Part shown: positions 1-64,000 of the stretch, in pieces
Layout of the letters: each line of letters begins with the position of its first letter
Numbering within the stretch: the stretch's first letter is position 1
Source: Salinirubellus salinus
GTDB lineage: Archaea; Halobacteriota; Halobacteria; Halobacteriales; Haloarculaceae
Direction of reading: 5' to 3'
Length of the DNA stretch: 64,000 bases
Assembly: GCF_025231485.1 (NCBI RefSeq)
Contig: NZ_CP104003.1
Coordinates: 2,418,001 to 2,482,000 of the forward strand
Position numbers and translations under genes: made by a program
Notes under the pieces: generated by a model
Database searches by the model: none
Told to the model about the DNA's origin: nothing
What the model saw: only the letters and a program-made list of their open reading frames with translations

Positions 1-463
1 CGTGATGAACTTCGTCGTGCTCGGGCTGGTGTTCACGACCATCGCGGCGCCCGCCGCCCGGTCGAGCATCGACCCCGCCGCGTTCGAGCAGGTGCTCGGC
101 GCCTCTACGAACATCGTCGCCGGCTCGCTCGTCGCCTACCTCGTCAGTCAGAACTGGGACGTGTTCGTCTTCCACGCGCTCCGGGACGCCACGGACGGGG
201 AGTACCTCTGGCTCCGCAACGTCGGGTCGACGGCCACGAGCCAGTTGCTAGACACGGTCATCTTCGTCGGCATCGCGTTCTACCTCCTGCCGAACGTCGC
301 GGGCATCGGCCCGCAGCTCCCGACGAGCGTGGTGCTGGGGCTGATGGTCGGCCAGTACGTTCTGAAACTCGGCATCGCCGTCCTCGACACCCCGTTCGTC
401 TACCTCGTCGTTCGAGCGGTCCGGGGGAGCGAAGCCGGCCACGAGAGCCCGATTCTGGGGTAG
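1..463 (+). CDS. Queuosine precursor transporter, YhhQ/VUT family (5' partial)
   Basis: Integral membrane protein of the VUT/YhhQ family, which imports 7-deazaguanine precursors; in archaea these feed archaeosine or queuosine modification of tRNA. Only the C-terminal 153 or so residues are in the window, and the reading frame is open to the left edge, so the true start lies upstream. Visible family signatures are SQNWDVFVFHALRDAT (the conserved QxxDVxxF motif) and WLRNVGSTATSQLLDT, followed by two hydrophobic segments (IFVGIAFYLLPNVAG and VLGLMVGQYVLKLGIAVLDTPFVYL). The family assignment rests on these motifs. The substrate is inferred from the family. Confidence 0.85.
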   Translation, partial: VMNFVVLGLVFTTIAAPAARSSIDPAAFEQVLGASTNIVAGSLVAYLVSQNWDVFVFHALRDATDGEYLWLRNVGSTATSQLLDTVIFVGIAFYLLPNVAGIGPQLPTSVVLGLMVGQYVLKLGIAVLDTPFVYLVVRAVRGSEAGHESPILG

Positions 464-468
464 TCTCT

Positions 469-927
469 TCAGACGACCAATCCAGACAAGCTGAGGAAGG
501 TCACAATAGCAATCAGGATGAGAATCCACGAGACAGCCACGAGCTTCCGAATTCGGTTATTCCGTCTCCCAGTGTCTTCCAGCTTGGTGGCATACATATC
601 TACTACTTCTTCGTCCGAGAACTGGCCGTCACGGATGTCGCGAACGTCTTGACCATCGCTCCCGAGCCACCAACTGATAGAAAGATATCCGTAGACACCA
701 ACACCTAGTCCGGCAGTCAGTAGCACCAGCGACGCCACCATAGCGTTACCCCCTCCCGCGTAGGCCGGGAGACGGCTTGCACCCACAAGGAGGGTTCCGA
801 GCAGCAGCGTCGTTTTGATAGCGTCCACACAGTCGTTAGAGAGGCTCTCCGAGTGCGAAACCATCAGACTGAGAGTCCGCCTCCCCTCCTCCAGAGAGCG
901 TTCCACGCGGTGGTCGCGTTTGCTCAT
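469..927 (-). CDS. Hypothetical membrane protein, three predicted TM helices
   Basis: A 152-aa protein I do not recognise. The N-terminus is charged (about 35 residues). Two hydrophobic segments follow (about residues 38-55 and 62-84), then a soluble loop rich in D and R, and a C-terminal helix (about 128-152) that ends the protein. It is convergent with the transporter on its left, with only 5 nt between stop codons. It lies upstream of and co-directional with nothing obvious. Its sequence is visibly richer in A and T than both neighbours, which may indicate acquisition. A TATA-like stretch (ttctaaatga on the minus strand, near 937-946) precedes the start. Confidence 0.6.
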   Translation of the reverse strand: MSKRDHRVERSLEEGRRTLSLMVSHSESLSNDCVDAIKTTLLLGTLLVGASRLPAYAGGGNAMVASLVLLTAGLGVGVYGYLSISWWLGSDGQDVRDIRDGQFSDEEVVDMYATKLEDTGRRNNRIRKLVAVSWILILIAIVTFLSLSGLVV

Positions 928-986
928 TGAATCCTCATTTAGAAGGAATAGTAATGGGCCTGACGGGTACAGTGAGTTGGTCGTAC

Positions 987-1745
987 TCAGTCCACCCGCT
1001 CCGCGAACCCGAACCGCGGTTTCACGTCCACCACCGTCACCTGCACCTCCTCACCCGTCTCCGTGCCGGGGACGAACAACGTGAACCCCTCCACCTTCGC
1101 GATGCCGTCGCCCTCGCTGCCCACGTCCTCGATGGTGACCGCCAGTTCGTCGCCGGTCCGGACCGGCGCCGTGAGGTGGTTCTTCGCCACGAGGAACAGC
1201 TCCGAGGAGGAGTCTCGTGAGGCCTCGGGGTGGATCGCCCGGACGTACTCGAACTCCGCCTCCATGTCCGTCCGAAGTCGGCCCGTGTCGGGACCCTCGA
1301 ACACCTTCACCGCGAGGTCACCGCCACCCTCGAGGACCTCCAGCGCCGTCTCGAACGCCTGCCGGGCGAGGTACACGGAGCGAGCGTGGTCGACGCTGTA
1401 CTCGCCGGTCATGTTCGGCGCCATGTCCGAGAGCACCACGTCGGCCTTCCCGACCCGCTCGACGACCTCGGCGCGCGTGTCCTCGTCGGTCATGTCGCCG
1501 CGGATGGTCTCCACGCCGTCGATGTCGTCGATGCGCTGGAGGTCCACGCCGAGGACGCTTCCGGAGTCGCCGACGAGCTCCGTCGCCACCTGGAGCCACC
1601 CGCCGGGGGCGGCCCCGAGGTCGACGACGGTGTCACCGGGCTGGACGATGCCGGTCTCCTCGTGGAGTTGTTTGAGCTTGTAGGCGGCGCGAGAGCGGTA
1701 GCCCTCCTGTTTCGCGCGGTTGTAGTAATCGTCCTTGCGAGTCAT
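987..1745 (-). CDS. rlmE: 23S rRNA (uridine-2'-O-)-methyltransferase RlmE with C-terminal TRAM domain
   Basis: Methylates the 2'-OH of a conserved A-loop uridine of 23S rRNA (Um2552 in E. coli numbering) using S-adenosylmethionine. The 252-aa protein has the RrmJ/FtsJ fold. Visible features are the N-terminal YRSRAAYKL segment with catalytic Lys23, the SAM-binding motif VVDLGAAPGGW (about residues 40-50), LSDMAPNMTG with the catalytic Asp, LAVKVFEG with the second Lys, and SSSELFLV with the Glu of the K-D-K-E tetrad. The last 60 or so residues form a TRAM RNA-binding domain (GDELAVTIEDVGSEGDGIAKVEGFT region), a fusion usual in haloarchaea. I chose the ATG at 1745 over an in-frame extension because MTRKDDYYNRAK is the family N-terminus. 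Confidence 0.95.
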   Translation of the reverse strand: MTRKDDYYNRAKQEGYRSRAAYKLKQLHEETGIVQPGDTVVDLGAAPGGWLQVATELVGDSGSVLGVDLQRIDDIDGVETIRGDMTDEDTRAEVVERVGKADVVLSDMAPNMTGEYSVDHARSVYLARQAFETALEVLEGGGDLAVKVFEGPDTGRLRTDMEAEFEYVRAIHPEASRDSSSELFLVAKNHLTAPVRTGDELAVTIEDVGSEGDGIAKVEGFTLFVPGTETGEEVQVTVVDVKPRFGFAERVD

Positions 1746-1858
1746 TCGTTGGGAGCAGTTGTCTGTGTGGCCTGATACGCCCTTCGGGACGGGCGGGGCC
1801 GTGCCGCGCCTCGGCACGGAGATAGATTTAACAGACGGCGTCCGGTCGGTCTGCATAC

Positions 1859-2611
1859 ATGTCGACCAGTACCATCCGTGGGACCGTCAGCGGGCTGGGG
1901 TATCGGGCGAATCCGGCGTTCGCCGCCGGGGCGGTGGGCGTCGCCGTCGTCGCGGTGGTGTACGCGCTCACGACGGCGACCGTCCAGCACCACACCTACG
2001 TCCACGTGATGACGGGCGTGCTCTGGACGGGCACCGACCTGTTCATGGGCGCGGTGCTCGGGCCGGTCATCGGTGGCCTCGACGAGGAGCAGAGCGCGGC
2101 CGTCTTCCAGCGACTCACGCCGAAGACGGCGTTCCTGCTCCCGTCGCTGGCGTTCGTCACCATCGCCACGGGAATCACGCTCGCCCAGCGACTGGGGCTG
2201 TTCCCGAACTCGGAGGCGTGGCTCGCGCTGTTCACCGCCGTCAACCTGATTCCCGTGTTCCTGCTGCTGGGCTGGCGGCTGGATGCGTGGCGCGACCGGC
2301 GCTGGCAGGCCGCCTTCGCCGTCGTCACCGTCGGGTCGCTCGCGTGGGTCGGGCTGACCGTCGGGGACCTCCAGCCGACGAACGAACTCGTCTTGCTCGC
2401 ACTCGGTCTCGTCACCGTCCTGTCGGTGCAGGGCTTCGGCTTCCTGCTCCCCGGTGAACTCCGGATGTTCCGGCAGATGGTCTCCGAGGACCCGGACACG
2501 AGCGTCATCAACGCTATCGGTCACCAGAACGCCAAACTCGGCGGCGTGCAGGGGCTGTTCCAGCTCGCGCTGATACTCGTGATGGTCTACCTCCGGTACG
2601 GCGGCGTCTGA
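1859..2611 (+). CDS. Predicted polytopic membrane protein, DUF2269/CopD-like
   Basis: A 250-aa integral membrane protein with about seven hydrophobic segments. The sequence VHVMTGVLWTGTDLFMGAVLGP, with a His and Trp in a membrane helix followed by a conserved acidic residue, resembles DUF2269/CopD-like proteins of haloarchaea. The exact function is not known, and I infer only a membrane role. It is divergent from rlmE, with starts 113 bp apart. A TATA-like element (gatttaac, about 1826-1833) sits about 28 bp before the ATG, which suggests a leaderless transcript. The C-terminal part contains INAIGHQNAKLGGVQGLFQ before the last helix. Confidence 0.55.
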   Translation: MSTSTIRGTVSGLGYRANPAFAAGAVGVAVVAVVYALTTATVQHHTYVHVMTGVLWTGTDLFMGAVLGPVIGGLDEEQSAAVFQRLTPKTAFLLPSLAFVTIATGITLAQRLGLFPNSEAWLALFTAVNLIPVFLLLGWRLDAWRDRRWQAAFAVVTVGSLAWVGLTVGDLQPTNELVLLALGLVTVLSVQGFGFLLPGELRMFRQMVSEDPDTSVINAIGHQNAKLGGVQGLFQLALILVMVYLRYGGV

Positions 2612-2735
2612 ACGTCCTGGCGGGCGCGACGGGCTCAGGTCGTGGCCCGACGGGAGCGCGAGAGTCGGCGGCTGTGCGGGCCAACACGGTTAACCGCGCT
2701 GGCGGCGAGGGGTCGCCAGTGCGACCACCAGCCGT

Positions 2736-4127
2736 ATGACCCAGACAGCGTCGATGGGCGTGTTGCTCGACCACGCTCAGGACATCGTCGTCCTCCTGGA
2801 CGAGACGGGGACCTTCACGTACGCGAACGCGGCCGTCGACCGGAACCTCGGCTGGGACCCGGAGACGCTCGTCGGCGAGAGTGCCTTCGACTACGTCCAC
2901 CGCGAGGACTTCGACGACGTGGCCGAGACGTTCCGGCGGACCATCGAGAGCGACTCGTTCGCCGAGCGGACGGTCGAACACCGGTTCCGGGCCGCCGACG
3001 GCTCCTGGGTCTGGCTCGAGAGCCGGATGTCGAACCTGACCGACGAGCAACTGGAGGGGTACGTGGTGAGTTCGCGCGACATCACGGACCGGGTGGTGGC
3101 CCAGCGCGAACGCCGGGAGACCGCGGCTCGCCTCCGAGAGATCGCGGCCACGACCGGCGACGTCCTCTGGATGTTCGACGGCGACTGGTCCGAACTCCTG
3201 TTCGTCAACCCCGCCTACGAGGCGATATACGGGGGGTGCATCGACGAGCTGGAGCGCGACCCGCAGTCGTTCCTCGACACCGTCCACCCCGACGACGTGT
3301 CTGCGGTCGAGCTGGCGATGAGACGACTCTCCACGGGCGAGGCCGTCGACGTGGAGTACCGGGTGGACCCGGAGACGGACTACGGGACGTGGGTCTGGGT
3401 GCAGGCGCAGCCCCTCGTCGTGGACGACGAGGTCGTCCACATCACCGGGTTCGCCCGCGACGTGACCGACCGCCGGCGTCGTGAGCGACAACTGCGCGTG
3501 ATGGACAACCTCCTCCGACACAACCTCCGCAACGACCTGAACGTCATCCAGGCCCACGCCGACCTCGTCGGGAACGGGGAGGCCGACGTGACCGAGTCGG
3601 TGGCCGTCATCCGCCGGACCGCCGACGCCCTGCTGGCGAGCGCGGAGAAGCAGCGTGACCTCATCGCCTACCTCACCGGTGACGTGACCCCGGGGCGGGT
3701 CGACGTGGCGGAGATGGCAGCACGGGCCGCCAGCACCGTCCGCCAGCGGTTCCCGGCGGCGGCGATATCGGTGGCGACGCCGGACGCCGCCCCCGCCGTC
3801 GCGCTGGGCGAGGTGGAGTTCGCCCTGACCGAACTGCTCGAGAACGCGGTCCAGCACGCCGACGACTCGCCCGAGGTGACCGTCGAGGTCTCGGTGGACG
3901 CCGACGCACTCACCGTCACCGTCGCCGACCGCGCCAGCCCAATCCCCGAGTTCGAGTCGAGCGTCCTCGCGGGCGACCACGAGATGTCCGACATCTACCA
4001 CAGCACTGGACTGGGGCTGTGGCTCGTCTACTGGGTGGTCGACCTCTCGGGCGGTCGTGTCGCGGTGGAGGAGCGGGCGAGCGGTGGGAATCGGGTCGTC
4101 GTCCACCTGCCGGCCGCCGGGGACTGA
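2736..4127 (+). CDS. PAS-PAS sensor histidine kinase (haloarchaeal type)
   Basis: Cytoplasmic two-component sensor kinase of 463 aa. No transmembrane segment is visible. PAS domain 1 covers about residues 8-120 and PAS domain 2 about 135-250; both end in the PAC-type signature SRDITDR or ARDVTDRRRRE. The dimerisation/phosphoacceptor segment is DNLLRHNLRNDLNVIQAH with His262 as the likely phosphorylated residue. The ATPase domain follows with ELLENAVQHAD (N box) and STGLGLWLVYWVV (G2 box). The usual DxGxG of the G1 box is replaced by DRASPIP, which is unusual. No response regulator is adjacent. The signal sensed cannot be deduced. Confidence 0.88.
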   Translation: MTQTASMGVLLDHAQDIVVLLDETGTFTYANAAVDRNLGWDPETLVGESAFDYVHREDFDDVAETFRRTIESDSFAERTVEHRFRAADGSWVWLESRMSNLTDEQLEGYVVSSRDITDRVVAQRERRETAARLREIAATTGDVLWMFDGDWSELLFVNPAYEAIYGGCIDELERDPQSFLDTVHPDDVSAVELAMRRLSTGEAVDVEYRVDPETDYGTWVWVQAQPLVVDDEVVHITGFARDVTDRRRRERQLRVMDNLLRHNLRNDLNVIQAHADLVGNGEADVTESVAVIRRTADALLASAEKQRDLIAYLTGDVTPGRVDVAEMAARAASTVRQRFPAAAISVATPDAAPAVALGEVEFALTELLENAVQHADDSPEVTVEVSVDADALTVTVADRASPIPEFESSVLAGDHEMSDIYHSTGLGLWLVYWVVDLSGGRVAVEERASGGNRVVVHLPAAGD

Positions 4128-4164
4128 GAGAAGAGGGCAGGCGAGGCGCCGAGGCGCCGGGCGT

Positions 4165-5955
4165 TCAGCTCAGCTGCTCGAACTCGCCGAGCAGGTCGTC
4201 GTAGGCGTCGATGGCGGCCTCGACGGGGGCCGAGGAGGCCATGTCCACGCCGGCCCCACGCAGGAGTTCGAGCGGGTACGCACGGGACCCGGACCGGAGG
4301 AACTCGAGGTACGCCTCGGCGGCGGACTCGCCCTCGGCCTCGATGTTCTGGACGATGGCGTTCGCCGCCGAGATGCCGGTGGCGTACTGGTAGACGTAGA
4401 ACGAGTAGTAGAAGTGTGGGATGCGCATCCACTCGCGGGCGATGCGCTCGTCCACGTCGGCCGGCGCGTAGAACTCCGCCTTCAGATCGCCGTACACCTC
4501 GTCACAGACGTCCGGGGTGATGGCCTCGCCGGCCTCGCTCAGTTCGTGGACCTGCTGTTCGAAGTCCGCGAACATCGTCTGTCGGAACAGCGTCGAACGG
4601 AACCGCTCGAGGTACTCGTCGAGGACGTGCCGGCGAAGGGTCTCGTCCTCGACCGTCTCGAGCAGGTGGTTCGTCAGGAGCGCCTCGTTGACCGTGGAGG
4701 CCACCTCGGCGGTGAAGATCTCGTAGCCGGAGTAGACGTAGGGCTGGTGCTCGCTGGTCAGCTCCGAGTGCATCGAGTGGCCGAGTTCGTGGGCCAGCGT
4801 GTAGAGCGAGGTCACGTCGTCCTGGTAGTTCATCAGGATGAACGGCTGTGAGTCGTAGGTCCCGGAGGAGTAGGCGCCCGAGCGCTTGTTCTCCGTCTCG
4901 TAGACGTCGACCCAGCGCGACTCCAGCCCCTCGGCCATCCGGGACTGGTAGGCCTCGCCGAGCGGTTCGACGGCCTCGACGACCCACGCTTTGGCCTGCT
5001 CGTACTCGATGTCGGGGGCCTTCGAGTCCGTGAGCGGGGCGTAGAGGTCCCACATCTTCAGTTCGTCCACGCCGAGGCGGTCACGCTTCAGGTCGGCGTG
5101 GCGGTGGAGCACCGAGAGGTGCTCGTGGACCGCCTCGACGAGGTTGTCGTACACCTCCGTCGGGACGTTCGGGCCGTCGAGACTCGCCTCGCGGGCGGTG
5201 TCGTAGTTCCGCGCGCGAGCCATCTTCACGTCCTTGCGCACGGAGTTCTTGAACGCGGTACCGATGGCGTTCCGGTAGTCGGCCCACTCGTCGTAGAACG
5301 CCTCGTAGGCCCGCTGGCGGTAGTCCCGGTCCCCGTGTTTCTGGATGACGGTGAAGTTCGAGAGCGTGATGCGCTTCTCCTCGCCCGCCGGCGTCTCGAT
5401 GGCGGGGAACGTCATGTCCGCGTTCGTCAGCATGTTGTAGACGTCACCGCCGGCACCGGTCACCTCCGAGAGGTCGGCGAGGAGTTCCTCCACCTCGGGC
5501 GAGCGGGTGTGCGGTTTCATCCGCAGCACGTCGTCGAAGTAGTGCTCGTACCGCTCCAGTTCGGGTTCCTCGTCGACGAACGCGTGGAGGGCAGAGCGGG
5601 TCGACTGCTGGAGTTCGGGCTCGACGAACGAGGCCGCGGAGGAGGCCTGCGAGCCGAGCGACTGGGCGCGGGCCGAGAGCGCCTGGTACTGCTGGTTCGC
5701 GGTGTCCTCGTCGCTGCGCATCCGGGCGTAGGCCGAGACGTTCGACACCTCGCGCATGAGCTCCTCGCGGAGTTCGAGCAGTTCCAGCAGGGTGTCGGCC
5801 GACTCGGTGACACGGCCCTCGTAGGCGCGCAGGTCGTCCAGTCGGTCCTCGACGCGCTCGTAGGCGTCCTCCCACGCCTCGTCGTCCGCGTACATCGACT
5901 CGAGGTCCCACTTGTACTCCTCGTCCAGTTCGCTCCGGTCGGGAACCGTACTCAT
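4165..5955 (-). CDS. pepF: Oligoendopeptidase F, M3 family zinc metallopeptidase
   Basis: Cytoplasmic zinc peptidase of 596 aa that cleaves short oligopeptides. The length and layout match PepF: an N-terminal helical domain (residues 1-200 or so), then the catalytic domain with TLAHELGHSMHSEL, where His389, Glu390 and His393 form the HExxH zinc motif. The downstream glutamate ligand lies in the YEIFTAEVASTVNEALL segment. The ATG at 5955 was chosen because MSTVPDRSELDEEYKWDLESMY is the family N-terminus; the frame also opens upstream to 5988. The gene is convergent with the histidine kinase (37 nt between stops) and divergent from the M28 peptidase. Confidence 0.95.
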   Translation of the reverse strand: MSTVPDRSELDEEYKWDLESMYADDEAWEDAYERVEDRLDDLRAYEGRVTESADTLLELLELREELMREVSNVSAYARMRSDEDTANQQYQALSARAQSLGSQASSAASFVEPELQQSTRSALHAFVDEEPELERYEHYFDDVLRMKPHTRSPEVEELLADLSEVTGAGGDVYNMLTNADMTFPAIETPAGEEKRITLSNFTVIQKHGDRDYRQRAYEAFYDEWADYRNAIGTAFKNSVRKDVKMARARNYDTAREASLDGPNVPTEVYDNLVEAVHEHLSVLHRHADLKRDRLGVDELKMWDLYAPLTDSKAPDIEYEQAKAWVVEAVEPLGEAYQSRMAEGLESRWVDVYETENKRSGAYSSGTYDSQPFILMNYQDDVTSLYTLAHELGHSMHSELTSEHQPYVYSGYEIFTAEVASTVNEALLTNHLLETVEDETLRRHVLDEYLERFRSTLFRQTMFADFEQQVHELSEAGEAITPDVCDEVYGDLKAEFYAPADVDERIAREWMRIPHFYYSFYVYQYATGISAANAIVQNIEAEGESAAEAYLEFLRSGSRAYPLELLRGAGVDMASSAPVEAAIDAYDDLLGEFEQLS

Positions 5956-6055
5956 GCACCCGGATTCGGGGTCACGGCGTGTAAACACATCGGGAGGACC
6001 CCGGACCCAGCCGCGCTACCCGACCGCTCTTTGTCCACGCGCCCCTCGGCCCGCC

Positions 6056-7399
6056 ATGGACGACACCGCCGAGCGACTCCTCGGGTTGGCATTCACCGAC
6101 GCCTACCCGGCGTCGTTCCTCGCGGCCCTGACAGACGTGGAGAACCGGATGGGCGGGCACCCCGGCGAGCGACGGGCGGCTGGCATCGTCGCCGACGCCC
6201 TCGACCAGTCCGTCGGCGGCGCCCGCGAGGAACCGTTCGACATCCGTCGGTGGACCCGCGGGGCGACCGACCTGGCCGCCGGTCCCGCCACCGGCCGGAC
6301 GCGACAGTTCGACGCCGTCGCGCTCCCGTACTCGCCGCCTGCGGACCTCCGGGCGCCGCTGGTCGACGCGGGCTACGGCACGCCCGCCGAACTCGACGAC
6401 GTCGACGTCAGCGGCGGTATCGTGCTGGCCGAGCAGGGTGGCGAGGGTGACCGGCACGCCCACCGGATGGAGAAGTTCGGGCACGCCGCCGCCGCGGGCG
6501 CCGAGGCGTTCGTCCTCGTCAACGACACCGAGGGGAGCCTCCCGGTCACCGGCACCCTCCGGTTCGGCGACGAGGCGGCCATCCCCGGCATCGGCGTCTC
6601 GTACGAGACGGGCGAGCGACTCCGGCGCTACGCCGCGGACGGCGGCGAGGCGACGCTCCGCGTCGACGCCCGGACCGAGGACGGCACCGCGCGGAACGTC
6701 GTGGCGACGAATCCGGGGGCCGGCGAACGCGAGGGGACCGTCCTCGTCGTCGCGCACTACGACGCACACGACGTGGGCGAGGGAGCGCTCGACAACGGCT
6801 GTGGCGCCACCATCCTCGTCGAGACGGCCCGCCTGCTCGCTGACGTCGACCTCCCGAGCGACGTGACGTTCGCCGCCGTCTCCTGCGAGGAGACGGGGCT
6901 ACTGGGGAGTCACGCGCTCGCCGACGAACTCGACGTCGGGGACCTGCGAGCGGTCGTCAACGTCGACGGCGCCGGCCGGGCACGCAACCTGAAGGCGTAC
7001 ACGCACGGCTCCGAGGCGGTCGAGTCGCTGGCACGCGACGTGGGCGTGGCCGCCGACCACCCCGTCGCCATCGAGACCCGACCGCACCCCTACAGCGACC
7101 ACTGGCCGTTCCTCCGTGCGGGCGTGCCGAGCCTCCAGTTGCACAGCCGGCCGGCCGACGACCACCAGCAGTGGGGACCGCGCGGCAAGCCCGTGGTCCA
7201 CACCCGCGCCGACACCTTCGACAAGGTGGAGGTCCGCGACGTGCGCGAGCACGCCGGCCTCACGGCGTTGCTGGTCCGCGAACTGGCCCGGCGCGAGCGC
7301 CCGCCGCGGCTCGACACGGCGGTCCTCGCCGAGCAGTTGCGCGAAGCCGACGCCGAACACGGGATGCGCGCGGCCGGCGTCTGGCCCGAGGGCTGGTAG
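6056..7399 (+). CDS. M28 family zinc aminopeptidase with PA-type insert
   Basis: Predicted metallo-aminopeptidase of 447 aa. The co-catalytic zinc ligands expected for family M28 are visible in order: VVAHYDAHD (His and Asp), ALDNGCGA (bridging Asp), SCEETGLLG (catalytic and ligand Glu pair), VVNVDGAG (Asp) and SLQLHSR (His). An insert of about residues 90-210 with VDVSGGIVLAEQGGEG, FGHAAAAGAEAFVLVND and IPGIGVSYETGERL is typical of the protease-associated domain. No signal peptide is seen, so a cytoplasmic enzyme is likely. The start at 6056 was chosen over the longer frame because upstream residues are not protein-like and the gene is divergent from pepF. Confidence 0.88.
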   Translation: MDDTAERLLGLAFTDAYPASFLAALTDVENRMGGHPGERRAAGIVADALDQSVGGAREEPFDIRRWTRGATDLAAGPATGRTRQFDAVALPYSPPADLRAPLVDAGYGTPAELDDVDVSGGIVLAEQGGEGDRHAHRMEKFGHAAAAGAEAFVLVNDTEGSLPVTGTLRFGDEAAIPGIGVSYETGERLRRYAADGGEATLRVDARTEDGTARNVVATNPGAGEREGTVLVVAHYDAHDVGEGALDNGCGATILVETARLLADVDLPSDVTFAAVSCEETGLLGSHALADELDVGDLRAVVNVDGAGRARNLKAYTHGSEAVESLARDVGVAADHPVAIETRPHPYSDHWPFLRAGVPSLQLHSRPADDHQQWGPRGKPVVHTRADTFDKVEVRDVREHAGLTALLVRELARRERPPRLDTAVLAEQLREADAEHGMRAAGVWPEGW

Positions 7400-8206
7400 T
7401 CACTCGACGTCGAGCGCGTCGCCGACGGTGCCGAACGTCCGGGCACGCGTCGCGGCGTCGACCCGCCGCTCCTCGAACACCTCGCGGGCGCTCGCGGCCG
7501 CCTCGCCGTCGACGACGAACGAGCAGTCGGGGTAGGTCACGTCGAGGAGCACCAGCCCCGCTGGAGGGGCCGGCGGGACGCCGTCCGCACCGGAGAGCGG
7601 GTCGGGCGCGAGCACGCGGTCGACGAACGAGACCGGGCGCTCGCCGCGGGCGACGAGTGCCACGAGCGAGACGACCCGGCGCACCAGTTGCCGGGCGAAC
7701 CCCTGCGCCCGCAGGTCGAACGTGAGGAACGCGCCGTCGCGCTCGACCGAGACGGCGAGGTCACGGACCGTCCCCTCGGCGTCGAGTGTGAGGTCGTGGA
7801 AGTCGTGGCGACCGGAGAGTCCGTCGCAGGCCGCGCGAGCGCGGGCGTCGTCGACCGCGTCGGCGGGGGCGTAGAGGTGGTAGCGGTACACTCGCTCGGT
7901 CGCGTCGTAGCGCGCGCTGAACCCCTCGTCCACGTCGGCGTGTGCCCACGCCCGTATCGACGCCGGGAGCCGACTGTTCAGCGCACGCGGCGTGAGCCAC
8001 TCGGGCGCCGCGAGCGCGACGGTCTGGGCGAGCGCCGAGACCCCACGGTCCGTGCGTCCGGCGGCGGCGTACCCCTCGGGTTTCCCCTCCGCGACGCCGA
8101 GGTCCGCGAGCGCGCCGAACAACTCGTCCTCGACGGTCTGACCGTGTGGCTGGCGCTGGAAACCGCGGTAGCAGGTGCCGTCGTAGGCGAGGCGGTAGGC
8201 GCGCAC
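7400..8206 (-). CDS. truA: tRNA pseudouridine synthase A
   Basis: Converts uridines at positions 38-40 of the tRNA anticodon arm to pseudouridine. The 268-aa protein starts MRAYRLAYDGTCYRGFQRQP, the canonical TruA opening, and has the catalytic Asp in GRTDRGVSALAQ. FSARYDATERVYRYHL is the conserved central motif and GFARQLVRRVVSLV the C-terminal one. Its stop codon abuts that of the M28 peptidase exactly (7399/7400). It is the last gene of a minus-strand run hisS-lipoprotein-cupin-truA with short gaps. Confidence 0.96.
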   Translation of the reverse strand: MRAYRLAYDGTCYRGFQRQPHGQTVEDELFGALADLGVAEGKPEGYAAAGRTDRGVSALAQTVALAAPEWLTPRALNSRLPASIRAWAHADVDEGFSARYDATERVYRYHLYAPADAVDDARARAACDGLSGRHDFHDLTLDAEGTVRDLAVSVERDGAFLTFDLRAQGFARQLVRRVVSLVALVARGERPVSFVDRVLAPDPLSGADGVPPAPPAGLVLLDVTYPDCSFVVDGEAAASAREVFEERRVDAATRARTFGTVGDALDVE

Positions 8207-8230
8207 GACTCTGGGGACGGCGGGGAGGGC

Positions 8231-8728
8231 TTAGTCGTTGACGCCACCGAGGTCGGCCCCACAGCCGGGGCAGACGAACCGCTCGTCGTCGAGCCGGGCG
8301 TCCCGGTCGTGGTCGCAGTCGGGACAGGCGTCGGGGACCGGCGGCAGGCGGTCGAACGGGAACCGGAGGTCGTCGCTCCCCGGTGGGGCCCCGATGGCGA
8401 GCAGGGTCGCGGGGCGGTCGCTCGCGTTCCGCCCGCGCTGGAGGTCGCCGGGCGTGAATCGGACCGCCTCGCCGGCCGCGACGGTCAGGTCGACCGTCTC
8501 CTCGTCGCCGAGCGGTCGGGCCTCGAAGGTGACCGCGCCGTCCAGCACGACGAACACCTCCTCCTGGTCGCCGTGGCCGTGGAGCGTGTCTGCCAGCGCC
8601 TCGCCCGGCCCGAGCGTGTAGCGGTTGAGCGCGACGTCGGTCGCCCCGAGCGCCGCCCCGACCTCGCGGCGCGGTGCCGCGTCCGGGAGGTCGACGGCGT
8701 CGACATCGTCGACACGGACTCGGTTCAC
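8231..8728 (-). CDS. Cupin-domain protein with C-terminal zinc ribbon
   Basis: A 165-aa protein. The N-terminal 115 residues form a small beta-barrel cupin: ADTLHGHGDQEEVFVVLDGAVTF gives the first cupin motif with His and Glu ligands, and AGEAVRFTPGDLQRG the second. The C-terminal 35 residues carry two CxxC pairs (CPDCDHD and CPGCGADLGG), a rubredoxin-like zinc ribbon. The substrate is unknown. It is co-directional with truA (24 nt downstream) and the lipoprotein gene upstream (44 nt), so an operon with truA is possible. The start codon is the ATG at 8728. Confidence 0.75.
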   Translation of the reverse strand: MNRVRVDDVDAVDLPDAAPRREVGAALGATDVALNRYTLGPGEALADTLHGHGDQEEVFVVLDGAVTFEARPLGDEETVDLTVAAGEAVRFTPGDLQRGRNASDRPATLLAIGAPPGSDDLRFPFDRLPPVPDACPDCDHDRDARLDDERFVCPGCGADLGGVND

Positions 8729-8772
8729 GACTGGCGTCGGCCGCCCGAGGGGAAAAGTGCTGTCGGGGGGCG

Positions 8773-9363
8773 TCAGGCCGAGGCGTCCGACCCACCGCCC
8801 GCTCCGTCGCCGCTACCGCCACCGAACCCACCGTCCGCGTCACTCACGTTCCGCGCCCACGGCGCGTATCTGGTCTCGGGCGCCAGCCCCCGCGTGGCCC
8901 CGGAGCTGTCCGAGTCGGCGTAGTGCCCACTCACCAGCACTCCGTCGTAGGTGACGAGCAGCGTGTAGCGGTCGGTCACGTCGTCGGTGAGGTTCACCGT
9001 CGCGTTGTAGCGGGTCTCGAGGTAGCAGTCGGGCGTGCCCGAGCCCCCCCGGCGCTCGACGTCGAGGACGTACCGGTGCTCGCCGATGCGCTCGAAGTCG
9101 GCAGAGAGGTCGGTGGCGTTCGACCGGACCGGGACGGTCGTGTTCACCGAGAGCTTTCGCCCGCCTGCGACCGGGCGGGAGACGGTCGAACTGTTCGACG
9201 TGCGAGCGTCGCCACAGCGGGTGTCGAACGTCTGGAACGAGCCGAGTTCGGTCGCCCCGAACGCGGGGTCGGTGGGTCCGAGGCCGGTCAGCGCGCTACA
9301 GCCGCTCGTCACGAGGAGGGCGACGAGGGCGACTGCCGCGAGGCGGCGCTTCGGTGGGACCAT
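8773..9363 (-). CDS. Predicted secreted lipoprotein, function unknown
   Basis: A 196-aa exported protein. The N-terminus MVPPKRRLAAVALVALLVTSGC is a signal peptide with the lipobox VTSGC, so Cys22 would be lipid-modified and the protein anchored on the outside of the membrane. The mature part is acidic, with several NxS/NxT sites and two more cysteines (RCGDA and PDCYLE) that could form a disulfide. The C-terminal tail is rich in Gly, Asp and Ser. I do not recognise the fold. It lies between hisS and the cupin gene on the same strand. Confidence 0.65.
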   Translation of the reverse strand: MVPPKRRLAAVALVALLVTSGCSALTGLGPTDPAFGATELGSFQTFDTRCGDARTSNSSTVSRPVAGGRKLSVNTTVPVRSNATDLSADFERIGEHRYVLDVERRGGSGTPDCYLETRYNATVNLTDDVTDRYTLLVTYDGVLVSGHYADSDSSGATRGLAPETRYAPWARNVSDADGGFGGGSGDGAGGGSDASA

Positions 9364-9417
9364 ACCGGGGCTACCGGAGCCGCCCCGAAGTAGTCACCGG
9401 AGGCCCAAACGGGCGTT

Positions 9418-10734
9418 TTACCCCTCGTAGTCCTCGTACGTCGGGCGGCCCTCGCTCGGCGGGAACGAGTCGAGCGGCGCCTGTGTCTGGTCGCCCGTCC
9501 CCATGTCCTTCAGCGTGACCACGTCGTCCGCGAGATCGCGCTCGCCGACGATGACCACCGTCTCGGCCTCGATGCTGTCGGCGTAGCCCATCTGCGAGCC
9601 GAACCCGCGGCCCGAGAGGTCCGTCTCGACGACGTGCCCGAGCGCGCGCAGGTCGCCGGCGACGTCGGCGGCGACGTCGAGCACCTCGTCCGAGTCGCCG
9701 GCCGTGAGGACGTAGTAGTCCGTGCTGATGGCCTCCTCGGGGAAGACGTCGGCCACCTCCAGCAGTTCGGGCAGTGTGGAGTTCATCACGCCGACGGCGA
9801 ACCCGACGGCCGGGGTCGGCTGCCCACCGAACTGTTCGATGAGGTCGTCGTAGCGCCCACCGCCGAAGATAGACCGGGAGACCCGACCCTTCGCGTCGAA
9901 ACACTCGAAGACGACGCCGGTGTAGTAGTCGAGGCCGCGAGCGGTCTCCAGCGAGACGGTGCAGACCTCGCGGGCGCCGAGGCGCTCGGTCTCCGCGAGG
10001 ACGTCCCGGAGGTTCTCGACGGCGTCCTCGACGCGCTCGGTGCCCGCGAACTCGACCAGTTCGTCGAGGTCACCGCGGGTGAGGAGTCGGTCGAACTCCT
10101 CGGCCTCCGCACGGGAGAGGCCGGCCTCGGTCAGCAGGCCGTAGTACTCCTCGGTCTCGATCTTCGCGGACTTGTCGACCGCGCGGATGGCGGCCTCGGT
10201 GTCGACCGCGTCGTCCATCGACTCGAACAGGCCGCCGAGGATGTCGCGGTGTGAGACCCGGAACTCGAACTCCTCGGCCGGGAGGCCGAGTTCGCGCATC
10301 ATGTCCGCGGCGACGGCGATTATCTCGGCGTCGGCCCGCGGGTCGTCGGTCCCGAAGGTGTCGACGTTCGTCTGGTAGAACTCGCGGAACCGGCCCTGCT
10401 GGACCTGTTCGTAGCGCCAGAACGGGCGGGTGGAGACCCACTTGATGGGCTTGCTGAGCGCCTGCTGGCGGGCGACGACCATCCGCGCTACCGTCGGCGT
10501 GAGTTCGGGCGTGAGCGTCACCATCCGGCCACCCTTGTCCTCGAAGGCGTACAGTTCCTCGACGATCTCGTCGCCGGACTTGTCGGTCCACATCTCCGCG
10601 CGTTCGAGCCGTGGCGTGCCGATCTCGCGGAAGCCGTAGCGACGCGTCACCGCCTCCACGCTGTCGATGACCGCGCGGTGGGCGGCCATCTCCTCGGGGT
10701 AGAAGTCACGGAACCCCTTCAGACCCTGGTACAT
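9418..10734 (-). CDS. hisS: Histidyl-tRNA synthetase
   Basis: Class II aminoacyl-tRNA synthetase that charges tRNA-His. The 438-aa protein shows the motif 2 region WRYEQVQQGRFREFYQ, the histidine-binding ARGLDYYTGVVFE, and motif 3 SIFGGGRYDDLIEQFGG with AVGFAVGVMN. The C-terminal anticodon-binding domain begins near STDYYVLTAG. The start MYQGLKGFRDFYPEEM at 10734 is the family N-terminus; the frame stays open far upstream, but that stretch lies opposite pan and is not coding. It is divergent from pan, with starts 156 bp apart. Confidence 0.96.
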   Translation of the reverse strand: MYQGLKGFRDFYPEEMAAHRAVIDSVEAVTRRYGFREIGTPRLERAEMWTDKSGDEIVEELYAFEDKGGRMVTLTPELTPTVARMVVARQQALSKPIKWVSTRPFWRYEQVQQGRFREFYQTNVDTFGTDDPRADAEIIAVAADMMRELGLPAEEFEFRVSHRDILGGLFESMDDAVDTEAAIRAVDKSAKIETEEYYGLLTEAGLSRAEAEEFDRLLTRGDLDELVEFAGTERVEDAVENLRDVLAETERLGAREVCTVSLETARGLDYYTGVVFECFDAKGRVSRSIFGGGRYDDLIEQFGGQPTPAVGFAVGVMNSTLPELLEVADVFPEEAISTDYYVLTAGDSDEVLDVAADVAGDLRALGHVVETDLSGRGFGSQMGYADSIEAETVVIVGERDLADDVVTLKDMGTGDQTQAPLDSFPPSEGRPTYEDYEG

Positions 10735-10890
10735 ACCCGGCCTTCTCGGTGGGTGGTCTGTAACCTTACGGTCCCGTGTCGCCCCGTCACGCGACGGCTG
10801 GCTGGGGACGGAGAACCGCTCCGGGGGGCCGTCGAAACCGGGGGAACCCAAAGACACTTCTAACCACACGGCCCTACGTCGGATGACCAG

Positions 10891-12108
10891 ATGTCGCGCA
10901 GCCCCTCGCTCCCGGACCGGCCCACGCTCGACCTGGACTCGGATATGAGTCCCGACGAGCGGTTGGCCGCACTCCGCGACCACTACTCGGCTATCCTCGA
11001 CGTCCACGACGAACTGTCCGACCAGCTCGACGCCGCCCGCGAGCGTCGCCGCGGCCTCCGCGAGGAGGTCGACCAGCTCCAGCGCGAGAACGACGCGCTC
11101 AAGACCTCCTCCCTGTATCTCGCGACGGTCGAGGAGGTCGGTGACGGCGAGGTCGTCCTGAAACAGCACGGCAACAACCAGGAGGTGCTCACCGACGTGG
11201 GCGGCCCGCTCGGTGACTCGCTCGAGGCGGGCGACCGCGTGGCCATCAACGACTCCTTCGCCGTCCAGACGGTCCTCGACTCCGAGAAGGACGCCCGCGC
11301 GCAGGCGATGGAGGTCGTCGAGTCCCCGTCGGTCGACTACGCCGACATCGGTGGCCTCGAGGAGCAGACCCGCGAGGTCCGCGAGGCCGTGGAGGCCCCC
11401 CTGCTCGACCCCGAGCAGTTCGAGACGGTCGGCATCTCCCCGCCGACGGGTGTCCTCCTCCACGGCCCGCCGGGCACCGGCAAGACGATGCTGGCCAAGG
11501 CCGTCGCCAACCAGACCGACGCCACCTTCATCAAGATGGCCGGCTCCGAACTCGTCCAGAAGTTCATCGGCGAGGGCGCCCGCCTCGTCCGCGACCTGTT
11601 CGAACTCGCCGCCGAGCGCGAACCGGCCATCATCTTCATCGACGAGATCGACGCCATCGCCTCGAAACGCACCGAGTCCAAGACCAGCGGCGACGCCGAG
11701 GTCCAGCGGACGATGATGCAACTCCTCAGCGAGATGGACGGCTTCGACCAGCGCGGCGACATCAGTATCATCGCCGCGACCAACCGTTTCGACATGCTCG
11801 ACCGCGCCATCCTCCGGCCGGGCCGGTTCGACCGCCTCATCGAGGTGCCCGAACCCAACGCCGAGGGTCGCCACGAGATCCTCAAGATCCACACCGGCCG
11901 GATGAACCTCGCGGACAGCGTGGACCTGGAGGCGCTCGCCGAGGACACCGAGGGGTTCACCGGCGCCGAGCTGGAGTCGCTGGCGACCGAGGCCGGGATG
12001 TTCGCCATCCGCGACGAGCGGACCGAGATCCGACGCGAGGACTTCGACGAGGCGATGGCGAAGATATCGAGCGAGGAGTCGGCAGGCACTCCTATTGCCT
12101 TCTACTGA
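10891..12108 (+). CDS. pan: Proteasome-activating nucleotidase (PAN, AAA ATPase)
   Basis: Hexameric AAA ATPase that unfolds substrates and feeds them to the archaeal 20S proteasome. The 405-aa protein has an N-terminal coiled coil (about residues 28-72), an OB-fold segment ([21 protein letters not shown]), Walker A GPPGTGKT, Walker [11 protein letters not shown], sensor AATNRFDML and the arginine fingers in RPGRFDR. The C-terminus ends IAFY. The usual gate-opening HbYX motif needs Tyr at the penultimate position, whereas here Phe is penultimate and Tyr is last. A TATA-like ttctaacc lies about 30 bp before the ATG. Confidence 0.95.
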
Positions 12109-12158
12109 ACGTTTTTCGGCTCGGGTCGGCTTCGCCGACCGCTCGCGCAAAAACGTTC
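12107..12158 (+). terminator. Nested inverted repeat after pan, terminator-like
   Basis: Two nested inverted repeats start at the pan stop codon. The outer arms are GAACGTTTTT (12107-12116) and AAAAACGTTC (12149-12158). The inner hairpin is GGTCGGC/GCCGACC with a 3-nt loop (12124-12140). The T-run in the left arm could itself serve as an archaeal T-rich termination signal. Function is inferred. Confidence 0.5.
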
Positions 12159-12270
12159 ACGAAAAAGGCGCTGCTCGCTTCGCTCGGAGCGGGTGAGTGT
12201 GCTGGACCGCGACCGCACGGCACCGCAGTCCATTCAAGGGCGGTGTGTTCACCGATTTGATACGGGTCGG

Positions 12271-12300
12271 TTGCTGAATAGAGAGGGTGTATGCAGCACT
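12271..12300 (+). repeat. Dispersed repeat copy A (right half)
   Basis: Contains the core agagggtgtatgcagca shared with copies near 13291 and 15471. It also contains tgctgaatagag, the reverse complement of ctctattcagca found at 12873. This looks like the right-hand part of a family of short repeats confined to 12.2-16.1 kb. Confidence 0.6.
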
Positions 12301-12333
12301 CGTGGCTCCTCTAGCTTGCCCACCGACACGTGG

Positions 12334-12795
12334 TCAGTACCAGAGGTCGTCGGCGTGGAGTCGTCCGGAGCGCAACCCGTCAGGGCCGCCCCCGAACCGC
12401 GCCTGAAACAAGACGTTCGAGACCGACGGCTCATCAGCCCACGCCCGCGTGCAGTGGAGGCTGTGTTCGAACTCCTCGACGACCGTCTCCTCGGGCACCT
12501 CGAAGACGCTTGAAACGGCATCGACCAGTTCAGTGAACACACCCTCACGACCGAGGGCATCGACCAACGCTGTCGCTTCTTCGGGGGCATCGACGGCGGT
12601 GACCGGGACGAGCTCGCTGGGCACGGCCTTCTTGCTGACTGAGATTTTGACCTCGATCTCGAATCCTTCGGCCTCGGTCTGCGAGACGTTGAGGAAGATG
12701 ACCCGTTCGTCCTCACAACTCGGCTCCACCTCGTACCGCTCATCGCTTCGGACGGCAGCGATGGCGGCAGCAACCTCGGAACGCTGGCCGGACAT
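12334..12795 (-). CDS. Hypothetical acidic protein
   Basis: A 153-aa acidic cytoplasmic protein with no recognised domain. The first half alternates charged and hydrophobic residues (ERVIFLNVSQTEAEGFEIEVKISVSKK), suggesting beta-strands; the second half looks helical and ends with an aromatic tail (LHADDLWY). A TATA-like ttaatat (minus strand, near 12825-12831) sits about 33 bp before the ATG. It lies in an AT-richer accessory stretch and is flanked by short repeat copies. The function cannot be deduced. Confidence 0.6.
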   Translation of the reverse strand: MSGQRSEVAAAIAAVRSDERYEVEPSCEDERVIFLNVSQTEAEGFEIEVKISVSKKAVPSELVPVTAVDAPEEATALVDALGREGVFTELVDAVSSVFEVPEETVVEEFEHSLHCTRAWADEPSVSNVLFQARFGGGPDGLRSGRLHADDLWY

Positions 12796-12870
12796 ATATT
12801 CGTATAACTACGCGTGTAACCGCCCCGATATTAATGTTTGACTCGGAACTTCCTCCCCGCCCGATTCGTG

Positions 12871-12938
12871 CCCTCTATTCAGCAGTGCCCTCACGAGCTA
12901 TTCGGCTTCTGTTAGCAACGTCGTGCGAGATACCAAGG
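12871..12938 (+). repeat. Dispersed repeat copy D (diverged)
   Basis: The segment beginning ctctattcagcagtgccctc aligns along about 60 bp with copy C (15408-15475), with scattered mismatches. It is a degenerate member of the family and lacks the agagggtgtat core at its right end. Confidence 0.5.
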
Positions 12939-13011
12939 GTGAGTTGGTCAGCGGAATTTCGGTGGTCGTCTGCCAACACAATGATTATGTTACACTACTC
13001 AGAGTATAATC

Positions 13012-13188
13012 ATGGAAGACAGTGTCAAGGCCGTAGAGGTAGAGTGCGTCTGTGGCAAACAGACGGTACTGCGCACGCTCGACCCCGCTCAGTCGACCGT
13101 GAGGTGTGATTGCGGAGGTGTCTACGCGCTCACGGTGACTGAGTTGCGTCCTTCGACAGAGAGTAACTCTCGGTCGGAATTGGCGTGA
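13012..13188 (+). CDS. 58-aa protein with two CxC motifs, putative zinc-binding
   Basis: A small open frame with an ATG at 13012 and TGA at 13186-13188. The 58-residue product has Cys12-Val-Cys14-Gly and Cys32-Asp-Cys34-Gly, spaced like the two halves of a zinc ribbon, and an acidic N-terminus (MEDSVKAVEVE). A TATA-like gattatgtta (12983-12992) lies about 25 bp before the ATG, as for leaderless haloarchaeal genes. Small zinc-finger proteins are common in haloarchaea, often with regulatory roles. The role here is unknown. Confidence 0.6.
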   Translation: MEDSVKAVEVECVCGKQTVLRTLDPAQSTVRCDCGGVYALTVTELRPSTESNSRSELA

Positions 13189-13493
13189 TGGACCCCTGTT
13201 TCGCTTCTTGTACTCCCCCGACAAGCGTCCTGCATCCAACACGGCCTTGACGAACGACCGGGCATCTGTCAGTATCGACGTGACCGATACAGAGGGTGTA
13301 TTGAGCACGCGTCCATTGTCGTTTCACGGGCTCCCTGTAAAATCCGCCTCCCGCCCGATTGGTCGAGCCAGGTGTGGGCCAGGACGGAGTCTGCGCACTC
13401 GCGGCAGGGCCAGCGGCCACACCCGAACAGTGCGTCACCAATGCAGAACCACACTCCACCGACCAAAATACGCTCCTGATGGAGCCGAGTGTC
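13189..13493. other. Intergenic stretch with repeat copy B
   Basis: About 305 bp between the CxC protein and the convergent hydrolase gene. It holds one copy of the short dispersed repeat (about 13231-13312). Longer open frames here have no haloarchaeal protein character, and I see no gene. Confidence 0.5.
13231..13312 (+). repeat. Dispersed repeat copy B
   Basis: The right half, tctgtcagtatcgacgtgac followed by cgatacagagggtgtat, matches copy C (15446-15482) with two mismatches in about 37 bp. The left half aligns loosely with the left half of C. Confidence 0.65.
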
Positions 13494-14333
13494 TTAGTCG
13501 AGGAACTGTTCTAGCGCTTCCCGGTACGCATCGGGACGGTCCTGCATCACCCAGTGGTAGGCACTGTCGAGATACTCCGTCTCCACGTTCGGGAGGTCGC
13601 CGGCCAGTCTGTTGGCCCACTCAGTGGAGATGAGGACATCATCACCACCCCATAGCAACAGCGTCGGGACGTCGATGTGGGGAATCGAGTGGGCGACTTC
13701 AAGTGTGTGGTTGGTGTTTGTCGAGATGGCGTTTCGCGCGAGCGCTTGTGGTTCACGGTCACGGTCGAGGAAGGGCGCTTTCATCCCCGCGACGAACTCT
13801 GCGTTATCTTCACCGACCGTTCCCTCGCCGAAGGCGAATTGGAGCTTCGCGTCGACATCCTCGTCCGTCCGTTCACGTGCCTCGTCGGGTTGGCCCAGTC
13901 CGTGGATGAACGGGACGGGCCAGTTGTCGTAGCAAGCAACATTGGAGAGTACGAGCCTCTCGACGCGCTCGGGACTGTGGGCCGCCAGCCGAAGCGCAGC
14001 CCCACCGCCGATGTCGTGGGCGACGATCTGTACTGAGTCGTGACCGAGTTCGTCGAGGAACCCCTCAAGGAGTTCTTCTTGGAGACGCAGTGACCGGTCG
14101 TATCCCCCCTCACCTACGTGTTCGGTGTATCCATAGCCAGCAAGGTCGGGAATTACTGCGTGATCGGCGGCTGTGTATACCTCTCTAAACAAATATCCCC
14201 AGGTCGGAATCCCGTGGATGAACAGGGTTACTGAGTCACCAGTTCCCTCCTCGCGATAGGCAATCTCAAACTCGTGAAAGGTGGTCTCGACGTGGACCGA
14301 ATCCTGCTCTGCCACCCAATCTGTGTGGGTCAT
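13494..14333 (-). CDS. Alpha/beta hydrolase, haloalkane/haloacid dehalogenase-like
   Basis: A 279-aa alpha/beta-hydrolase. The oxyanion-region motif is FIHGIPTWGYLF, the nucleophile elbow is VAHDIGGG with Asp107 where serine hydrolases have Ser, the acid is probably in WGGDDVL and the base His (about 260) is in YHWVMQDRP. An Asp nucleophile points to dehalogenase or epoxide-hydrolase chemistry. The Trp that follows the nucleophile in classical haloalkane dehalogenases is Ile here, so a haloalkane substrate is less certain. The ATG at 14333 is preferred to a GTG at 14342. The gene faces a Bat-type regulator, and matching palindromes lie in front of both genes. Confidence 0.82.
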   Translation of the reverse strand: MTHTDWVAEQDSVHVETTFHEFEIAYREEGTGDSVTLFIHGIPTWGYLFREVYTAADHAVIPDLAGYGYTEHVGEGGYDRSLRLQEELLEGFLDELGHDSVQIVAHDIGGGAALRLAAHSPERVERLVLSNVACYDNWPVPFIHGLGQPDEARERTDEDVDAKLQFAFGEGTVGEDNAEFVAGMKAPFLDRDREPQALARNAISTNTNHTLEVAHSIPHIDVPTLLLWGGDDVLISTEWANRLAGDLPNVETEYLDSAYHWVMQDRPDAYREALEQFLD

Positions 14334-14372
14334 ACGACCCACGGTGGTTTGGGAGAGGGGATAGTACTACTT

Positions 14373-14386
14373 TTGCCAAATGGCAA
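14373..14386. promoter_or_regulatory. Palindromic operator candidate before the hydrolase gene
   Basis: TTGCC-AAAT-GGCAA, perfect 5-bp arms. On the minus strand a TATA-like box (ctatttattgg, 14404-14412) lies about 25-30 bp upstream of it, so the palindrome covers the predicted transcription start of the hydrolase gene. Confidence 0.65.
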
Positions 14387-14455
14387 CGTATCCTGACTTC
14401 ACCAATAAATAGACTCAGAACGATGGAATGCTCGGGAGTAGCCGAAGTATTTAGA

Positions 14456-14469
14456 TTGCCGAATGGCAA
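14456..14469. promoter_or_regulatory. Palindromic operator candidate before the Bat-type regulator
   Basis: TTGCC-GAAT-GGCAA, the same palindrome as at 14373-14386 with one changed base. It directly follows a TATA-like tatttaga (14448-14455) and ends 9 bp before the regulator's ATG. This position fits autoregulation by promoter occlusion. Confidence 0.65.
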
Positions 14470-14478
14470 ATTTTCCGT

Positions 14479-15240
14479 ATGCGCCAGGTACGTTTTGCGC
14501 TACAATACGAGCACAGTCACGATCCGCTCATGGACGCGTTCATCGAGTACCCCGGTCTCTATGCATCATCACTCGACATCTCGGTCTCTACTGCAGGGCT
14601 GTGGCGTATCGACCGGATAGCGGGACCCAGTGATGGGCTCGACGCCGTCGAGAACGTGTTTCTCGACCCGGAGATCTGTAACGAGTGTGAGCCCGCACAA
14701 ACGGATTGTGGTAAATCGTACGAGTACGAGGTCATCGAACGAAGCAGTAACCGATGTACGCTGTATACGAGAGCACGGGGAGAGGGATCCTGTCACTCAG
14801 TTCCATATCTCGCAATCAAGTACTGTGGCAACGGACTCTTCTTCAGCTCCAAGCGCCGGGGAGGAACGAACGAATGGACGGTACTGCTTCCAGACGGAGC
14901 GAATGTTGGCTCGTTGTACGATGCGTTGGACTCCGAATTGTGTGGCTCGCCCCGTATCCATCTCCAGCAAGTAGACGAACCCAGTCACTGGAAAGACGCA
15001 CTGGTTACGAGAGCCGACCTGCCATACGAGCAACGATTAGCCCTTGAGGCCGCAATCGACGCTGGCTATTACCAGACCCCCAAGGGCATCACTCTCGACG
15101 AGTTGAGCGAACGACTGTCATTGCCCCGTTCTACTCTCCGGTATCGCCTTCGGCGTGCGGAAGAGTTCGTAATGACGCAGTTTGAGCGATTTGACTCTCT
15201 GCCGACCTCCTCTCGAGCCAGCCGTTCCGACATCCAGTGA
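14479..15240 (+). CDS. Bat-type (HTH_10) transcriptional regulator
   Basis: A 253-aa DNA-binding protein of the haloarchaeal bacterio-opsin-activator-like family. The C-terminal HTH_10 domain is clear: LPYEQRLALEAAIDAGYYQTP followed by GITLDELSERLSLPRSTLRY and a final amphipathic helix. The N-terminal 180 residues contain cysteines (CNEC, DC, RC, SC, YC) that could bind metal or form a sensor. The TATA-like box 24-31 bp before the ATG suggests a leaderless mRNA. It is divergent from the dehalogenase-like gene and shares the operator palindrome with it, so local control of that gene is likely. The ligand is unknown. Confidence 0.85.
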   Translation: MRQVRFALQYEHSHDPLMDAFIEYPGLYASSLDISVSTAGLWRIDRIAGPSDGLDAVENVFLDPEICNECEPAQTDCGKSYEYEVIERSSNRCTLYTRARGEGSCHSVPYLAIKYCGNGLFFSSKRRGGTNEWTVLLPDGANVGSLYDALDSELCGSPRIHLQQVDEPSHWKDALVTRADLPYEQRLALEAAIDAGYYQTPKGITLDELSERLSLPRSTLRYRLRRAEEFVMTQFERFDSLPTSSRASRSDIQ

Positions 15241-15608
15241 GGTAGGGCCACCCAGAGCAGTTTCACGGGCCTCGTCGAAAGAGGGCACCGACCGAACCAG
15301 CAGGTAGTTACAGCTAACCAATAGCTATCGAGCACCACTACTGATTCGCGCTTTCTGACGAACACTCCATTCGGGTCGTTCGTGCCCACGACTGATGAGC
15401 CACTCGCGCTCTCCATTCAGCGACGCCTTCAACAACTACTCAGACTCTGTCAGTACTGACGTGACCGATACAGAGGGTGTATGCAGCAGTCACTGGCGAA
15501 TCTTCATGAGGTGCCATGCCGAAGGTAGGTATTGGTGTCACAGATGGCCCGAGAGAGGCTACGATCAACCGGAGTGAAGCGAACCCACTCCTCCCGGAGG
15601 ACGGCGGG
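15241..15608. other. Intergenic stretch with repeat copy C
   Basis: About 368 bp between the regulator and the cupin gene. It contains the best-preserved copy of the dispersed repeat (15408-15490). An in-frame upstream ATG for the cupin gene lies at 15516. No other gene is seen. Confidence 0.5.
15408..15490 (+). repeat. Dispersed repeat copy C (most complete)
   Basis: Begins gctctccattcagcgacgcc and ends agagggtgtatgcagcag. The left half matches copies D and E, the right half copies A and B. It therefore defines the full unit of about 80 bp. Confidence 0.7.
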
Positions 15609-15980
15609 ATGACCGTCGAAACAGTCACTCCCGACGAATTAGAGGCCGCCGAGAGCACACCCGGAGTCGTTCGAGAAACAGTGTTCGAAACTGCAAACAA
15701 CGTCATGGTTCGGTCACGCGTCGCCCCCGGAACGACGACGGGCTGGCATCATCACGGCGACCGTCACGTGTACGGGTACGTCATCGAAGGCTCCGGAGCG
15801 GTCGAATACGGATCGAGCGGGGGAGAGACCGCCGAAACCAGTACAGGAGAGTTCTTTTACATTTCTCCAGGAACGGTTCACCGGGACATCAACCCGACCA
15901 GCGAGGAGACCGTCGTGCTTGTGAACTTCGTCGGAACCGGGCCAGCAGTCGTGAACGTCGACGGCCCCGGAGCCGAGTAG
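15609..15980 (+). CDS. Small cupin-domain protein
   Basis: A 123-aa single-domain cupin. Metal-ligand motif 1 is TTTGWHHHGDRHVYGYVIEGSG and motif 2 FFYISPGTVHRDINP. Function is not assignable; proteins of this type range from small dioxygenases to sugar-binding proteins. I prefer the ATG at 15609 because a GGAGG (15596-15600) lies 8 nt before it, although the frame is open from an ATG at 15516. It closes the accessory stretch before the trp operon and is convergent with trpG. Confidence 0.75.
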   Translation: MTVETVTPDELEAAESTPGVVRETVFETANNVMVRSRVAPGTTTGWHHHGDRHVYGYVIEGSGAVEYGSSGGETAETSTGEFFYISPGTVHRDINPTSEETVVLVNFVGTGPAVVNVDGPGAE

Positions 15981-16046
15981 CGAGTCGCCGCGGATGGTAT
16001 GTCCCGGCGATGAGATCCAGCCGGTGAAGACTACGTGACCGAGATG

Positions 16047-16075
16047 CGCTCTCTACTCAGCACGCCCTCGCCAAA
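16047..16075 (+). repeat. Dispersed repeat copy E (left half)
   Basis: gcgctctctactcagcacgc plus the following bases match the left end of copy C, with a few mismatches. It is the outermost copy, just before trpG. Confidence 0.5.
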
Positions 16076-16108
16076 TCCTTCGTAGTCTGGCACTCCAGCA
16101 GCGCCCCG

Positions 16109-16711
16109 TCACACCATCTCGAGGAAGTTCTCGACGACGTCGTGCCCCCGCCCCGTCAGCACGCTCTCTGGGTGGAACTGCACGCACTCGATGGGGTGCT
16201 CGCGGTGGCGCACGCCCATCACGATGGACTCACCCGAGTCCTCCGTGGTCGCCGAGACCTCGAAGCAGTCCGGGACCTCGGTGGCGACCAGCGAGTGGTA
16301 GCGCCCAGCCGTGAACCCCTGTTCGAGTCCCTGGAAGACGCCCATCCCGTCGTGGTCGACAGGGAACGCCTTCCCGTGGACCGGCCGCGGGGCGCGGCCG
16401 ACGGTCCCGCCGTACTCGTAGACGGCCGCTTCGAGGCCGAGACAGACCCCGAGCGTCGGGACCTCGGGCGAGAGCTCGCGCAAGACGGCCATCGTCACGC
16501 CCACGTCCCGGTCGTTCTTCGGGTGGCCCGGCCCCGGCGAGACCACGATGGCGTCGGGGTCGTACGCCCGCACGTCGTCGAGCGAGGCGGTGTTGCGCAG
16601 GACCTCCGTCTCGGCACCGTGCTCCGAGACGTACTCCACGAGGTTGTAGGTGAACGAGTCGAAGTTGTCGACGAACAGCACGCGTTTCGTGTCCGTGTCG
16701 GCGACGCTCAT
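16109..16711 (-). CDS. trpG: Anthranilate synthase component II (glutamine amidotransferase)
   Basis: Supplies ammonia from glutamine to TrpE for anthranilate synthesis, the first step of tryptophan biosynthesis. The 200-aa class I amidotransferase shows the oxyanion motif VVSPGPGHPKND, the nucleophile Cys in LGVCLGLEAA, and the catalytic His-Glu in CVQFHPESVLTG. DNFDSFTYNLVEYV is the usual N-terminal motif. Its ATG overlaps the trpE stop by 4 nt (ATGA), implying translational coupling and matched subunit amounts. It is the last gene of trpDFEG. Confidence 0.95.
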   Translation of the reverse strand: MSVADTDTKRVLFVDNFDSFTYNLVEYVSEHGAETEVLRNTASLDDVRAYDPDAIVVSPGPGHPKNDRDVGVTMAVLRELSPEVPTLGVCLGLEAAVYEYGGTVGRAPRPVHGKAFPVDHDGMGVFQGLEQGFTAGRYHSLVATEVPDCFEVSATTEDSGESIVMGVRHREHPIECVQFHPESVLTGRGHDVVENFLEMV

Positions 16712-18345
16712 CGGGACACCTCCGGGCCGGCGGCGGGGTCCTCGGCGGCCGTCGGGTCGGTCGTCTCGATTCGTTCGAGCGCCGCCAGCACCCCACCCAT
16801 CTTCTGTTCGGTCTCCTCGTACTCGCTGGCCGGGTCGGAGTCGGCGACGATGCCGGCACCGGCCTGGACGGTGACGCGCTGGTCGCCGGCGGTGTCTCGT
16901 TCGTCCTCCACCGTCGCGGTCCGGATGACGATGGCGAAGTCCGCGTCTCCGGTCCACGAGTAGTAGCCCACACCGCCGCCGTACAGGCCACGCGGGGTCA
17001 GTTCGAGGTCGTCGATGATCTCCATCGCCCGTATCTTCGGCGCACCCGAGAGGGTACCGGCCGGGAACGCCGCCCGGGTCGCGTCGAACGCGTCCGCGTC
17101 GGCCGCGAGTCGACCCGTCACGGTGGACTCGATGTGCTGGACGTGGCTGTACTTCAGGACGTTCATGAACTCGTCGACGCGCACGCTGCCCGGTTCCGAG
17201 ACGCGGCGCACGTCGTTCCGTGCGAGGTCCACCAGCATCGTGTGCTCTGCCCGCTCCTTCCCGTCGGCGAGCATCTCGCCCGCGAGACGGCGGTCCTCGA
17301 CTGGTGAGGAGCCACGCGGACAGGTGCCGGCGATGGGGTTGGCGACCACCTCGCGCCCACGCACGGAGACGAGCGTCTCGGGCGAGGCGCCGACGACGGT
17401 CAGGTCGCCGTGGCCGAGCAGGTACATGTACGGCGACGGGTTGACCTCGCGGAGCGCGCGGTAGAACCCGAGCGGGTCCACCTCGCCGCGCAGTTCGCGG
17501 GTCCGGGAGATGACCCCCTGGTAGATGTCGCCGTCGAGGACGTGCTCTTTCGCCCGTCGGACGGCGTCCTCGTACTCCTCGCGGGGGCCGGCCGTCTCGG
17601 CAGTGCGGACGAACCCACCGGTCTCGGGGTCGGTGGCGTCGGCGAGCAGCGCCTCGACGCGCTCGGCCTCGGCCACGAGGTCGTCGTACAGGGCGTCGGC
17701 GTCCTCGCGGCCGTGGACGACGGGCGTGAACACGAGCGAGACGGTGTCTGCCTCGTCGTCGAACGCGAGCGTCTTTGTCGAGAGGACGAACTGCGCGTCC
17801 GGGAACCGCGAGTCCGGGCGCTCCATCCCGACCTCCGAGAGCCAGAGGTCGTAGACGGCGTCGTACGCGAGGAAGCCGACGAGACCACCGTCGAGCGTCT
17901 GCCGGTCGCCCGCGGGGAAGTTCCGTCGCGGCAGGTCCGGCAGCGCCGCCCGGAGCGCGTCGAGACAGTCGCCCTCGGCGTCGAACGCACCGTCGAACAG
18001 GCCGGTGTACCGGTCGTCGAACACCTCGACGCCCGACTCGGGACCGACTGTGAGGACCGCGGCCGGGTCGTACCCCACGAACGAGAACCGGGCGTGCCGG
18101 TCCGCGCCGCCGGGCGTGAACGCCCCGTCGGGGTCCGAGGAGGCCACCTTCTCGGCCGACTCGAGGAGGAAGTCGTAGTCGCCCGACTCGGAGCCACGCC
18201 CCCCACTCGTGCGGCCGGTGAGTGCTGCGTACGCCGCGAGCGGTTCGACGTCCACGTCGAGTTCGGCGGCGACGCGGACGACGGCCGGGCCGTCGGCCGC
18301 GTACTCGCGGACCGCCTCGCGGGGGGTGTCGAGCGGCGCGCTCAC
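16708..18345 (-). CDS. trpE: Anthranilate synthase component I
   Basis: Chorismate-binding subunit that makes anthranilate from chorismate and ammonia. The 545-aa protein has the N-terminal regulatory half and the C-terminal chorismate-binding domain with ANPIAGTCPRG, AEHTMLVDLARNDV, VQHIESTVTGRL and FPAGTLSGAPKIRAMEII. VGYYSWTGDADFAIVIRT and VQAGAGIVADSDP complete the active site. The start is a GTG at 18345 whose GTGA overlaps the trpF stop, so the frame continuing upstream is not used. Feedback inhibition by tryptophan is expected from the family. Confidence 0.94.
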   Translation of the reverse strand: MSAPLDTPREAVREYAADGPAVVRVAAELDVDVEPLAAYAALTGRTSGGRGSESGDYDFLLESAEKVASSDPDGAFTPGGADRHARFSFVGYDPAAVLTVGPESGVEVFDDRYTGLFDGAFDAEGDCLDALRAALPDLPRRNFPAGDRQTLDGGLVGFLAYDAVYDLWLSEVGMERPDSRFPDAQFVLSTKTLAFDDEADTVSLVFTPVVHGREDADALYDDLVAEAERVEALLADATDPETGGFVRTAETAGPREEYEDAVRRAKEHVLDGDIYQGVISRTRELRGEVDPLGFYRALREVNPSPYMYLLGHGDLTVVGASPETLVSVRGREVVANPIAGTCPRGSSPVEDRRLAGEMLADGKERAEHTMLVDLARNDVRRVSEPGSVRVDEFMNVLKYSHVQHIESTVTGRLAADADAFDATRAAFPAGTLSGAPKIRAMEIIDDLELTPRGLYGGGVGYYSWTGDADFAIVIRTATVEDERDTAGDQRVTVQAGAGIVADSDPASEYEETEQKMGGVLAALERIETTDPTAAEDPAAGPEVSR

Positions 18346-18974
18346 AGCGCCACCTCGGCCCCACGCCGCGTGTTCCGGACGAACGCCCGGACCCTGTCGT
18401 GGTCCTTCACGCCGCCGCTCGCCTCGGTGCCGGAGGCCACGTCGACGCCGTACGGGCCGACCGTCTCGACCGCTTCCCCGACGTTCTCGGGCGTCAGCCC
18501 GCCGGCCAGGACGACGGGCGTCTCGAGCGAGTCGACGAGTTCGCGGGTCCGCGCCCAGTCGTGTGTCTCGCCGGTGCCGCCGGCCCCGGACTCGTCGACG
18601 CTGTCGACCAGCAGGCCGTCGGCACACCCCTCGTAGGCGGGGGCGCGGTCGGCGTCGGTGGCGACCACGAGCGTCCGGACGTGGCTCCGCAGCTCGACGG
18701 CCGTCTCCGGGTCGACGCCGTGGACCTGCACCGCGTCGACGCCGACGCGTTCGGCCAGCGCGACGGTGTCGCTCGCCCTCTCCGGCATCGTCACGAGGAC
18801 ACTGGTGAGGAACGGCGGCGCGGCGGCGGCGAGGCTGGCGGCCCGCTCGGGACTCACCTCCCGCGGGGTGTCCACCGAGACACCCGATATCAGTCCGACG
18901 GCGTCCGCACCCGCGTCGGCGACCGCCCGAAGGTCGGCCTCGCGGGTGACCCCACACACCTTGACACGAGTCAT
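18342..18974 (-). CDS. trpF: Phosphoribosylanthranilate isomerase
   Basis: Amadori isomerase converting N-(5'-phosphoribosyl)anthranilate to CdRP in tryptophan synthesis. The 210-aa TIM barrel starts MTRVKVCGVTREADLRAV, with the catalytic Cys in KVCGVT. The second catalytic residue, Asp, is probably in the VDSVDESGAGGTG stretch. LAGGLTPENVGEAV and GVDVASGTEASGGVKD form the phosphate-binding end. Its ATG overlaps the trpD stop by 4 nt, and its stop overlaps the trpE start. Confidence 0.94.
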   Translation of the reverse strand: MTRVKVCGVTREADLRAVADAGADAVGLISGVSVDTPREVSPERAASLAAAAPPFLTSVLVTMPERASDTVALAERVGVDAVQVHGVDPETAVELRSHVRTLVVATDADRAPAYEGCADGLLVDSVDESGAGGTGETHDWARTRELVDSLETPVVLAGGLTPENVGEAVETVGPYGVDVASGTEASGGVKDHDRVRAFVRNTRRGAEVAL

Positions 18975-19972
18975 GCGCCCGCCCGCAACTGCTCGAGTTT
19001 CTCGCTGGCCGCGCCCGACGCGATGGCCTCGCGGGCGGCCTCGACGCCGGCCTCGAGCGAGTCGGCTCCGCCGGCGGCGTAGATGGCCGCCCCGGCGTTC
19101 GCGAGGACGACGTCGCGTTTCGCCCCCGTCACGTCGCCCGAGACGATACCGCGCAGGTCCGCGGCGTTCTCCTCGGGCGTGCCGCCGGCGATGGCCTCGA
19201 CCGGCGCGGCGTCGAGGCCGAGGTCGGCGGGCGTGAGCGTGTACTCCGAGATCGTCTCACCTTCGACCTCGGCGACGGCGGTCTCGCCGTGGAGAGCGAT
19301 CTCGTCCATCCCGGAGCCGTGGACGACGAGCGCGTGGTCCACGTCCATCCGGGCCAGCGCCCGTGCGAGGACGGGGACGAGGTCGGGGTCGTAGACGCCC
19401 ACGACCTGTGCGCCCGCCCCGGCCGGGTTCGTCAGCGGTCCGAGCACGTTGAACACCGTCCGCATCCCGAGTTCCCGGCGCGGGCCGATGACGGCCTTCA
19501 TCGCCGGGTGGAACACCGGCGCGAGCATGAAGCCGATGCCGTCGCGCTCGATGGCCCGCTCGACGGCGGGCGGTTCGGCCTCCACGTTCACGCCGGCGAC
19601 CTCGAGCACGTCCGCACTCCCCGACGACGAGGAGACGGAGTAGTTGCCGTGTTTCGCCACCGGGACGCCCGCCCCGCTGACGACGATGGCCGACGTGGTA
19701 GAGACGTTGATCGTATCGTAGTCGTCGCCGCCGGTGCCGCAGGTGTCGACCAGCGGTGTCCGGTCGGGCGCGATGGTCCGGGCGGCCCCACGCATCCCTT
19801 CGGCGAGCCCGGCGATCTCGGCCTCGGTCTCCCCCTTCGCGCGTAGTCCCGTCAACAGCGCGCCGATCTGTGCCTCCGTCGCCTCCTCGAAGACGAAGGT
19901 GGCTGCCTCGCGGGCCTCCGCCTGCGAGAGGTCGCCCCCCTCCGTCACACGTCCGATGTACTCCTGTATCAT
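18971..19972 (-). CDS. trpD: Anthranilate phosphoribosyltransferase
   Basis: Transfers phosphoribose from PRPP to anthranilate. The 333-aa protein shows VDTCGTGGDDYDTINVST (PRPP/Mg site), VAKHGNYSVSSSSGSADVLE and FNVLGPLTNPAGAGAQVVGV, all diagnostic of TrpD. It is the first gene of trpDFEG. I chose the ATG at 19972 (MIQEYIGRV), because the upstream extension is short and lies in the promoter region. An inverted pair TGTACG/CGTACA sits just before the start and may be an operator. Confidence 0.95.
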   Translation of the reverse strand: MIQEYIGRVTEGGDLSQAEAREAATFVFEEATEAQIGALLTGLRAKGETEAEIAGLAEGMRGAARTIAPDRTPLVDTCGTGGDDYDTINVSTTSAIVVSGAGVPVAKHGNYSVSSSSGSADVLEVAGVNVEAEPPAVERAIERDGIGFMLAPVFHPAMKAVIGPRRELGMRTVFNVLGPLTNPAGAGAQVVGVYDPDLVPVLARALARMDVDHALVVHGSGMDEIALHGETAVAEVEGETISEYTLTPADLGLDAAPVEAIAGGTPEENAADLRGIVSGDVTGAKRDVVLANAGAAIYAAGGADSLEAGVEAAREAIASGAASEKLEQLRAGA

Positions 19973-19981
19973 AGGCACTGA

Positions 19982-20017
19982 TGTACGATGTTGTCTTGTG
20001 ATGTGCAAAGACGTACA
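19982..20017. promoter_or_regulatory. Inverted TGTACG...CGTACA pair upstream of trpD
   Basis: Half-sites TGTACG (19982-19987) and CGTACA (20012-20017), 30 bp centre to centre (about three helical turns), lie 10-45 bp upstream of the trpD start. This geometry fits a dimeric or tetrameric regulator. No regulator is known from the sequence. Confidence 0.4.
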
Positions 20018-20110
20018 CTCACTTGAACGTATCGCACGGGTGGTGTCGCTGTGCGAGGTGGTGAACGGGCGAAGGGAGAGGAGAGCAGGAGGGAGCAGAC
20101 GGAGCCGGAC

Positions 20111-22141
20111 TCAGGCACCGAGCAGCGCGTCGACGAGTTCACCGGGGTTCGTCGGGTCGGGGAGGCCGCCGATGATCTCGTCCGTCGGGGCGCCCGAGGC
20201 GGCGTCGCCGACGGCCTCGGACGCGCTGTCGATGTTGCGGGCCACGGCACCGGTGCCGTCCTCGTCGTCGACGTAGACGGGCGGGAGGTCGTCGGTCGCA
20301 CCCATGTCTCCGGTCACGACGAACTCACACTTCTCGCCGTCGCAGACGACCTCGCCCCCGGTCGGGATGGACGTCGACCCGTTCTGCATCGTGACCATCA
20401 CGCCCGAGCTACCCTCGAGCGAGCTCGTGTTGCGCGACCAGACGTTGCTCGTGTCGACGACGTACTCGCGCTCGCCGGTGTCGATGGTCACCTCGTCGCT
20501 GTAGACGACCTGCTCCTCGTCGAAGCCGTAGCCGTAGAACCGGTTGGCCGACGGCCCGTTCTCGAAGCCAGCCTCGTCCTCACCGACGGTGTAGCCCCCG
20601 TTCGGCCCGAGCGTGTCGACGTACGTCCGCCGCTCCTGGTAGGGGTCGCTCGGCGGGTTCTCCGGGTCGACCGGCGGGTTGTTCGGGTTGAACAGGACGC
20701 AGTAGTTCGGGCTCGGGAGCGAGTCCGGAGCGGCCTCCGGTAGGTCCGGGACCTGCTCGGGGGGGCTCGGGACCCCGGGCACCGCCTCGCCGACGGGTGC
20801 CTCACACGGGACGCCGCCGCTCCCACCCGTCGGGACGGCCGGGACGCCGGGATCGAGGAGTCCGACCGGGCTAGCCTGACACTCCGTGCCGTCACAGACG
20901 AGGTCCCCACCGAGACCGCTCCCGAACAGGTAGACGACCGTGCTCGCACGGCCGCCCTCGGAGAGGTTCCGGTCGGCCACCGCGGAACTCTCGAGGCCGA
21001 GGTAGTCGTCGGTCCGACCGTCCGAGACCGTGAGGTCCTCCGTCGCGACCACCTTCTCCTCGGAGAGCAGGAACGCCCAGAACAACTGCCCGTCCTGACC
21101 CTGCTCGGTCTCGAGGTCGTACTCGTCGACCCACACCACCTTCTCGCCGCTCGCCTCGGCGGCGAAGTTCCGCCGGTCGAACTCCAGCGCCCGCGGCGGG
21201 TCCGTCGGGTCGACCGACGGGTCGTCCGGGTCGTAAGCCTCACACCCGTCCGGCGGAGCCCCGAGCACGATGCCGCCGACCGCCTCGGGGGTCAGCAGGC
21301 TCGTCGGCACACCGGGGAGCGCCGGTGGCTGGAAGGGGAGGTCACTGGGACCGGGAACGGCCTCGAGCGGCACGTCGTCGCCACGGACGGGGAACGCACA
21401 GTCGACGGTACTCTCCGAACCGACCGGTGCGTCCTGTGGCCCCACCGGCACCGACTCGAAGGGGACCGGCCCGAGGACCTCCTCGGTGCCGGCCGGCAGG
21501 TCCTCGTCGTCGAACTCCCGCGAGAGGTCGTCCGTCGGCGCCTGCTCCAGCACCGGCCCCAGCGTCTCCAGCACCGGCACCGCACCGGTGTCCATCGGGT
21601 CACCCTCGTCGTCGGGGGACGGGAAGACGGGGAGGTCACCTTCACCGGGCAGGTCGCCCTCACCGGGGAGGTCATCTTCACCGGGCAGGTCGCCCTCGCC
21701 GGAGAGGTCCTCCGTCGGGAGGTCGTCTTCCGAGATCTCCGTGCCGGGTGCGTCGGCGGACGGGAGTCCATCATCGCCGCCCTCGGGGACCAGGTTCGAA
21801 TCACAGTCGTCGGTGGGGTCGGGGTCGCTCGTGCTCACGTCACAGTCGAGCGAGAGCGACCCGCCGAGGTCACCACCGTCGTTCAGGCTCGTCTCGCTGC
21901 TCGTCGAGATGTCGACGCCGTCTTCGCCGGCGCTCACCGAGACGTCGGTGTCGGTACCGTTCTCCTCGTCGCCGACGGTGATTCCGGTGCCGTCGTCACC
22001 ACCGATATCGATGCCGTCCTCGTCGATGGTGATCCCATCGTCGTCGTCCGCCGCGTGGACGGGCGCGACGAAGGTACTCGTCAGGACCACGACCGCGAGA
22101 AGCGCCGTCAGGACCTGTCTGGTGCTACGCTTTGCTCCCAT
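20111..22141 (-). CDS. Exported acidic protein with internal duplication, function unknown
   Basis: A 676-aa secreted protein. The signal peptide is about residues 1-35 (STRQVLTALLAVVVLTST then FVAPVHA). Next come an Asp/Gly-rich segment with DGITIDEDGIDIGG-like strands and a DLPGEGDLP repeat run (about 4 units). A module of about residues 219-264 (TEEVLGPVPFES to LEAVPGP) is shared with the broken gene at 23.3-23.9 kb. Two similar units follow, at about 300-420 and 480-603. Each starts with Cys, then (Y/F)xPxxPxVDPxxPP, and ends VCDGxxC, so two disulfides per protein half are possible. An alternative ATG at 22156 lies nearer to a TATA-like tttatac (about 22200-22206). I do not recognise the family. 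Confidence 0.7.
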   Translation of the reverse strand: MGAKRSTRQVLTALLAVVVLTSTFVAPVHAADDDDGITIDEDGIDIGGDDGTGITVGDEENGTDTDVSVSAGEDGVDISTSSETSLNDGGDLGGSLSLDCDVSTSDPDPTDDCDSNLVPEGGDDGLPSADAPGTEISEDDLPTEDLSGEGDLPGEDDLPGEGDLPGEGDLPVFPSPDDEGDPMDTGAVPVLETLGPVLEQAPTDDLSREFDDEDLPAGTEEVLGPVPFESVPVGPQDAPVGSESTVDCAFPVRGDDVPLEAVPGPSDLPFQPPALPGVPTSLLTPEAVGGIVLGAPPDGCEAYDPDDPSVDPTDPPRALEFDRRNFAAEASGEKVVWVDEYDLETEQGQDGQLFWAFLLSEEKVVATEDLTVSDGRTDDYLGLESSAVADRNLSEGGRASTVVYLFGSGLGGDLVCDGTECQASPVGLLDPGVPAVPTGGSGGVPCEAPVGEAVPGVPSPPEQVPDLPEAAPDSLPSPNYCVLFNPNNPPVDPENPPSDPYQERRTYVDTLGPNGGYTVGEDEAGFENGPSANRFYGYGFDEEQVVYSDEVTIDTGEREYVVDTSNVWSRNTSSLEGSSGVMVTMQNGSTSIPTGGEVVCDGEKCEFVVTGDMGATDDLPPVYVDDEDGTGAVARNIDSASEAVGDAASGAPTDEIIGGLPDPTNPGELVDALLGA
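21349..21500 (-). repeat. DNA block nearly identical to 23521-23672
   Basis: Encodes the TEEVLGPVPFES...STVDCAFPVRGDDVPL module of the intact exported protein. The run from accgggaacggcctcgagcg through to ctctccga is essentially base-for-base the same in both places. This level of synonymous-site identity indicates recent duplication or gene conversion. Confidence 0.75.
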
Positions 22142-22447
22142 CACTGGAGCGTACATCCTGCTTCGGGTGTATCAGGATTCTGTGCGCTATGTCCTGTAGT
22201 TTATACGAGCACACGAGGTCCGGGGGTCGCTCGCGTACCGGTGCCCTGTCGACTGTGGGGGGTCAGAGCCGCCACACGTCGGGCAGTCGTGGTCTCCCGC
22301 GACCGATGGGGAGTCGACTCACCTCGTGCGCGCGTGTGTGACGAGTGTGATGGAGTGTAGTGGTGAGGTGGAAGTTCGACATGCGAGGGAGGGAACGGCC
22401 AGCGAGAACCGGGGGCGAGGTCGAGCGACCGTCGCGCTACGCGGGGG

Positions 22448-23146
22448 TCAGCGTCCGAGACCGGGGAGTCCCGGCACCTCGGGTGCGGGGGCGTCCGCCG
22501 GCGGCAGCGTGAGGGTCTCCTCCTGTCCGTTTGCCGTGACGGTGACGGTCAGCCCGCCGGTGTCACCCTCCACGTCCGCACCCAGGTCCAGCGTCTCGCC
22601 GAGCGTCGCGGGGACCGTCGGCGGGGTGGGGGCCTACTCCGGTGGCAGCGTGACGCGACGCTCCTCGCCGGCAGCGGCGACGGTCACGGTGACGCCGCTC
22701 GTGTCACCCTCCACCGAGACGTCGACGGCCTGGTCGGCCTGCGTCACGGGCGGGGTCGGGGCGTCCTCGGGCGGGAGCGTGATGCTCTCCTCCCGGTCGT
22801 TCGCCGAGACGGTGACCGTGACACCGTCCTCGGAGCCCTCCACGACGACGTCCACGTCGACGGACTCCCAAGCGGCCTGCGCGGTCGGCAGCGCCGGCAG
22901 ATCACTCGGCGGCACGGTGATCGTCTCCCTCCGGTCGTTCGCGACGAGCGTCACCGTGACGCCCTCGTCGGATCCCGCCACGACGACGTCCACGTCGACG
23001 TCTTCGGACGTCGAGGGCTGGGCCGCGGCGGGTGTGATGGCGGTACTGGCGAGGACTGCCAGCGCGAGGAGCGCGAGCAGTACGGTTCGTGTGTCGAGTG
23101 TCTGCATACGACAACCGGGACGAGCCCGGACTCTCGCTTGTTTCAT
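22448..23146 (-). pseudogene. Exported four-repeat protein interrupted by an in-frame TAG
   Basis: A signal peptide (hydrophobic VLLALLALAVLASTAITPAAA) is followed by about 40-residue repeats, each of the pattern VDVxVxGxxxGVTVTVxAxxxxExITLPP. Three repeats are read before a TAG at 22634-22636. Translation in the same frame continues after it for 61 codons with a fourth clear repeat (GDTGGLTVTVTANGQEETLT then LPPADAP) and ends at TGA 22448-22450. The TAG occupies the place of Asp in LPPEDAPTPP of repeat 2. The product is therefore 157-170 aa if truncated and about 218-231 aa if restored. A strong TATA (gatataaaatacc, minus strand, 23163-23175) favours the ATG at 23146; the one at 23107 is also possible. 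Confidence 0.7.
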
Positions 23147-23277
23147 TCCCCGATTTTGACCGGTATTTTATATCGCCCGAGCGGTCCGGGCGAGGCGGGC
23201 AGTATCCGCTCGAGCGGGTGAGGCGTGGCGCTCCGTCAGCCGCAACGAGAACGGGGACGAGGTCGAGAGGCGCCCGG

Positions 23278-23918
23278 TCAGAGGTTGATGATGTCGCTGA
23301 TGGGGACGGGAATCTCGCCGATGTCGATAGTCGGTTCGTCGCTTATCGGCGGGTCCTGGATGGTGTCGGCGATCTCCTCGGGACCGAGCGGGGGCTGGAG
23401 CAGCCCCTCGGGGCTGGCCTCACACTCTAGTTCGCCCTCCTGCAGGCGGTCGGGGTCGAGGCTCTTCTCGCTGACCGGGTCGGCACACCGGTGACGTTCG
23501 GCTGGACCGGCAGCTGACCCGGACCGGGAACGGCCTCGAGCGGCACGTCGTCGCCACGGACGGGGAACGCACAGTCGACGGTACTCTCCGACCCGACCGG
23601 GAGGTCCCTGGGGTCGGCCAGGAGACTCTCGAAGGGGACCGGCCCGAGGACCTCCTCGGTGCCGACCGGCAGGGCACTGTCGTCGCCGAGGTCGATATCC
23701 TCGTCCCCGACGCTCACGCCGTCGGGCTCCAGACTCACGCCCCCGTCACCGCCGAGCGTCACGCCGCCGTCGTCCACCGAGACAGGCGAGTCGCCGTCAC
23801 CGAAATCTGTCCTTCCGTCGTCACCCAGGGTCGCACCGACCGGCCCCGCGACGAGCGAGGTCACCAGCACGAGCGTGAGACACGTCACCGCCGCCCGCGA
23901 CAACTGTGCGCCGAACAT
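23278..23918 (-). pseudogene. Exported acidic protein, frameshifted paralogue of the 676-aa protein
   Basis: Starts MFGAQLSRAAVTCLTLVLVT (signal peptide), then Asp/Gly-rich strands and the TEEVLGPVPFES...LEAVPGPGQLP module shared with the 676-aa protein. In the start frame the sequence then turns basic and stops at TAG 23427-23429. In another frame a typically acidic sequence (CADPVSEKSLDPDRLQEGEL through IPVPISDIINL) continues to TGA 23278-23280. The switch lies near 23485-23500. This is either a real frameshift or an assembly or sequencing error. It is followed downstream by the TAG-broken repeat gene on the same strand. Confidence 0.65.
23521..23672 (-). repeat. Second copy of the shared exported-protein DNA block
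   Basis: Partner of 21349-21500. The same module is encoded with nearly identical DNA, including wobble positions, and differs mainly in a short middle stretch (gggaggtccctggggtcggc against ggtgcgtcctgtggccccac). Confidence 0.75.
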
Positions 23919-24131
23919 GTGACCGAAGATACTCAGGTTAACTCTTCGGCCTCACTCAGGGAATCGACGGCTAATTTTGTACTCCAGAGGTCGTTCCCCG
24001 GGATAGGACGGCCACCACACGTCTCTCACCGGGAGTTTTTGTGAGCGTGTGATGAGAGGCGCCCACATCCCGCATTCGGCCGCCCGTTCCGAAACGTTCA
24101 AACGTCTCTCCGCGGTACAATCGTATCGTCA

Positions 24132-24206
24132 GGGTTCGTGGTCTAGACTGGTTATGACACCTCCTTGACATGGAGGAGGCCGGCGGTTCAAATCCGCCCG
24201 AACCCA
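24132..24206 (+). tRNA. tRNA-Val (anticodon GAC)
   Basis: The cloverleaf can be folded by eye. Acceptor arms are GGGTTCG/CGAACCC with discriminator A; anticodon stem CCTCC/GGAGG with loop TTGACAT gives anticodon GAC (valine). The T arm is GGCGG-TTCAAAT-CCGCC. The D arm is shorter (GTC/GAC). No intron is seen and no CCA is encoded. Confidence 0.95.
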
Positions 24207-24516
24207 CTCACTCACCCGTTCTCAGGTGCCCAGCCTGGCGTCTATACGCCGCTCGTTCCGACGGCACAGACGGAGCGGCAGGTCACCCCGGTGACACACC
24301 GGCGCTGGTGGTATCGCCCGACCCGACCGGCCCACTCCGTCACGTTCCTCGCCGTGGTCCTCGGTGGCAGGGAGTCGTCGACCCGTAGCAACGCCGAACG
24401 CCTCGGCCGGACCCGCCGGAGCACTCCGTGGACGGGTACTATCAGTTCCGAGGGACGCTCTCGTGGAGGCTGAAAACACGTTAAACGCTTGCCACACCTC
24501 CGTGCGTGTCGAACCC
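24207..24516. other. Intergenic stretch between tRNA-Val and the HdeD-like gene
   Basis: About 310 bp. Apart from a TATA-like ttaaacg (about 24481-24487) about 30 bp before the next ATG, I see no gene or repeat. Confidence 0.5.
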
Positions 24517-25131
24517 ATGAGTACAGATACCTCGGCCGGAACGAACGTCGGTGGCCTGCAGCCGGTCACACGGGACCAGGCGAACGTGCTCGTCGGCGCT
24601 GGGGTCGTCATCGCGATCGTGGGACTGCTCGCGCTCGTCTTCCCCCTGGTCTCGGGAGTGACCATCTCGATCATCGTCGGCGCAGCGCTGGTCGTCGGCG
24701 GACTCGGCCACGTGGCGAGCGCGTTCACGGTCACTGGCTGGCGCTCGCGAGCCGGCCAGCTCCTGCTCGCGCTCGTCTACGCGGTCTTCGGGATACTCGC
24801 GCTGGCGAACCCCGTCCTCACGCTGACGACGCTCACCATCCTGCTCGTCGCCTACTTCCTGCTGGAGGGTGTCGTCCTCCTCGCGCTGGGGTTGATCAAC
24901 CGGGGCGAGCGGAACTGGGTGTTGACCGTCGTGAGCGGTGCGTTCTCGCTGCTCGTCGCCCTCCTGGTCTGGCTCGGCCTCCCCAGCAGCGCGGCGTGGG
25001 CCATCGGCGTCCTGTTCGGCGCGAACCTGCTGGTGACGGGCGGGACGATGGTCGTCATCGGCCGTGGCTACTGGAAGGCGGCGCCGACCGAGACGGGGCC
25101 GGCGACCGGGTCGGAGACCGGCGGCGCCTGA
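24517..25131 (+). CDS. HdeD/DUF308 family membrane protein
   Basis: A 204-aa polytopic membrane protein with six hydrophobic helices arranged in three similar pairs, as in the DUF308/HdeD family (linked in bacteria to acid resistance). Typical family sequences are VLVGAGVVIAIVGLLALVFP, FGILALANPVLTLTTLTILL and FLLEGVVLLALGLINRGERNWVL. The ATG at 24517 is chosen (MSTDTSAGTNVGG). The soluble tails are short and acidic. The physiological role in haloarchaea is unknown. Confidence 0.8.
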   Translation: MSTDTSAGTNVGGLQPVTRDQANVLVGAGVVIAIVGLLALVFPLVSGVTISIIVGAALVVGGLGHVASAFTVTGWRSRAGQLLLALVYAVFGILALANPVLTLTTLTILLVAYFLLEGVVLLALGLINRGERNWVLTVVSGAFSLLVALLVWLGLPSSAAWAIGVLFGANLLVTGGTMVVIGRGYWKAAPTETGPATGSETGGA

Positions 25132-25210
25132 GCGACGGGCGAACGGCGACCCGACGCCAGCAGGCCCGCCTCGGCGAGATGTTTTTGTCCACCGTCGGCC
25201 ATCCTCCGGT

Positions 25211-25441
25211 ATGGCCTACGTCGTCCAGATCACCGAGTCCGCCATCGAGACGAATCCGCGGGTGGCCGAGTACCGCGAGTCGGTTGGTGAGCGGGTCCGG
25301 TTCGACTCCGCCGCGGACGCGGAGGCGCTCGTCGAGAAGTTCAACACGGAGGGCGAGGGGGCGGTCCGTCTCCGGCACGTCCACGAGGAGCACCCGCTGG
25401 AGGAGCAGGACGTGGTCGACGGCTACGTGGAGCCGGCCTGA
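25211..25441 (+). CDS. Small conserved-type acidic protein
   Basis: A 76-aa acidic protein (MAYVVQITESAIETNPRVAE...) with alternating strand and helix pattern and a C-terminal HVHEEHPLEEQDVVDGYVEPA. The composition is typically haloarchaeal. I recognise no domain. It lies between the HdeD-like gene (79 bp upstream) and the CBS gene (129 bp downstream), all on the same strand. Confidence 0.65.
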   Translation: MAYVVQITESAIETNPRVAEYRESVGERVRFDSAADAEALVEKFNTEGEGAVRLRHVHEEHPLEEQDVVDGYVEPA

Positions 25442-25570
25442 GCGGCCGGTCGAAGAGACCTCGGACGGGAACCCGCCCACGAGGTGGGCGACGCCTCGCG
25501 TTGGTTCCCGGTCTCCGGGCGACGAACCAACCTTGATAACCACAGGCGGCGAACCACCGACGGGATTGTT

Positions 25571-26707
25571 ATGGATATCGCCGATATCGCAGTTCGTGAC
25601 TCTGTCGAGGTAGACGCCGACACCCGTCTGGCGAAGGTCCGCTCGCTGTTCGAGCGCGAGAACCCGAAGGGCATCCTCGTGCTCGACGATGGGGCGTACG
25701 CGGGCGTCATCACCGAGCGCCAGCTGCTCTCCTCGCACGTCGAGGACGACACGAAGGCCAGCGTGATGATGAAGAACGCACCGCGGGTGGAGCGAACCGC
25801 CGACGTCCGCGAGGTGGCGCGGGTGCTCGTCGAGGGGGGCGTGAAGGTCGCCCCCGTCTTCGAGGCGAACAAGCTCTGGGGCATCGTCACGCAGGACGCC
25901 ATCCTCGAGGCCGTCCTCGAGAACCTGGACGTGCTCAGCGTCGACCAGATCGCGACCGACGAGGTCGTCACCCTCCGCGAGGACGACCGGGTCGGCCGCG
26001 CCATCAACCTCCTACGCGAGAACGGCATCTCCCGCCTGCCCGTCCTCGACGAGGACGGGCTGCTCTCGGGGATGCTCACCACCCACGACATCGTGGAGTT
26101 CGCCGTCCGCAACGAGGGGCGCACCACCACCGGGGACCGTGCGGGCGACTCCGAGCGGATGCTCGACATTCCCGTCTACGACATCATGAACAGCCCCGTC
26201 CAGACCATCGCGGCCAGCGCGACGGTCCGCGATGCCGTCGAGCGGATGCTGGAGAGCGACTACGCCGGCCTCGTCGTCGAGGACGAAGACGAGGAGATCG
26301 CGGGCATCCTCACCAAGACCGACGTGCTCCGCGCGCTCACGTACACCGAGGAGGAGCACATGGACGTCCAGATAACGAACATCGAGCTGCTGGACACGCT
26401 CGGGCGCGAGGAGGTGGTCACGAGCATCGAGGAGACCACCGACAAGTACGGCGAGATGCAGGTCCAGCACGCCCACGTCCGGTTCAACGAGCACAAGGAG
26501 AAGCTCCGCGGTACCCCGCTGGTCTACTGTCAGATCCGTCTCCGGACCAGCGTCGGACAGGTCGCCGGCACCGGCGAGGGCTACGGCGCCGAGTCGGCGT
26601 TCCGCGTCGCGCTCGACAAGCTCGAGCGCAACGTCATCGAGCTGAAGGGTGTGCAGGCCGACGAGGAGTACGAGGGACAGCTCCTGCGGAAGCTCGGCGA
26701 ACTGTAG
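25571..26707 (+). CDS. Four-CBS protein with C-terminal S30AE/HPF-like domain
   Basis: A 378-aa cytoplasmic protein. Four CBS motifs are visible (about residues 3-60, 68-122, 125-182 and 205-262), ending in ITERQLL, VTQDAIL, LTTHDIV and LTKTDVL. CBS pairs usually bind adenine nucleotides. The last 110 or so residues (VQITNIELLDTLGREEVVTS... to FRVALDKLERNVIELK) have the pattern of S30AE/HPF ribosome-hibernation domains: beta-alpha-beta-beta-beta-alpha with a closing DKLER helix. An energy-sensing ribosome-silencing role is therefore plausible, but it is inference. A TATA-like gataacc lies near 25533, about 35 bp before the ATG. Confidence 0.8.
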   Translation: MDIADIAVRDSVEVDADTRLAKVRSLFERENPKGILVLDDGAYAGVITERQLLSSHVEDDTKASVMMKNAPRVERTADVREVARVLVEGGVKVAPVFEANKLWGIVTQDAILEAVLENLDVLSVDQIATDEVVTLREDDRVGRAINLLRENGISRLPVLDEDGLLSGMLTTHDIVEFAVRNEGRTTTGDRAGDSERMLDIPVYDIMNSPVQTIAASATVRDAVERMLESDYAGLVVEDEDEEIAGILTKTDVLRALTYTEEEHMDVQITNIELLDTLGREEVVTSIEETTDKYGEMQVQHAHVRFNEHKEKLRGTPLVYCQIRLRTSVGQVAGTGEGYGAESAFRVALDKLERNVIELKGVQADEEYEGQLLRKLGEL

Positions 26708-26744
26708 CCTGTCGGGTCGGATCCCAGCTGCACCCTTGCGTCTC

Positions 26745-27455
26745 TCAGACCGGGTCCTCGACGCCGACGACGCCGTCGTCCGAGAGTTCGAAGCGCGCCG
26801 TACCGCCCGCCGGGAGCGAGCGGTGTTTCTCCAGCGTCGCCCGGCGATTGCCACCGCGGAACCGCTCCAGTCGGACGACGGCGGCCGACCAGTGGGTCAG
26901 GGTGTGGCCCCCGAGCGGTCGCACGCGCTCGGAGTCGCTGTCGGGGTCCGAGAACACCTGGTTCGTGATGACCACCGCGAGGTCGTGCTGGCGGGCCAGC
27001 GAGAGCAGGTGGGTCACCTGCCGAGTGACCGACCGGAGGGCGCTCCCGCCGTCGTCGCCGTCACGTTCGAGCCGGTAGAACCCGGTGGCGCTGTCCAGCA
27101 CGACCAGGTCGACGCTCGGGGCGAACTCCGCGGCGTCGCGGACGGCTTCCTCCTGTTCGGCGAAATCGAGCGCGTCGGTGATGATGATGCGCGAGGCGAC
27201 GTCGTCGACGGTCAGGTCGTCACCGCGCGCGGTCCGGGCCCGGGCGAGCTGCTCGAGCCGGTCGACCGAGAGCCCCTCCGTGTCGACGACGAGCGCGGTG
27301 CCGCCGCTGGCGGCCACCTCGACGGCCGCGGCGACGGCGAGGTTCGTCTTGCCCGCCGCCGGCGGGCCGTACACCTGCGTGACGGCGCCGCGCTCGAAGC
27401 CACCCCCCAGCAGGTCGTCGACGGTCGAACAGCCCGTCGGTACGGGTTCGCTCAC
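26745..27455 (-). CDS. radB: DNA repair and recombination protein RadB
   Basis: RecA-superfamily paralogue that assists RadA in archaeal homologous recombination. The 236-aa protein lacks the N-terminal HhH domain of RadA, as RadB should. It shows Walker A GPPAAGKTN, ALVVDTEG, Walker B SVDLVVLDSATGFY, and the C-terminal VVITNQVFSD and RPLGGHTLTHWS segments. I chose the GTG at 27455 because a TATA-like tttttata lies 22-30 bp upstream (27478-27485), consistent with a leaderless transcript. It is divergent from the RNase H-like gene, with starts 114 bp apart. Confidence 0.93.
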   Translation of the reverse strand: MSEPVPTGCSTVDDLLGGGFERGAVTQVYGPPAAGKTNLAVAAAVEVAASGGTALVVDTEGLSVDRLEQLARARTARGDDLTVDDVASRIIITDALDFAEQEEAVRDAAEFAPSVDLVVLDSATGFYRLERDGDDGGSALRSVTRQVTHLLSLARQHDLAVVITNQVFSDPDSDSERVRPLGGHTLTHWSAAVVRLERFRGGNRRATLEKHRSLPAGGTARFELSDDGVVGVEDPV

Positions 27456-27569
27456 GCCCGGAAGTTCGCCGTGCCGGTATAAAAACGCCCGCACAGCGCG
27501 GTCCGGTTCCGACCGGTCGTCGTCCCGGCCGGCGGCGGGCTTAAGCCCCATCCCGCGAACGCCGAGGTA

Positions 27570-28304
27570 GTGATCGTCGTCGCCACCGCCGACTTCGAGG
27601 TGTACCACGACGCCGTGGGCGAGTTGCGCGACCGCGGGGTCACGTTCACCACCGTCGAACCCGGGGACCCACTCCCCGAACGGACCACCGTGGTCGTCCT
27701 CGGCCCGGCCGACGAGGCGCCCGAGACGGGCGTGCCGGTGGTCCGCGCCACGCCCGACGAACCACGCCACGCCGTCGAGGAGGCGCTCGCACTCCTGCGG
27801 GGTGACGGTGGCCGGACCGTCGTCGGTATCGACCCCGGCGAGCGACCCGGCATCGCCGTCCTCTCCGGTGACACCGTCGTCGCCGCGTTCCGCGTCCCGC
27901 TGGCAGACACCGTCGAGACGGTCCGCGAGGAACTGGACGGGGCCGTCGACCCGGTCGTGCGCGTTGGCGACGGCGCGCGCCTCTACGGCGCCCGTATCGT
28001 CGACGCCCTCGACGACGTGCGGGTCGAACTGGTCGACGAGACCGGGTCCACGCCCTACCTCGGGCAGGGTGCCCGTGGGACCGGCGTCGGGGACATCCTC
28101 GCCGCGGTCAACATCGCACGGCTGGAGGGCGACCCCGTCGACTCGCGGGACGTGGAACCGACCGAGGGGGAGATACAGGTCGTCAAGAACCGGTCGCGCG
28201 AACGGTCGGCGGAGAACCGCGAACTCGACGCCGCGCTGGCCCGTCGGGTGGCGCTCGGGGAGCTGTCGCTGGAGGAGGCGATGGTGGAACACCGGGAGGA
28301 GTAG
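27570..28304 (+). CDS. RNase H-fold (RuvC/YqgF-like) protein, uncharacterised
   Basis: A 244-aa protein. The central segment VVGIDPGERPGIAVLSGDTV matches the first strand of RuvC/YqgF-type RNase H-fold nucleases, with the catalytic-type Asp in GIDPG. Further conserved-looking acidic residues lie in VELVDETGSTP and TGVGDILAAVNIA, where the resolvase family has its C-terminal Asp. The N-terminal 85 residues look like a separate small Rossmann-like unit. The start is a GTG at 27570; a TATA-like cttaagc lies about 30 bp upstream. It is divergent from radB, which suggests, but does not prove, a role in DNA recombination or repair. Confidence 0.65.
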   Translation: MIVVATADFEVYHDAVGELRDRGVTFTTVEPGDPLPERTTVVVLGPADEAPETGVPVVRATPDEPRHAVEEALALLRGDGGRTVVGIDPGERPGIAVLSGDTVVAAFRVPLADTVETVREELDGAVDPVVRVGDGARLYGARIVDALDDVRVELVDETGSTPYLGQGARGTGVGDILAAVNIARLEGDPVDSRDVEPTEGEIQVVKNRSRERSAENRELDAALARRVALGELSLEEAMVEHREE

Positions 28305-28370
28305 CGAGCGATATCGTCCGAACTGACGGGGCGAGAAGCCGTTTTGTCCACCGGCGTCGTACCGGCCGGC

Positions 28371-29345
28371 ATGTCGAGCACCGAGCGACCCGGCGTGAGC
28401 GAGACGACGGTTCCCGACGGTGTCCACGGCGACACCGACTGGGTCGACAGGGTGGCCTACCCGTTCGAGTCGCGCTGCGTGGCGCTCCCGCAGGGCGCGG
28501 TCCACTACGTCGACGAGGGGTCGGGGGCGGTTCGCGAGGAGGACACGGACGGCCCGACGCTCGTCTTCTTCCACGGGAACCCGACGTGGTCGTTCTGCTA
28601 CCGCCACCTGATCCGCGGGCTCCGTGACGAGTACCGCTGCGTGGCGATGGACTACCTCGGCTTCGGCCTCTCGGAGCACCCCGAGGGGTTCTCCTACCGG
28701 CCGTCGGCACACGCCGACGTGTTCGAGACGTTCGTCGAGGAGCTCGGGCTGACGGACGTCGTCCTCGTCGTCCAGGACTGGGGCGGCCCCATCGGGCTCT
28801 CGTACGCGGCCGATCACCCGGAGAACGTCGCCGGCCTCGTCGTCGTGAACACATGGGCGTGGCCCGTCGACGAGGAGTGGTGGTACCGCACCTTCTCGTG
28901 GGGGGCCGGCGGGCCGCTCGGGCGGGTGCTCTGCGAGCGGTTCAACGCCTTCGTCGAGGTGGTGATGCCCGCCGCGTACGGCGACCGCTCGAAACTGACG
29001 CCGGCCATCCACGAGCAGTATCGACGGGCGCTCCCGGCCGGGAAGCGCGAGGGGACGTGGGTGTTCCCCCGCGCCATCGTCGAGGAGACGCCGTGGCTGG
29101 AGGGGCTCTGGGACCGCATCGAGGGGCTGGAGGACCACCCGGCGCTCCTCCTGTGGGGGCTGGAGGACCCGGCGTTCGGCGCACAGCTCCCGGTCTGGGA
29201 GACGTTCTTCCGGGACGCGGAGACGCGCACGTTCCCCGACGCGGGTCACTACCTGCAGGAGGAGGTGGGCGAGGACCTCGTGGAGCCGATACGGGTGTTC
29301 GTGGCTGGCCCGTGCTCCCGGGGAGTCGACAGCGGAGGGACCTAG
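28371..29345 (+). CDS. Haloalkane dehalogenase-like alpha/beta hydrolase
   Basis: A 324-aa alpha/beta-hydrolase with features of haloalkane dehalogenases. HGNPTWSFCYR supplies the oxyanion hole, and VVQDWGGPIG carries the nucleophile Asp136 followed by the halide-stabilising Trp. WGLEDPAF probably carries the acid, and PDAGHYLQEE carries the base His293. Such enzymes hydrolyse carbon-halogen bonds, though natural substrates are mostly unknown. The stop codon overlaps that of larC on the opposite strand (29342-29345). A second, less canonical relative lies at 13.5-14.3 kb. Confidence 0.85.
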   Translation: MSSTERPGVSETTVPDGVHGDTDWVDRVAYPFESRCVALPQGAVHYVDEGSGAVREEDTDGPTLVFFHGNPTWSFCYRHLIRGLRDEYRCVAMDYLGFGLSEHPEGFSYRPSAHADVFETFVEELGLTDVVLVVQDWGGPIGLSYAADHPENVAGLVVVNTWAWPVDEEWWYRTFSWGAGGPLGRVLCERFNAFVEVVMPAAYGDRSKLTPAIHEQYRRALPAGKREGTWVFPRAIVEETPWLEGLWDRIEGLEDHPALLLWGLEDPAFGAQLPVWETFFRDAETRTFPDAGHYLQEEVGEDLVEPIRVFVAGPCSRGVDSGGT

Positions 29346-30961
29346 TCCCGCAGTTCGGTCGGCAGGACGAACCGACCCTCCTCGCGGGGGAACGCGAGCA
29401 CGTCGGTGACCGCGTCGACCGGGAGCGGCCCGTAGAGGTGCGGGAAGGCCCGCCCGTCGCCCTCCTCGTACCGGACGTCCCCGAGGCACGTCCGGTCGAC
29501 GACCACCAGCAGCGGCTCCGCGTCCCCGGCGTGGTTGTACTGGGCGACGGCGAGCACGGCGTCGGCCGGCGAGAGGTGGACGAATCCCTGCGCGTCGAGC
29601 GACGGCGGCCGGTACTCCCCGTTCGTCCGGCGGGCCTCCCAGTCCTCCGCGTCGACGACGTGGAGCAGTGACTCCTCGAGCGCCCCGCCCTCGCGGGCCG
29701 CCGCCTCTGCGCGCCGCCTGACCTCGCGGACCGCCAGTCCCGTCTCCTGCGCCACCTCGAGTGCGTCGTCGTGTTCGGCGCTCACGTCGTACACCTCACC
29801 GTCGGCGTCGCTCGCCACCTTCACCGTCACCTCGTACCCCTCGCCCTCGACCTCCAGTTCGACCGTCTCGTAGCGTCGCTCGGCGACCCAGCGGTGGCGC
29901 GCGCCCGAGTCACGTACCCCGAGCGTCCCCGTCTCCTCCGCGAGTCGGCGGGCGACGCGTTCGACGTCCTCGGGCCGGACGATGACCTTCACGAGGTGGC
30001 CCGGTCGGGACTTCTTCATCGTCGCCGGGAGCACCGAGACGTCCCGGGCACCGGCGGCCGTCAGGGTCTCCTGCAGGGCCCCGAGTGTCTCGGGCGTCGC
30101 GTCGTCGAGGTTCGTCTCCAGCACCCGGATGTCCTCCGTCGTGAGCGACCCCTCGCTCTCGCCGACGGTGGCTCGTAGCACGTTGGGGCGGTCCGGGAAC
30201 TCCCACCCGCCGGCGCCGTAGCCGGCCCGCTCCACCCGAAGCGGAGGGAGCGTCTCGACGCCCTCGGCGAAGTGCGCGAGGATGGCCGCCCCCGTCGGGG
30301 TGAGGAGTTCGGCCTCGACGGGGCCGCCCTGCAGGTCCCACGAGGCGCGAGCGGCGACGTTGACGACGGCGGGCGCGGGGATCGGGTAGGTCCCGTGGCT
30401 CATCGCCACCTCGCCGTCGCCGGCCGAGACCGGCGTGGTGACGACGCGGTCGAGTCCGAGGTCCTCGAACAGGAGCGCCGCCCCGACCACGTCCGCGATG
30501 GCGTCGTCGGCACCCACCTCGTGGAAGTGGGTCGCCTCGAGGTCGGTGCCGTGGACCTCGCTCTCGGCCTCGCCGAGGATGCGGAAGACGGCCGTCGCGT
30601 CGGCCTCGACGGACTCGGGGAGGTCCATCGCCTCGACGATGTCGAGGACCTCGCGGTACGAACGGTGCGGGCCGTGACCCTCGGCGTGGTCCGGGTGATG
30701 GTCGTGGTCGTCGTGCGAGTGGTCGTGTGAGTGGTCGTGTGAGTGGTCGTGCGAGTGTCCCTCCTCACCCTCCAGCAGCACGTCCACGGTGGTCGCGAGG
30801 ATGCCGTTCTTCTCTGTCTCGCCGATCGCGTAGCGGACCGAGAGCGTCTCGCTCTCCTCCACGGGCGCGAGGGCGTCGGGGTCGGCGCCGGCCGCGAGCA
30901 GGGCGGCCAGTATCATGTCTCCGGCGGCACCCATCCGGCCGTCGAACGCGAGCGTCTTCAT
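29342..30961 (-). CDS. larC: LarC nickel-insertion protein fused to a DUF952 domain
   Basis: LarC inserts nickel into the pincer cofactor (NPN) of lactate racemase-type enzymes. The first 430 or so residues are LarC-like: [65 protein letters not shown] and [11 protein letters not shown] His-rich stretch (residues about 69-97, HSHDHSHD repeats) probably binds nickel. The last 105 or so residues ([20 protein letters not shown] to LPTELRD) are a DUF952 domain, normally a stand-alone protein. No frameshift is needed, unlike bacterial larC1/larC2. No larA, larB or larE is visible in the window. Confidence 0.85.
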
Positions 30962-31284
30962 GCCCAGAGGGCGGCGGGGCGGGGAGAAAACGGTTCGGCT
31001 CGCCGCCGGCGGTCGCACCCCGGCGAGGGCCGGCACCCGTTCGACCACCGACCGTCGCGGCGTGCCGTCTCGGGTCGAGCGTGCTCGGGGCCCCCGGAGT
31101 GCTGGCCCGTCGACACGTGCGGCGGGGGTGGAGACGGCCGAAGAAGCGCTGGAGACGGTCGAAACCGCCACCCGCCGTCCCCGTGTCACGATGTCGCACA
31201 GTTGTCACTCGTCCGACGCACGGCGTCCGTGTGAACGGAAGACATATCCCCACCGCGGGCCGTCTTTCGATACATCCACACACC
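30962..31284. other. Divergent intergenic region larC/cdcH
   Basis: About 323 bp between two divergent starts. A TATA-like gacatatcc (about 31238-31246) would give cdcH a short leader. I see no other gene; open frames here lack protein-like composition. Confidence 0.45.
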
Positions 31285-33507
31285 ATGAACGAGGTTCAAC
31301 TGGAGGTGGCGAAGGCGTACCCGAACGACTCGGGACGCGGCATCGCCCGCCTCGATCCGGACACGCTGTTACACCTGAAGTTGAGTCCGGGTGACATCAT
31401 CGAGATCGAAGGTGCGGACCGGACCGCCGCGAAGGTGTGGCGGGCCGACCGGCAGGACTGGAACACCGACACGGTCCGCATCGACGGGTTCACCCGACAG
31501 AACGCCGACGTCGGCATCGGCGAGCGCGTCACCATCCGCAAGGCCGAGGCGACGAAGGCCGAGAAACTCGTCCTCGCGCCGCCCGAGGAGGCGAGCGTCC
31601 AGTTCGGCTCCGACGCGGCCGGCATGGTCAAGCGCCAGATACTGAAACGGCCGGTCGTCGAGCGCGACATCGTCCCCGTGATGTCCTCGACGAACCACCC
31701 GTTCATGCGCTCGCCGGGACAGGCCATCCCGCTCATCGCCGTCGAGACCGAGCCCGAGGGGGTCGTCCTCGTGACCGAGGACACAGAGGTGGAACTCCGC
31801 GAGGAGCCCATCTCCGGCTTCGAGAAGACCGGCGGTGGCATCACGTACGAGGACATCGGCGGCCTGCAGAACGAGATCCAGCGGGTCCGGGAGATGGTCG
31901 AACTCCCGATGAAGCACCCGCAGATCTTCAAGAAACTCGGCATCGAGCCGCCACAGGGGGTCCTCCTGCACGGCCCGCCCGGCACCGGGAAGACCCTGCT
32001 GGCGAAGGCCGTCGCCAACGAGACGTCCGCGAGTTTCTTCTCCATCGCGGGCCCGGAGATCATCTCCAAGTACTACGGCGAATCGGAGCAACAGCTCCGC
32101 GAGATATTCGAGGACGCCAGCGAGGAGTCACCCGCCATCATCTTCATCGACGAACTGGACTCCATCGCCCCGAAGCGCGAGGACGTGACCGGGGAGGTCG
32201 AACGCCGCGTCGTCGCCCAGCTCCTGACGATGATGGACGGGCTGGAGTCGCGTGGACAGGTCATCGTCATCGCCGCGACGAACCGGGTCGACAGCGTCGA
32301 CCCCGCCCTGCGCCGGCCGGGCCGGTTCGACCGCGAGATCGAGATCGGCGTCCCGGACGAGGTGGGTCGCAACGAGATCCTCCAGATCCACACGCGCGGG
32401 ATGCCGCTCAGCGACGACGTCTCGCTCGAACACCTCGCCGACGAGACCCACGGCTTCGTCGGCGCCGACATCGAGAGCCTGACCAAGGAGGCCGCGATGA
32501 AGGCGCTCCGGCGCTACCTCCCGGAGATAGACCTGGACGAGGAGGACATCCCGCCGAGCCTCATCGACCGGATGATCATCAAGCGCGAGGACTTCCGCGG
32601 CGCACTCTCGGAGGTCAGCCCCAGCGCCATGCGCGAGGTGCTCGTCGAGCTCCCGAAGATCAGCTGGGACGACGTCGGCGGCCTCGACGACGCGAAGGGA
32701 CAGGTCAAGGAGTCGGTCGAGTGGCCGATGAACTCCCCCGAGAAGTTCGAGCGGATGGGCGTCACCCCGCCGTCGGGCGTGTTGCTGTACGGCCCGCCCG
32801 GCACGGGCAAGACGCTGATGGCCAAAGCGGTCGCCAACGAGACGAACGCGAACTTCATCTCGGTGCGTGGCCCGCAGCTGCTCTCGAAGTGGGTGGGTGA
32901 GTCCGAGAAGGCCATCCGCCAGACCTTCCGCAAGGCACGACAGGTGGCCCCGACGGTCATCTTCTTCGACGAGCTCGACTCGCTCGCGCCCGGCCGCGGC
33001 GGCGACATGGGCTCGAACGTCTCCGAGCGCGTCGTCAACCAGCTCCTCACGGAACTGGACGGCCTCGAGGAGATGGAGGACGTGATGGTCATCGGCGCCA
33101 CGAACCGGCCGGACATGATCGACCCCGCCCTCATCCGCTCGGGGCGGTTCGACCGGCTGGTCTACATCGGCGAACCGGAACTGGAGGGCCGCGAGCAGAT
33201 CCTCCGCATCCACACGCAGAACTCACCGCTCGCCCCGGACGTGAGCCTGCGTGAACTCGCGGAGATCACCGGCGGCTACGTCGGTTCGGACCTCGAGTCC
33301 ATCGCCCGCGAGGCCGCCATCGAGGCGCTCCGCGAGTCCGACGACGCCGAGGAGGTCGAGATGCGTCACTTCCGCAAGGCGCTCGAGTCCGTGCGGCCGA
33401 CCATCACCGACGACATCCGCGACTACTACGAGAACATCGAGGACGAGTTCCGTGGCGGCGCACCGGAACAGCGGAGTCGGAGCAGCGGACGGATCGGGTT
33501 CCAGTAG
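31285..33507 (+). CDS. cdcH: CDC48/VCP-type AAA ATPase (CdcH)
   Basis: Archaeal p97/Cdc48 homologue, a hexameric unfoldase. The 740-aa protein has the double-psi barrel N domain (about residues 1-180, [23 protein letters not shown]) and two AAA modules. D1 has [32 protein letters not shown] and [10 protein letters not shown]2 has [33 protein letters not shown] and IRSGRFDRL. The C-terminal tail is Gly/Arg/Ser-rich and ends SGRIGFQ. It may work with the proteasome as a second unfoldase alongside PAN. Confidence 0.95.
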
Positions 33508-33670
33508 CCGACCAAACGTTTTCGCTCGGGTTCGCTCGCTCTACTCGCGAGAAACTTTGGAGTCAAAAACGGCGCGCACTCCGTTCGTCCCGGGGGGGTG
33601 TGCCCGTCCGTACCGCCGCCGCACAGCCTCCACGACAGTACCGCACCGCGACCGCACCGCCTCGTTCCGC

Positions 33671-33841
33671 TCAGACCGCCACGATGTGTGATCTCAGTTC
33701 CTCGACCATCTCGTCGTCCAGGTCGAGGTCCGGGTGTTCCTTCGCCGCGTGTTGCTCCGCCTGTGCCAGTATCTCGTCGTCGCTGATGCCCTCGATGGTG
33801 GCGTCACAGCCGTCCACGATACACTCGAGTCTTCTCGTCAT
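33671..33841 (-). CDS. DUF1059 family small protein
   Basis: A 56-aa acidic protein, MTRRLECIVDGCDATIEGIS..., with the family pattern of DUF1059: CxxxxCxxxI with two cysteines (Cys7 and Cys12), then EILAQAEQHAAKEHPDL with a conserved His pair, and a C-terminal helix. A TATA-like cttaac (minus strand, 33872-33877) is about 31 bp before the ATG. A perfect 8-bp inverted repeat (CCGACGCT/AGCGTCGG, 33846-33866) lies between the two. The function of DUF1059 is unknown. Confidence 0.8.
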   Translation of the reverse strand: MTRRLECIVDGCDATIEGISDDEILAQAEQHAAKEHPDLDLDDEMVEELRSHIVAV

Positions 33842-33845
33842 CTGC

Positions 33846-33866
33846 CCGACGCTAGTGGAGCGTCGG
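33846..33866. promoter_or_regulatory. Inverted repeat in the DUF1059 gene promoter
   Basis: CCGACGCT-agtgg-AGCGTCGG, 8-bp perfect arms. It sits between the TATA-like box and the start codon of the DUF1059 gene, where a repressor would block initiation. Confidence 0.45.
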
Positions 33867-33939
33867 AGGAGTTAAGTCCGTCGGATGGTAACATGTGTCG
33901 AGATATTCGGGGATGGCGGAGCGTCGCGCGAGAGACGTG

Positions 33940-33957
33940 TAATATTTCCGAATATTA
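33940..33957. promoter_or_regulatory. AT-rich palindrome TAATATT-TCCG-AATATTA
   Basis: A perfect 7-bp inverted repeat with a 4-nt spacer, in sharp contrast to the GC-rich surroundings. It lies between the DUF1059 gene and the first tandem Bat-type regulator. It could be a divergent TATA region or an operator. Confidence 0.45.
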
Positions 33958-34117
33958 TGGCGGTGCCGGAACGTCCGACGACGAAATCACCCAACGGGAG
34001 ACGGACAGGTCGGTCTGTAGAGGTAGTCGGTTTTTGATTACGTCGGCGGAACGTGTCGGTAGCGAACGACACCCCGCGCCGGTGCGAGCGACCCCCCGTC
34101 CGGCACGCCCTCACACC

Positions 34118-34852
34118 ATGGACGACACCCACCCGACTGGCGACCGGCCCTCGGTGACGGAGCTCACGTTCACCACGACCGACGACAGCTACCCGCTGGT
34201 CGCCCTCACGACGCAGCTCGACGCCACCGTCACCATCCTCGACTGGACCCAGTCGACGACCGGCACGTGCCCGACGTCGTGGTTCGTCTGCGTCTCGTCT
34301 GCAGACCCGGACTCGGCCCTCGAGGTGCTCCGGGGCGGCGAGCGCACGGAGTCCGTGGCGCTCCTCGACCACCGCGCCGACGAGTCGCTCGTCGAGATGA
34401 CGGTCACCGACTCCGTCGCCCGGACGGTCGGCGACGCGGGGGCACTCCTCTGGCGCGTCGGGGCGGCCGACGGTGAGGGGACTGCCACCGTCCTCGTCCC
34501 ACCGGTCGCCGACGCCGAGACGGTGGCCGAGCACGTCCACCGGGAGCACCCCTCGCTCGACCTCACCTCCATCGTGACCCACCCGGTCACCCGGACGTTC
34601 CTCACCCGCCGGAGCTTCCAGCACTCCCTCGAGGACGAGCTGACCGAGCGCCAGTGGGAGGCGCTCCGGCTCGCCTACGAGGGGGGCTACTTCGAGCGGC
34701 CGCGAGAGGCGACACAGAGCGGCGTCGCGACCGAGATGGGCATCAGCCAGGAGACCGTGAGCCAGCACCTCCGGGCGGCCCAGCGCCGACTCCTCCAGGT
34801 GGTCTTCGACGAGGGCCTGCTCCACGGCAGCGACAGCGAGACGGCGGAGTGA
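34118..34852 (+). CDS. Bat-type (HTH_10) transcriptional regulator, paralogue 1
   Basis: A 244-aa regulator. The C-terminal HTH_10 domain reads LTERQWEALRLAYEGGYFER, then a recognition region with ATEMGISQETVSQHLRAAQRRLL. The N-terminal 170 residues form the sensor half typical of these haloarchaeal proteins (ELTFTTTDDSYPLVALTTQL, then VTDSVARTVGDAGALLWRV). The ATG at 34118 follows the pattern MxDT...LxFTxxDDxYPLV shared with the next gene. The long leader and AT-rich palindrome upstream may carry regulation. Target genes are unknown. Confidence 0.85.
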   Translation: MDDTHPTGDRPSVTELTFTTTDDSYPLVALTTQLDATVTILDWTQSTTGTCPTSWFVCVSSADPDSALEVLRGGERTESVALLDHRADESLVEMTVTDSVARTVGDAGALLWRVGAADGEGTATVLVPPVADAETVAEHVHREHPSLDLTSIVTHPVTRTFLTRRSFQHSLEDELTERQWEALRLAYEGGYFERPREATQSGVATEMGISQETVSQHLRAAQRRLLQVVFDEGLLHGSDSETAE

Positions 34853-35257
34853 GCGGCCGGACCCCTACGTAGTGGCCAGACCGTTATGACCGCCGGTGGT
34901 GAGATAGGCACGCGCGACGTGGCTCCCGACGACCGGCCGGCCGTGGTGTCCCCACGTCCTCGTGGCGTGGGGCCGGGTGGCACCCACGGCGACGGACCGG
35001 CCGTCGGGCCGGGCGGCCACCGAAGCGCGCCACCGCTGGCGCTCGCCGGCGGCGACCAGCCCCCCCTCGACGTCGACACTCGCCCAGCGCCGGCAGCGGG
35101 CGCCCGACGCCCACCAGTATCTAGAGGCCCACAACTTATATTCACCGGGTGATTAGATGGTACGAACCCCCGCTGTCCCTCGGCTGTCCCCTGTCGTGTC
35201 CCGCCCCGACGCGTGGAGACGCGGCCGGCACCCCACGGCTGCTCACCCCTCGTACCC
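34853..35257. other. Intergenic stretch between the two tandem regulators
   Basis: About 405 bp. A TATA-like acttatattc (35133-35142) could drive the second regulator with a leader of roughly 90 nt. An 88-codon open frame from 34886 has Pro/Gly-rich, non-acidic composition and is not convincing. I see nothing else. Confidence 0.5.
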
Positions 35258-35977
35258 ATGAGCGACACGGAGCCCCTCGCCACGAAACTCGTGTTCACTC
35301 TCGAAGACGACGCGTACCCGCTGGTCAGGCTCTCGGCGGCCATCGAGGGCGAAGTGACGGTCGCCGCGCGCATCCCGGCGACCGGACGCGAGAGCCCGAC
35401 ACGCGAGTTCCTCTGTACCGACACGGAGGTGTCCGAGACGGCCGTGGCGTCGCTCCACGAGTCGGACCGGGTCCTCGACGCGGCGGCCCGTGGCCACGAC
35501 CGGGAGACGTGCGTCGTCGAGGTACACGTGACCGACGCCGTCTCCCGGACGGTGTCCGAGGCGGGAGGAATCGTCGGGACGGCCAGCGCCGAAGCGGGAC
35601 GGGCGGCGTTCGACGTCTTCGTCCCGCCCGGCGGAGACCCGCGGGCGACGGCTGGTGCCGTGGTCGACGCGCACCCGTCGCTCGCGCTCGGCGCCGTCAG
35701 GCACGACCCGTCGAGCACACCCCTGCGCACCGGTCCGCAGCTCCAGCAGCGGCTCCGTGACCGGGCGACGGCCCGGCAGTGGGAGGTGCTCCGACTCGCC
35801 TACGAGCGAGGCTACTTCGAGCGGCCGCGTGGTGCCACGCAGGGTGACGTGGCGCAGGCCCTCGGTATCAGTCAGAAGACGGTCAGTCAGCACCTCAGGG
35901 CAGCCCAGCGGCACCTCCTCACCGGCCTCTTCGACGACGGACTGCTCCGTGGCACGTGTACCAAGCCCGACGACTGA
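35258..35977 (+). CDS. Bat-type (HTH_10) transcriptional regulator, paralogue 2
   Basis: A 239-aa regulator, clearly paralogous to its upstream neighbour. It has the same N-terminal pattern (KLVFTLEDDAYPLVRLSAAIEGEV), the same central VTDAVSRTVSEAGGIV, and a nearly identical HTH_10 region (RQWEVLRLAYERGYFERPRG and ALGISQKTVSQHLRAAQRHLL). It differs at the ligand-facing N-terminal half, so the two probably answer different signals. The tandem arrangement suggests duplication in place. The ATG at 35258 matches the neighbour's start. Confidence 0.85.
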   Translation: MSDTEPLATKLVFTLEDDAYPLVRLSAAIEGEVTVAARIPATGRESPTREFLCTDTEVSETAVASLHESDRVLDAAARGHDRETCVVEVHVTDAVSRTVSEAGGIVGTASAEAGRAAFDVFVPPGGDPRATAGAVVDAHPSLALGAVRHDPSSTPLRTGPQLQQRLRDRATARQWEVLRLAYERGYFERPRGATQGDVAQALGISQKTVSQHLRAAQRHLLTGLFDDGLLRGTCTKPDD

Positions 35978-36191
35978 GTCGGACCGGTAATCACCGGCAT
36001 ATATTTCATTATCTTTCAGACCGTATCGAACCACGCATGGTCGACAGTCCCTGCTCCGAGGGCGTTCGCCTCCCGGCCCCCCCACAGCCCCGGTGGGGTG
36101 CCGCCCCCAGCGACACGCCGCGAGTCACGGCCCGCCGGCACCGTCAGCCGGGTGTACCGTCGACGGCCGGGAGTCGGGGGGTGACCGGCGG

Positions 36192-36629
36192 GTGATCGAC
36201 GGCCACTACGAGGTGGCGGACTCCCCCAGCGTGGTCACGTCCTCGGGCCAGCGACCGCGGTACACCGTCCTCCACGTCGAGGACGACCAGGCGTTCGCCT
36301 CGGTGACCGCCGCCCACCTGCGGCGCCACGGGCTGGCCGTCCACACCGCGTCGGACGCGGAGAGTGCGCTCGACCACCTCGAGGGGGCGCCTCCGGTCCC
36401 CGTCGACTGCGTCCTCAGCGACCACGACCTCCCGGGGCTCGACGGACTCCAGTTCCTCGACCGGCTGCGCGAGCGGTCAGTTCGCCTCCCGTTCGTCCTG
36501 TTCACGGGGGACGAGCAACTCGAACGGGCGGCACTGGAGGCCGGCGTGGACGACTTCCTCGCCAAGACGGTCGACCCGGAACAGTTCGGGACGGTCGCCA
36601 CCACCGTCCGCGAACTCGTCGGGGAGTGA
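36192..36629 (+). CDS. Stand-alone response-regulator receiver protein
   Basis: A single receiver domain of about 120 residues with no output domain. VLHVEDDQAF holds the acidic pair, CVLSDHDLPGLDG carries the phosphoacceptor (Asp77 from the chosen start), and VLFTGDEQL and DDFLAKTVDPE carry the conserved Thr and Lys. The start is uncertain. I use the GTG at 36192; the frame is open from 36093, and other GTGs lie closer to the domain. A TATA-like atatattt lies at 35999-36006, far upstream. No kinase is adjacent, and the kinase at 2.7 kb is the only one in the window. Confidence 0.75.
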   Translation: MIDGHYEVADSPSVVTSSGQRPRYTVLHVEDDQAFASVTAAHLRRHGLAVHTASDAESALDHLEGAPPVPVDCVLSDHDLPGLDGLQFLDRLRERSVRLPFVLFTGDEQLERAALEAGVDDFLAKTVDPEQFGTVATTVRELVGE

Positions 36630-36641
36630 ACGGGGACCGAC

Positions 36642-37259
36642 TCAGAACTCGCCGAGTCGCGACTGCCCCCCACCGCCATCGTCCGCGTCTAGCCCGGCGA
36701 GCGCGACGGCTTCGTCCAGCGCCGCCGCGAACGTCTCCTTCTGGCCCGGGTCGTACAGCGTCGCCGCCGGGTGGACCGAGACGAGGACGCGCCGCGAGCG
36801 CCCCCCGACGCGGGCGTCGTGGACGGTGCCGGCCTCCTTCGTCACCGCGAGAGACCGCCCGAGCAGGTGCTCGCCGGGCACCTTCCCCAGCGTCACGATC
36901 AGTTCCGGGTCGACGAGTTCCACCTCCCGGTCGAGGTACTCACGGCAGTTCTCCCGCTCCTCGACGTGCGGGTCCCGGTTCTCCGGCGGCCGACAGCGCA
37001 CGCAGTTCGTGATGCGCACGTCCTGCCGGGCGAGTCCACGGTCGCGGAGCGCCGCGGTCAGCACGTCGCCCGACCGGCCGACGAACGGTTCACCCTCGCG
37101 GTCCTCCTGCTCGCCCGGTGCCTCGCCGACGAACAGCAGGGCGGCGTCCGCGTCGCCCACACCGTTCACGATACGGCTCCGCGAGGCACAGAGTTCCGGA
37201 CAGCGCTCGCAGGCGGTCACCTCGAGGCCGTCCATCGTCCCGTCGACTGCATCGGTCAT
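36642..37259 (-). CDS. udg: Family 4 uracil-DNA glycosylase (4Fe-4S)
   Basis: Excises uracil from DNA to start base-excision repair. The 205-aa protein has GEAPGEQEDREGEPFVG (motif 1 of UDG family 4/5) and SVHPAATLYDP (motif 2). The cysteines for a 4Fe-4S cluster lie in ACERCPELC and in NCVRCRPPENRDP with ERENCREYL. The active-site region and length (about 200 aa) fit family 4. It is convergent with the receiver gene (12 nt between stops) and follows the NUDIX gene on the same strand. Confidence 0.92.
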   Translation of the reverse strand: MTDAVDGTMDGLEVTACERCPELCASRSRIVNGVGDADAALLFVGEAPGEQEDREGEPFVGRSGDVLTAALRDRGLARQDVRITNCVRCRPPENRDPHVEERENCREYLDREVELVDPELIVTLGKVPGEHLLGRSLAVTKEAGTVHDARVGGRSRRVLVSVHPAATLYDPGQKETFAAALDEAVALAGLDADDGGGGQSRLGEF

Positions 37260-37320
37260 ACTCGACGTTCACGCGAGAGCGATATGAAAGGGGTGTTCGG
37301 CCGGCTGCCGCCGTGGGCGC

Positions 37321-37938
37321 TCAGTCCCGCTCTCCCCACTGCTCTTCCTCGTCCATCAGTGGGTGGTACGGCATCCCGCCCGGAGGGTCCCACTCGGTGA
37401 CGATGGAGAGGAACCGGGCGAGGATGAACCCCGTCAGCCCCCAGACGACGCAGCCGTCGACGCGGAAGAACGGGAGCCCGACGGTCCGACCATCGGGGTT
37501 GGTCCGCTCCTCCACCGAGTAGTTCGACGGGTCTGTCAGCCCACGGACGGGCAGGGCGACCACCTCGACCACCTCGTACTCGTCGGGGTGGTAGGTCCGG
37601 TCGGCGACGCGGGCGACGAACGGCCGGACGACGTGGCCGTACGGGCCGGGCACGTCGTCCAGTCGCGCCAGTACCTCGGCCTCCTCGGGGCGCAGGCCGA
37701 CCTCCTCGTTGGCCTCGCGGAGCGCCGTCGCCTCGAGGTCGGTGTCGAAGGGCTCGTAGCCGCCGCCGGGGAACGCCATCTCGCCGGCGTGGGCCTCGAG
37801 GTCGGCCGAGCGCTCGGTGAACAGGACGTGCGGCTCCGAGCGCTCGAGGACGGGGACGAGGACGGCCGCCCAGTCGCCGTCCTCGCGTTCGATGTCGAGC
37901 GGCCGGTGGTCGGCGAGTCGAGCGAGGTCCAGTTGCAC
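37321..37938 (-). CDS. NUDIX hydrolase, CoA pyrophosphatase type
   Basis: A 205-aa hydrolase of nucleoside-diphosphate-X compounds. The motif GEMAFPGGGYEPFDTDLEAT followed by ALREANEEVGL matches the CoA-type NUDIX box (FPGGxxxxxDxxLxxTALREAxEEVGL) of CoA diphosphatases. The C-terminal half ends with a short acidic tail (DEEEQWGERD). The start is a GTG at 37938; the frame runs open far upstream under the permease gene, but that is a shadow. It sits between udg and the nucleobase permease, all on the minus strand. Confidence 0.88.
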   Translation of the reverse strand: MQLDLARLADHRPLDIEREDGDWAAVLVPVLERSEPHVLFTERSADLEAHAGEMAFPGGGYEPFDTDLEATALREANEEVGLRPEEAEVLARLDDVPGPYGHVVRPFVARVADRTYHPDEYEVVEVVALPVRGLTDPSNYSVEERTNPDGRTVGLPFFRVDGCVVWGLTGFILARFLSIVTEWDPPGGMPYHPLMDEEEQWGERD

Positions 37939-37978
37939 GGTCGGTGTGAGGGGTGTGGGCTTGTATCGGTTTCGAGTG

Positions 37979-38015
37979 CGAGGAATCGAGCGAGCGAAGC
38001 GAGCGAGATTCCTCG
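37979..38015. terminator. Hairpin between the permease and NUDIX genes
   Basis: Inverted arms cgaggaatc (37979-37987) and gattcctcg (38007-38015) enclose a gagcga/tcgctc-rich loop. It lies downstream of the permease stop and upstream of the NUDIX start, so it may terminate the permease transcript or be a structured leader. No T-run is adjacent. Confidence 0.35.
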
Positions 38016-38102
38016 AAGTGGCGAGCGGGAGGAAGCGAACGGAGTGAGCGACGACACGCGAGCAGCGGTCACGACGACCGAGAGCGAGCGATTCGAATCC
38101 GC

Positions 38103-39554
38103 TCAGCCGGCGACGCCGGCGAGGACGCCGCCGGTCCGGACGAAGAAGTAGACGACGAACAGGCCGGCGAGCACCCACTGCCCGGCGGACACCTCGTCGG
38201 CCCGGCCCATCGCGGCCTTCACGACGGGGTACGAGACGATGCCGGCGGCGATACCGTACGCGATGGAGAACGTGAACGGCATGATGAAGATGGTGAGCGC
38301 GGCCGGGATGGCGTACGCGAGGTCGTCCCACGCGATCTCGGCCACGTTCGAGAGCATGATGATGCCGACGACGACCAGCACGAGGTGGGAGGCGTACGTC
38401 GGGACCGCCGCGGCCAGCGGGACGACGGCGAGCGACGCGAGGAACAGCAGCCCCACGACGAGCGCCGTCATGCCGGTTCGGCCACCCTCCTCGACGCCGG
38501 TCGCGGACTCGATGTACGTCGTGACCGTCGAGGTTCCGAGCATCCCGCCCACGGTGGTGCCGACGGCGTCGGCCATCAGCGGCTTGTCCATGTCGGGGAG
38601 GTTGCCGTCCTCGTCGAGGAAGCCGGCGGCCTGCGAGACGCCCGTCAGGGTCCCCGCGGTGTCGAAGAAGTCGACGAAGAAGAACGTGAACACGATGAGC
38701 GCGAAACTGAACGGTTCGACCCGGGAGAGGCCGTCGACGAAGGCGCCCGCGAGCGGCGTGACGTCGTAGCTCGACGCCTCGTAGACGATGGGGGCGTCGG
38801 GCGCGAGGACGACGCTCGCCTTCAGCGAGGCGCCGGACTGCTGGGCCGCCTCGACGGCCGCCTGTCCCGAGTAGCCGAGTGCGCTCGCCGCGTAGCCCGC
38901 GATGGACGTCAGGATGACGCCGATGACGATGGCCCCCCGCACCCCGCGGGCGTAGAGCGCCAGCGTGACGAACAGGCCGACGACCGACAGCACCGCGATG
39001 GGGTCGGCGGTGAGGACGGGACTGAACGCGACGAACGTCGCCGGGTCGCCGGCGACGACCCGCATCTCTATCAGCCCGATGATGGCGAGGAACAGCCCGA
39101 TACCGGCTCCGACGGCGAGTTTGACCGGTTCGGGGAACAGCCTGATGATGGCCTCGCGGGCCCCGACGGCGGTCAGCGCGATGAAGACGATACCCTCGAC
39201 GACGACGGCGGCGAGCGCCGTCTGCCACGGGATGCCCAGCCCGAGGACGACCGTGAACGCGAAGAAGGCGTTGAGGCCGAGTCCCGGTGCCTGTCCGAAC
39301 GGTCGGTTCGCGTACAGCGCCATCACGAGCGTGGCGACGGCCGCCGAGATGAGCGTGACGACGGCGATCATCTGGAAGATGCGGTTCGGCCCGATACCCT
39401 CGATGGTGATGGCGTTCGCGAGGATGGCCGGGTTGACGACGACGATGTAGCTCATCGTCAGGAACGTCGTGAGGCCGGCCAGCATCTCGGTCCGGAGGTC
39501 GGTGCCGTGTTCGTCGAAGCCGAAGTAGTCGGCGACTGTCTCACTGATCCCCAT
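38103..39554 (-). CDS. NCS2 nucleobase permease (AzgA/PbuG-like)
   Basis: A 483-aa permease with about 12-14 membrane helices. The N-terminus GISETVADYFGFDEHGTDLR and EMLAGLTTFLTMSYIVVVNP, then ALYANRPFGQAPGLGLNAFFAF and VDFFDTAGTLTGVSQAAGF, are diagnostic of the AzgA/PbuG branch, which imports adenine, guanine or hypoxanthine. STVTTYIESATGVEEGGRTGM is the conserved substrate-site stretch. A TATA-like aaatatttaaacc (minus strand, about 39587-39599) precedes the start. A palindrome shared with the gfcR promoter lies just upstream of it, linking uptake to the neighbouring PRT-type regulator. Confidence 0.92.
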   Translation of the reverse strand: MGISETVADYFGFDEHGTDLRTEMLAGLTTFLTMSYIVVVNPAILANAITIEGIGPNRIFQMIAVVTLISAAVATLVMALYANRPFGQAPGLGLNAFFAFTVVLGLGIPWQTALAAVVVEGIVFIALTAVGAREAIIRLFPEPVKLAVGAGIGLFLAIIGLIEMRVVAGDPATFVAFSPVLTADPIAVLSVVGLFVTLALYARGVRGAIVIGVILTSIAGYAASALGYSGQAAVEAAQQSGASLKASVVLAPDAPIVYEASSYDVTPLAGAFVDGLSRVEPFSFALIVFTFFFVDFFDTAGTLTGVSQAAGFLDEDGNLPDMDKPLMADAVGTTVGGMLGTSTVTTYIESATGVEEGGRTGMTALVVGLLFLASLAVVPLAAAVPTYASHLVLVVVGIIMLSNVAEIAWDDLAYAIPAALTIFIMPFTFSIAYGIAAGIVSYPVVKAAMGRADEVSAGQWVLAGLFVVYFFVRTGGVLAGVAG

Positions 39555-39619
39555 GTTGCACGTCTGAGCACAGCGGACAGCTACGGTTTAAATATTTACT
39601 TCTTCTACCGGAGACAGAA

Positions 39620-39636
39620 TTCACGTTCGTGGATAG
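39620..39636. promoter_or_regulatory. CACGWWCGTG-type operator candidate before the permease
   Basis: On the minus strand it reads CTATCCACGAACGTGAA, sharing CTATCCACGWWCGTG with the site before gfcR. It lies about 68-80 bp upstream of the permease ATG and 20-30 bp upstream of its TATA-like box. Confidence 0.6.
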
Positions 39637-39638
39637 AA

Positions 39639-40349
39639 TCAGACCGAGGCGAGCGCACCGACGGGGGCGTCGACCCGGTCGCGGACCCGGTCAAGGCCCT
39701 CCTCGCCCGCGGCGAAGAGCGCGAACACGCCGCAGACGGAGGTGCCCGCCTGCCCCGCGACGTCGAGGAGGAGTTCCTGCGTCTCGCCCGAGCGGATGAG
39801 GTCGTCGACGACGAGGACCCGGTCCCCGGCCTCAAGTGCGCTCGCCGGGAGGTAGTAGGCCAGTTCGATGCCGGAGTCGAGGCGCGCTCGGGCCTCGAAG
39901 AACTCCTCGACGGCGGTCTCGCGGGTCTTCTTCGCGTAGGCGACGCGCGCGCCGAACTGTCCCGCCATCTCGGTGGCGAGCGTGATGCCGTCCGTCGCGG
40001 CCGTCAGGACCACCTCCGGCGGTTCGAACCCGAGGGTCTCACGGGCGACGGGCGGGACGAGCCCGAGCAGCGACGGGTCCGACACGACGGCCGTGTTGTC
40101 GACGTACCCCTCGCTGTCGGTCCGGATGCGGCGTTCGAGCTCCGACACGAGGAGGTCACGCCCGACACCGTCGACCACCGCCCGCGCCCGGTCGGCGCCG
40201 GGGAGCACGTGGCCGTTGACGTACCGGTTCAGGTCGTTCGCGGCGAGACCCGTCTCGGCCGCGAGCTCGTCGTAGGTCCGGGTCCGTTTCAGCGTCCGTA
40301 GCACCGCGACGGCGCGCAACTGGAGGGCGGCCTTCTCCGATCTGTTCAT
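39639..40349 (-). CDS. gfcR: PRT-like transcriptional regulator GfcR
   Basis: A 236-aa fusion of an N-terminal HTH (about residues 8-60, VLRTLKRTRTYDELAAETGL and then ANDLNRYVNG) to a phosphoribosyltransferase fold. The PRPP motif RVLVVDDLIRSGETQ is in the C-terminal half. UniProt-style annotation calls this haloarchaeal family GfcR, named for sugar-catabolism control in Haloferax. Here the neighbours are pyrE and a purine-type permease, so a nucleobase role is also possible. The ATG at 40349 is chosen as the start of the HTH. Both its own upstream region and that of the permease carry the same palindrome. Confidence 0.88.
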   Translation of the reverse strand: MNRSEKAALQLRAVAVLRTLKRTRTYDELAAETGLAANDLNRYVNGHVLPGADRARAVVDGVGRDLLVSELERRIRTDSEGYVDNTAVVSDPSLLGLVPPVARETLGFEPPEVVLTAATDGITLATEMAGQFGARVAYAKKTRETAVEEFFEARARLDSGIELAYYLPASALEAGDRVLVVDDLIRSGETQELLLDVAGQAGTSVCGVFALFAAGEEGLDRVRDRVDAPVGALASV

Positions 40350-40407
40350 ATCGGCGACACGTCCTGCACGCAAATGGCTATTCCGATGCTCGGTCAGAGA
40401 GAAACAA

Positions 40408-40424
40408 CCACGAACGTGGATAGG
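40408..40424. promoter_or_regulatory. CACGWWCGTG-type operator candidate before gfcR
   Basis: CCACGAACGTGGATAGG, with CCACG/CGTGG arms, lies between the pyrE stop and the gfcR start, 59-75 bp upstream of the gfcR ATG. It is the same motif and nearly the same distance as at the permease gene. Confidence 0.6.
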
Positions 40425-40430
40425 ACCGGC

Positions 40431-40985
40431 TCAGGCGTCCGGGTCGACGTCCGCGTCCGCCAGCAGGTCCGAGGCGGTGACGAGCGACTGGAGTTCCACG
40501 TCGGCCGCCGCGAGGTTCTCGCGGGCACCCTCCTCGCGGTCCACGACGACGAGGACGCGGTTCACGACGGCACCGGCCTCGCGGAGTGCCTCGACGGCCG
40601 AGAGTGCGGAGCCGCCGGTGGTGGCGATGTCCTCGAGGACGACGACCTCCTCGCCCTCGTCGAACCGCCCCTCGATGCGGTTGCCGGTGCCGTACTCCTT
40701 GGCCGACTTGCGGACGATGACGTACTCGTTGCCGCCGACCATGCTCGTCGCGGCGACGAGCGGCACCGCACCGAGCGCGACGCCCGCGAGTTTCGCGTCA
40801 CCTACGCGCTCGGCGAACGCCTCCGCGATGGCCCGCAGACACGTCGGGTCCGTCTCGAACAGGTACTTGTCGACGTAGTACTGGGAGGTGCCCCCCGAGG
40901 AGAGTTCGAACTCGCCGAACTGCACGGCGTCCGCGTCGCGGAGCGCGGCCACGAGCGCCGCCGTCCCGTCGTCGGTGTCGGTCAT
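40431..40985 (-). CDS. pyrE: Orotate phosphoribosyltransferase
   Basis: Makes OMP from orotate and PRPP in de novo pyrimidine synthesis. The 184-aa protein shows [20 protein letters not shown] (N-terminal orotate-binding pattern), [28 protein letters not shown] and the PRPP loop [20 protein letters not shown]. It is the first gene of the minus-strand set pyrE-gfcR-permease. Confidence 0.95.
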
Positions 40986-41060
40986 GGCTCGGGGTGAGTC
41001 ACGCCGGGTCGTAAGTGGTACGATGCGCCGTCGTTCGGCGCCTCGACCGACGCCGACGGG

Positions 41061-42419
41061 TCAGGCGCCCAGCGCGACGACGTACCCCGACTCCGTGCCG
41101 ACGTACGCCCGGAGCCCGTCGATGGCCGGGCGACTCGGGTGGGTCGCGAAGGTGTGTGCCCACCGCTCGGTACCGTCGGGCGCGAGACCGCGGAGCGTCG
41201 ACCGGTCCCCGCCGGTCCGCCCGCGGACGACCACGCCCGCGTCACTCGGGAGGGCGCTCCAGACGTGGCCGGCGACGGACTCGCGCCAGCGGGCCTCGCC
41301 GGTCGCCGCGTCGACGGCGTGGAGTTCCCCGCCGGCCGGGAGGTAGACCGTCCCGTCGTGGACGCGAGGGGCCTCGCGCGCCGCGCTGGCCGCCGTGTAG
41401 CGCCAGCGCTCCGTCCCGTCGGCCGGGTCGAGCGCGAACAGCGAGCCGTCGTACTCGGTGACGTAGACGGTCCCGTCCGCTTCGACGGCCCCGGTGGCGA
41501 CGAAGCGGTCGACGTCCGCGGCGTACGCCCACCGCTCCTCGCCGGTCCGGGCGTCCACCGCGACCAGCGGGTAATCGCCGTCCTCGGTCTCGGTCTGCCG
41601 GTCGAGGTAGAGTGTGTCGCCGTACACCGCGAGCCGACCGGGGGTGCCGAGGTCGGTCGCCCAGCGCTCGGCGCCGTCGGCGGTGTCGAACGCGACCAGC
41701 CGCTGGTCGCCGTAGTCGACGTAGAGCGTCCCGTCGTGGACCGTCCCGTCGAGAGCGTCGCCGGCGTCGCGCGACCAGCGGTCGTCCCCGTCCGGGCCGA
41801 CGGCGAACAGCGACTCCCCCGAGACGCCGATGGCGTCGTCGTGGGTGCCGACGAAGACGGTGCCGTCGGCGTGCCCGAGTATCGAGAGGAACCGGGAGCG
41901 CGACCCGGTCGTCCAGACCCGGTCGCCGTCGTCGACCCGGACGACGCGGGTGTCGACGCCGGTGTAGCCGTTCGACCACCCCGTGACGACGTGGGGGGCG
42001 CCGTCGACGACCACCGGTGCGGACTGCATCGCAGCCGGCGACTCGTAGCGCCAGCGCTCGCTCCCGTTGCCCGGGTCGAGCGCGAACAGCGACTGGCTCT
42101 CGTCCGGGCCGACGGGGTCGTCGCGAGGGGGCGTCCCCCGGGCGTTGGTGCCGCCCGCGGCGTAGAGCGTCCCGTCGGCGACGGTCGGCGGGTGCCGGGC
42201 CGGTCCGCCGAGCGGGACGGCCCAGCGGACCGCCGCGCCGCTCGGGGCGTCGCCGGGGGGAGTGCCGGTCGGCGACCCCGGTGGGTCGGTCGGTGCGTCG
42301 CTCGGCGGGGCCGTGGGGGTGGGCGACCCGCTCCCGGAGCGGTCGGTACAGCCAGCGAGCGCGGCGAGGCCGGTCGCACCCGCCGCACCGAGCGCGTGGA
42401 GGAGGGCACGTCGGTCCAT
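41061..42419 (-). CDS. PQQ-type beta-propeller lipoprotein (Tat-exported)
   Basis: A 452-aa surface-anchored beta-propeller. The N-terminus MDRRALLHALGAAGATGLAA followed by LAGC has a twin arginine and a lipobox, the usual haloarchaeal Tat lipoprotein signal. A Pro/Ser/Thr-rich spacer (about residues 28-62) follows. About eight repeats then show the pattern DGTxYxxxxxxxLxAxDxxxGxExW, as in BamB/PQQ-like propellers (LFALDPGNGSERWRYES, LVAFDTADGAERWATDL, LHAVDAATGEARWRESV). The partner or substrate is unknown. It lies alone between pyrE and the MgtE-like genes. Confidence 0.85.
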   Translation of the reverse strand: MDRRALLHALGAAGATGLAALAGCTDRSGSGSPTPTAPPSDAPTDPPGSPTGTPPGDAPSGAAVRWAVPLGGPARHPPTVADGTLYAAGGTNARGTPPRDDPVGPDESQSLFALDPGNGSERWRYESPAAMQSAPVVVDGAPHVVTGWSNGYTGVDTRVVRVDDGDRVWTTGSRSRFLSILGHADGTVFVGTHDDAIGVSGESLFAVGPDGDDRWSRDAGDALDGTVHDGTLYVDYGDQRLVAFDTADGAERWATDLGTPGRLAVYGDTLYLDRQTETEDGDYPLVAVDARTGEERWAYAADVDRFVATGAVEADGTVYVTEYDGSLFALDPADGTERWRYTAASAAREAPRVHDGTVYLPAGGELHAVDAATGEARWRESVAGHVWSALPSDAGVVVRGRTGGDRSTLRGLAPDGTERWAHTFATHPSRPAIDGLRAYVGTESGYVVALGA

Positions 42420-42477
42420 ACCCGTCGCTGGCGGCGAGACGGGCATAAGCCTCCTGTAGGCACAAGTCGGCGTTTGA

Positions 42478-43041
42478 CTACGCCGGGACCAGCACCTGCA
42501 CGACGAGGAAGAGGACGACGACTCCCAGCACGTCACAGGTGTTCGTGACGACCGGGATGACGACGTCGTCGGGGTCCAGCCCGAAGCGGTAGGCGAGGTA
42601 CGTGGCGAGGACGGTGACGACGACCGCGAGGACGGCCAGCACCGCCCCGGACGTGACCGACACCGCCAGCACCGTCCCGAACGCGAGCCGTGTCTCACCC
42701 GCGAGCGCGGTCAGCGCCCACGCGCCGCCGCCGACGAACGGGAAGACGGTGAGCGCCATCGCCACCGTCGCCAGCGCGTTCCCCGCGAGGTGCTCGTCGT
42801 CGGGCGCGAAGGAGAGCGTCCCGAGGTGGAACGCCGTCGAGAGCCGTGCCGCGAGGACACTCCCGAGGTTCCCCGCGGTCCCGATGGTGACGGGGACGAG
42901 GACGAGCAGGGAGGGGTACCGCAGCAGCGTCGCCTCGAACGAGCCGAGGACGAGGCCGCTCCCGATCTCGACGAGCGTCAGGGCGAGCAGGACGGGAAGG
43001 GTCGCCCGCGTGATGGCTCGGACGGTCCACTCCGTCGGCAT
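42478..43041 (-). CDS. MgtE-like membrane domain protein, second half
   Basis: A 187-aa membrane protein matching one five-helix MgtE/SLC41 channel domain. Conserved stretches are LLVLVPVTIGTAGNLGSVLAARLSTAFHLG and DPDDVVIPVVTNTCDVLGVVVLF, with the helix-end Asp and Asn typical of the cation pathway. Cytoplasmic N and CBS domains of bacterial MgtE are absent. Its ATG directly follows the stop of the upstream homologous gene, so both halves are probably made together. Confidence 0.82.
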   Translation of the reverse strand: MPTEWTVRAITRATLPVLLALTLVEIGSGLVLGSFEATLLRYPSLLVLVPVTIGTAGNLGSVLAARLSTAFHLGTLSFAPDDEHLAGNALATVAMALTVFPFVGGGAWALTALAGETRLAFGTVLAVSVTSGAVLAVLAVVVTVLATYLAYRFGLDPDDVVIPVVTNTCDVLGVVVLFLVVQVLVPA

Positions 43042-43623
43042 CTAGCCGCCACCCCCGAGTCCGAGGACGATGCGAACGGCGAGGACGAGGAACGCGAGGC
43101 CGAACACGTCGCCCGCGGTGGTGACGATGGGGCCGACGAGGGTGTCCGGGTCGCGCCCGCGGCGGTAGCCCGCGAACACGAGGACGACGACGACCGTCGA
43201 GAGCGTCACGCCCGAGAACAGGCCGGCGACGAGGGCGACGCCGAGCAGCGTCGGGTAGGGGGCGGGGTCGCGAGCGAGGAGCGTGAGCACGAGGAACGCG
43301 ACGGTGGCGGCGAACGCCGAGGCGAGCAGGCCGTTGCCGATGGCGGCCGCGACGGCCCCGCGGAGGCGCTCGTCGCCCCACTCGACACGGGGTTCGACCA
43401 GCCCCTGGTGGAGGCCGGTGGCGATGCGCGCGCCGAGCGAGCCGTAGACGTTCCCCCGCGTCGCCAGCAGCGCGGGGATGAGGACGAGCAGTCCGGGGAC
43501 CGCGCGGAGTTCGCCACGCATCCCCCCGAGGACGAGGCCCGCGAGGAGGCCGCCGAACACGCTCGCCGCGAGGGCCGGCAACCCCTCGCGGTAGGCACGG
43601 ACGGCGGCGTCGCGGACCGACAT
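43042..43623 (-). CDS. MgtE-like membrane domain protein, first half
   Basis: A 193-aa homologue of its downstream neighbour. It has LLVLIPALLATRGNVYGSLGARIATGLHQG and DPDTLVGPIVTTAGDVFGLAFLVLAVR, again the MgtE/SLC41 channel motif set. The stop TAG abuts the next ATG (43041/43042). SLC41 proteins have two such domains in one chain, whereas here they are two genes that would form a heterodimer. Magnesium or another divalent cation is the likely substrate. Confidence 0.82.
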   Translation of the reverse strand: MSVRDAAVRAYREGLPALAASVFGGLLAGLVLGGMRGELRAVPGLLVLIPALLATRGNVYGSLGARIATGLHQGLVEPRVEWGDERLRGAVAAAIGNGLLASAFAATVAFLVLTLLARDPAPYPTLLGVALVAGLFSGVTLSTVVVVLVFAGYRRGRDPDTLVGPIVTTAGDVFGLAFLVLAVRIVLGLGGGG

Positions 43624-43723
43624 GGGGTGACGTGGAGGGGGAGGTGGGAAAAAGGGGGCGGTGCGGGCGACACGACCGTCGACGGCGCCGACGGCGATTC
43701 CGGGCGCGAGCGCGCCGACGCGC

Positions 43724-45907
43724 TCACGACCCGCGTATCAGGGCGACGTTGCCCAGGACGTCCCCCACGACGCGTTCCGTGACGGTCCCGAAGGGTATCC
43801 GGGACCCCTCGGGTCGTCCCGAGAGCCCGACACAGACGGTGTCGTACTCGCCGGTCGCCTCGACGACCGCCTGCCCGACGTCGTCGGCCACGACGACCTG
43901 TGTGTCGTACTCGTCGGGGTCGAGTCCCGCCGCCTCGGCAGCGTCGGTCACGACCGCCCGACCCCGCGTCTCGGCGTCCGAGTCGCTCCCCGCACCGGAG
44001 GACTGGACGTTCAGCAGGGTCGGCACGGTCCCGTCGACGGCCGCGAACTCGACCGCCTGGTGTGCGACGACCGGTCCGTTCGGTCCCGGCGCGACGAGGG
44101 CCACCGGCGTCCCGACGGTCTCGTCTCTGAGGTCGACGAGCGAGACGTCACAGCGGGCCTCCCGGACCACCGTGTCGACCGCCGAGCCGAAGACGTGCCC
44201 GTCGTGCTCGAGCGTCCCGTCCCAGCCGAGGATGACCTCGTCGGCCGCCTCCTCCTCGAGCACCTCGAGGAGGGCCTCGCCGACGTCCGGGGCGACCACC
44301 GCCCTGGTCCGGAGGGTGACGTTCATCCCGGCCGCGATGTCGTGGGCGTTCTCGAGGAGGTCTCGCTGGTGGTCCGCACGGTCCGCCTCGAGGTTCTGGA
44401 GCGGCGACGGGTGAGCGACCGGTGTGACGTTGACCGCGACGAGTTCGGGCGTCCCCCGGTCGGCGTTGGCGGTCGCGCTCGCCGCCGCGAGCCGGAGCAG
44501 CCCGTGCTGTGTCGCCGGGTTCGCCACCGGGACGACCACGCGGAACGGCTCGGTCGGTTCCCCGCGGATCGCCTCACGCAGGAGCCCCTCGCTCACGACG
44601 CGCCCCCGGGTGTAGGCGGCGTACCAGAGGACCCCGAAGCCGACGATGGCCGACCCGATGACGACGACGACGGTCGCCATCTGCGAGACGACCACGAGCG
44701 ACAGCACCACGCCGAGGATCGGGACGGCCGGGTAGAGGGGTCGTGGGAGCGCGAACGATGGGTCGTAGCCGTCCGGGTCGGCTCGCCGGAAGACGACGAG
44801 CGAGACGTGGACGAGCGAGTACGCGACGAGGAAACTGAAGCTCGCTGCCTCCGCGAGTAATGCGATGATTGTCTCCACCTCGAGCCCGACGAGGATGAGC
44901 AGTGCCGTCACGCCGCCGGTGGCCGCGATGGCACGGTGGGGCGTGTAGTACCGGGGGTGGCTCACGTTGAACCAGTCGGTGACGACCCCGTCTCGCCCCA
45001 TGGCGTAGATGACCCGCGAGGCGGCGAGGATGGAGGAGTTCGAACTCGAGATGGCGGCGATGATGGCGGCGAAGACGATGGCGACGACGCCCGCCGGGCC
45101 GAGGTAGACGATGGCCACGTCCGAGACGGGGATGGGGGAGTCGCCGAGCGACTCGAAGGGGATGACCCCCGTGCTGACGAGCATGACGAGGACGTAGAGG
45201 ATGGTCACCAACACCACCGAGAGGATCATCGAGAGCGGGATGATCCGGCTGGGGTTCTTGATCTCGCCCGCGACGGTGGCGATGATCTCGAAGCCGAGGA
45301 AGGAGATGAAGACGATGCCGGTCGTGGCGACGATACCGCCGGCGCCGAAGGGGGCGAACGGCTCGAGGTTCCCCGTATCGATGAAGAAGAGACCGACGGC
45401 GACGAAGACGAGGATGATGGCCGTCTCGGTCCCGATGGTGACGTTCTGGAAGGCGCTCGACTCCTCGGTCCCGTAGTAGTTGACCCCGAGGAGCAGAACC
45501 AGCCCCACGAGTCCGAGCCCGACGACGAAGCCCCGCCCGTCGAGGAACGGGATGGGCTCGACGAGGTACTGGCCGAAGCCGATCATGTAGAAGGCGCTCG
45601 CGAACATCAGCCCGGTCCACATCCCCCAGCCGACGACGGCCCCGAAGAGCCCGCCGAGCGCGCGGTTGACGTAGTGGTAGCTCCCACCCGCGATGGGCAT
45701 CCCGGTCGCGAGTTCGGAGAGCGAGAGCGCCGCGAGCAGCGCGACGAAGCCGGCGATGGCGTAGGAGATGGCGCTCGCGGGACCGGCGCTCTCGGCGGCG
45801 ATGCCCGGGAGGATGAATATCCCCGCGCCGATCATGGTCCCGCCACCGAGGGTCATCGCCTCGACGAAGCCGAGCGTTCGCTCGAGTTCGCCCCCGTCGG
45901 CGCTCAT
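43724..45907 (-). CDS. APC-family permease fused to C-terminal UspA domains
   Basis: A 727-aa protein. Residues 1-430 or so are an amino-acid/polyamine/organocation permease with about 12 helices: LGFVEAMTLGGGTMIGAGIF is the family TM1 motif, and FISFLGFEIIATVAGEIKNP the TM6 region. A hydrophilic part of about 270 residues follows with two UspA-like domains (about 455-590 and 605-727): RVVVPVANPATQHGLLRLAA, then DEVILGWDGTLEHDGHVFGS, and TVCVGLSGRPEGSRIPFGTV. UspA domains bind ATP or nucleotides, so transport may be regulated by energy or stress. It is preceded by two stand-alone UspA genes on the same strand. Confidence 0.9.
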   Translation of the reverse strand: MSADGGELERTLGFVEAMTLGGGTMIGAGIFILPGIAAESAGPASAISYAIAGFVALLAALSLSELATGMPIAGGSYHYVNRALGGLFGAVVGWGMWTGLMFASAFYMIGFGQYLVEPIPFLDGRGFVVGLGLVGLVLLLGVNYYGTEESSAFQNVTIGTETAIILVFVAVGLFFIDTGNLEPFAPFGAGGIVATTGIVFISFLGFEIIATVAGEIKNPSRIIPLSMILSVVLVTILYVLVMLVSTGVIPFESLGDSPIPVSDVAIVYLGPAGVVAIVFAAIIAAISSSNSSILAASRVIYAMGRDGVVTDWFNVSHPRYYTPHRAIAATGGVTALLILVGLEVETIIALLAEAASFSFLVAYSLVHVSLVVFRRADPDGYDPSFALPRPLYPAVPILGVVLSLVVVSQMATVVVVIGSAIVGFGVLWYAAYTRGRVVSEGLLREAIRGEPTEPFRVVVPVANPATQHGLLRLAAASATANADRGTPELVAVNVTPVAHPSPLQNLEADRADHQRDLLENAHDIAAGMNVTLRTRAVVAPDVGEALLEVLEEEAADEVILGWDGTLEHDGHVFGSAVDTVVREARCDVSLVDLRDETVGTPVALVAPGPNGPVVAHQAVEFAAVDGTVPTLLNVQSSGAGSDSDAETRGRAVVTDAAEAAGLDPDEYDTQVVVADDVGQAVVEATGEYDTVCVGLSGRPEGSRIPFGTVTERVVGDVLGNVALIRGS

Positions 45908-45938
45908 CCGTCCGTCCCCCCGTGCTCGATCCGGTGGG

Positions 45939-46646
45939 TCATTCGACGTCCCTCACGATGAGCGCCGGGCCGTCGAGGGCATCGACGATGCCCGAGAGCA
46001 CGTCCCCGATGATGCGCTCCCGGAGCGACGGGTCGGTCTCGCCGAGGACGACGAGGTCGTACTCCCGGCCCAGTTCGACGATGTCCGTCTGCGGGTCACC
46101 CCCCTCTCCGAGCCGCCAGTCGATCCGGTCGCGGTCGACCCCGTACTCGACCAGTCGGTCGACGGCACCCATCAGGAGGAGTTCTCCCTGACTCGGGTCG
46201 GTGTCCTCCGGAACGGAGTTGAACAGGGTGGCTGTCTCGTCGCCCGCCAACAGCAGGTCGGCGACGACCCCGAGGATACGGTCGAGGTTCACGTCCCCCC
46301 GGAGCGGAACGAGGATGCGGTCGACGGTCGTCGCACGGCCGGCCGTCAGCACCGCGTTGCAATCGTACTCGTCGGCGATCCGGTCGATGGTGGCCTCGCG
46401 GTCGTGAGTGAACACGAGCACCTCGTCGTGAGTGGCGTGCCCCGCGGCGACCGCGTCCAGCCGCTCGGCGGCCGTGGAGCCGTGCTGGTCCCTGACCAGT
46501 GCCGGTTCGGCCTGGTCCGGGACCGGGAAGTACCCGAGGAGTACCACCTCGACGGCGCCGAGGTGGTCGAGGACGTCGAGCGGGGGGAGCTCGGCCTCCG
46601 AGACGTCGACCGGGACGAGGATGGTCAGGTCACCGAGACGGGTCAT
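45939..46646 (-). CDS. UspA family protein
   Basis: A 235-aa protein with a two-part Usp-like arrangement: LTILVPVDVSEAELPPLDVL at the start, then VDRILVPLRGDVNLDRILGV and YDLVVLGETDPSLRERIIGD near the end. The ATP-binding GxxG(9)GS of classical UspA is degenerate. The ATG at 46646 fits a TATA-like ccattatacc (minus strand, 46671-46680) about 28 bp upstream, suggesting a leaderless mRNA. It is probably cotranscribed with the APC-UspA permease 31 bp downstream. Confidence 0.8.
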   Translation of the reverse strand: MTRLGDLTILVPVDVSEAELPPLDVLDHLGAVEVVLLGYFPVPDQAEPALVRDQHGSTAAERLDAVAAGHATHDEVLVFTHDREATIDRIADEYDCNAVLTAGRATTVDRILVPLRGDVNLDRILGVVADLLLAGDETATLFNSVPEDTDPSQGELLLMGAVDRLVEYGVDRDRIDWRLGEGGDPQTDIVELGREYDLVVLGETDPSLRERIIGDVLSGIVDALDGPALIVRDVE

Positions 46647-46896
46647 GTTGGCACACATCTGCCCCGACCGGGTATAATGGTTCCCGGAGGGAGGGGGCCA
46701 CGACACCGGGGGGGAGTGGTCGGTGCAGTGGTGGCTCGGGCCGTCGGACGCCGGAGTCGACGGTCGTGCGCTCTAGTCCGGCCGGACCTGCCGCCCGCGA
46801 GTCACCCTGTCGTCGACCTCGAGGACATCGTGGCGGCGGTCGCGGACCGGGGAGGCTATCGGCGAGCCCGGCGAACGTCGGCCGGACAGACGAGGG

Positions 46897-47766
46897 TCAC
46901 CTCGGCTTCGCGACGGTCACGACGGGAACCGGTGCGGAGCGGACGGTCTTCTCGGCGACGCTCCCGAGCAGGATGCGGTCCGTCCCACGTCTCCCCGTCG
47001 TCCCCATCCCGACGGCGTGGACGTCGTTCGCCTCGATACAGTCGAGGATCACGCTCGCTGGGCGTCCGTGTTCGACGTGCTGGACGACGTCCGTGACCCC
47101 GTGCGTCTCGGCGGCCGAGACGACGCTCTCGACGGCCTCGGTCGCGGCCTGCTCGCTCTCCTTCCCGGCTATCGTCGAGCGGATGTCCGGCCCCAGCGCG
47201 GAGTCGTCCACGACCGAGAGGACGTGGACGGTGGCGTCGAGTGCCGCCGCGAACTCGAGGACGTGGTCGGCGGCGTGTGTCGCGGCGGCGCTGCCGTCGG
47301 TCGGGACGAGCACGTTCTCGTAGGGGAAGGTGAGCGTCTCGTCTGGCTGCATCCTGACCGAGAGGACGGGCACAGAGGAGAGCCGGACGACCTTCTCGGA
47401 GACGCTCCCGGCGAGATACCGGGAGAGGCCTTCGCGCCCGTGGGTCGGCATCACGATCAGGTCCTGGTCGTACGCCTCGGCGTACTCGACGATGGTGGGG
47501 GCGGGATTGCCCTGGAGGACGTCGGTCCGGTGCGAGACGCCAAGCGTCTCCAGCGTCTTGGCGGCTTCCTCGACGATGTCCCGTCCCTCGCGTTCGAGGA
47601 CGTCGACGGTCTGTCCGTCGACGACCGTGACGCTGTCCCGGTTCGTGTCCGCCACGTAGAGCACCCGGATGGTCGCGTCGGCCCAGTGGGCGAGCTCGGC
47701 GGCGTGGTGGAGCACTGCGGCGGCGCCGTCGCTGCCGTCGAACGGGAGGAGTACGTTGTCGTACAT
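46897..47766 (-). CDS. Tandem UspA stress protein
   Basis: A 289-aa protein of two complete UspA domains (about 1-142 and 148-289). Both begin with the nucleotide-binding strand (MYDNVLLPFDGSDGAAAVLH and YENVLVPTDGSAAATHAADH) and end with the ATP-loop pattern GxxGxxxxxxGSVxxKVVR (MPTHGREGLSRYLAGSVSEK; MGTTGRRGTDRILLGSVAEK). The protein is cytoplasmic. It lies upstream of the second UspA gene and the APC permease on the same strand, with a 250-bp gap that has no visible gene. Confidence 0.9.
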   Translation of the reverse strand: MYDNVLLPFDGSDGAAAVLHHAAELAHWADATIRVLYVADTNRDSVTVVDGQTVDVLEREGRDIVEEAAKTLETLGVSHRTDVLQGNPAPTIVEYAEAYDQDLIVMPTHGREGLSRYLAGSVSEKVVRLSSVPVLSVRMQPDETLTFPYENVLVPTDGSAAATHAADHVLEFAAALDATVHVLSVVDDSALGPDIRSTIAGKESEQAATEAVESVVSAAETHGVTDVVQHVEHGRPASVILDCIEANDVHAVGMGTTGRRGTDRILLGSVAEKTVRSAPVPVVTVAKPR

Positions 47767-47838
47767 GGAGCGAGTACGCGAGACTAGGTCACCCACGCGT
47801 CTAATGGTTTTCACCGGCGACCGCCCGGTCACCGGCGG

Positions 47839-49227
47839 TCACTCGGAATCGTCCTTCTCGACCGACGAGCCCTCCTCGATGGTGCGGTCGACCTCTCGGT
47901 CGACGGTCACCCGCACCTTCTGGATGCGGGTGTCCTCCACCTGTTCGGCCCGCAGCGTCACGTTCTCGTACTCGAACGTCTCGCCCTGCTCGACGAGGCG
48001 GCCGGCACGGTTGAAGATGAAACCGGCGATGGTCTCGAACTCCTCGCCCTCCGGGAGGTCAATGCCGAGGGCCTCGTTGACCTCGTCGATGTTGACCTCC
48101 CCACGGGCCAGCACCTCCGTGTCGTCGACGAAATCCAGCGGGTGTTCCTCCCCGCCCACCAGTATCTCGCCGACGATCTCCTCGAGGACGTCCTCCATCG
48201 TGATGAGACCCTCCGTGGCGCCGAACTCGTCGATGACGATCACCATGTGGAGCCGATTCTCGCGCATCTCCGAGAGGAGTTCGTCGACGTTCTTCGACTC
48301 GGGGACGTGGAGTGGCGGCGTGACCACGTCGCGCACCCGGAGGTCGGTCGCACCGTCGTAGTCCACCCCCTCCAGATTCCGGATGTCGAACACGCCGATC
48401 ACGTCGTCCAGCGACCCCTCGTAGGCCGGCAGCCGGGCGTGGCCCGACTGGATACACTGCTCGACCGCCTCCTGCACGGTCGCGTCCCCGGAGACGGCCG
48501 CCATGTCGAGCCGTGGCGTCATCACCTCCTTGGCGGAGGCGTCGGTGAACCGCAGGGCGCGCTGGAGCATCTGACGTTCCTCCTCGTCGAGGACGCCCTC
48601 GCGCTCCCCCGTCTTGATGATGTTCCGGATCTCGTCACGGGTGACGTACGTCGACTCGATGGACGGGTTCCCGCCGGTGACCCGGTTCACGAGGCCCGTC
48701 AGATAGTAGAACAGGGTGATGAGCGGCCACAGTACCTTCTCGACCACTTTCAGCCCCCGGGCGACACGCCGGGCGTGCACCTCGGTGTTCTCGACGGCGT
48801 AGGACTTCGGCGCGCTCTCGCCGAATATCAGCACCATCGACGTGATGCCGAGCGACGAGACGACGACGGCCGTGCCAGCGTCGAAGTAGAAGCCGACGAT
48901 GGTCGTCGAGACGGAGGACATCGTGATGTTGACCATGTTGTTCCCCACGAGGATGGTCACGAGCAGGCGGTGGGGGTCTTCCTTGAGCGACTTGACCGCC
49001 CGTGCGCCGCGCAACCCCTGCTCGACCATCGCGTCGATCTGGTGCGCCGGCAGAGAGAACATCGCGATCTCCGACGACGAGAAGAATCCAGACCCCACGA
49101 GGAGCAGCAAGATCAGCACGACGCCGATAGCGGTGACTGTCGTCTGCCCCAGTTCGACACCGACGATGGGCACGGTGTACTGTAGGAGACCGGCCGTAGA
49201 TGCTGCTGTGAGCGGGGATGGCCACAT
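47839..49227 (-). CDS. CNNM/CorC (HlyC)-type transporter-associated protein
   Basis: A 462-aa protein: an N-terminal CNNM/DUF21 membrane domain (four helices, with GSGFFSSSEIAMFSL and LLVTILVGNNMVNITMSS), a CBS pair (VMTPRLDMAAVSGDATVQE; MRENRLHMVIVIDEFGATEG), and a C-terminal CorC_HlyC domain (RGEVNIDEVNEALGIDLPEG). Members of this family take part in Mg/Co homeostasis or sodium-linked export. The ATG at 49227 is preferred to an upstream in-frame start at 49242. Confidence 0.9.
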   Translation of the reverse strand: MWPSPLTAASTAGLLQYTVPIVGVELGQTTVTAIGVVLILLLLVGSGFFSSSEIAMFSLPAHQIDAMVEQGLRGARAVKSLKEDPHRLLVTILVGNNMVNITMSSVSTTIVGFYFDAGTAVVVSSLGITSMVLIFGESAPKSYAVENTEVHARRVARGLKVVEKVLWPLITLFYYLTGLVNRVTGGNPSIESTYVTRDEIRNIIKTGEREGVLDEEERQMLQRALRFTDASAKEVMTPRLDMAAVSGDATVQEAVEQCIQSGHARLPAYEGSLDDVIGVFDIRNLEGVDYDGATDLRVRDVVTPPLHVPESKNVDELLSEMRENRLHMVIVIDEFGATEGLITMEDVLEEIVGEILVGGEEHPLDFVDDTEVLARGEVNIDEVNEALGIDLPEGEEFETIAGFIFNRAGRLVEQGETFEYENVTLRAEQVEDTRIQKVRVTVDREVDRTIEEGSSVEKDDSE

Positions 49228-49429
49228 AGTACCACCCAGCACCCGAACGGAAAAGTAACTCCTGATAGCGGGGTCCCGAGTTCACGAACCGGGGTCACAC
49301 GAACGTGTATCGCGTAACTGCTTGGACGTCTGGCTGACCGATCTTGGCTGACCGGCTCGTGCCCGCGACACGGCACGGCCGCGACGAACTAGCACCGCCA
49401 TCGTGGGACGGACGGGTCGACCGAGGGCG

Positions 49430-50830
49430 TCACCCGAACGGGCCGCCACCGCCACCCATGCCGCCCATCCCGCCACCGCCGCCGCCCTGCTGTTGCATCT
49501 GCTTCATCATCCGCTGCATGTCCGAGTCGCCCATCCCCTGGAACTGCTTCATCATCCGGGACATCATCTTGTGCTGTTCCAGCAGTTCACGGACTGTCTC
49601 CTCCGGTTTCCCGGAGCCACGCGAGATACGCTCGATGCGCGTCTTCCCGATGGATCGCGGGTTCTCCAGCTCCTCCTCGCTCATCGAGTCCATGATGACC
49701 TTGAACGACTGCATCCGCTCCTGCGTGACGTCCATCGCGTCGTCCGGCAGCTGGTCCATCAGGCCGCCGCCGAGGCCGGGGATCATATCGAGCACCTGGC
49801 TCAGCGGCCCCATCTTGTTCATCGCGTCCATCTGCCGGCGCATGTCCTTCAGGGTGAACTCACCCTTCATCATGTCCTCGGGGTCCCAGTCCTCGTCCTC
49901 GGCCTCCTGCTCGGACATGGCCCGCTCGACGCGCTCGGCGAGCTGTTTCAGGTCACCCATCCCGAGCAGTCGGGAGATGAAGCCGTTGGGCTCGAACCGC
50001 TCGATGTCCGCGACCTCCTCACCGGTCCCGAGGAACGCGATGGTGGAGTCGGTCTGGTCGACCGCGGCGAGCGCCCCACCACCCTTCGCGGTACCGTCCA
50101 GTTTGGTGATGACGACGCCGTCGATGCCGACCGCGTCACCGAACGCCTTCGCCTGGTCCTTCGCGCCCTGCCCGATGGCGGCGTCCAGCACCAGCAGATT
50201 GCGGTCCGGGGCGACCAGTTCCTCGATGGACTTCAGCTCCTCGATGAGCGTCTCGTTCAGCCCCGAGCGACCCGAGGTGTCCACGATGCGGATGTCGGCG
50301 TCCGCGGTCTCCTCGAGCCCCTTGCGGGCGATCTCGACGGGGTCCTCCTCGTCCGGGTCGCCGTAGAAGTCGACCTCGGCCCGCTCACACATCTGCTTGG
50401 CCTGGTCGTACGCACCCGGCCGGAACGTGTCGGTCTGGATGACCGCCGGACGGAGGCCCTTCTTCGAGAACCACCACGCCATCTTCGCCGCCGTCGTGGT
50501 CTTACCGGACCCCTGCAGCCCGGCGAGCAGGATGGTCTGCGACTCGAGGGGGAGGTCCGTGGACTCGCCGACGAGCGCGACGAGTTCCTCGTAGACGATG
50601 CGGAGGACGTGGTCGCGCGCGGAGGTGCCGCCCGGCGGCTCCTCGTTCAGCGCCCGCTCCTCGATGGACGAGGAGAGCTCCTGCACCAGTGCGATGTCGA
50701 CGTCGGCCTGGATGAGCGAACGCTGGATCTCCTTGACGATCTCCGCGACGTCCTCCTCACTGAGGCGTGACTTCCCCCGGAGTTTGTCGAGGGAACCGCG
50801 AAGAGAACTCCCGAGATTGTCGAGTACCAT
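49430..50830 (-). CDS. srp54: Signal recognition particle protein SRP54
   Basis: GTPase subunit of SRP that binds signal sequences on ribosomes and delivers them to FtsY. The 466-aa protein has an N domain, a G domain with [53 protein letters not shown] and [15 protein letters not shown], and a Met-rich M domain ending [20 protein letters not shown]. 7S RNA was not found in the window. The receptor gene ftsY lies 9 kb away in the ribosomal-protein operon. Confidence 0.96.
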
Positions 50831-50994
50831 TTGCTCGGGCTACGCGGTGGGGACGGTAAACGCTTTTCCGTCGACTTCAGTGGCGCCCCACCTACCCGAA
50901 CCGTGGAAAGTGCCGTTCGTTTTGTAGAAACACACCCGTGGCTCGTAGAGTTCCCCGTGAGATATTTAGCCGTAATAAGTAAACAGGTTGAACA

Positions 50995-51570
50995 GTGACG
51001 ATTGACGACGTTCCGGGGGTCACTTTCGCGCTCGCGGTGGGGATGGGGGCAATCCATATGGCCTCGCCAGCTATCACGCCTCTGTCTTACACCGCCCTCG
51101 CGCCGTGGATGCACGCGGGGGTCGACCACTTGTTGAACAACCTCCTCGTGTTCACTCTACTCGGTGCGTGGGTCGAGAGGCGTTTGGGTTGGGCCAAGTT
51201 TCTCTTCGTCAGCATGGTGATGGCGTATCTTGCTCTCTACCTTCCAATCGTGTTCGGATACGGTGAGCTATCGAGAGGAGCAAGCGGTCTGACGATGGCT
51301 CTGACGGGGTATGCAATTCTGGCCTTGCTCGTCACTTTTACCGAGCAGCTCGAAACCTTGGATGTCGGGACAGGAGAGGGGCTCTTCTCTTTTGGAATTT
51401 TGCTCGTCTTAGTGTACTTGACGGTAGATGCGTGGCAGACTGTCCAGCGATTCGTGGGAGTCGAACCGCGACCCGACGGTGTGGCTGTGTCAGCACACTT
51501 GACTGGGCTCGTTCTAGGAATGGTGTGGTTCGGCTGGCGGATGGTTCGGTACGGCCTGACCGACGCCTGA
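50995..51570 (+). CDS. Rhomboid-family intramembrane serine protease
   Basis: A 191-aa membrane protein with about five to six helices. The rhomboid signature is present: WMHAGVDHLLNNLLVFTLLG (conserved His and Asn of TM2), SRGASGLTMALTG with the GASG catalytic serine, and AVSAHLTGLVLG with the catalytic His. The GTG at 50995 is used because a TATA-like gatatttag (50961-50969) lies about 30 bp upstream. The gene is noticeably richer in A and T than its neighbours srp54 and aconitase, which suggests later acquisition. Confidence 0.85.
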   Translation: MTIDDVPGVTFALAVGMGAIHMASPAITPLSYTALAPWMHAGVDHLLNNLLVFTLLGAWVERRLGWAKFLFVSMVMAYLALYLPIVFGYGELSRGASGLTMALTGYAILALLVTFTEQLETLDVGTGEGLFSFGILLVLVYLTVDAWQTVQRFVGVEPRPDGVAVSAHLTGLVLGMVWFGWRMVRYGLTDA

Positions 51571-51724
51571 GGGTCATAAGCACCCGAACTACACCCTGTA
51601 TTTGTCAGGGTTGCAGACATAGTCCAGCTACTAGGTCTCTATAATCACGACGAGATTGGCCAGAACATCCAGCGAGGCGGGAACCGCCGACACCTTTCAA
51701 TACCCCCACACGCTATCCCCATCA

Positions 51725-54502
<2,778 letters not shown>

Positions 54503-54514
54503 GCGGTTCGGCCC

Positions 54515-55249
54515 CTACGTCTCTGTCAGCCGCTCGGCCAGCGGGTCGAGGTGGCCGTGGCCGACGACAGCGACCACGTCACCCGCCCCCCGGAGCGCCG
54601 CGAGCCGCTCGGCCATGTGCGCCTCGCGGGTCTCGTCGCGGAATCGGACCGCACGCGGCGGCGTGAGCACGGCCAGCACGGAGTGCGTGCGTTCGATGTG
54701 CTCGCGCTCGTCGGCCGCCTGCCGTGCCGGGTCGTCCGGGACGTCGCCGTAGGGCACGGGCGTGTCCACCTCGACACGGAGCGAGGTGAGCGTGGCGAGC
54801 GTGGCGGCCGCACGGCAGGCGAGCGCGGTCCGGCCGACGGCGACGACGCCGCGGGCCACCTGCCGGACCGTACCGAGCGAGGCGCGCTCCCCGAGCATCG
54901 TCCGTGCGAGCCTCCCGAGGAACCCGAGCGACGGGCCGTCGATACCCACGACGCGGTCGGTGCCCGCGGCCTGTACGGCGGCACTCATCTCCCCACCGAA
55001 CACGGGCGGCGAACGCTCGTCGGCGGCGTACTGCTCGTACAGCGGCACCGCGAGCGGCGGCACCTCGAGAGCGAGGACGTCCGGGTCGGCGTCGGCGACG
55101 ACCTGCGCGGCCCGGTAGACGCTCGCGGGGTGGTCGTGGACGACGCCGACGAGCGTCACCGTCCCGTCGGTGCTGGCGAGTCGGCGGACGTGCTCGCCCG
55201 TCGCGCGGGGGTCCAGCGGGTGTTCGTCCGTGCGGTCTCCGTCCGTCAT
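54515..55249 (-). CDS. TraB/ChaN-like domain protein
   Basis: A 244-aa protein of the TraB/TIKI superfamily. The N-terminal TVTLVGVVHDHPASVYR supplies the first conserved His (GxxHxxp pattern), then PDVLALEVPPLAVPLYEQY has the conserved Glu, GGEMSAAVQAA and VVGIDGPSLGFLGR the core, and VVAVVGHGHLDPLAERL the final GxxHxxxL motif. The superfamily includes metal-dependent hydrolases, but the substrate here is unknown. It is convergent with aconitase (12 nt between stops). Confidence 0.75.
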   Translation of the reverse strand: MTDGDRTDEHPLDPRATGEHVRRLASTDGTVTLVGVVHDHPASVYRAAQVVADADPDVLALEVPPLAVPLYEQYAADERSPPVFGGEMSAAVQAAGTDRVVGIDGPSLGFLGRLARTMLGERASLGTVRQVARGVVAVGRTALACRAAATLATLTSLRVEVDTPVPYGDVPDDPARQAADEREHIERTHSVLAVLTPPRAVRFRDETREAHMAERLAALRGAGDVVAVVGHGHLDPLAERLTET

Positions 55250-55443
55250 CGGGTGGGGGCGGGAGTGGGGGTGGGTCGCGGCGCAGACACTGCTCGGCTA
55301 CACCGAGTGAGGGACGGAACGAGACGCTAGCGTCGGAGTCAGAAACTGACCGTCGCGTGGCCGAGCGCACGGCGGCCGTGGGTGTCGACACCGGCGTCGA
55401 AAATGGTGTGTCGCAGGCGGTGCCACGGGACACCGGGCCGGCG

Positions 55444-55680
55444 TCAGTACTTCAGTCGTATCTCGTCGTCCGTTATCGAGTCGACCTGGTGTTGCTCGAT
55501 GGCGTAGTCGTCCGCGTCCATCGCGTCCCAGCCGAGCCGGGACATGATCTTCTCGGCGATGTTCGGGTCGGAGTCGATGTACGCCTTGCCGGCCGTCTCG
55601 TCCACGTTCGTGACCATCCCGACCGTCTCGCCGTCCTTGTTCACGACACGTTTGCCCTGTTCGTCTGCTGTTATCTTCAT
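55444..55680 (-). CDS. PRC-barrel-like small protein
   Basis: A 78-aa acidic protein, MKITADEQGKRVVNKDGETV and then GMVTNVDETAGKAYIDSDP, resembling the PRC-barrel/DUF2171 type: a small six-stranded barrel. Its C-terminus HQVDSITDDEIRLKY fits the last strand of the barrel. Such proteins in haloarchaea are often linked to cell division or RNA metabolism, but that is not deducible here. Its gene is isolated, and its promoter region faces the S9 peptidase gene. Confidence 0.75.
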   Translation of the reverse strand: MKITADEQGKRVVNKDGETVGMVTNVDETAGKAYIDSDPNIAEKIMSRLGWDAMDADDYAIEQHQVDSITDDEIRLKY

Positions 55681-55897
55681 GGGATCACCGCACCCGTGCG
55701 TGGCCGCTCTGCGGCTTCGTTACTCGGCGTGTAGTCCCTCCACGACCGGTGACGGTGCCGGTAGCGAGACGTTACTCGGACCACAGTGGCGACGCCCAGC
55801 CGGCCGTGGGGGGTGGACGGCCCCCCGCCGCGGTCCGGCCGACGGCGGCCCCTTCCGCCACCCGTAGGTTGAGGGTTCCGAGGGCCGGTCCTCGGGT

Positions 55898-58045
55898 ATG
55901 CCAGACTCGGCGGCCGACGCGACGACGGTAGCGGCCAAGGACTTCCGCGACGTCGTCCAGGTGAGCGACCCGCGGCTCTCGCCCGACGGGAGCGAGGTGG
56001 CGTTCGTCAGGACCGTGCCCGAGGACGACGAGTCGTACACGGCGACGGTGTACGTGGTTCCTACCGACGGCGAAGGTGGGCCACGCCGGTTCACCGCGAC
56101 CGAGGGCACCGACGCGCACCCGCGCTACTCACCGGGCGGCGAACTGCTCGCGTTCACGAGCGCCCGCGGCGAGGCCGAGATACCCCAGCTGTGGCTCGTC
56201 CCGACCGACGGCGGCGAGGCCGAGCAGGTGACGAACGTCCCGGGTGGCGTCGACGCCTTCGAGTGGTCGCCCGACGGCGAGCGCATCCTGTTCACCCAGT
56301 CGGTCACCGCCGATGAACGTGAGGCAGGGGCCGACCTCCACACCGACGAGGAGTACGAGCGGGAGGACCCGGACCCCCGCGTGGTAGACCGGCTGGTCTA
56401 CCGGCAGTTCCAGCAGTACGCCGACGGGAGACGGAGCCACGTGTATCTGTACGACGTCGAGTTCGGCGAGGGCACCGACCACGCTGGCGACGCCGTCGAG
56501 CGCATCACCGAGGGTGACGCGGACTTCGTCTCGCCGACGTGGGGAGCCCCCGACACCGTCTACTACGCCGTCCAGCGCGTGCCCGAGCCCGACGACAGCC
56601 GCCGGTTCGAGGTGGACTCGTTCGACGTCGAGACGTACGCCCGCGAGACGCTGTTCGAGGTGACCGACTACCTCCCCACCCTCGCGGCCACCGCCGACGG
56701 CCGGGTCGCGTTCACCCGCCGGGAGGAGGACCGCGCCTCGATGCGACAGGCCGACGTGGGGTGCTACGCCGACGGCGAGACGCGCCTGCTGACCGAGCAG
56801 TTCGACCGGACCGTCGCGGCGCTCGTCCCGCCCGGCCTGACGTGGGTCGACGACGACTCGGCGGTCAGGTTCGTCGCCTCGAACGAGGGGAGCGTCGGCG
56901 TCTGGGCGGCCAGCACCGACGGCGAGGTCGCGCCCGTCGTGGACCACGGCACCACCTCCTCGTTCCACGCCACCGACCACGGCACTGCGTTCGCCCGCAG
57001 CGAACCCGACCACCCCGGCGACGTGTTCTTCCTCCCGGCCGGTGCGGACGAGCCGCGCCGACTCACCGAGGTGAACGCCGACTACCTCGCCGAGCGCGAC
57101 ATCGGCCAACTGGATGAGGTCCGGTTCGAGAGCGGTGCGGCCCACGACGCCCAGCGGACCACCACCGACGGCGACCCCGTCGACGACGAGGTGCAGGGGT
57201 GGGTCGTGACGCCGCCGGGGTACGACCCCGACGGAGACCGCGAGTACCCCCTGCTCGTGCAGGTCCACGGCGGCCCGCACGTCATGTACACCCCGAGCAT
57301 CGCGTTCCACGAGTTCCGGACGCTCGCCGCGGCGGGCTACGTCGTCTTCTGGTGCAACCCGCGTGGCTCGACGGGCTACGGCGAGGCGTTCGCGGAGGCC
57401 ATCGAACGCGACTGGGGGAAGGTCACCATGGCGGACGTGGAGGCCGGCGTCGAGCACGTCACCGAGGCGTACGCCGTCGACCCCGACGAGCAGTTCCTCA
57501 CCGGCGGGTCGTTCGGCGGCTTCATAACCGGGTGGCTGGTCGGGCACACGGACCGCTATCGCGCCGCGGTCGCCCAGCGTGGGGTCTACGACCTCTCGTC
57601 GTTCTACGGGTCGACGGACGCATTCTCACTCGTGGAGGGTGACTTCGACACGACACCCTGGGAGTCCCCGGCGTTCCTCTGGGAGCAGTCGCCGGTGGCC
57701 CACGTCGCGGACATCGACACCCCGACGCTCGTGATGCACGCCGAGGAGGACTACCGGGTGCCCGTCAACAACGGCGAGATGTTCTACCTGTTCCTCCGCA
57801 AGCAAGGCGTGGACACCCGTCTCGTGCGCTACCCGCGGGAGGGCCACGAACTCTCGCGCTCCGGCGAGCCAGCGCACGTCGTCGACCGCATCGAGCGCAT
57901 CCGCCGGTGGATGGACGGCTACAGCGAGTACACGGACGTGCCGCGGGCGCTCGACCGGGGAGACGACGAGGGGCTGGAGGTGGGGGGAGAGGGGGATGAC
58001 GAAGCCGACCAGTCGGGAGACGTGGCGGAAGACGGAAGGGCGTGA
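55898..58045 (+). CDS. S9 family serine peptidase (acylaminoacyl/dipeptidyl type)
   Basis: A 715-aa cytoplasmic peptidase of the prolyl-oligopeptidase clan. The N-terminal 400 residues form a WD40-like beta-propeller (repeated DxxYSPGGELLAFTSxR-like units). The C-terminal alpha/beta-hydrolase domain has TGGSFGGFITGW with Ser538, HAEEDYRVP with Asp618 and REGHELSRSG with His650 as the triad. The acidic tail beyond residue 680 is a haloarchaeal addition. The ATG at 55898 starts an acidic N-terminus (MPDSAADATTVAAKDFRDVV) with no signal peptide. Confidence 0.9.
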   Translation: MPDSAADATTVAAKDFRDVVQVSDPRLSPDGSEVAFVRTVPEDDESYTATVYVVPTDGEGGPRRFTATEGTDAHPRYSPGGELLAFTSARGEAEIPQLWLVPTDGGEAEQVTNVPGGVDAFEWSPDGERILFTQSVTADEREAGADLHTDEEYEREDPDPRVVDRLVYRQFQQYADGRRSHVYLYDVEFGEGTDHAGDAVERITEGDADFVSPTWGAPDTVYYAVQRVPEPDDSRRFEVDSFDVETYARETLFEVTDYLPTLAATADGRVAFTRREEDRASMRQADVGCYADGETRLLTEQFDRTVAALVPPGLTWVDDDSAVRFVASNEGSVGVWAASTDGEVAPVVDHGTTSSFHATDHGTAFARSEPDHPGDVFFLPAGADEPRRLTEVNADYLAERDIGQLDEVRFESGAAHDAQRTTTDGDPVDDEVQGWVVTPPGYDPDGDREYPLLVQVHGGPHVMYTPSIAFHEFRTLAAAGYVVFWCNPRGSTGYGEAFAEAIERDWGKVTMADVEAGVEHVTEAYAVDPDEQFLTGGSFGGFITGWLVGHTDRYRAAVAQRGVYDLSSFYGSTDAFSLVEGDFDTTPWESPAFLWEQSPVAHVADIDTPTLVMHAEEDYRVPVNNGEMFYLFLRKQGVDTRLVRYPREGHELSRSGEPAHVVDRIERIRRWMDGYSEYTDVPRALDRGDDEGLEVGGEGDDEADQSGDVAEDGRA

Positions 58046-58228
58046 ACCGACGACGGACGACCGGAGACGGCGAGTGCGGGCACTCGACCCGAAACGAGGG
58101 TGCGCGTGGCGGACGGCCGACGCTACGAGCCAGTAGCAGCGCGTGGGGTCGGGCGTGGGTCTCGACGAGGCGACGAACGCGGAACCCGACGGTCCGTTCT
58201 CGACGAGCGGCGGAGTGGGGGGTCGGAG

Positions 58229-58765
58229 CTACTCCGGGGCCACCGGGTCACCCCGGGCCTCCGCTCCGTCGAGGTGTGCATCCCCCCCGTCGGTCCACCC
58301 GAGTCTGCCCGCGGCCGTCCGCCGACGTTCGGTCGCGGGATAGAACTCGCCGACCTTCCCCAGGCCGGTCGGTGGCATGTTGTTGTACACCGTCTCGTAC
58401 TCCCCCTCTCGGACCAGGTACGTCTCGTGCCAGATACCGACCGCGTCGGTCTGCTCCATGAGCCGGTTCGTCCACCCGACGGCGGAGGCGTGTTGCCCGT
58501 CCGCGTCGAGTGCGTACGCCCGCAGGTCCTCGAACGACCGCCAGTACTGGACGACCTCGTGGTTCCGGATACCGAGCTTCACGTCGTACCCGAGCAGTCC
58601 ACGCCCCGGGTCGTCCTCGAGTTCGTCGAGCATCTCCGGCATCGCTCCGAGCATGGGGAGCCACCGATGGACCTTCCAGAGCGTGTTGATCCGCATCCCG
58701 ATCCGGAACACGACGAACCCCTCGTCCACCTCGGCTGTCACCTTCTCGGTCTTGATTGCGGTCAT
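58229..58765 (-). CDS. DUF4188 family protein
   Basis: A 178-aa protein of the DUF4188 type: VVFRIGMRINTLWKVHRWLP, then LGYDVKLGIRNHEVVQYWRSFEDLRAYA, WTNRLMEQTDAVGIWHETYLV and YETVYNNMPPTGLGKVGEFYPA. The fold is thought to be ferredoxin-like, as in antibiotic-biosynthesis monooxygenases, with the conserved His in the HETY segment. The reaction is unknown. It is divergent from an HTH regulator 309 bp away and may be under its control. Confidence 0.8.
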   Translation of the reverse strand: MTAIKTEKVTAEVDEGFVVFRIGMRINTLWKVHRWLPMLGAMPEMLDELEDDPGRGLLGYDVKLGIRNHEVVQYWRSFEDLRAYALDADGQHASAVGWTNRLMEQTDAVGIWHETYLVREGEYETVYNNMPPTGLGKVGEFYPATERRRTAAGRLGWTDGGDAHLDGAEARGDPVAPE

Positions 58766-59074
58766 ACGAACCCCTCAGCGTCGGGGGCTCGACCGTCGCT
58801 GTGCACCGCGATACATCGGTCTGTCGTCCGGAACTGGTTCCAGTTCCATCACGGCTATCGATTCGGCCCGTTGGATGATTAGAGTATCCGGTAGGCTATT
58901 CGCACGCTGTGGGAGCCTCCCACGGCGTGGGCGCGGCGGCGGTAGCGGCGTTCGTCTCGATGGGGATGCCGGCCGAGGCCGGAACGGTCTGGAACAGGCC
59001 AGAACAGGCCTGAGCGGTCGCCCTGCGCCACCGACACAACACCTATTGGTCGAGAACCCACGACATACTGTGTC
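58766..59074. other. Divergent intergenic region DUF4188/HTH regulator
   Basis: About 309 bp with a perfect palindrome GTGGGAG-C-CTCCCAC (58909-58923) and a TATA-like cctattgg (59042-59049) about 30 bp before the regulator's ATG. No gene is seen. Confidence 0.5.
58909..58923. promoter_or_regulatory. Palindrome GTGGGAG-C-CTCCCAC
   Basis: A 7-bp perfect inverted repeat with a 1-nt centre, lying between the divergent DUF4188 gene and the HTH regulator. It is suited to binding a dimer. No second copy was noticed in the window. Confidence 0.4.
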
Positions 59075-59872
59075 ATGGACTCACCCCTGGACGGCATCGC
59101 GTTCCTCGTCCGTTCGGAGAACCGGGTCTGTGTCCTTCGGACGGTCGCGGCGGAGACAGCCACGCGCCGGGAGCTCCGTGACGGACTGTCGATGTCCCGG
59201 ACGACGCTCGGGCGGGTGCTCAACGAGTTCGAGGAGCGTGGCTGGATCAGGCGGACGGGGGACGGGTACACGACGACGCCGGCCGCCGACGCCATCCTGA
59301 CGAAGTTCGTCCCACTGCTCGAGACGATGGAAGGAATCTACAACCTGGGCGAGGCCATCGAGTGGCTCCCCCCACCGGCTCGCGCGGTCGAACTCCGTCA
59401 CTTCCGGGACGCGACCGTCACGACCTCGACCCCGGACAACCCGGCAGCGCCGTTCGACCGCGGCCTCGAGGCGATACGCGACGCCGACAGGTACCGTGGG
59501 CTCACCTCGACGGCCATCCCGAGTTACGTCCAGGCGCTCAGAGAGTGTCTCCGGGGGGGACTGGACTTCGAGGGTATCATCGAGGCGAGTTTCGTGGCGA
59601 CACTCCGCGACGAACCGCAGCGAGTGGACCCGTGGTACGACTTCGCCGAACGGGAGACCGCGTGGCTGTACGACGGTCGCGTCCCCATCAACATGCACCT
59701 CCTCGACGACGTCGTGCTGGTCTGGCTCGGTACGCACGACGGAGACGAACTCGAGGTGTACGGACTGCTGGAGAGCGGGAACCCGGCCGTCTTGGAGTGG
59801 GCCGAGTCGCTCTACGAAGAGTACCGGGCCGAGTCGGAGCTGCTAGACACGGCGACGTTTTCGGGGACGTGA
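59075..59872 (+). CDS. Winged-helix regulator with FilR1/DUF1724-like domain
   Basis: A 265-aa regulator. The N-terminal 80 residues form a winged helix (FLVRSENRVCVLRTVAAE, TRRELRDGLSMSRTTLGRVL, ERGWIRRTGDGYTTT). The middle and C-terminal region (about 125-260) resembles the haloarchaeal and methanogen regulator FilR1/DUF1724 domain: AIPSYVQALRECLRGGLDFEG and FAERETAWLYDGRVPINMHL. It may bind a small ligand. It is divergent from the DUF4188 gene, with a palindrome between them, which suggests local control. The product ends with an acidic tail and its stop lies 31 bp from ftsY's stop. Confidence 0.82.
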   Translation: MDSPLDGIAFLVRSENRVCVLRTVAAETATRRELRDGLSMSRTTLGRVLNEFEERGWIRRTGDGYTTTPAADAILTKFVPLLETMEGIYNLGEAIEWLPPPARAVELRHFRDATVTTSTPDNPAAPFDRGLEAIRDADRYRGLTSTAIPSYVQALRECLRGGLDFEGIIEASFVATLRDEPQRVDPWYDFAERETAWLYDGRVPINMHLLDDVVLVWLGTHDGDELEVYGLLESGNPAVLEWAESLYEEYRAESELLDTATFSGT

Positions 59873-59903
59873 CCGAGTGACAGCTCTCACCCGCCCGCTC
59901 GAC

Positions 59904-61046
59904 CTACTCGTCCTCGGTCAGGCGGGAGACGATGACCTCGGGGTCGAACCGCTCCAGGTCGTCGTACGCCTGCCCGACACCGAGGAAGAGGATGGGCTTC
60001 CCGGTGACGTGCGCGATCGACACCGCAGCCCCACCCTGCGAGTCCGCGTCGGCCTTCGTCAGCACGACGCCATCTATCTCGGCGGCGTCGTTGAACTGCT
60101 TGGCGCGCTGGGTCGCGTCCTGCCCGGCGACGGCCTCGTCGACGAACAGCGTCATGTCGGGGTCGACGACGCGGTCGATCTTCTCCAGTTGCGCCATCAG
60201 GTCCTTGGCGGTGTGGAGGCGACCGGCCGTGTCGCCCAGCACGATGTCCACGTCGTTCGCGTTCGCGTACTCCACGGCGTCGTAGAGGACGGCTGCGGGG
60301 TCACCACCCTGCTGGTGGCTGATGAGCTTCGTGCCGAGCGCGTCGGCGTGCTCCTGGATCTGCTCGTTCGCGCCGGCGCGGTAGGTGTCACCGTTGGCCA
60401 TCACCACGGAGTAGCCCTGGTCCTCGAACCGGCGGGCGAGTTTGGCGATGGTGGTGGTCTTGCCGACGCCGTTGACCCCCGTGAACACGAGGGTGACGGG
60501 CTTCTCGGCCTCGGCGATGCGCTGTTCGAAGTCGAACTGGCCGACGGAGATGACCTCCTTCAGCGCCTCGCCGATGGCCTCCTGGATGACGATGGCGCCA
60601 GACTTCACCTGTGCGCGCTCCTGACCGACCAGTTGCTCGCGTAGGCGCTCGGTTATCTCCGCCGCGACGCTCATCTCCACGTCGCCCTGCAGGAGCGCGA
60701 ACTCGAGCTGCTCGAGCGGCTCCTCCAGCTCCTCGGCGGTGATGAGGGTCTTGCCGGTGGCGAACCGCCGGGCACGGGAGGCCAGCCCGCCGCGGTCCGG
60801 CTCCTCCGGTTCCGCGTCGGCGGCGGTCCCCGAGTCGGCGTCCCGCGACGGGGCCGTCTCCGCCGTCGTGGAGCGCGACTCCGACTCCGACTCCGACTCG
60901 GCAACCGGTTCCGCGTCCGCCTCGGTCTCGGCTGTCTCGGTCGCCGCGTCGGCTTCCTCCGGCTCCGCTTCCGCTTCTGCCTCGGCGGCCTCCTCCTCGA
61001 CGTCGTCGCGGAACCGGCCCAGCTTCTCCTTCAGTCCGTCGAACAT
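59904..61046 (-). CDS. ftsY: Signal recognition particle receptor FtsY
   Basis: SRP-receptor GTPase that docks SRP54-ribosome complexes at the membrane. The 380-aa protein has a long acidic N-terminal A domain (about residues 1-85, rich in E and D), the N domain, and the G domain with LVFTGVNGVGKTTTIAKLAR, VLGDTAGRLHTAKDLMAQLE and LTKADADSQGGAAVSIA. The acidic A domain is expected to be flexible and to interact with the membrane or ribosome. It is the last gene of the operon rpl39e-rpl31e-eif6-rpl18a-pfdA-ftsY, 6 bp after pfdA. Confidence 0.96.
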   Translation of the reverse strand: MFDGLKEKLGRFRDDVEEEAAEAEAEAEPEEADAATETAETEADAEPVAESESESESRSTTAETAPSRDADSGTAADAEPEEPDRGGLASRARRFATGKTLITAEELEEPLEQLEFALLQGDVEMSVAAEITERLREQLVGQERAQVKSGAIVIQEAIGEALKEVISVGQFDFEQRIAEAEKPVTLVFTGVNGVGKTTTIAKLARRFEDQGYSVVMANGDTYRAGANEQIQEHADALGTKLISHQQGGDPAAVLYDAVEYANANDVDIVLGDTAGRLHTAKDLMAQLEKIDRVVDPDMTLFVDEAVAGQDATQRAKQFNDAAEIDGVVLTKADADSQGGAAVSIAHVTGKPILFLGVGQAYDDLERFDPEVIVSRLTEDE

Positions 61047-61052
61047 GGCGGC

Positions 61053-61520
61053 TTACTCGTCGTCGTCGCCCTGCTGTTGCTGCATCTGCTGTTGCATCTG
61101 CTGCATCTGCTGCTGTTGCATCTGCTGGGCCTGCTGTTCGAGCTGCTCGGACTCGGCGTCGACCTCGTCGATCTCCTCGCGCAGCTCGTCGATCTCGTCG
61201 TCTATCTGCTCTTTCTTCGCCTCGAGCGTCTCGATGGCACCGTCCTGCTCCTGCTCGGCGGCGTAGCCGCCACCCAGCGAGACGACGATCTCGTCGATGT
61301 CCTGGACCTCGGCACGGACGTAGGCGCCGCCACCGAGCGGCACCTGTACCGTCGAGCCGGTCTCCAGCGTCTCGATGGCCTCGATGGCCTCGTCCATCGC
61401 GGACTGCTCGTCCTGCAGGTCCTGGATCTCGCCCTCGATGGCCTCCTTCTCCTGTTCGAGCGCCTCGAGCTGCTGCTGGAGCTCCTGCATCGCGCCGCCG
61501 CCACCACCACCGAGGCTCAC
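61053..61520 (-). CDS. pfdA: Prefoldin alpha subunit
   Basis: Chaperone subunit of the prefoldin hexamer that passes nascent chains to the thermosome. The 155-aa protein has two long coiled-coil helices (about residues 12-52 and 92-135) joined by a beta-hairpin pair (TGSTVQVPLGGGAYVRAEV and DEIVVSLGGGYAAE), the prefoldin-alpha pattern. The C-terminal tail is an MQQQ-type repeat ending GDDDE. The start is a GTG whose GTGA overlaps the rpl18a stop, and the ftsY start is 6 bp after its own stop. Confidence 0.92.
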   Translation of the reverse strand: MSLGGGGGGAMQELQQQLEALEQEKEAIEGEIQDLQDEQSAMDEAIEAIETLETGSTVQVPLGGGAYVRAEVQDIDEIVVSLGGGYAAEQEQDGAIETLEAKKEQIDDEIDELREEIDEVDAESEQLEQQAQQMQQQQMQQMQQQMQQQQGDDDE

Positions 61521-61693
61521 GACGCGCTCACCTCGCCGAGCTCCACCTGGGTCCGCTTGAGAGCGTGCTGGCTCCCGAGGTTGGCGTAGACGCGTTCACG
61601 GGCGACGTCCTCGTTGGGCGCGTCGACCGACACCTCGAACTCCTGCCACCCGTCGCGGGCCTGGTACCGACCGCTGACCGTGAATGCACTCAT
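61517..61693 (-). CDS. rpl18a: 50S ribosomal protein L18Ae (LX)
   Basis: A 58-aa ribosomal protein of the archaeal LX/L18Ae family. The sequence MSAFTVSGRYQARDGWQEFE, VSVDAPNEDVARERVYANLG and SQHALKRTQVELGEVSAS fits the family (single small alpha/beta domain; the SxHxxKRxxVxL ending is diagnostic). The stop TGA (61517-61519) overlaps the GTG of pfdA. It follows eif6 by 84 bp. Confidence 0.9.
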   Translation of the reverse strand: MSAFTVSGRYQARDGWQEFEVSVDAPNEDVARERVYANLGSQHALKRTQVELGEVSAS

Positions 61694-61777
61694 CGTACAC
61701 GAAACGGGCGCTCGGGCGGGAAGTATCCTCCGGTACGGTGTGGTGTGGACGCCGGCCCAGAAGAGAGAGAACGAACC

Positions 61778-62443
61778 TCAGTCGATGTAGCCCAGCGCGT
61801 CCTCGATGCGACCCAGTTCCGGACCGGTGGTCTGCTGGCCGGCGACGTAGCCGGCCCCGTTCGCCACGAGGCCGGAGCCGACGAGCGGGCCGCCGTAGTT
61901 GATGGTCCCGATGTCGGCGGGCACGCCGAGCAGGTCCTCGAGGAAGTCCAGCTCCTCGTCGGTCGATTTCGGGTGACAGAGGACGCCGCGGTCGGTGGCG
62001 ACGGCGGCCGTCCCCACGGTGCGGACGCCGGCGAGGTCACCGCGCTCGACGGGCACCGCGAGCGCGTCCTCGACGGCCTGGACGGCCGTCCGGGAGAGGT
62101 CGGGGTGGACGTAGGCGCCGGTGTCGTTGGCGAGGACGACGTTGCCGGCGGCGTTGATGCGGCCGGGGAGTTCGCGGACCGGGAGGTCCGTGGTCTCGGC
62201 GATACGCTCGCGTTCGGTGTCCTCGACGCGGCTACTCACGAGCAGGCCGTTCTCGTTGCCGGTGGCGAGGGCACCCACCGTCGCGGAGCCACCGACTGTC
62301 GTACGGACGGCGGGGACCTCGAGCTCCGACTCGAAGTCGGAGAGTAGCGACTCCTCGACGTCGGGGCGAACGAGCAGACAGTCGTCCGTCGCGCGGGCGA
62401 AGACGCCGACGTAGGACGAACCGTTGAGGGCCGCGCGGAGCAC
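61778..62443 (-). CDS. eif6: Translation initiation factor 6 (aIF6)
   Basis: Anti-association factor that binds the 50S subunit and keeps it apart from 30S. The 221-aa pentein-fold protein starts [21 protein letters not shown] and shows five pseudo-repeats (for example [40 protein letters not shown] and [20 protein letters not shown]). The GTG start at 62443 lies 6 nt after the rpl31e stop, so the two are probably coupled. Confidence 0.95.
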
Positions 62444-62449
62444 GCCGTG

Positions 62450-62725
62450 TCAGGCCGCCTCGGCCTCGACGACCACGTCGCCCTCCTCCTCGAATCGGGC
62501 GGCGCGGACGCGGAGCTTCGACGGCGGCTTGCTGCGACCCCGCTCCCAGACCTTCTCGTTGATGGAGGGGTCCAGACGGACGGCCTCCTCGTCGACGGCG
62601 AAGTTCTTGGCGAGGTGCTGGCGGACGATGGCCATCGCGCGGTCCGCTCGCTTCTGGGACGCTTCGGCCTTGGCCTTGCGGAGGGGGACCGTGACGACCC
62701 GCTCCTCGAAGTCGCTGGCGCTCAT
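62450..62725 (-). CDS. rpl31e: 50S ribosomal protein L31e
   Basis: A 91-aa archaeal/eukaryotic-type large-subunit protein. [20 protein letters not shown] and [18 protein letters not shown] and [20 protein letters not shown] followed by [12 protein letters not shown] give the L31e pattern, with the conserved W in NEKVWERG. Its ATG overlaps the rpl39e stop by 4 nt (ATGA). Confidence 0.95.
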
Positions 62726-62874
62726 TCGTCCGTGTCGTTACGCCGCCAGTTCCGGCGCTTGGGGTTCTGCATCGTGTCCCGGTCGGTCTTCAGGATGACC
62801 CACGCCGGCACCCGCGAGTTCTGTCGTTCGAGTTTGGCCAGCCGCTTCTTCTTGGCCTTCGACTTCTTACCCAT
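62722..62874 (-). CDS. rpl39e: 50S ribosomal protein L39e
   Basis: A 50-aa basic protein that lines the exit tunnel. [20 protein letters not shown] and [20 protein letters not shown] and [10 protein letters not shown] fit the family closely. It is the first gene of the operon. A TATA-like gaatttaaac (minus strand, 62906-62915) lies about 32-40 bp before the ATG. The frame is open further upstream, but the family N-terminus fixes the start at 62874. Confidence 0.95.
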
Positions 62875-63062
62875 AGTGGGCTCTCCTACCTCCGCGCCGT
62901 TTAAATTCTTGTTCCTTTGGGTGGGGAAGGCGGTGCGCCCGTGGCGCACCGAGGCGGAACGGCACGAACTGAGTGAGTGCGGAGCGTGCGCGAGTGTCAG
63001 GTGGGCGAACACTCTTTCGAACTTAGCGTAGACTCAAGAGACCGGACAGTCTCGTAGCCGAT

Positions 63063-63263
63063 GTGAACGACACCCCGATCCCCGCCCTCGTCCTCGCGTC
63101 CGTCGACATCGGCGTCGGGTGGTTCCTCTACGTCCACCTCGGACCGGTGGGCTACCCGCTGCTGGTGGTCGGCCTGCTGGTCCTGTTCGTGGCCGCGCTG
63201 CGGACACTCCGGGACAGTTCCCCCGACGCCGTCGGCCGGCCGAACCGACCCGACCGGAGCTAG
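63063..63263 (+). CDS. Small two-helix membrane protein
   Basis: A 66-aa protein with two hydrophobic helices (about 7-25 and 29-46) and a short polar tail. The start is a GTG at 63063 (MNDTPIPALVLASVDIGVGWF). The stop overlaps that of the ZIP gene on the other strand (63260-63263). I do not recognise it. A small hydrophobic frame in this position could be incidental, so confidence is modest. Confidence 0.45.
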   Translation: MNDTPIPALVLASVDIGVGWFLYVHLGPVGYPLLVVGLLVLFVAALRTLRDSSPDAVGRPNRPDRS

Positions 63264-64000
63264 ACGAGCACCAGCGGCACCATCACGACGACGCCCGCCA
63301 CCACCCCACCGGCGAGTTCACGGTAGCCGTGCCCCGGCAGCCCCGCGCCGATGTCCAGCGCCTCCGGGATGAACTCCGTGAGCACCAGATACACCATCGC
63401 GCCCGCGGCGAACCCGAACCCAACCGGCAGGAACTCACGGGCCACCCGGACGAACGCGAAGGCCAGCACCGCCCCGATGGGTTGTGGCAGCGAGGAGAAC
63501 ACCGCCCACCAGACCATCTTCGCCCGCGAGACCCCCATCGACTGCAACGGGATAGAGATGGCCAGCCCCTCCGGAACGTTGTGGATGGAGATGGCGACGG
63601 TCATGAACACCGCGAGCAGGGGGACCGCGAACCCGAGGATGGGGACGCCGCCCTCGAGGTTCAGTTCGGCGAACGACACCCCCACCGCCACGCCCTCGGG
63701 GAACGAGTGGACCGTCAGCACGCCCAGCACGAGCAGGAGTTTGCGGAAGTCCGCCTCCTCGTACTGTCGAGGGTTCACCTCGTACCCCTCGATGACGTCG
63801 TGGGCGACGACGACCAGCAGCACCCCGGCGAGCAGGCCAACGACGAGCGGCGTCGCCAGCGCCGCCGACCGAGGCAATCCCAGCGCCAGCACCGACCCCC
63901 ACGGGTCGGCCTCGGCCAGTCCCTCCAGCACGAGGCCGAACAGCGACGCCGAGACCATGATGCCCGAGGCGAGGCCCCAGAGGACGACGTTGACCCGGTC
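63260..64000 (-). CDS. ZIP family divalent-metal transporter (3' portion in window, 5' cut)
   Basis: A ZIP-type zinc/iron transporter. The visible part has eight-helix ZIP features: TVHSFPEGVAVGVSFAELNL and ISIHNVPEGLAISIPLQSMG are the two metal-site motifs (HSFPEG and HNVPEG). GFAAGAMVYLVLTEFIPEAL is the last conserved helix. The frame continues unbroken to the window edge (GLASGIMVSASLFGLV just inside), so the ATG at 63958 is probably not the start. Metal is inferred from the family. Confidence 0.88.
   Translation of the reverse strand, partial: DRVNVVLWGLASGIMVSASLFGLVLEGLAEADPWGSVLALGLPRSAALATPLVVGLLAGVLLVVVAHDVIEGYEVNPRQYEEADFRKLLLVLGVLTVHSFPEGVAVGVSFAELNLEGGVPILGFAVPLLAVFMTVAISIHNVPEGLAISIPLQSMGVSRAKMVWWAVFSSLPQPIGAVLAFAFVRVAREFLPVGFGFAAGAMVYLVLTEFIPEALDIGAGLPGHGYRELAGGVVAGVVVMVPLVLV

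Follow-up and report, generated by a model that had tools for sequence, protein, structure and literature searches.

The minus strand of the window (the whole stretch of Salinirubellus salinus DNA that was analysed, 64,000 nucleotides) carries three consecutive genes for exported proteins, and the middle one encodes a repeat protein whose frame is interrupted by an amber codon (Table 1). The positions given for this gene in a preliminary description all hold, and its strand, which that description lacked, is minus. The repeat units are ~33 residues long, e.g., VDVDVVVEGSEDGVTVTVSANDREESITLPPED, and are joined by Pro-rich linkers. Scans of the repeat gene and its neighbours against Pfam and NCBIfam gave nothing above cut-off, and a profile search found no match among solved structures. 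An AlphaFold model of low confidence (mean pLDDT, 48) has three strands per repeat and places residue 171, the position of the stop, between a strand of repeat 3 (161-167) and a strand of repeat 4 (189-195).

Table 1. Features of the repeat-protein gene and of the exported-protein genes on either side of it (window positions)
Feature	Position	Strand	Details
Exported-protein gene, probable pseudogene	23278..23918	-	Frame change near 23487-23489; central segment of relatives missing
Truncated secreted protein ORF, 170 aa	22634..23146	-	ATG 23146-23144, TAG end; signal peptide and three beta-repeats
In-frame amber TAG, linker after repeat 3 (LPPE-TAG-APTPP)	22634..22636	-	
Former coding sequence 3' of TAG	22448..22633	-	61 sense codons: fourth repeat and Pro/Leu-rich C-terminus; TGA 22450-22448
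Intact acidic exported protein, 681 aa, no Pfam match	20111..22156	-	

Translation of the repeat gene could alternatively start at codon 14, the second Met, which begins at 23107, a choice considered because both relatives described below align from that residue. A TATA-like element, TATAAAAT, is located ~27 bases 5' of the first ATG (window 23146-23185, minus strand). This spacing is as expected for a leaderless haloarchaeal transcript and makes the first Met a possible start despite the alignment of the relatives.

Several lines of evidence indicate that the sequence beyond the amber belongs to the gene. With the truncated product as the sole query, a search of the genome recovered repeat 4 (E = 1.3e-8), part of which is the stretch ETLDLGADVEGDTGGLTVTV. 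Its local alignment score was 127, whereas 2,000 shuffles averaged 34 and peaked at 60, and flanking noncoding stretches scored 19 to 33 in the same comparison. Judged from these alignments, repeat 4 is a genuine repeat and not a chance resemblance. G+C fractions at the three codon positions are 0.76/0.50/0.92 in repeats 1 to 3 and 0.82/0.61/0.87 between the TAG and the TGA, a coding-like composition on both sides of the amber; beyond the TGA, where the values are 0.62/0.72/0.69, it is no longer coding-like. The argument rests on the repeat and on this composition, as an open frame of 61 codons is by itself weak evidence in DNA so rich in G+C. The preliminary description, which had the frame open for 61 codons past the TAG, with a clear fourth repeat and a TGA at its end, is borne out by the genome search and the shuffles. 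Homologous in-frame coding sequence persists past the stop, as in a gene disrupted by a nonsense change. In comparisons of repeat 4 with most other repeats, identity at third codon positions is below that at first and second positions (0.79/0.70/0.64 against repeat 2), and this divergence suggests that the repeat beyond the TAG was under selection as protein for most of its history. Furthermore, the amino acid identity of repeat 4 to every other unit is only 33 to 58%, so it is not a fresh copy of any of them.

The linker after repeat 2 reads LPPE-D-APTPP, and the same site after repeat 3 is the TAG; the Asp of repeat 2 to which the amber had been matched is indeed encoded there, by GAC. Two substitutions separate GAC from TAG, whereas a single change suffices from GAG, AAG, or CAG, and the lost codon was therefore not necessarily one for Asp.

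Relatives of the gene are few. The genus is represented by one genome, and clear relatives were found in 2 other genomes among 146 of the family, those of Halorarius halobius ZY10 (G066) and of G048; congeners of the two (G067 for the former, G047 and G049 for the latter) lack the gene. A search of 392 genomes at the level of the order gave, beyond the source genome, only weak matches of doubtful meaning, and the viral contigs searched contained no relatives. One scan of genome contigs came back empty, and another returned Halorarius halobius only. Both relatives are ~50% identical to the window gene and consist of a signal peptide, three repeats, and a Pro/Leu-rich tail, each in a distinct neighbourhood, and neither of them contains an internal stop. 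They carry a sense codon at the linker position of the amber (GAC in repeat 3 of Halorarius), yet they have three repeats only. The preliminary description had looked upon orthologues that all stop at this place without a fourth repeat as evidence against a broken gene. Both relatives do have three repeats, but they end some residues beyond, at their own Pro/Leu-rich C-termini, and not at this codon. Repeats 2 and 3 share 90% of their DNA sequence in Halorarius and 84% in G048, the last two units being far more alike than the others, so the arrays change by duplication of units. As judged from the sequences compared, repeat number varies between lineages. The fourth repeat would be a lineage-specific addition if three is the ancestral number.

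The neighbouring gene upstream, read from 23918 to 23278, is a paralogue of the gene read from 22156 to 20111 (77% identity over 70 residues). The part past its frame change retains a coding-like composition (0.70/0.41/0.86), and the last stretch of it is similar to the C-termini at which relatives naturally end, but the central segment that would lie between the two parts is gone. Decay is also found in the surroundings of the amber, the adjacent exported-protein gene being both frameshifted and shortened, and the separate lesions of two adjacent genes suggest that selection on the cluster is relaxed. Several further genera of the family carry genes related to that of the 681-aa protein, some of which are in tandem. 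In-frame stops noted in such relatives proved to be natural gene ends in the three loci checked. Elsewhere in the window, beside the trp genes, the G+C content falls to 0.53 to 0.62 between ~12300 and ~16000, compared with ~0.70 around it; this stretch, which holds hydrolase-like, regulator-like, and cupin-like ORFs (names assigned from sequence only), is possibly an acquired island.

The proximity of a second lesion, <1 kb away, is what a locally poor stretch of sequence might give, and together with the fully coding appearance of the sequence after the TAG it could point to a sequencing or assembly error, in which case the real codon would be a sense codon and the gene an intact one of four repeats. 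Such an error is unlikely, as the TAG differs at two positions from the expected GAC, the defect of the neighbour includes the loss of a whole central segment and is not a lone indel, and long frames elsewhere in the window (the trp genes, histidyl-tRNA synthetase, and a CBS protein) are intact. In addition, the assembly consists of two contigs and has a completeness of 100%.

Means of reading the amber as a sense codon were also sought. tRNA genes were gathered from Rfam matches (n = 44; ARAGORN with its intron option was required for four), and none of these 44 has the anticodon CUA. The best match to the PylS profile in this genome scored 20.9 bits, below the cut-off of 178 that was passed in 1 of 14 control genomes, presumably that of Methanosarcina acetivorans. 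Folding of a 130-base stretch that surrounds and follows the stop was no stronger than that of shuffled sequences (z = -0.20). Termination at TAG is common in the window, where 15 of 47 coding-like ORFs end with this codon. Programmed or basal readthrough, yielding a minor form with four repeats, could draw on the open, coding-like frame downstream and its proper TGA end, and on the position of the stop at a repeat boundary, where the low-confidence model suggests that products of both lengths could fold. Nevertheless, it is very unlikely given the lack of a CUA tRNA among those found, of PylS above the cut-off, and of RNA structure downstream, the ordinary use of TAG as a terminator, and the absence of an internal TAG from both relatives. 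A 2021 review also holds that selenocysteine and pyrrolysine are the only cases in which stop recoding has been demonstrated in archaea (PMC8211752). That a near-cognate tRNA reads the amber at a low level, giving a minor secreted form with four repeats, is extremely improbable; if true, it would represent a case of stop readthrough, in a haloarchaeon, that is independent of pyrrolysine.

The most probable reading by far is that one of the Pro-rich linkers acquired an ordinary nonsense mutation and that the array, once of four repeats, was thereby cut to three. The preliminary description had preferred a recent nonsense change to readthrough, and the tRNA and PylS searches, the frequency of TAG as a terminator, the lack of RNA structure, and the damage to the next gene all agree with that preference. 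The rarity of the gene, found in 2 other genomes of 146 and missing from sister species, and the changeable arrays of the relatives were also counted in favour of a nonsense change. Against it stands the single genome of the genus, which leaves no close orthologue to supply the ancestral sense codon, the available relatives being ~50% identical and having three repeats. The ancestral gene would have encoded a small secreted protein with a signal peptide and four beta-repeats, each of ~33 residues and three strands, with Pro-rich linkers between them. The TAG that now terminates translation would then have arisen by a point change in the linker between repeats 3 and 4, leaving a product of 170 residues and three repeats and removing the last repeat together with the normal C-terminal tail. 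The change was probably recent, and the exported-gene cluster seems to be dispensable, drifting under weak selection. The cut falls between repeat units, and the three-repeat product may therefore still be folded and exported, as far as the low-confidence model of the repeats can indicate.

Within the nonsense reading, and compatible with it, the three-repeat product might be fully functional and the fourth repeat a discarded extra, a view that is plausible but falls somewhat short of probable. Both relatives have exactly three repeats and the number varies between lineages, so a three-repeat product is perhaps viable. However, the low identity of repeat 4 to all other units (33 to 58%) does not fit a recent copy, and the Pro/Leu-rich tail that follows it, which the truncated form lacks, resembles the C-termini of the relatives. 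Repeat 4 thus looks like the original end of the gene.

As a case of ordinary gene decay or array shortening, the finding is of small importance beyond annotation, where it warns against taking the TAG at 22634-22636 for a recoded amber in Halobacteria. It also documents a rare and patchily distributed family of haloarchaeal secreted beta-repeat proteins without a Pfam or NCBIfam match above cut-off and records both a repeat number that differs among lineages and, in a single genome, the decay of a cluster of exported-protein genes.

The locus resembles the pyrrolysine amber decoding of methanogens only in having an in-frame TAG followed by coding-like sequence, and it differs in that no PylS above the cut-off and no CUA tRNA are found here and in that the gene is not one for a methylamine methyltransferase. 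The closest counterparts are two uncharacterised proteins from genomes of the same family. That of G048 (L086 6786..7415) has longer Pro-rich linkers and a longer tail, no internal stop, and other neighbours, and is alike in having a signal peptide and three repeats of this type. The protein of Halorarius halobius ZY10 (NZ_CP101161.1; L015 4887..5399) differs in its three repeats without an internal stop, its natural C-terminus, LPPEDSPSPPSLPL, and its other neighbours; it is like the window protein in its signal peptide, its Pro-rich linkers, an identity of ~52%, and repeats of the form VDVxVEGxxDGxxVTVxANGQExxxxLPP.
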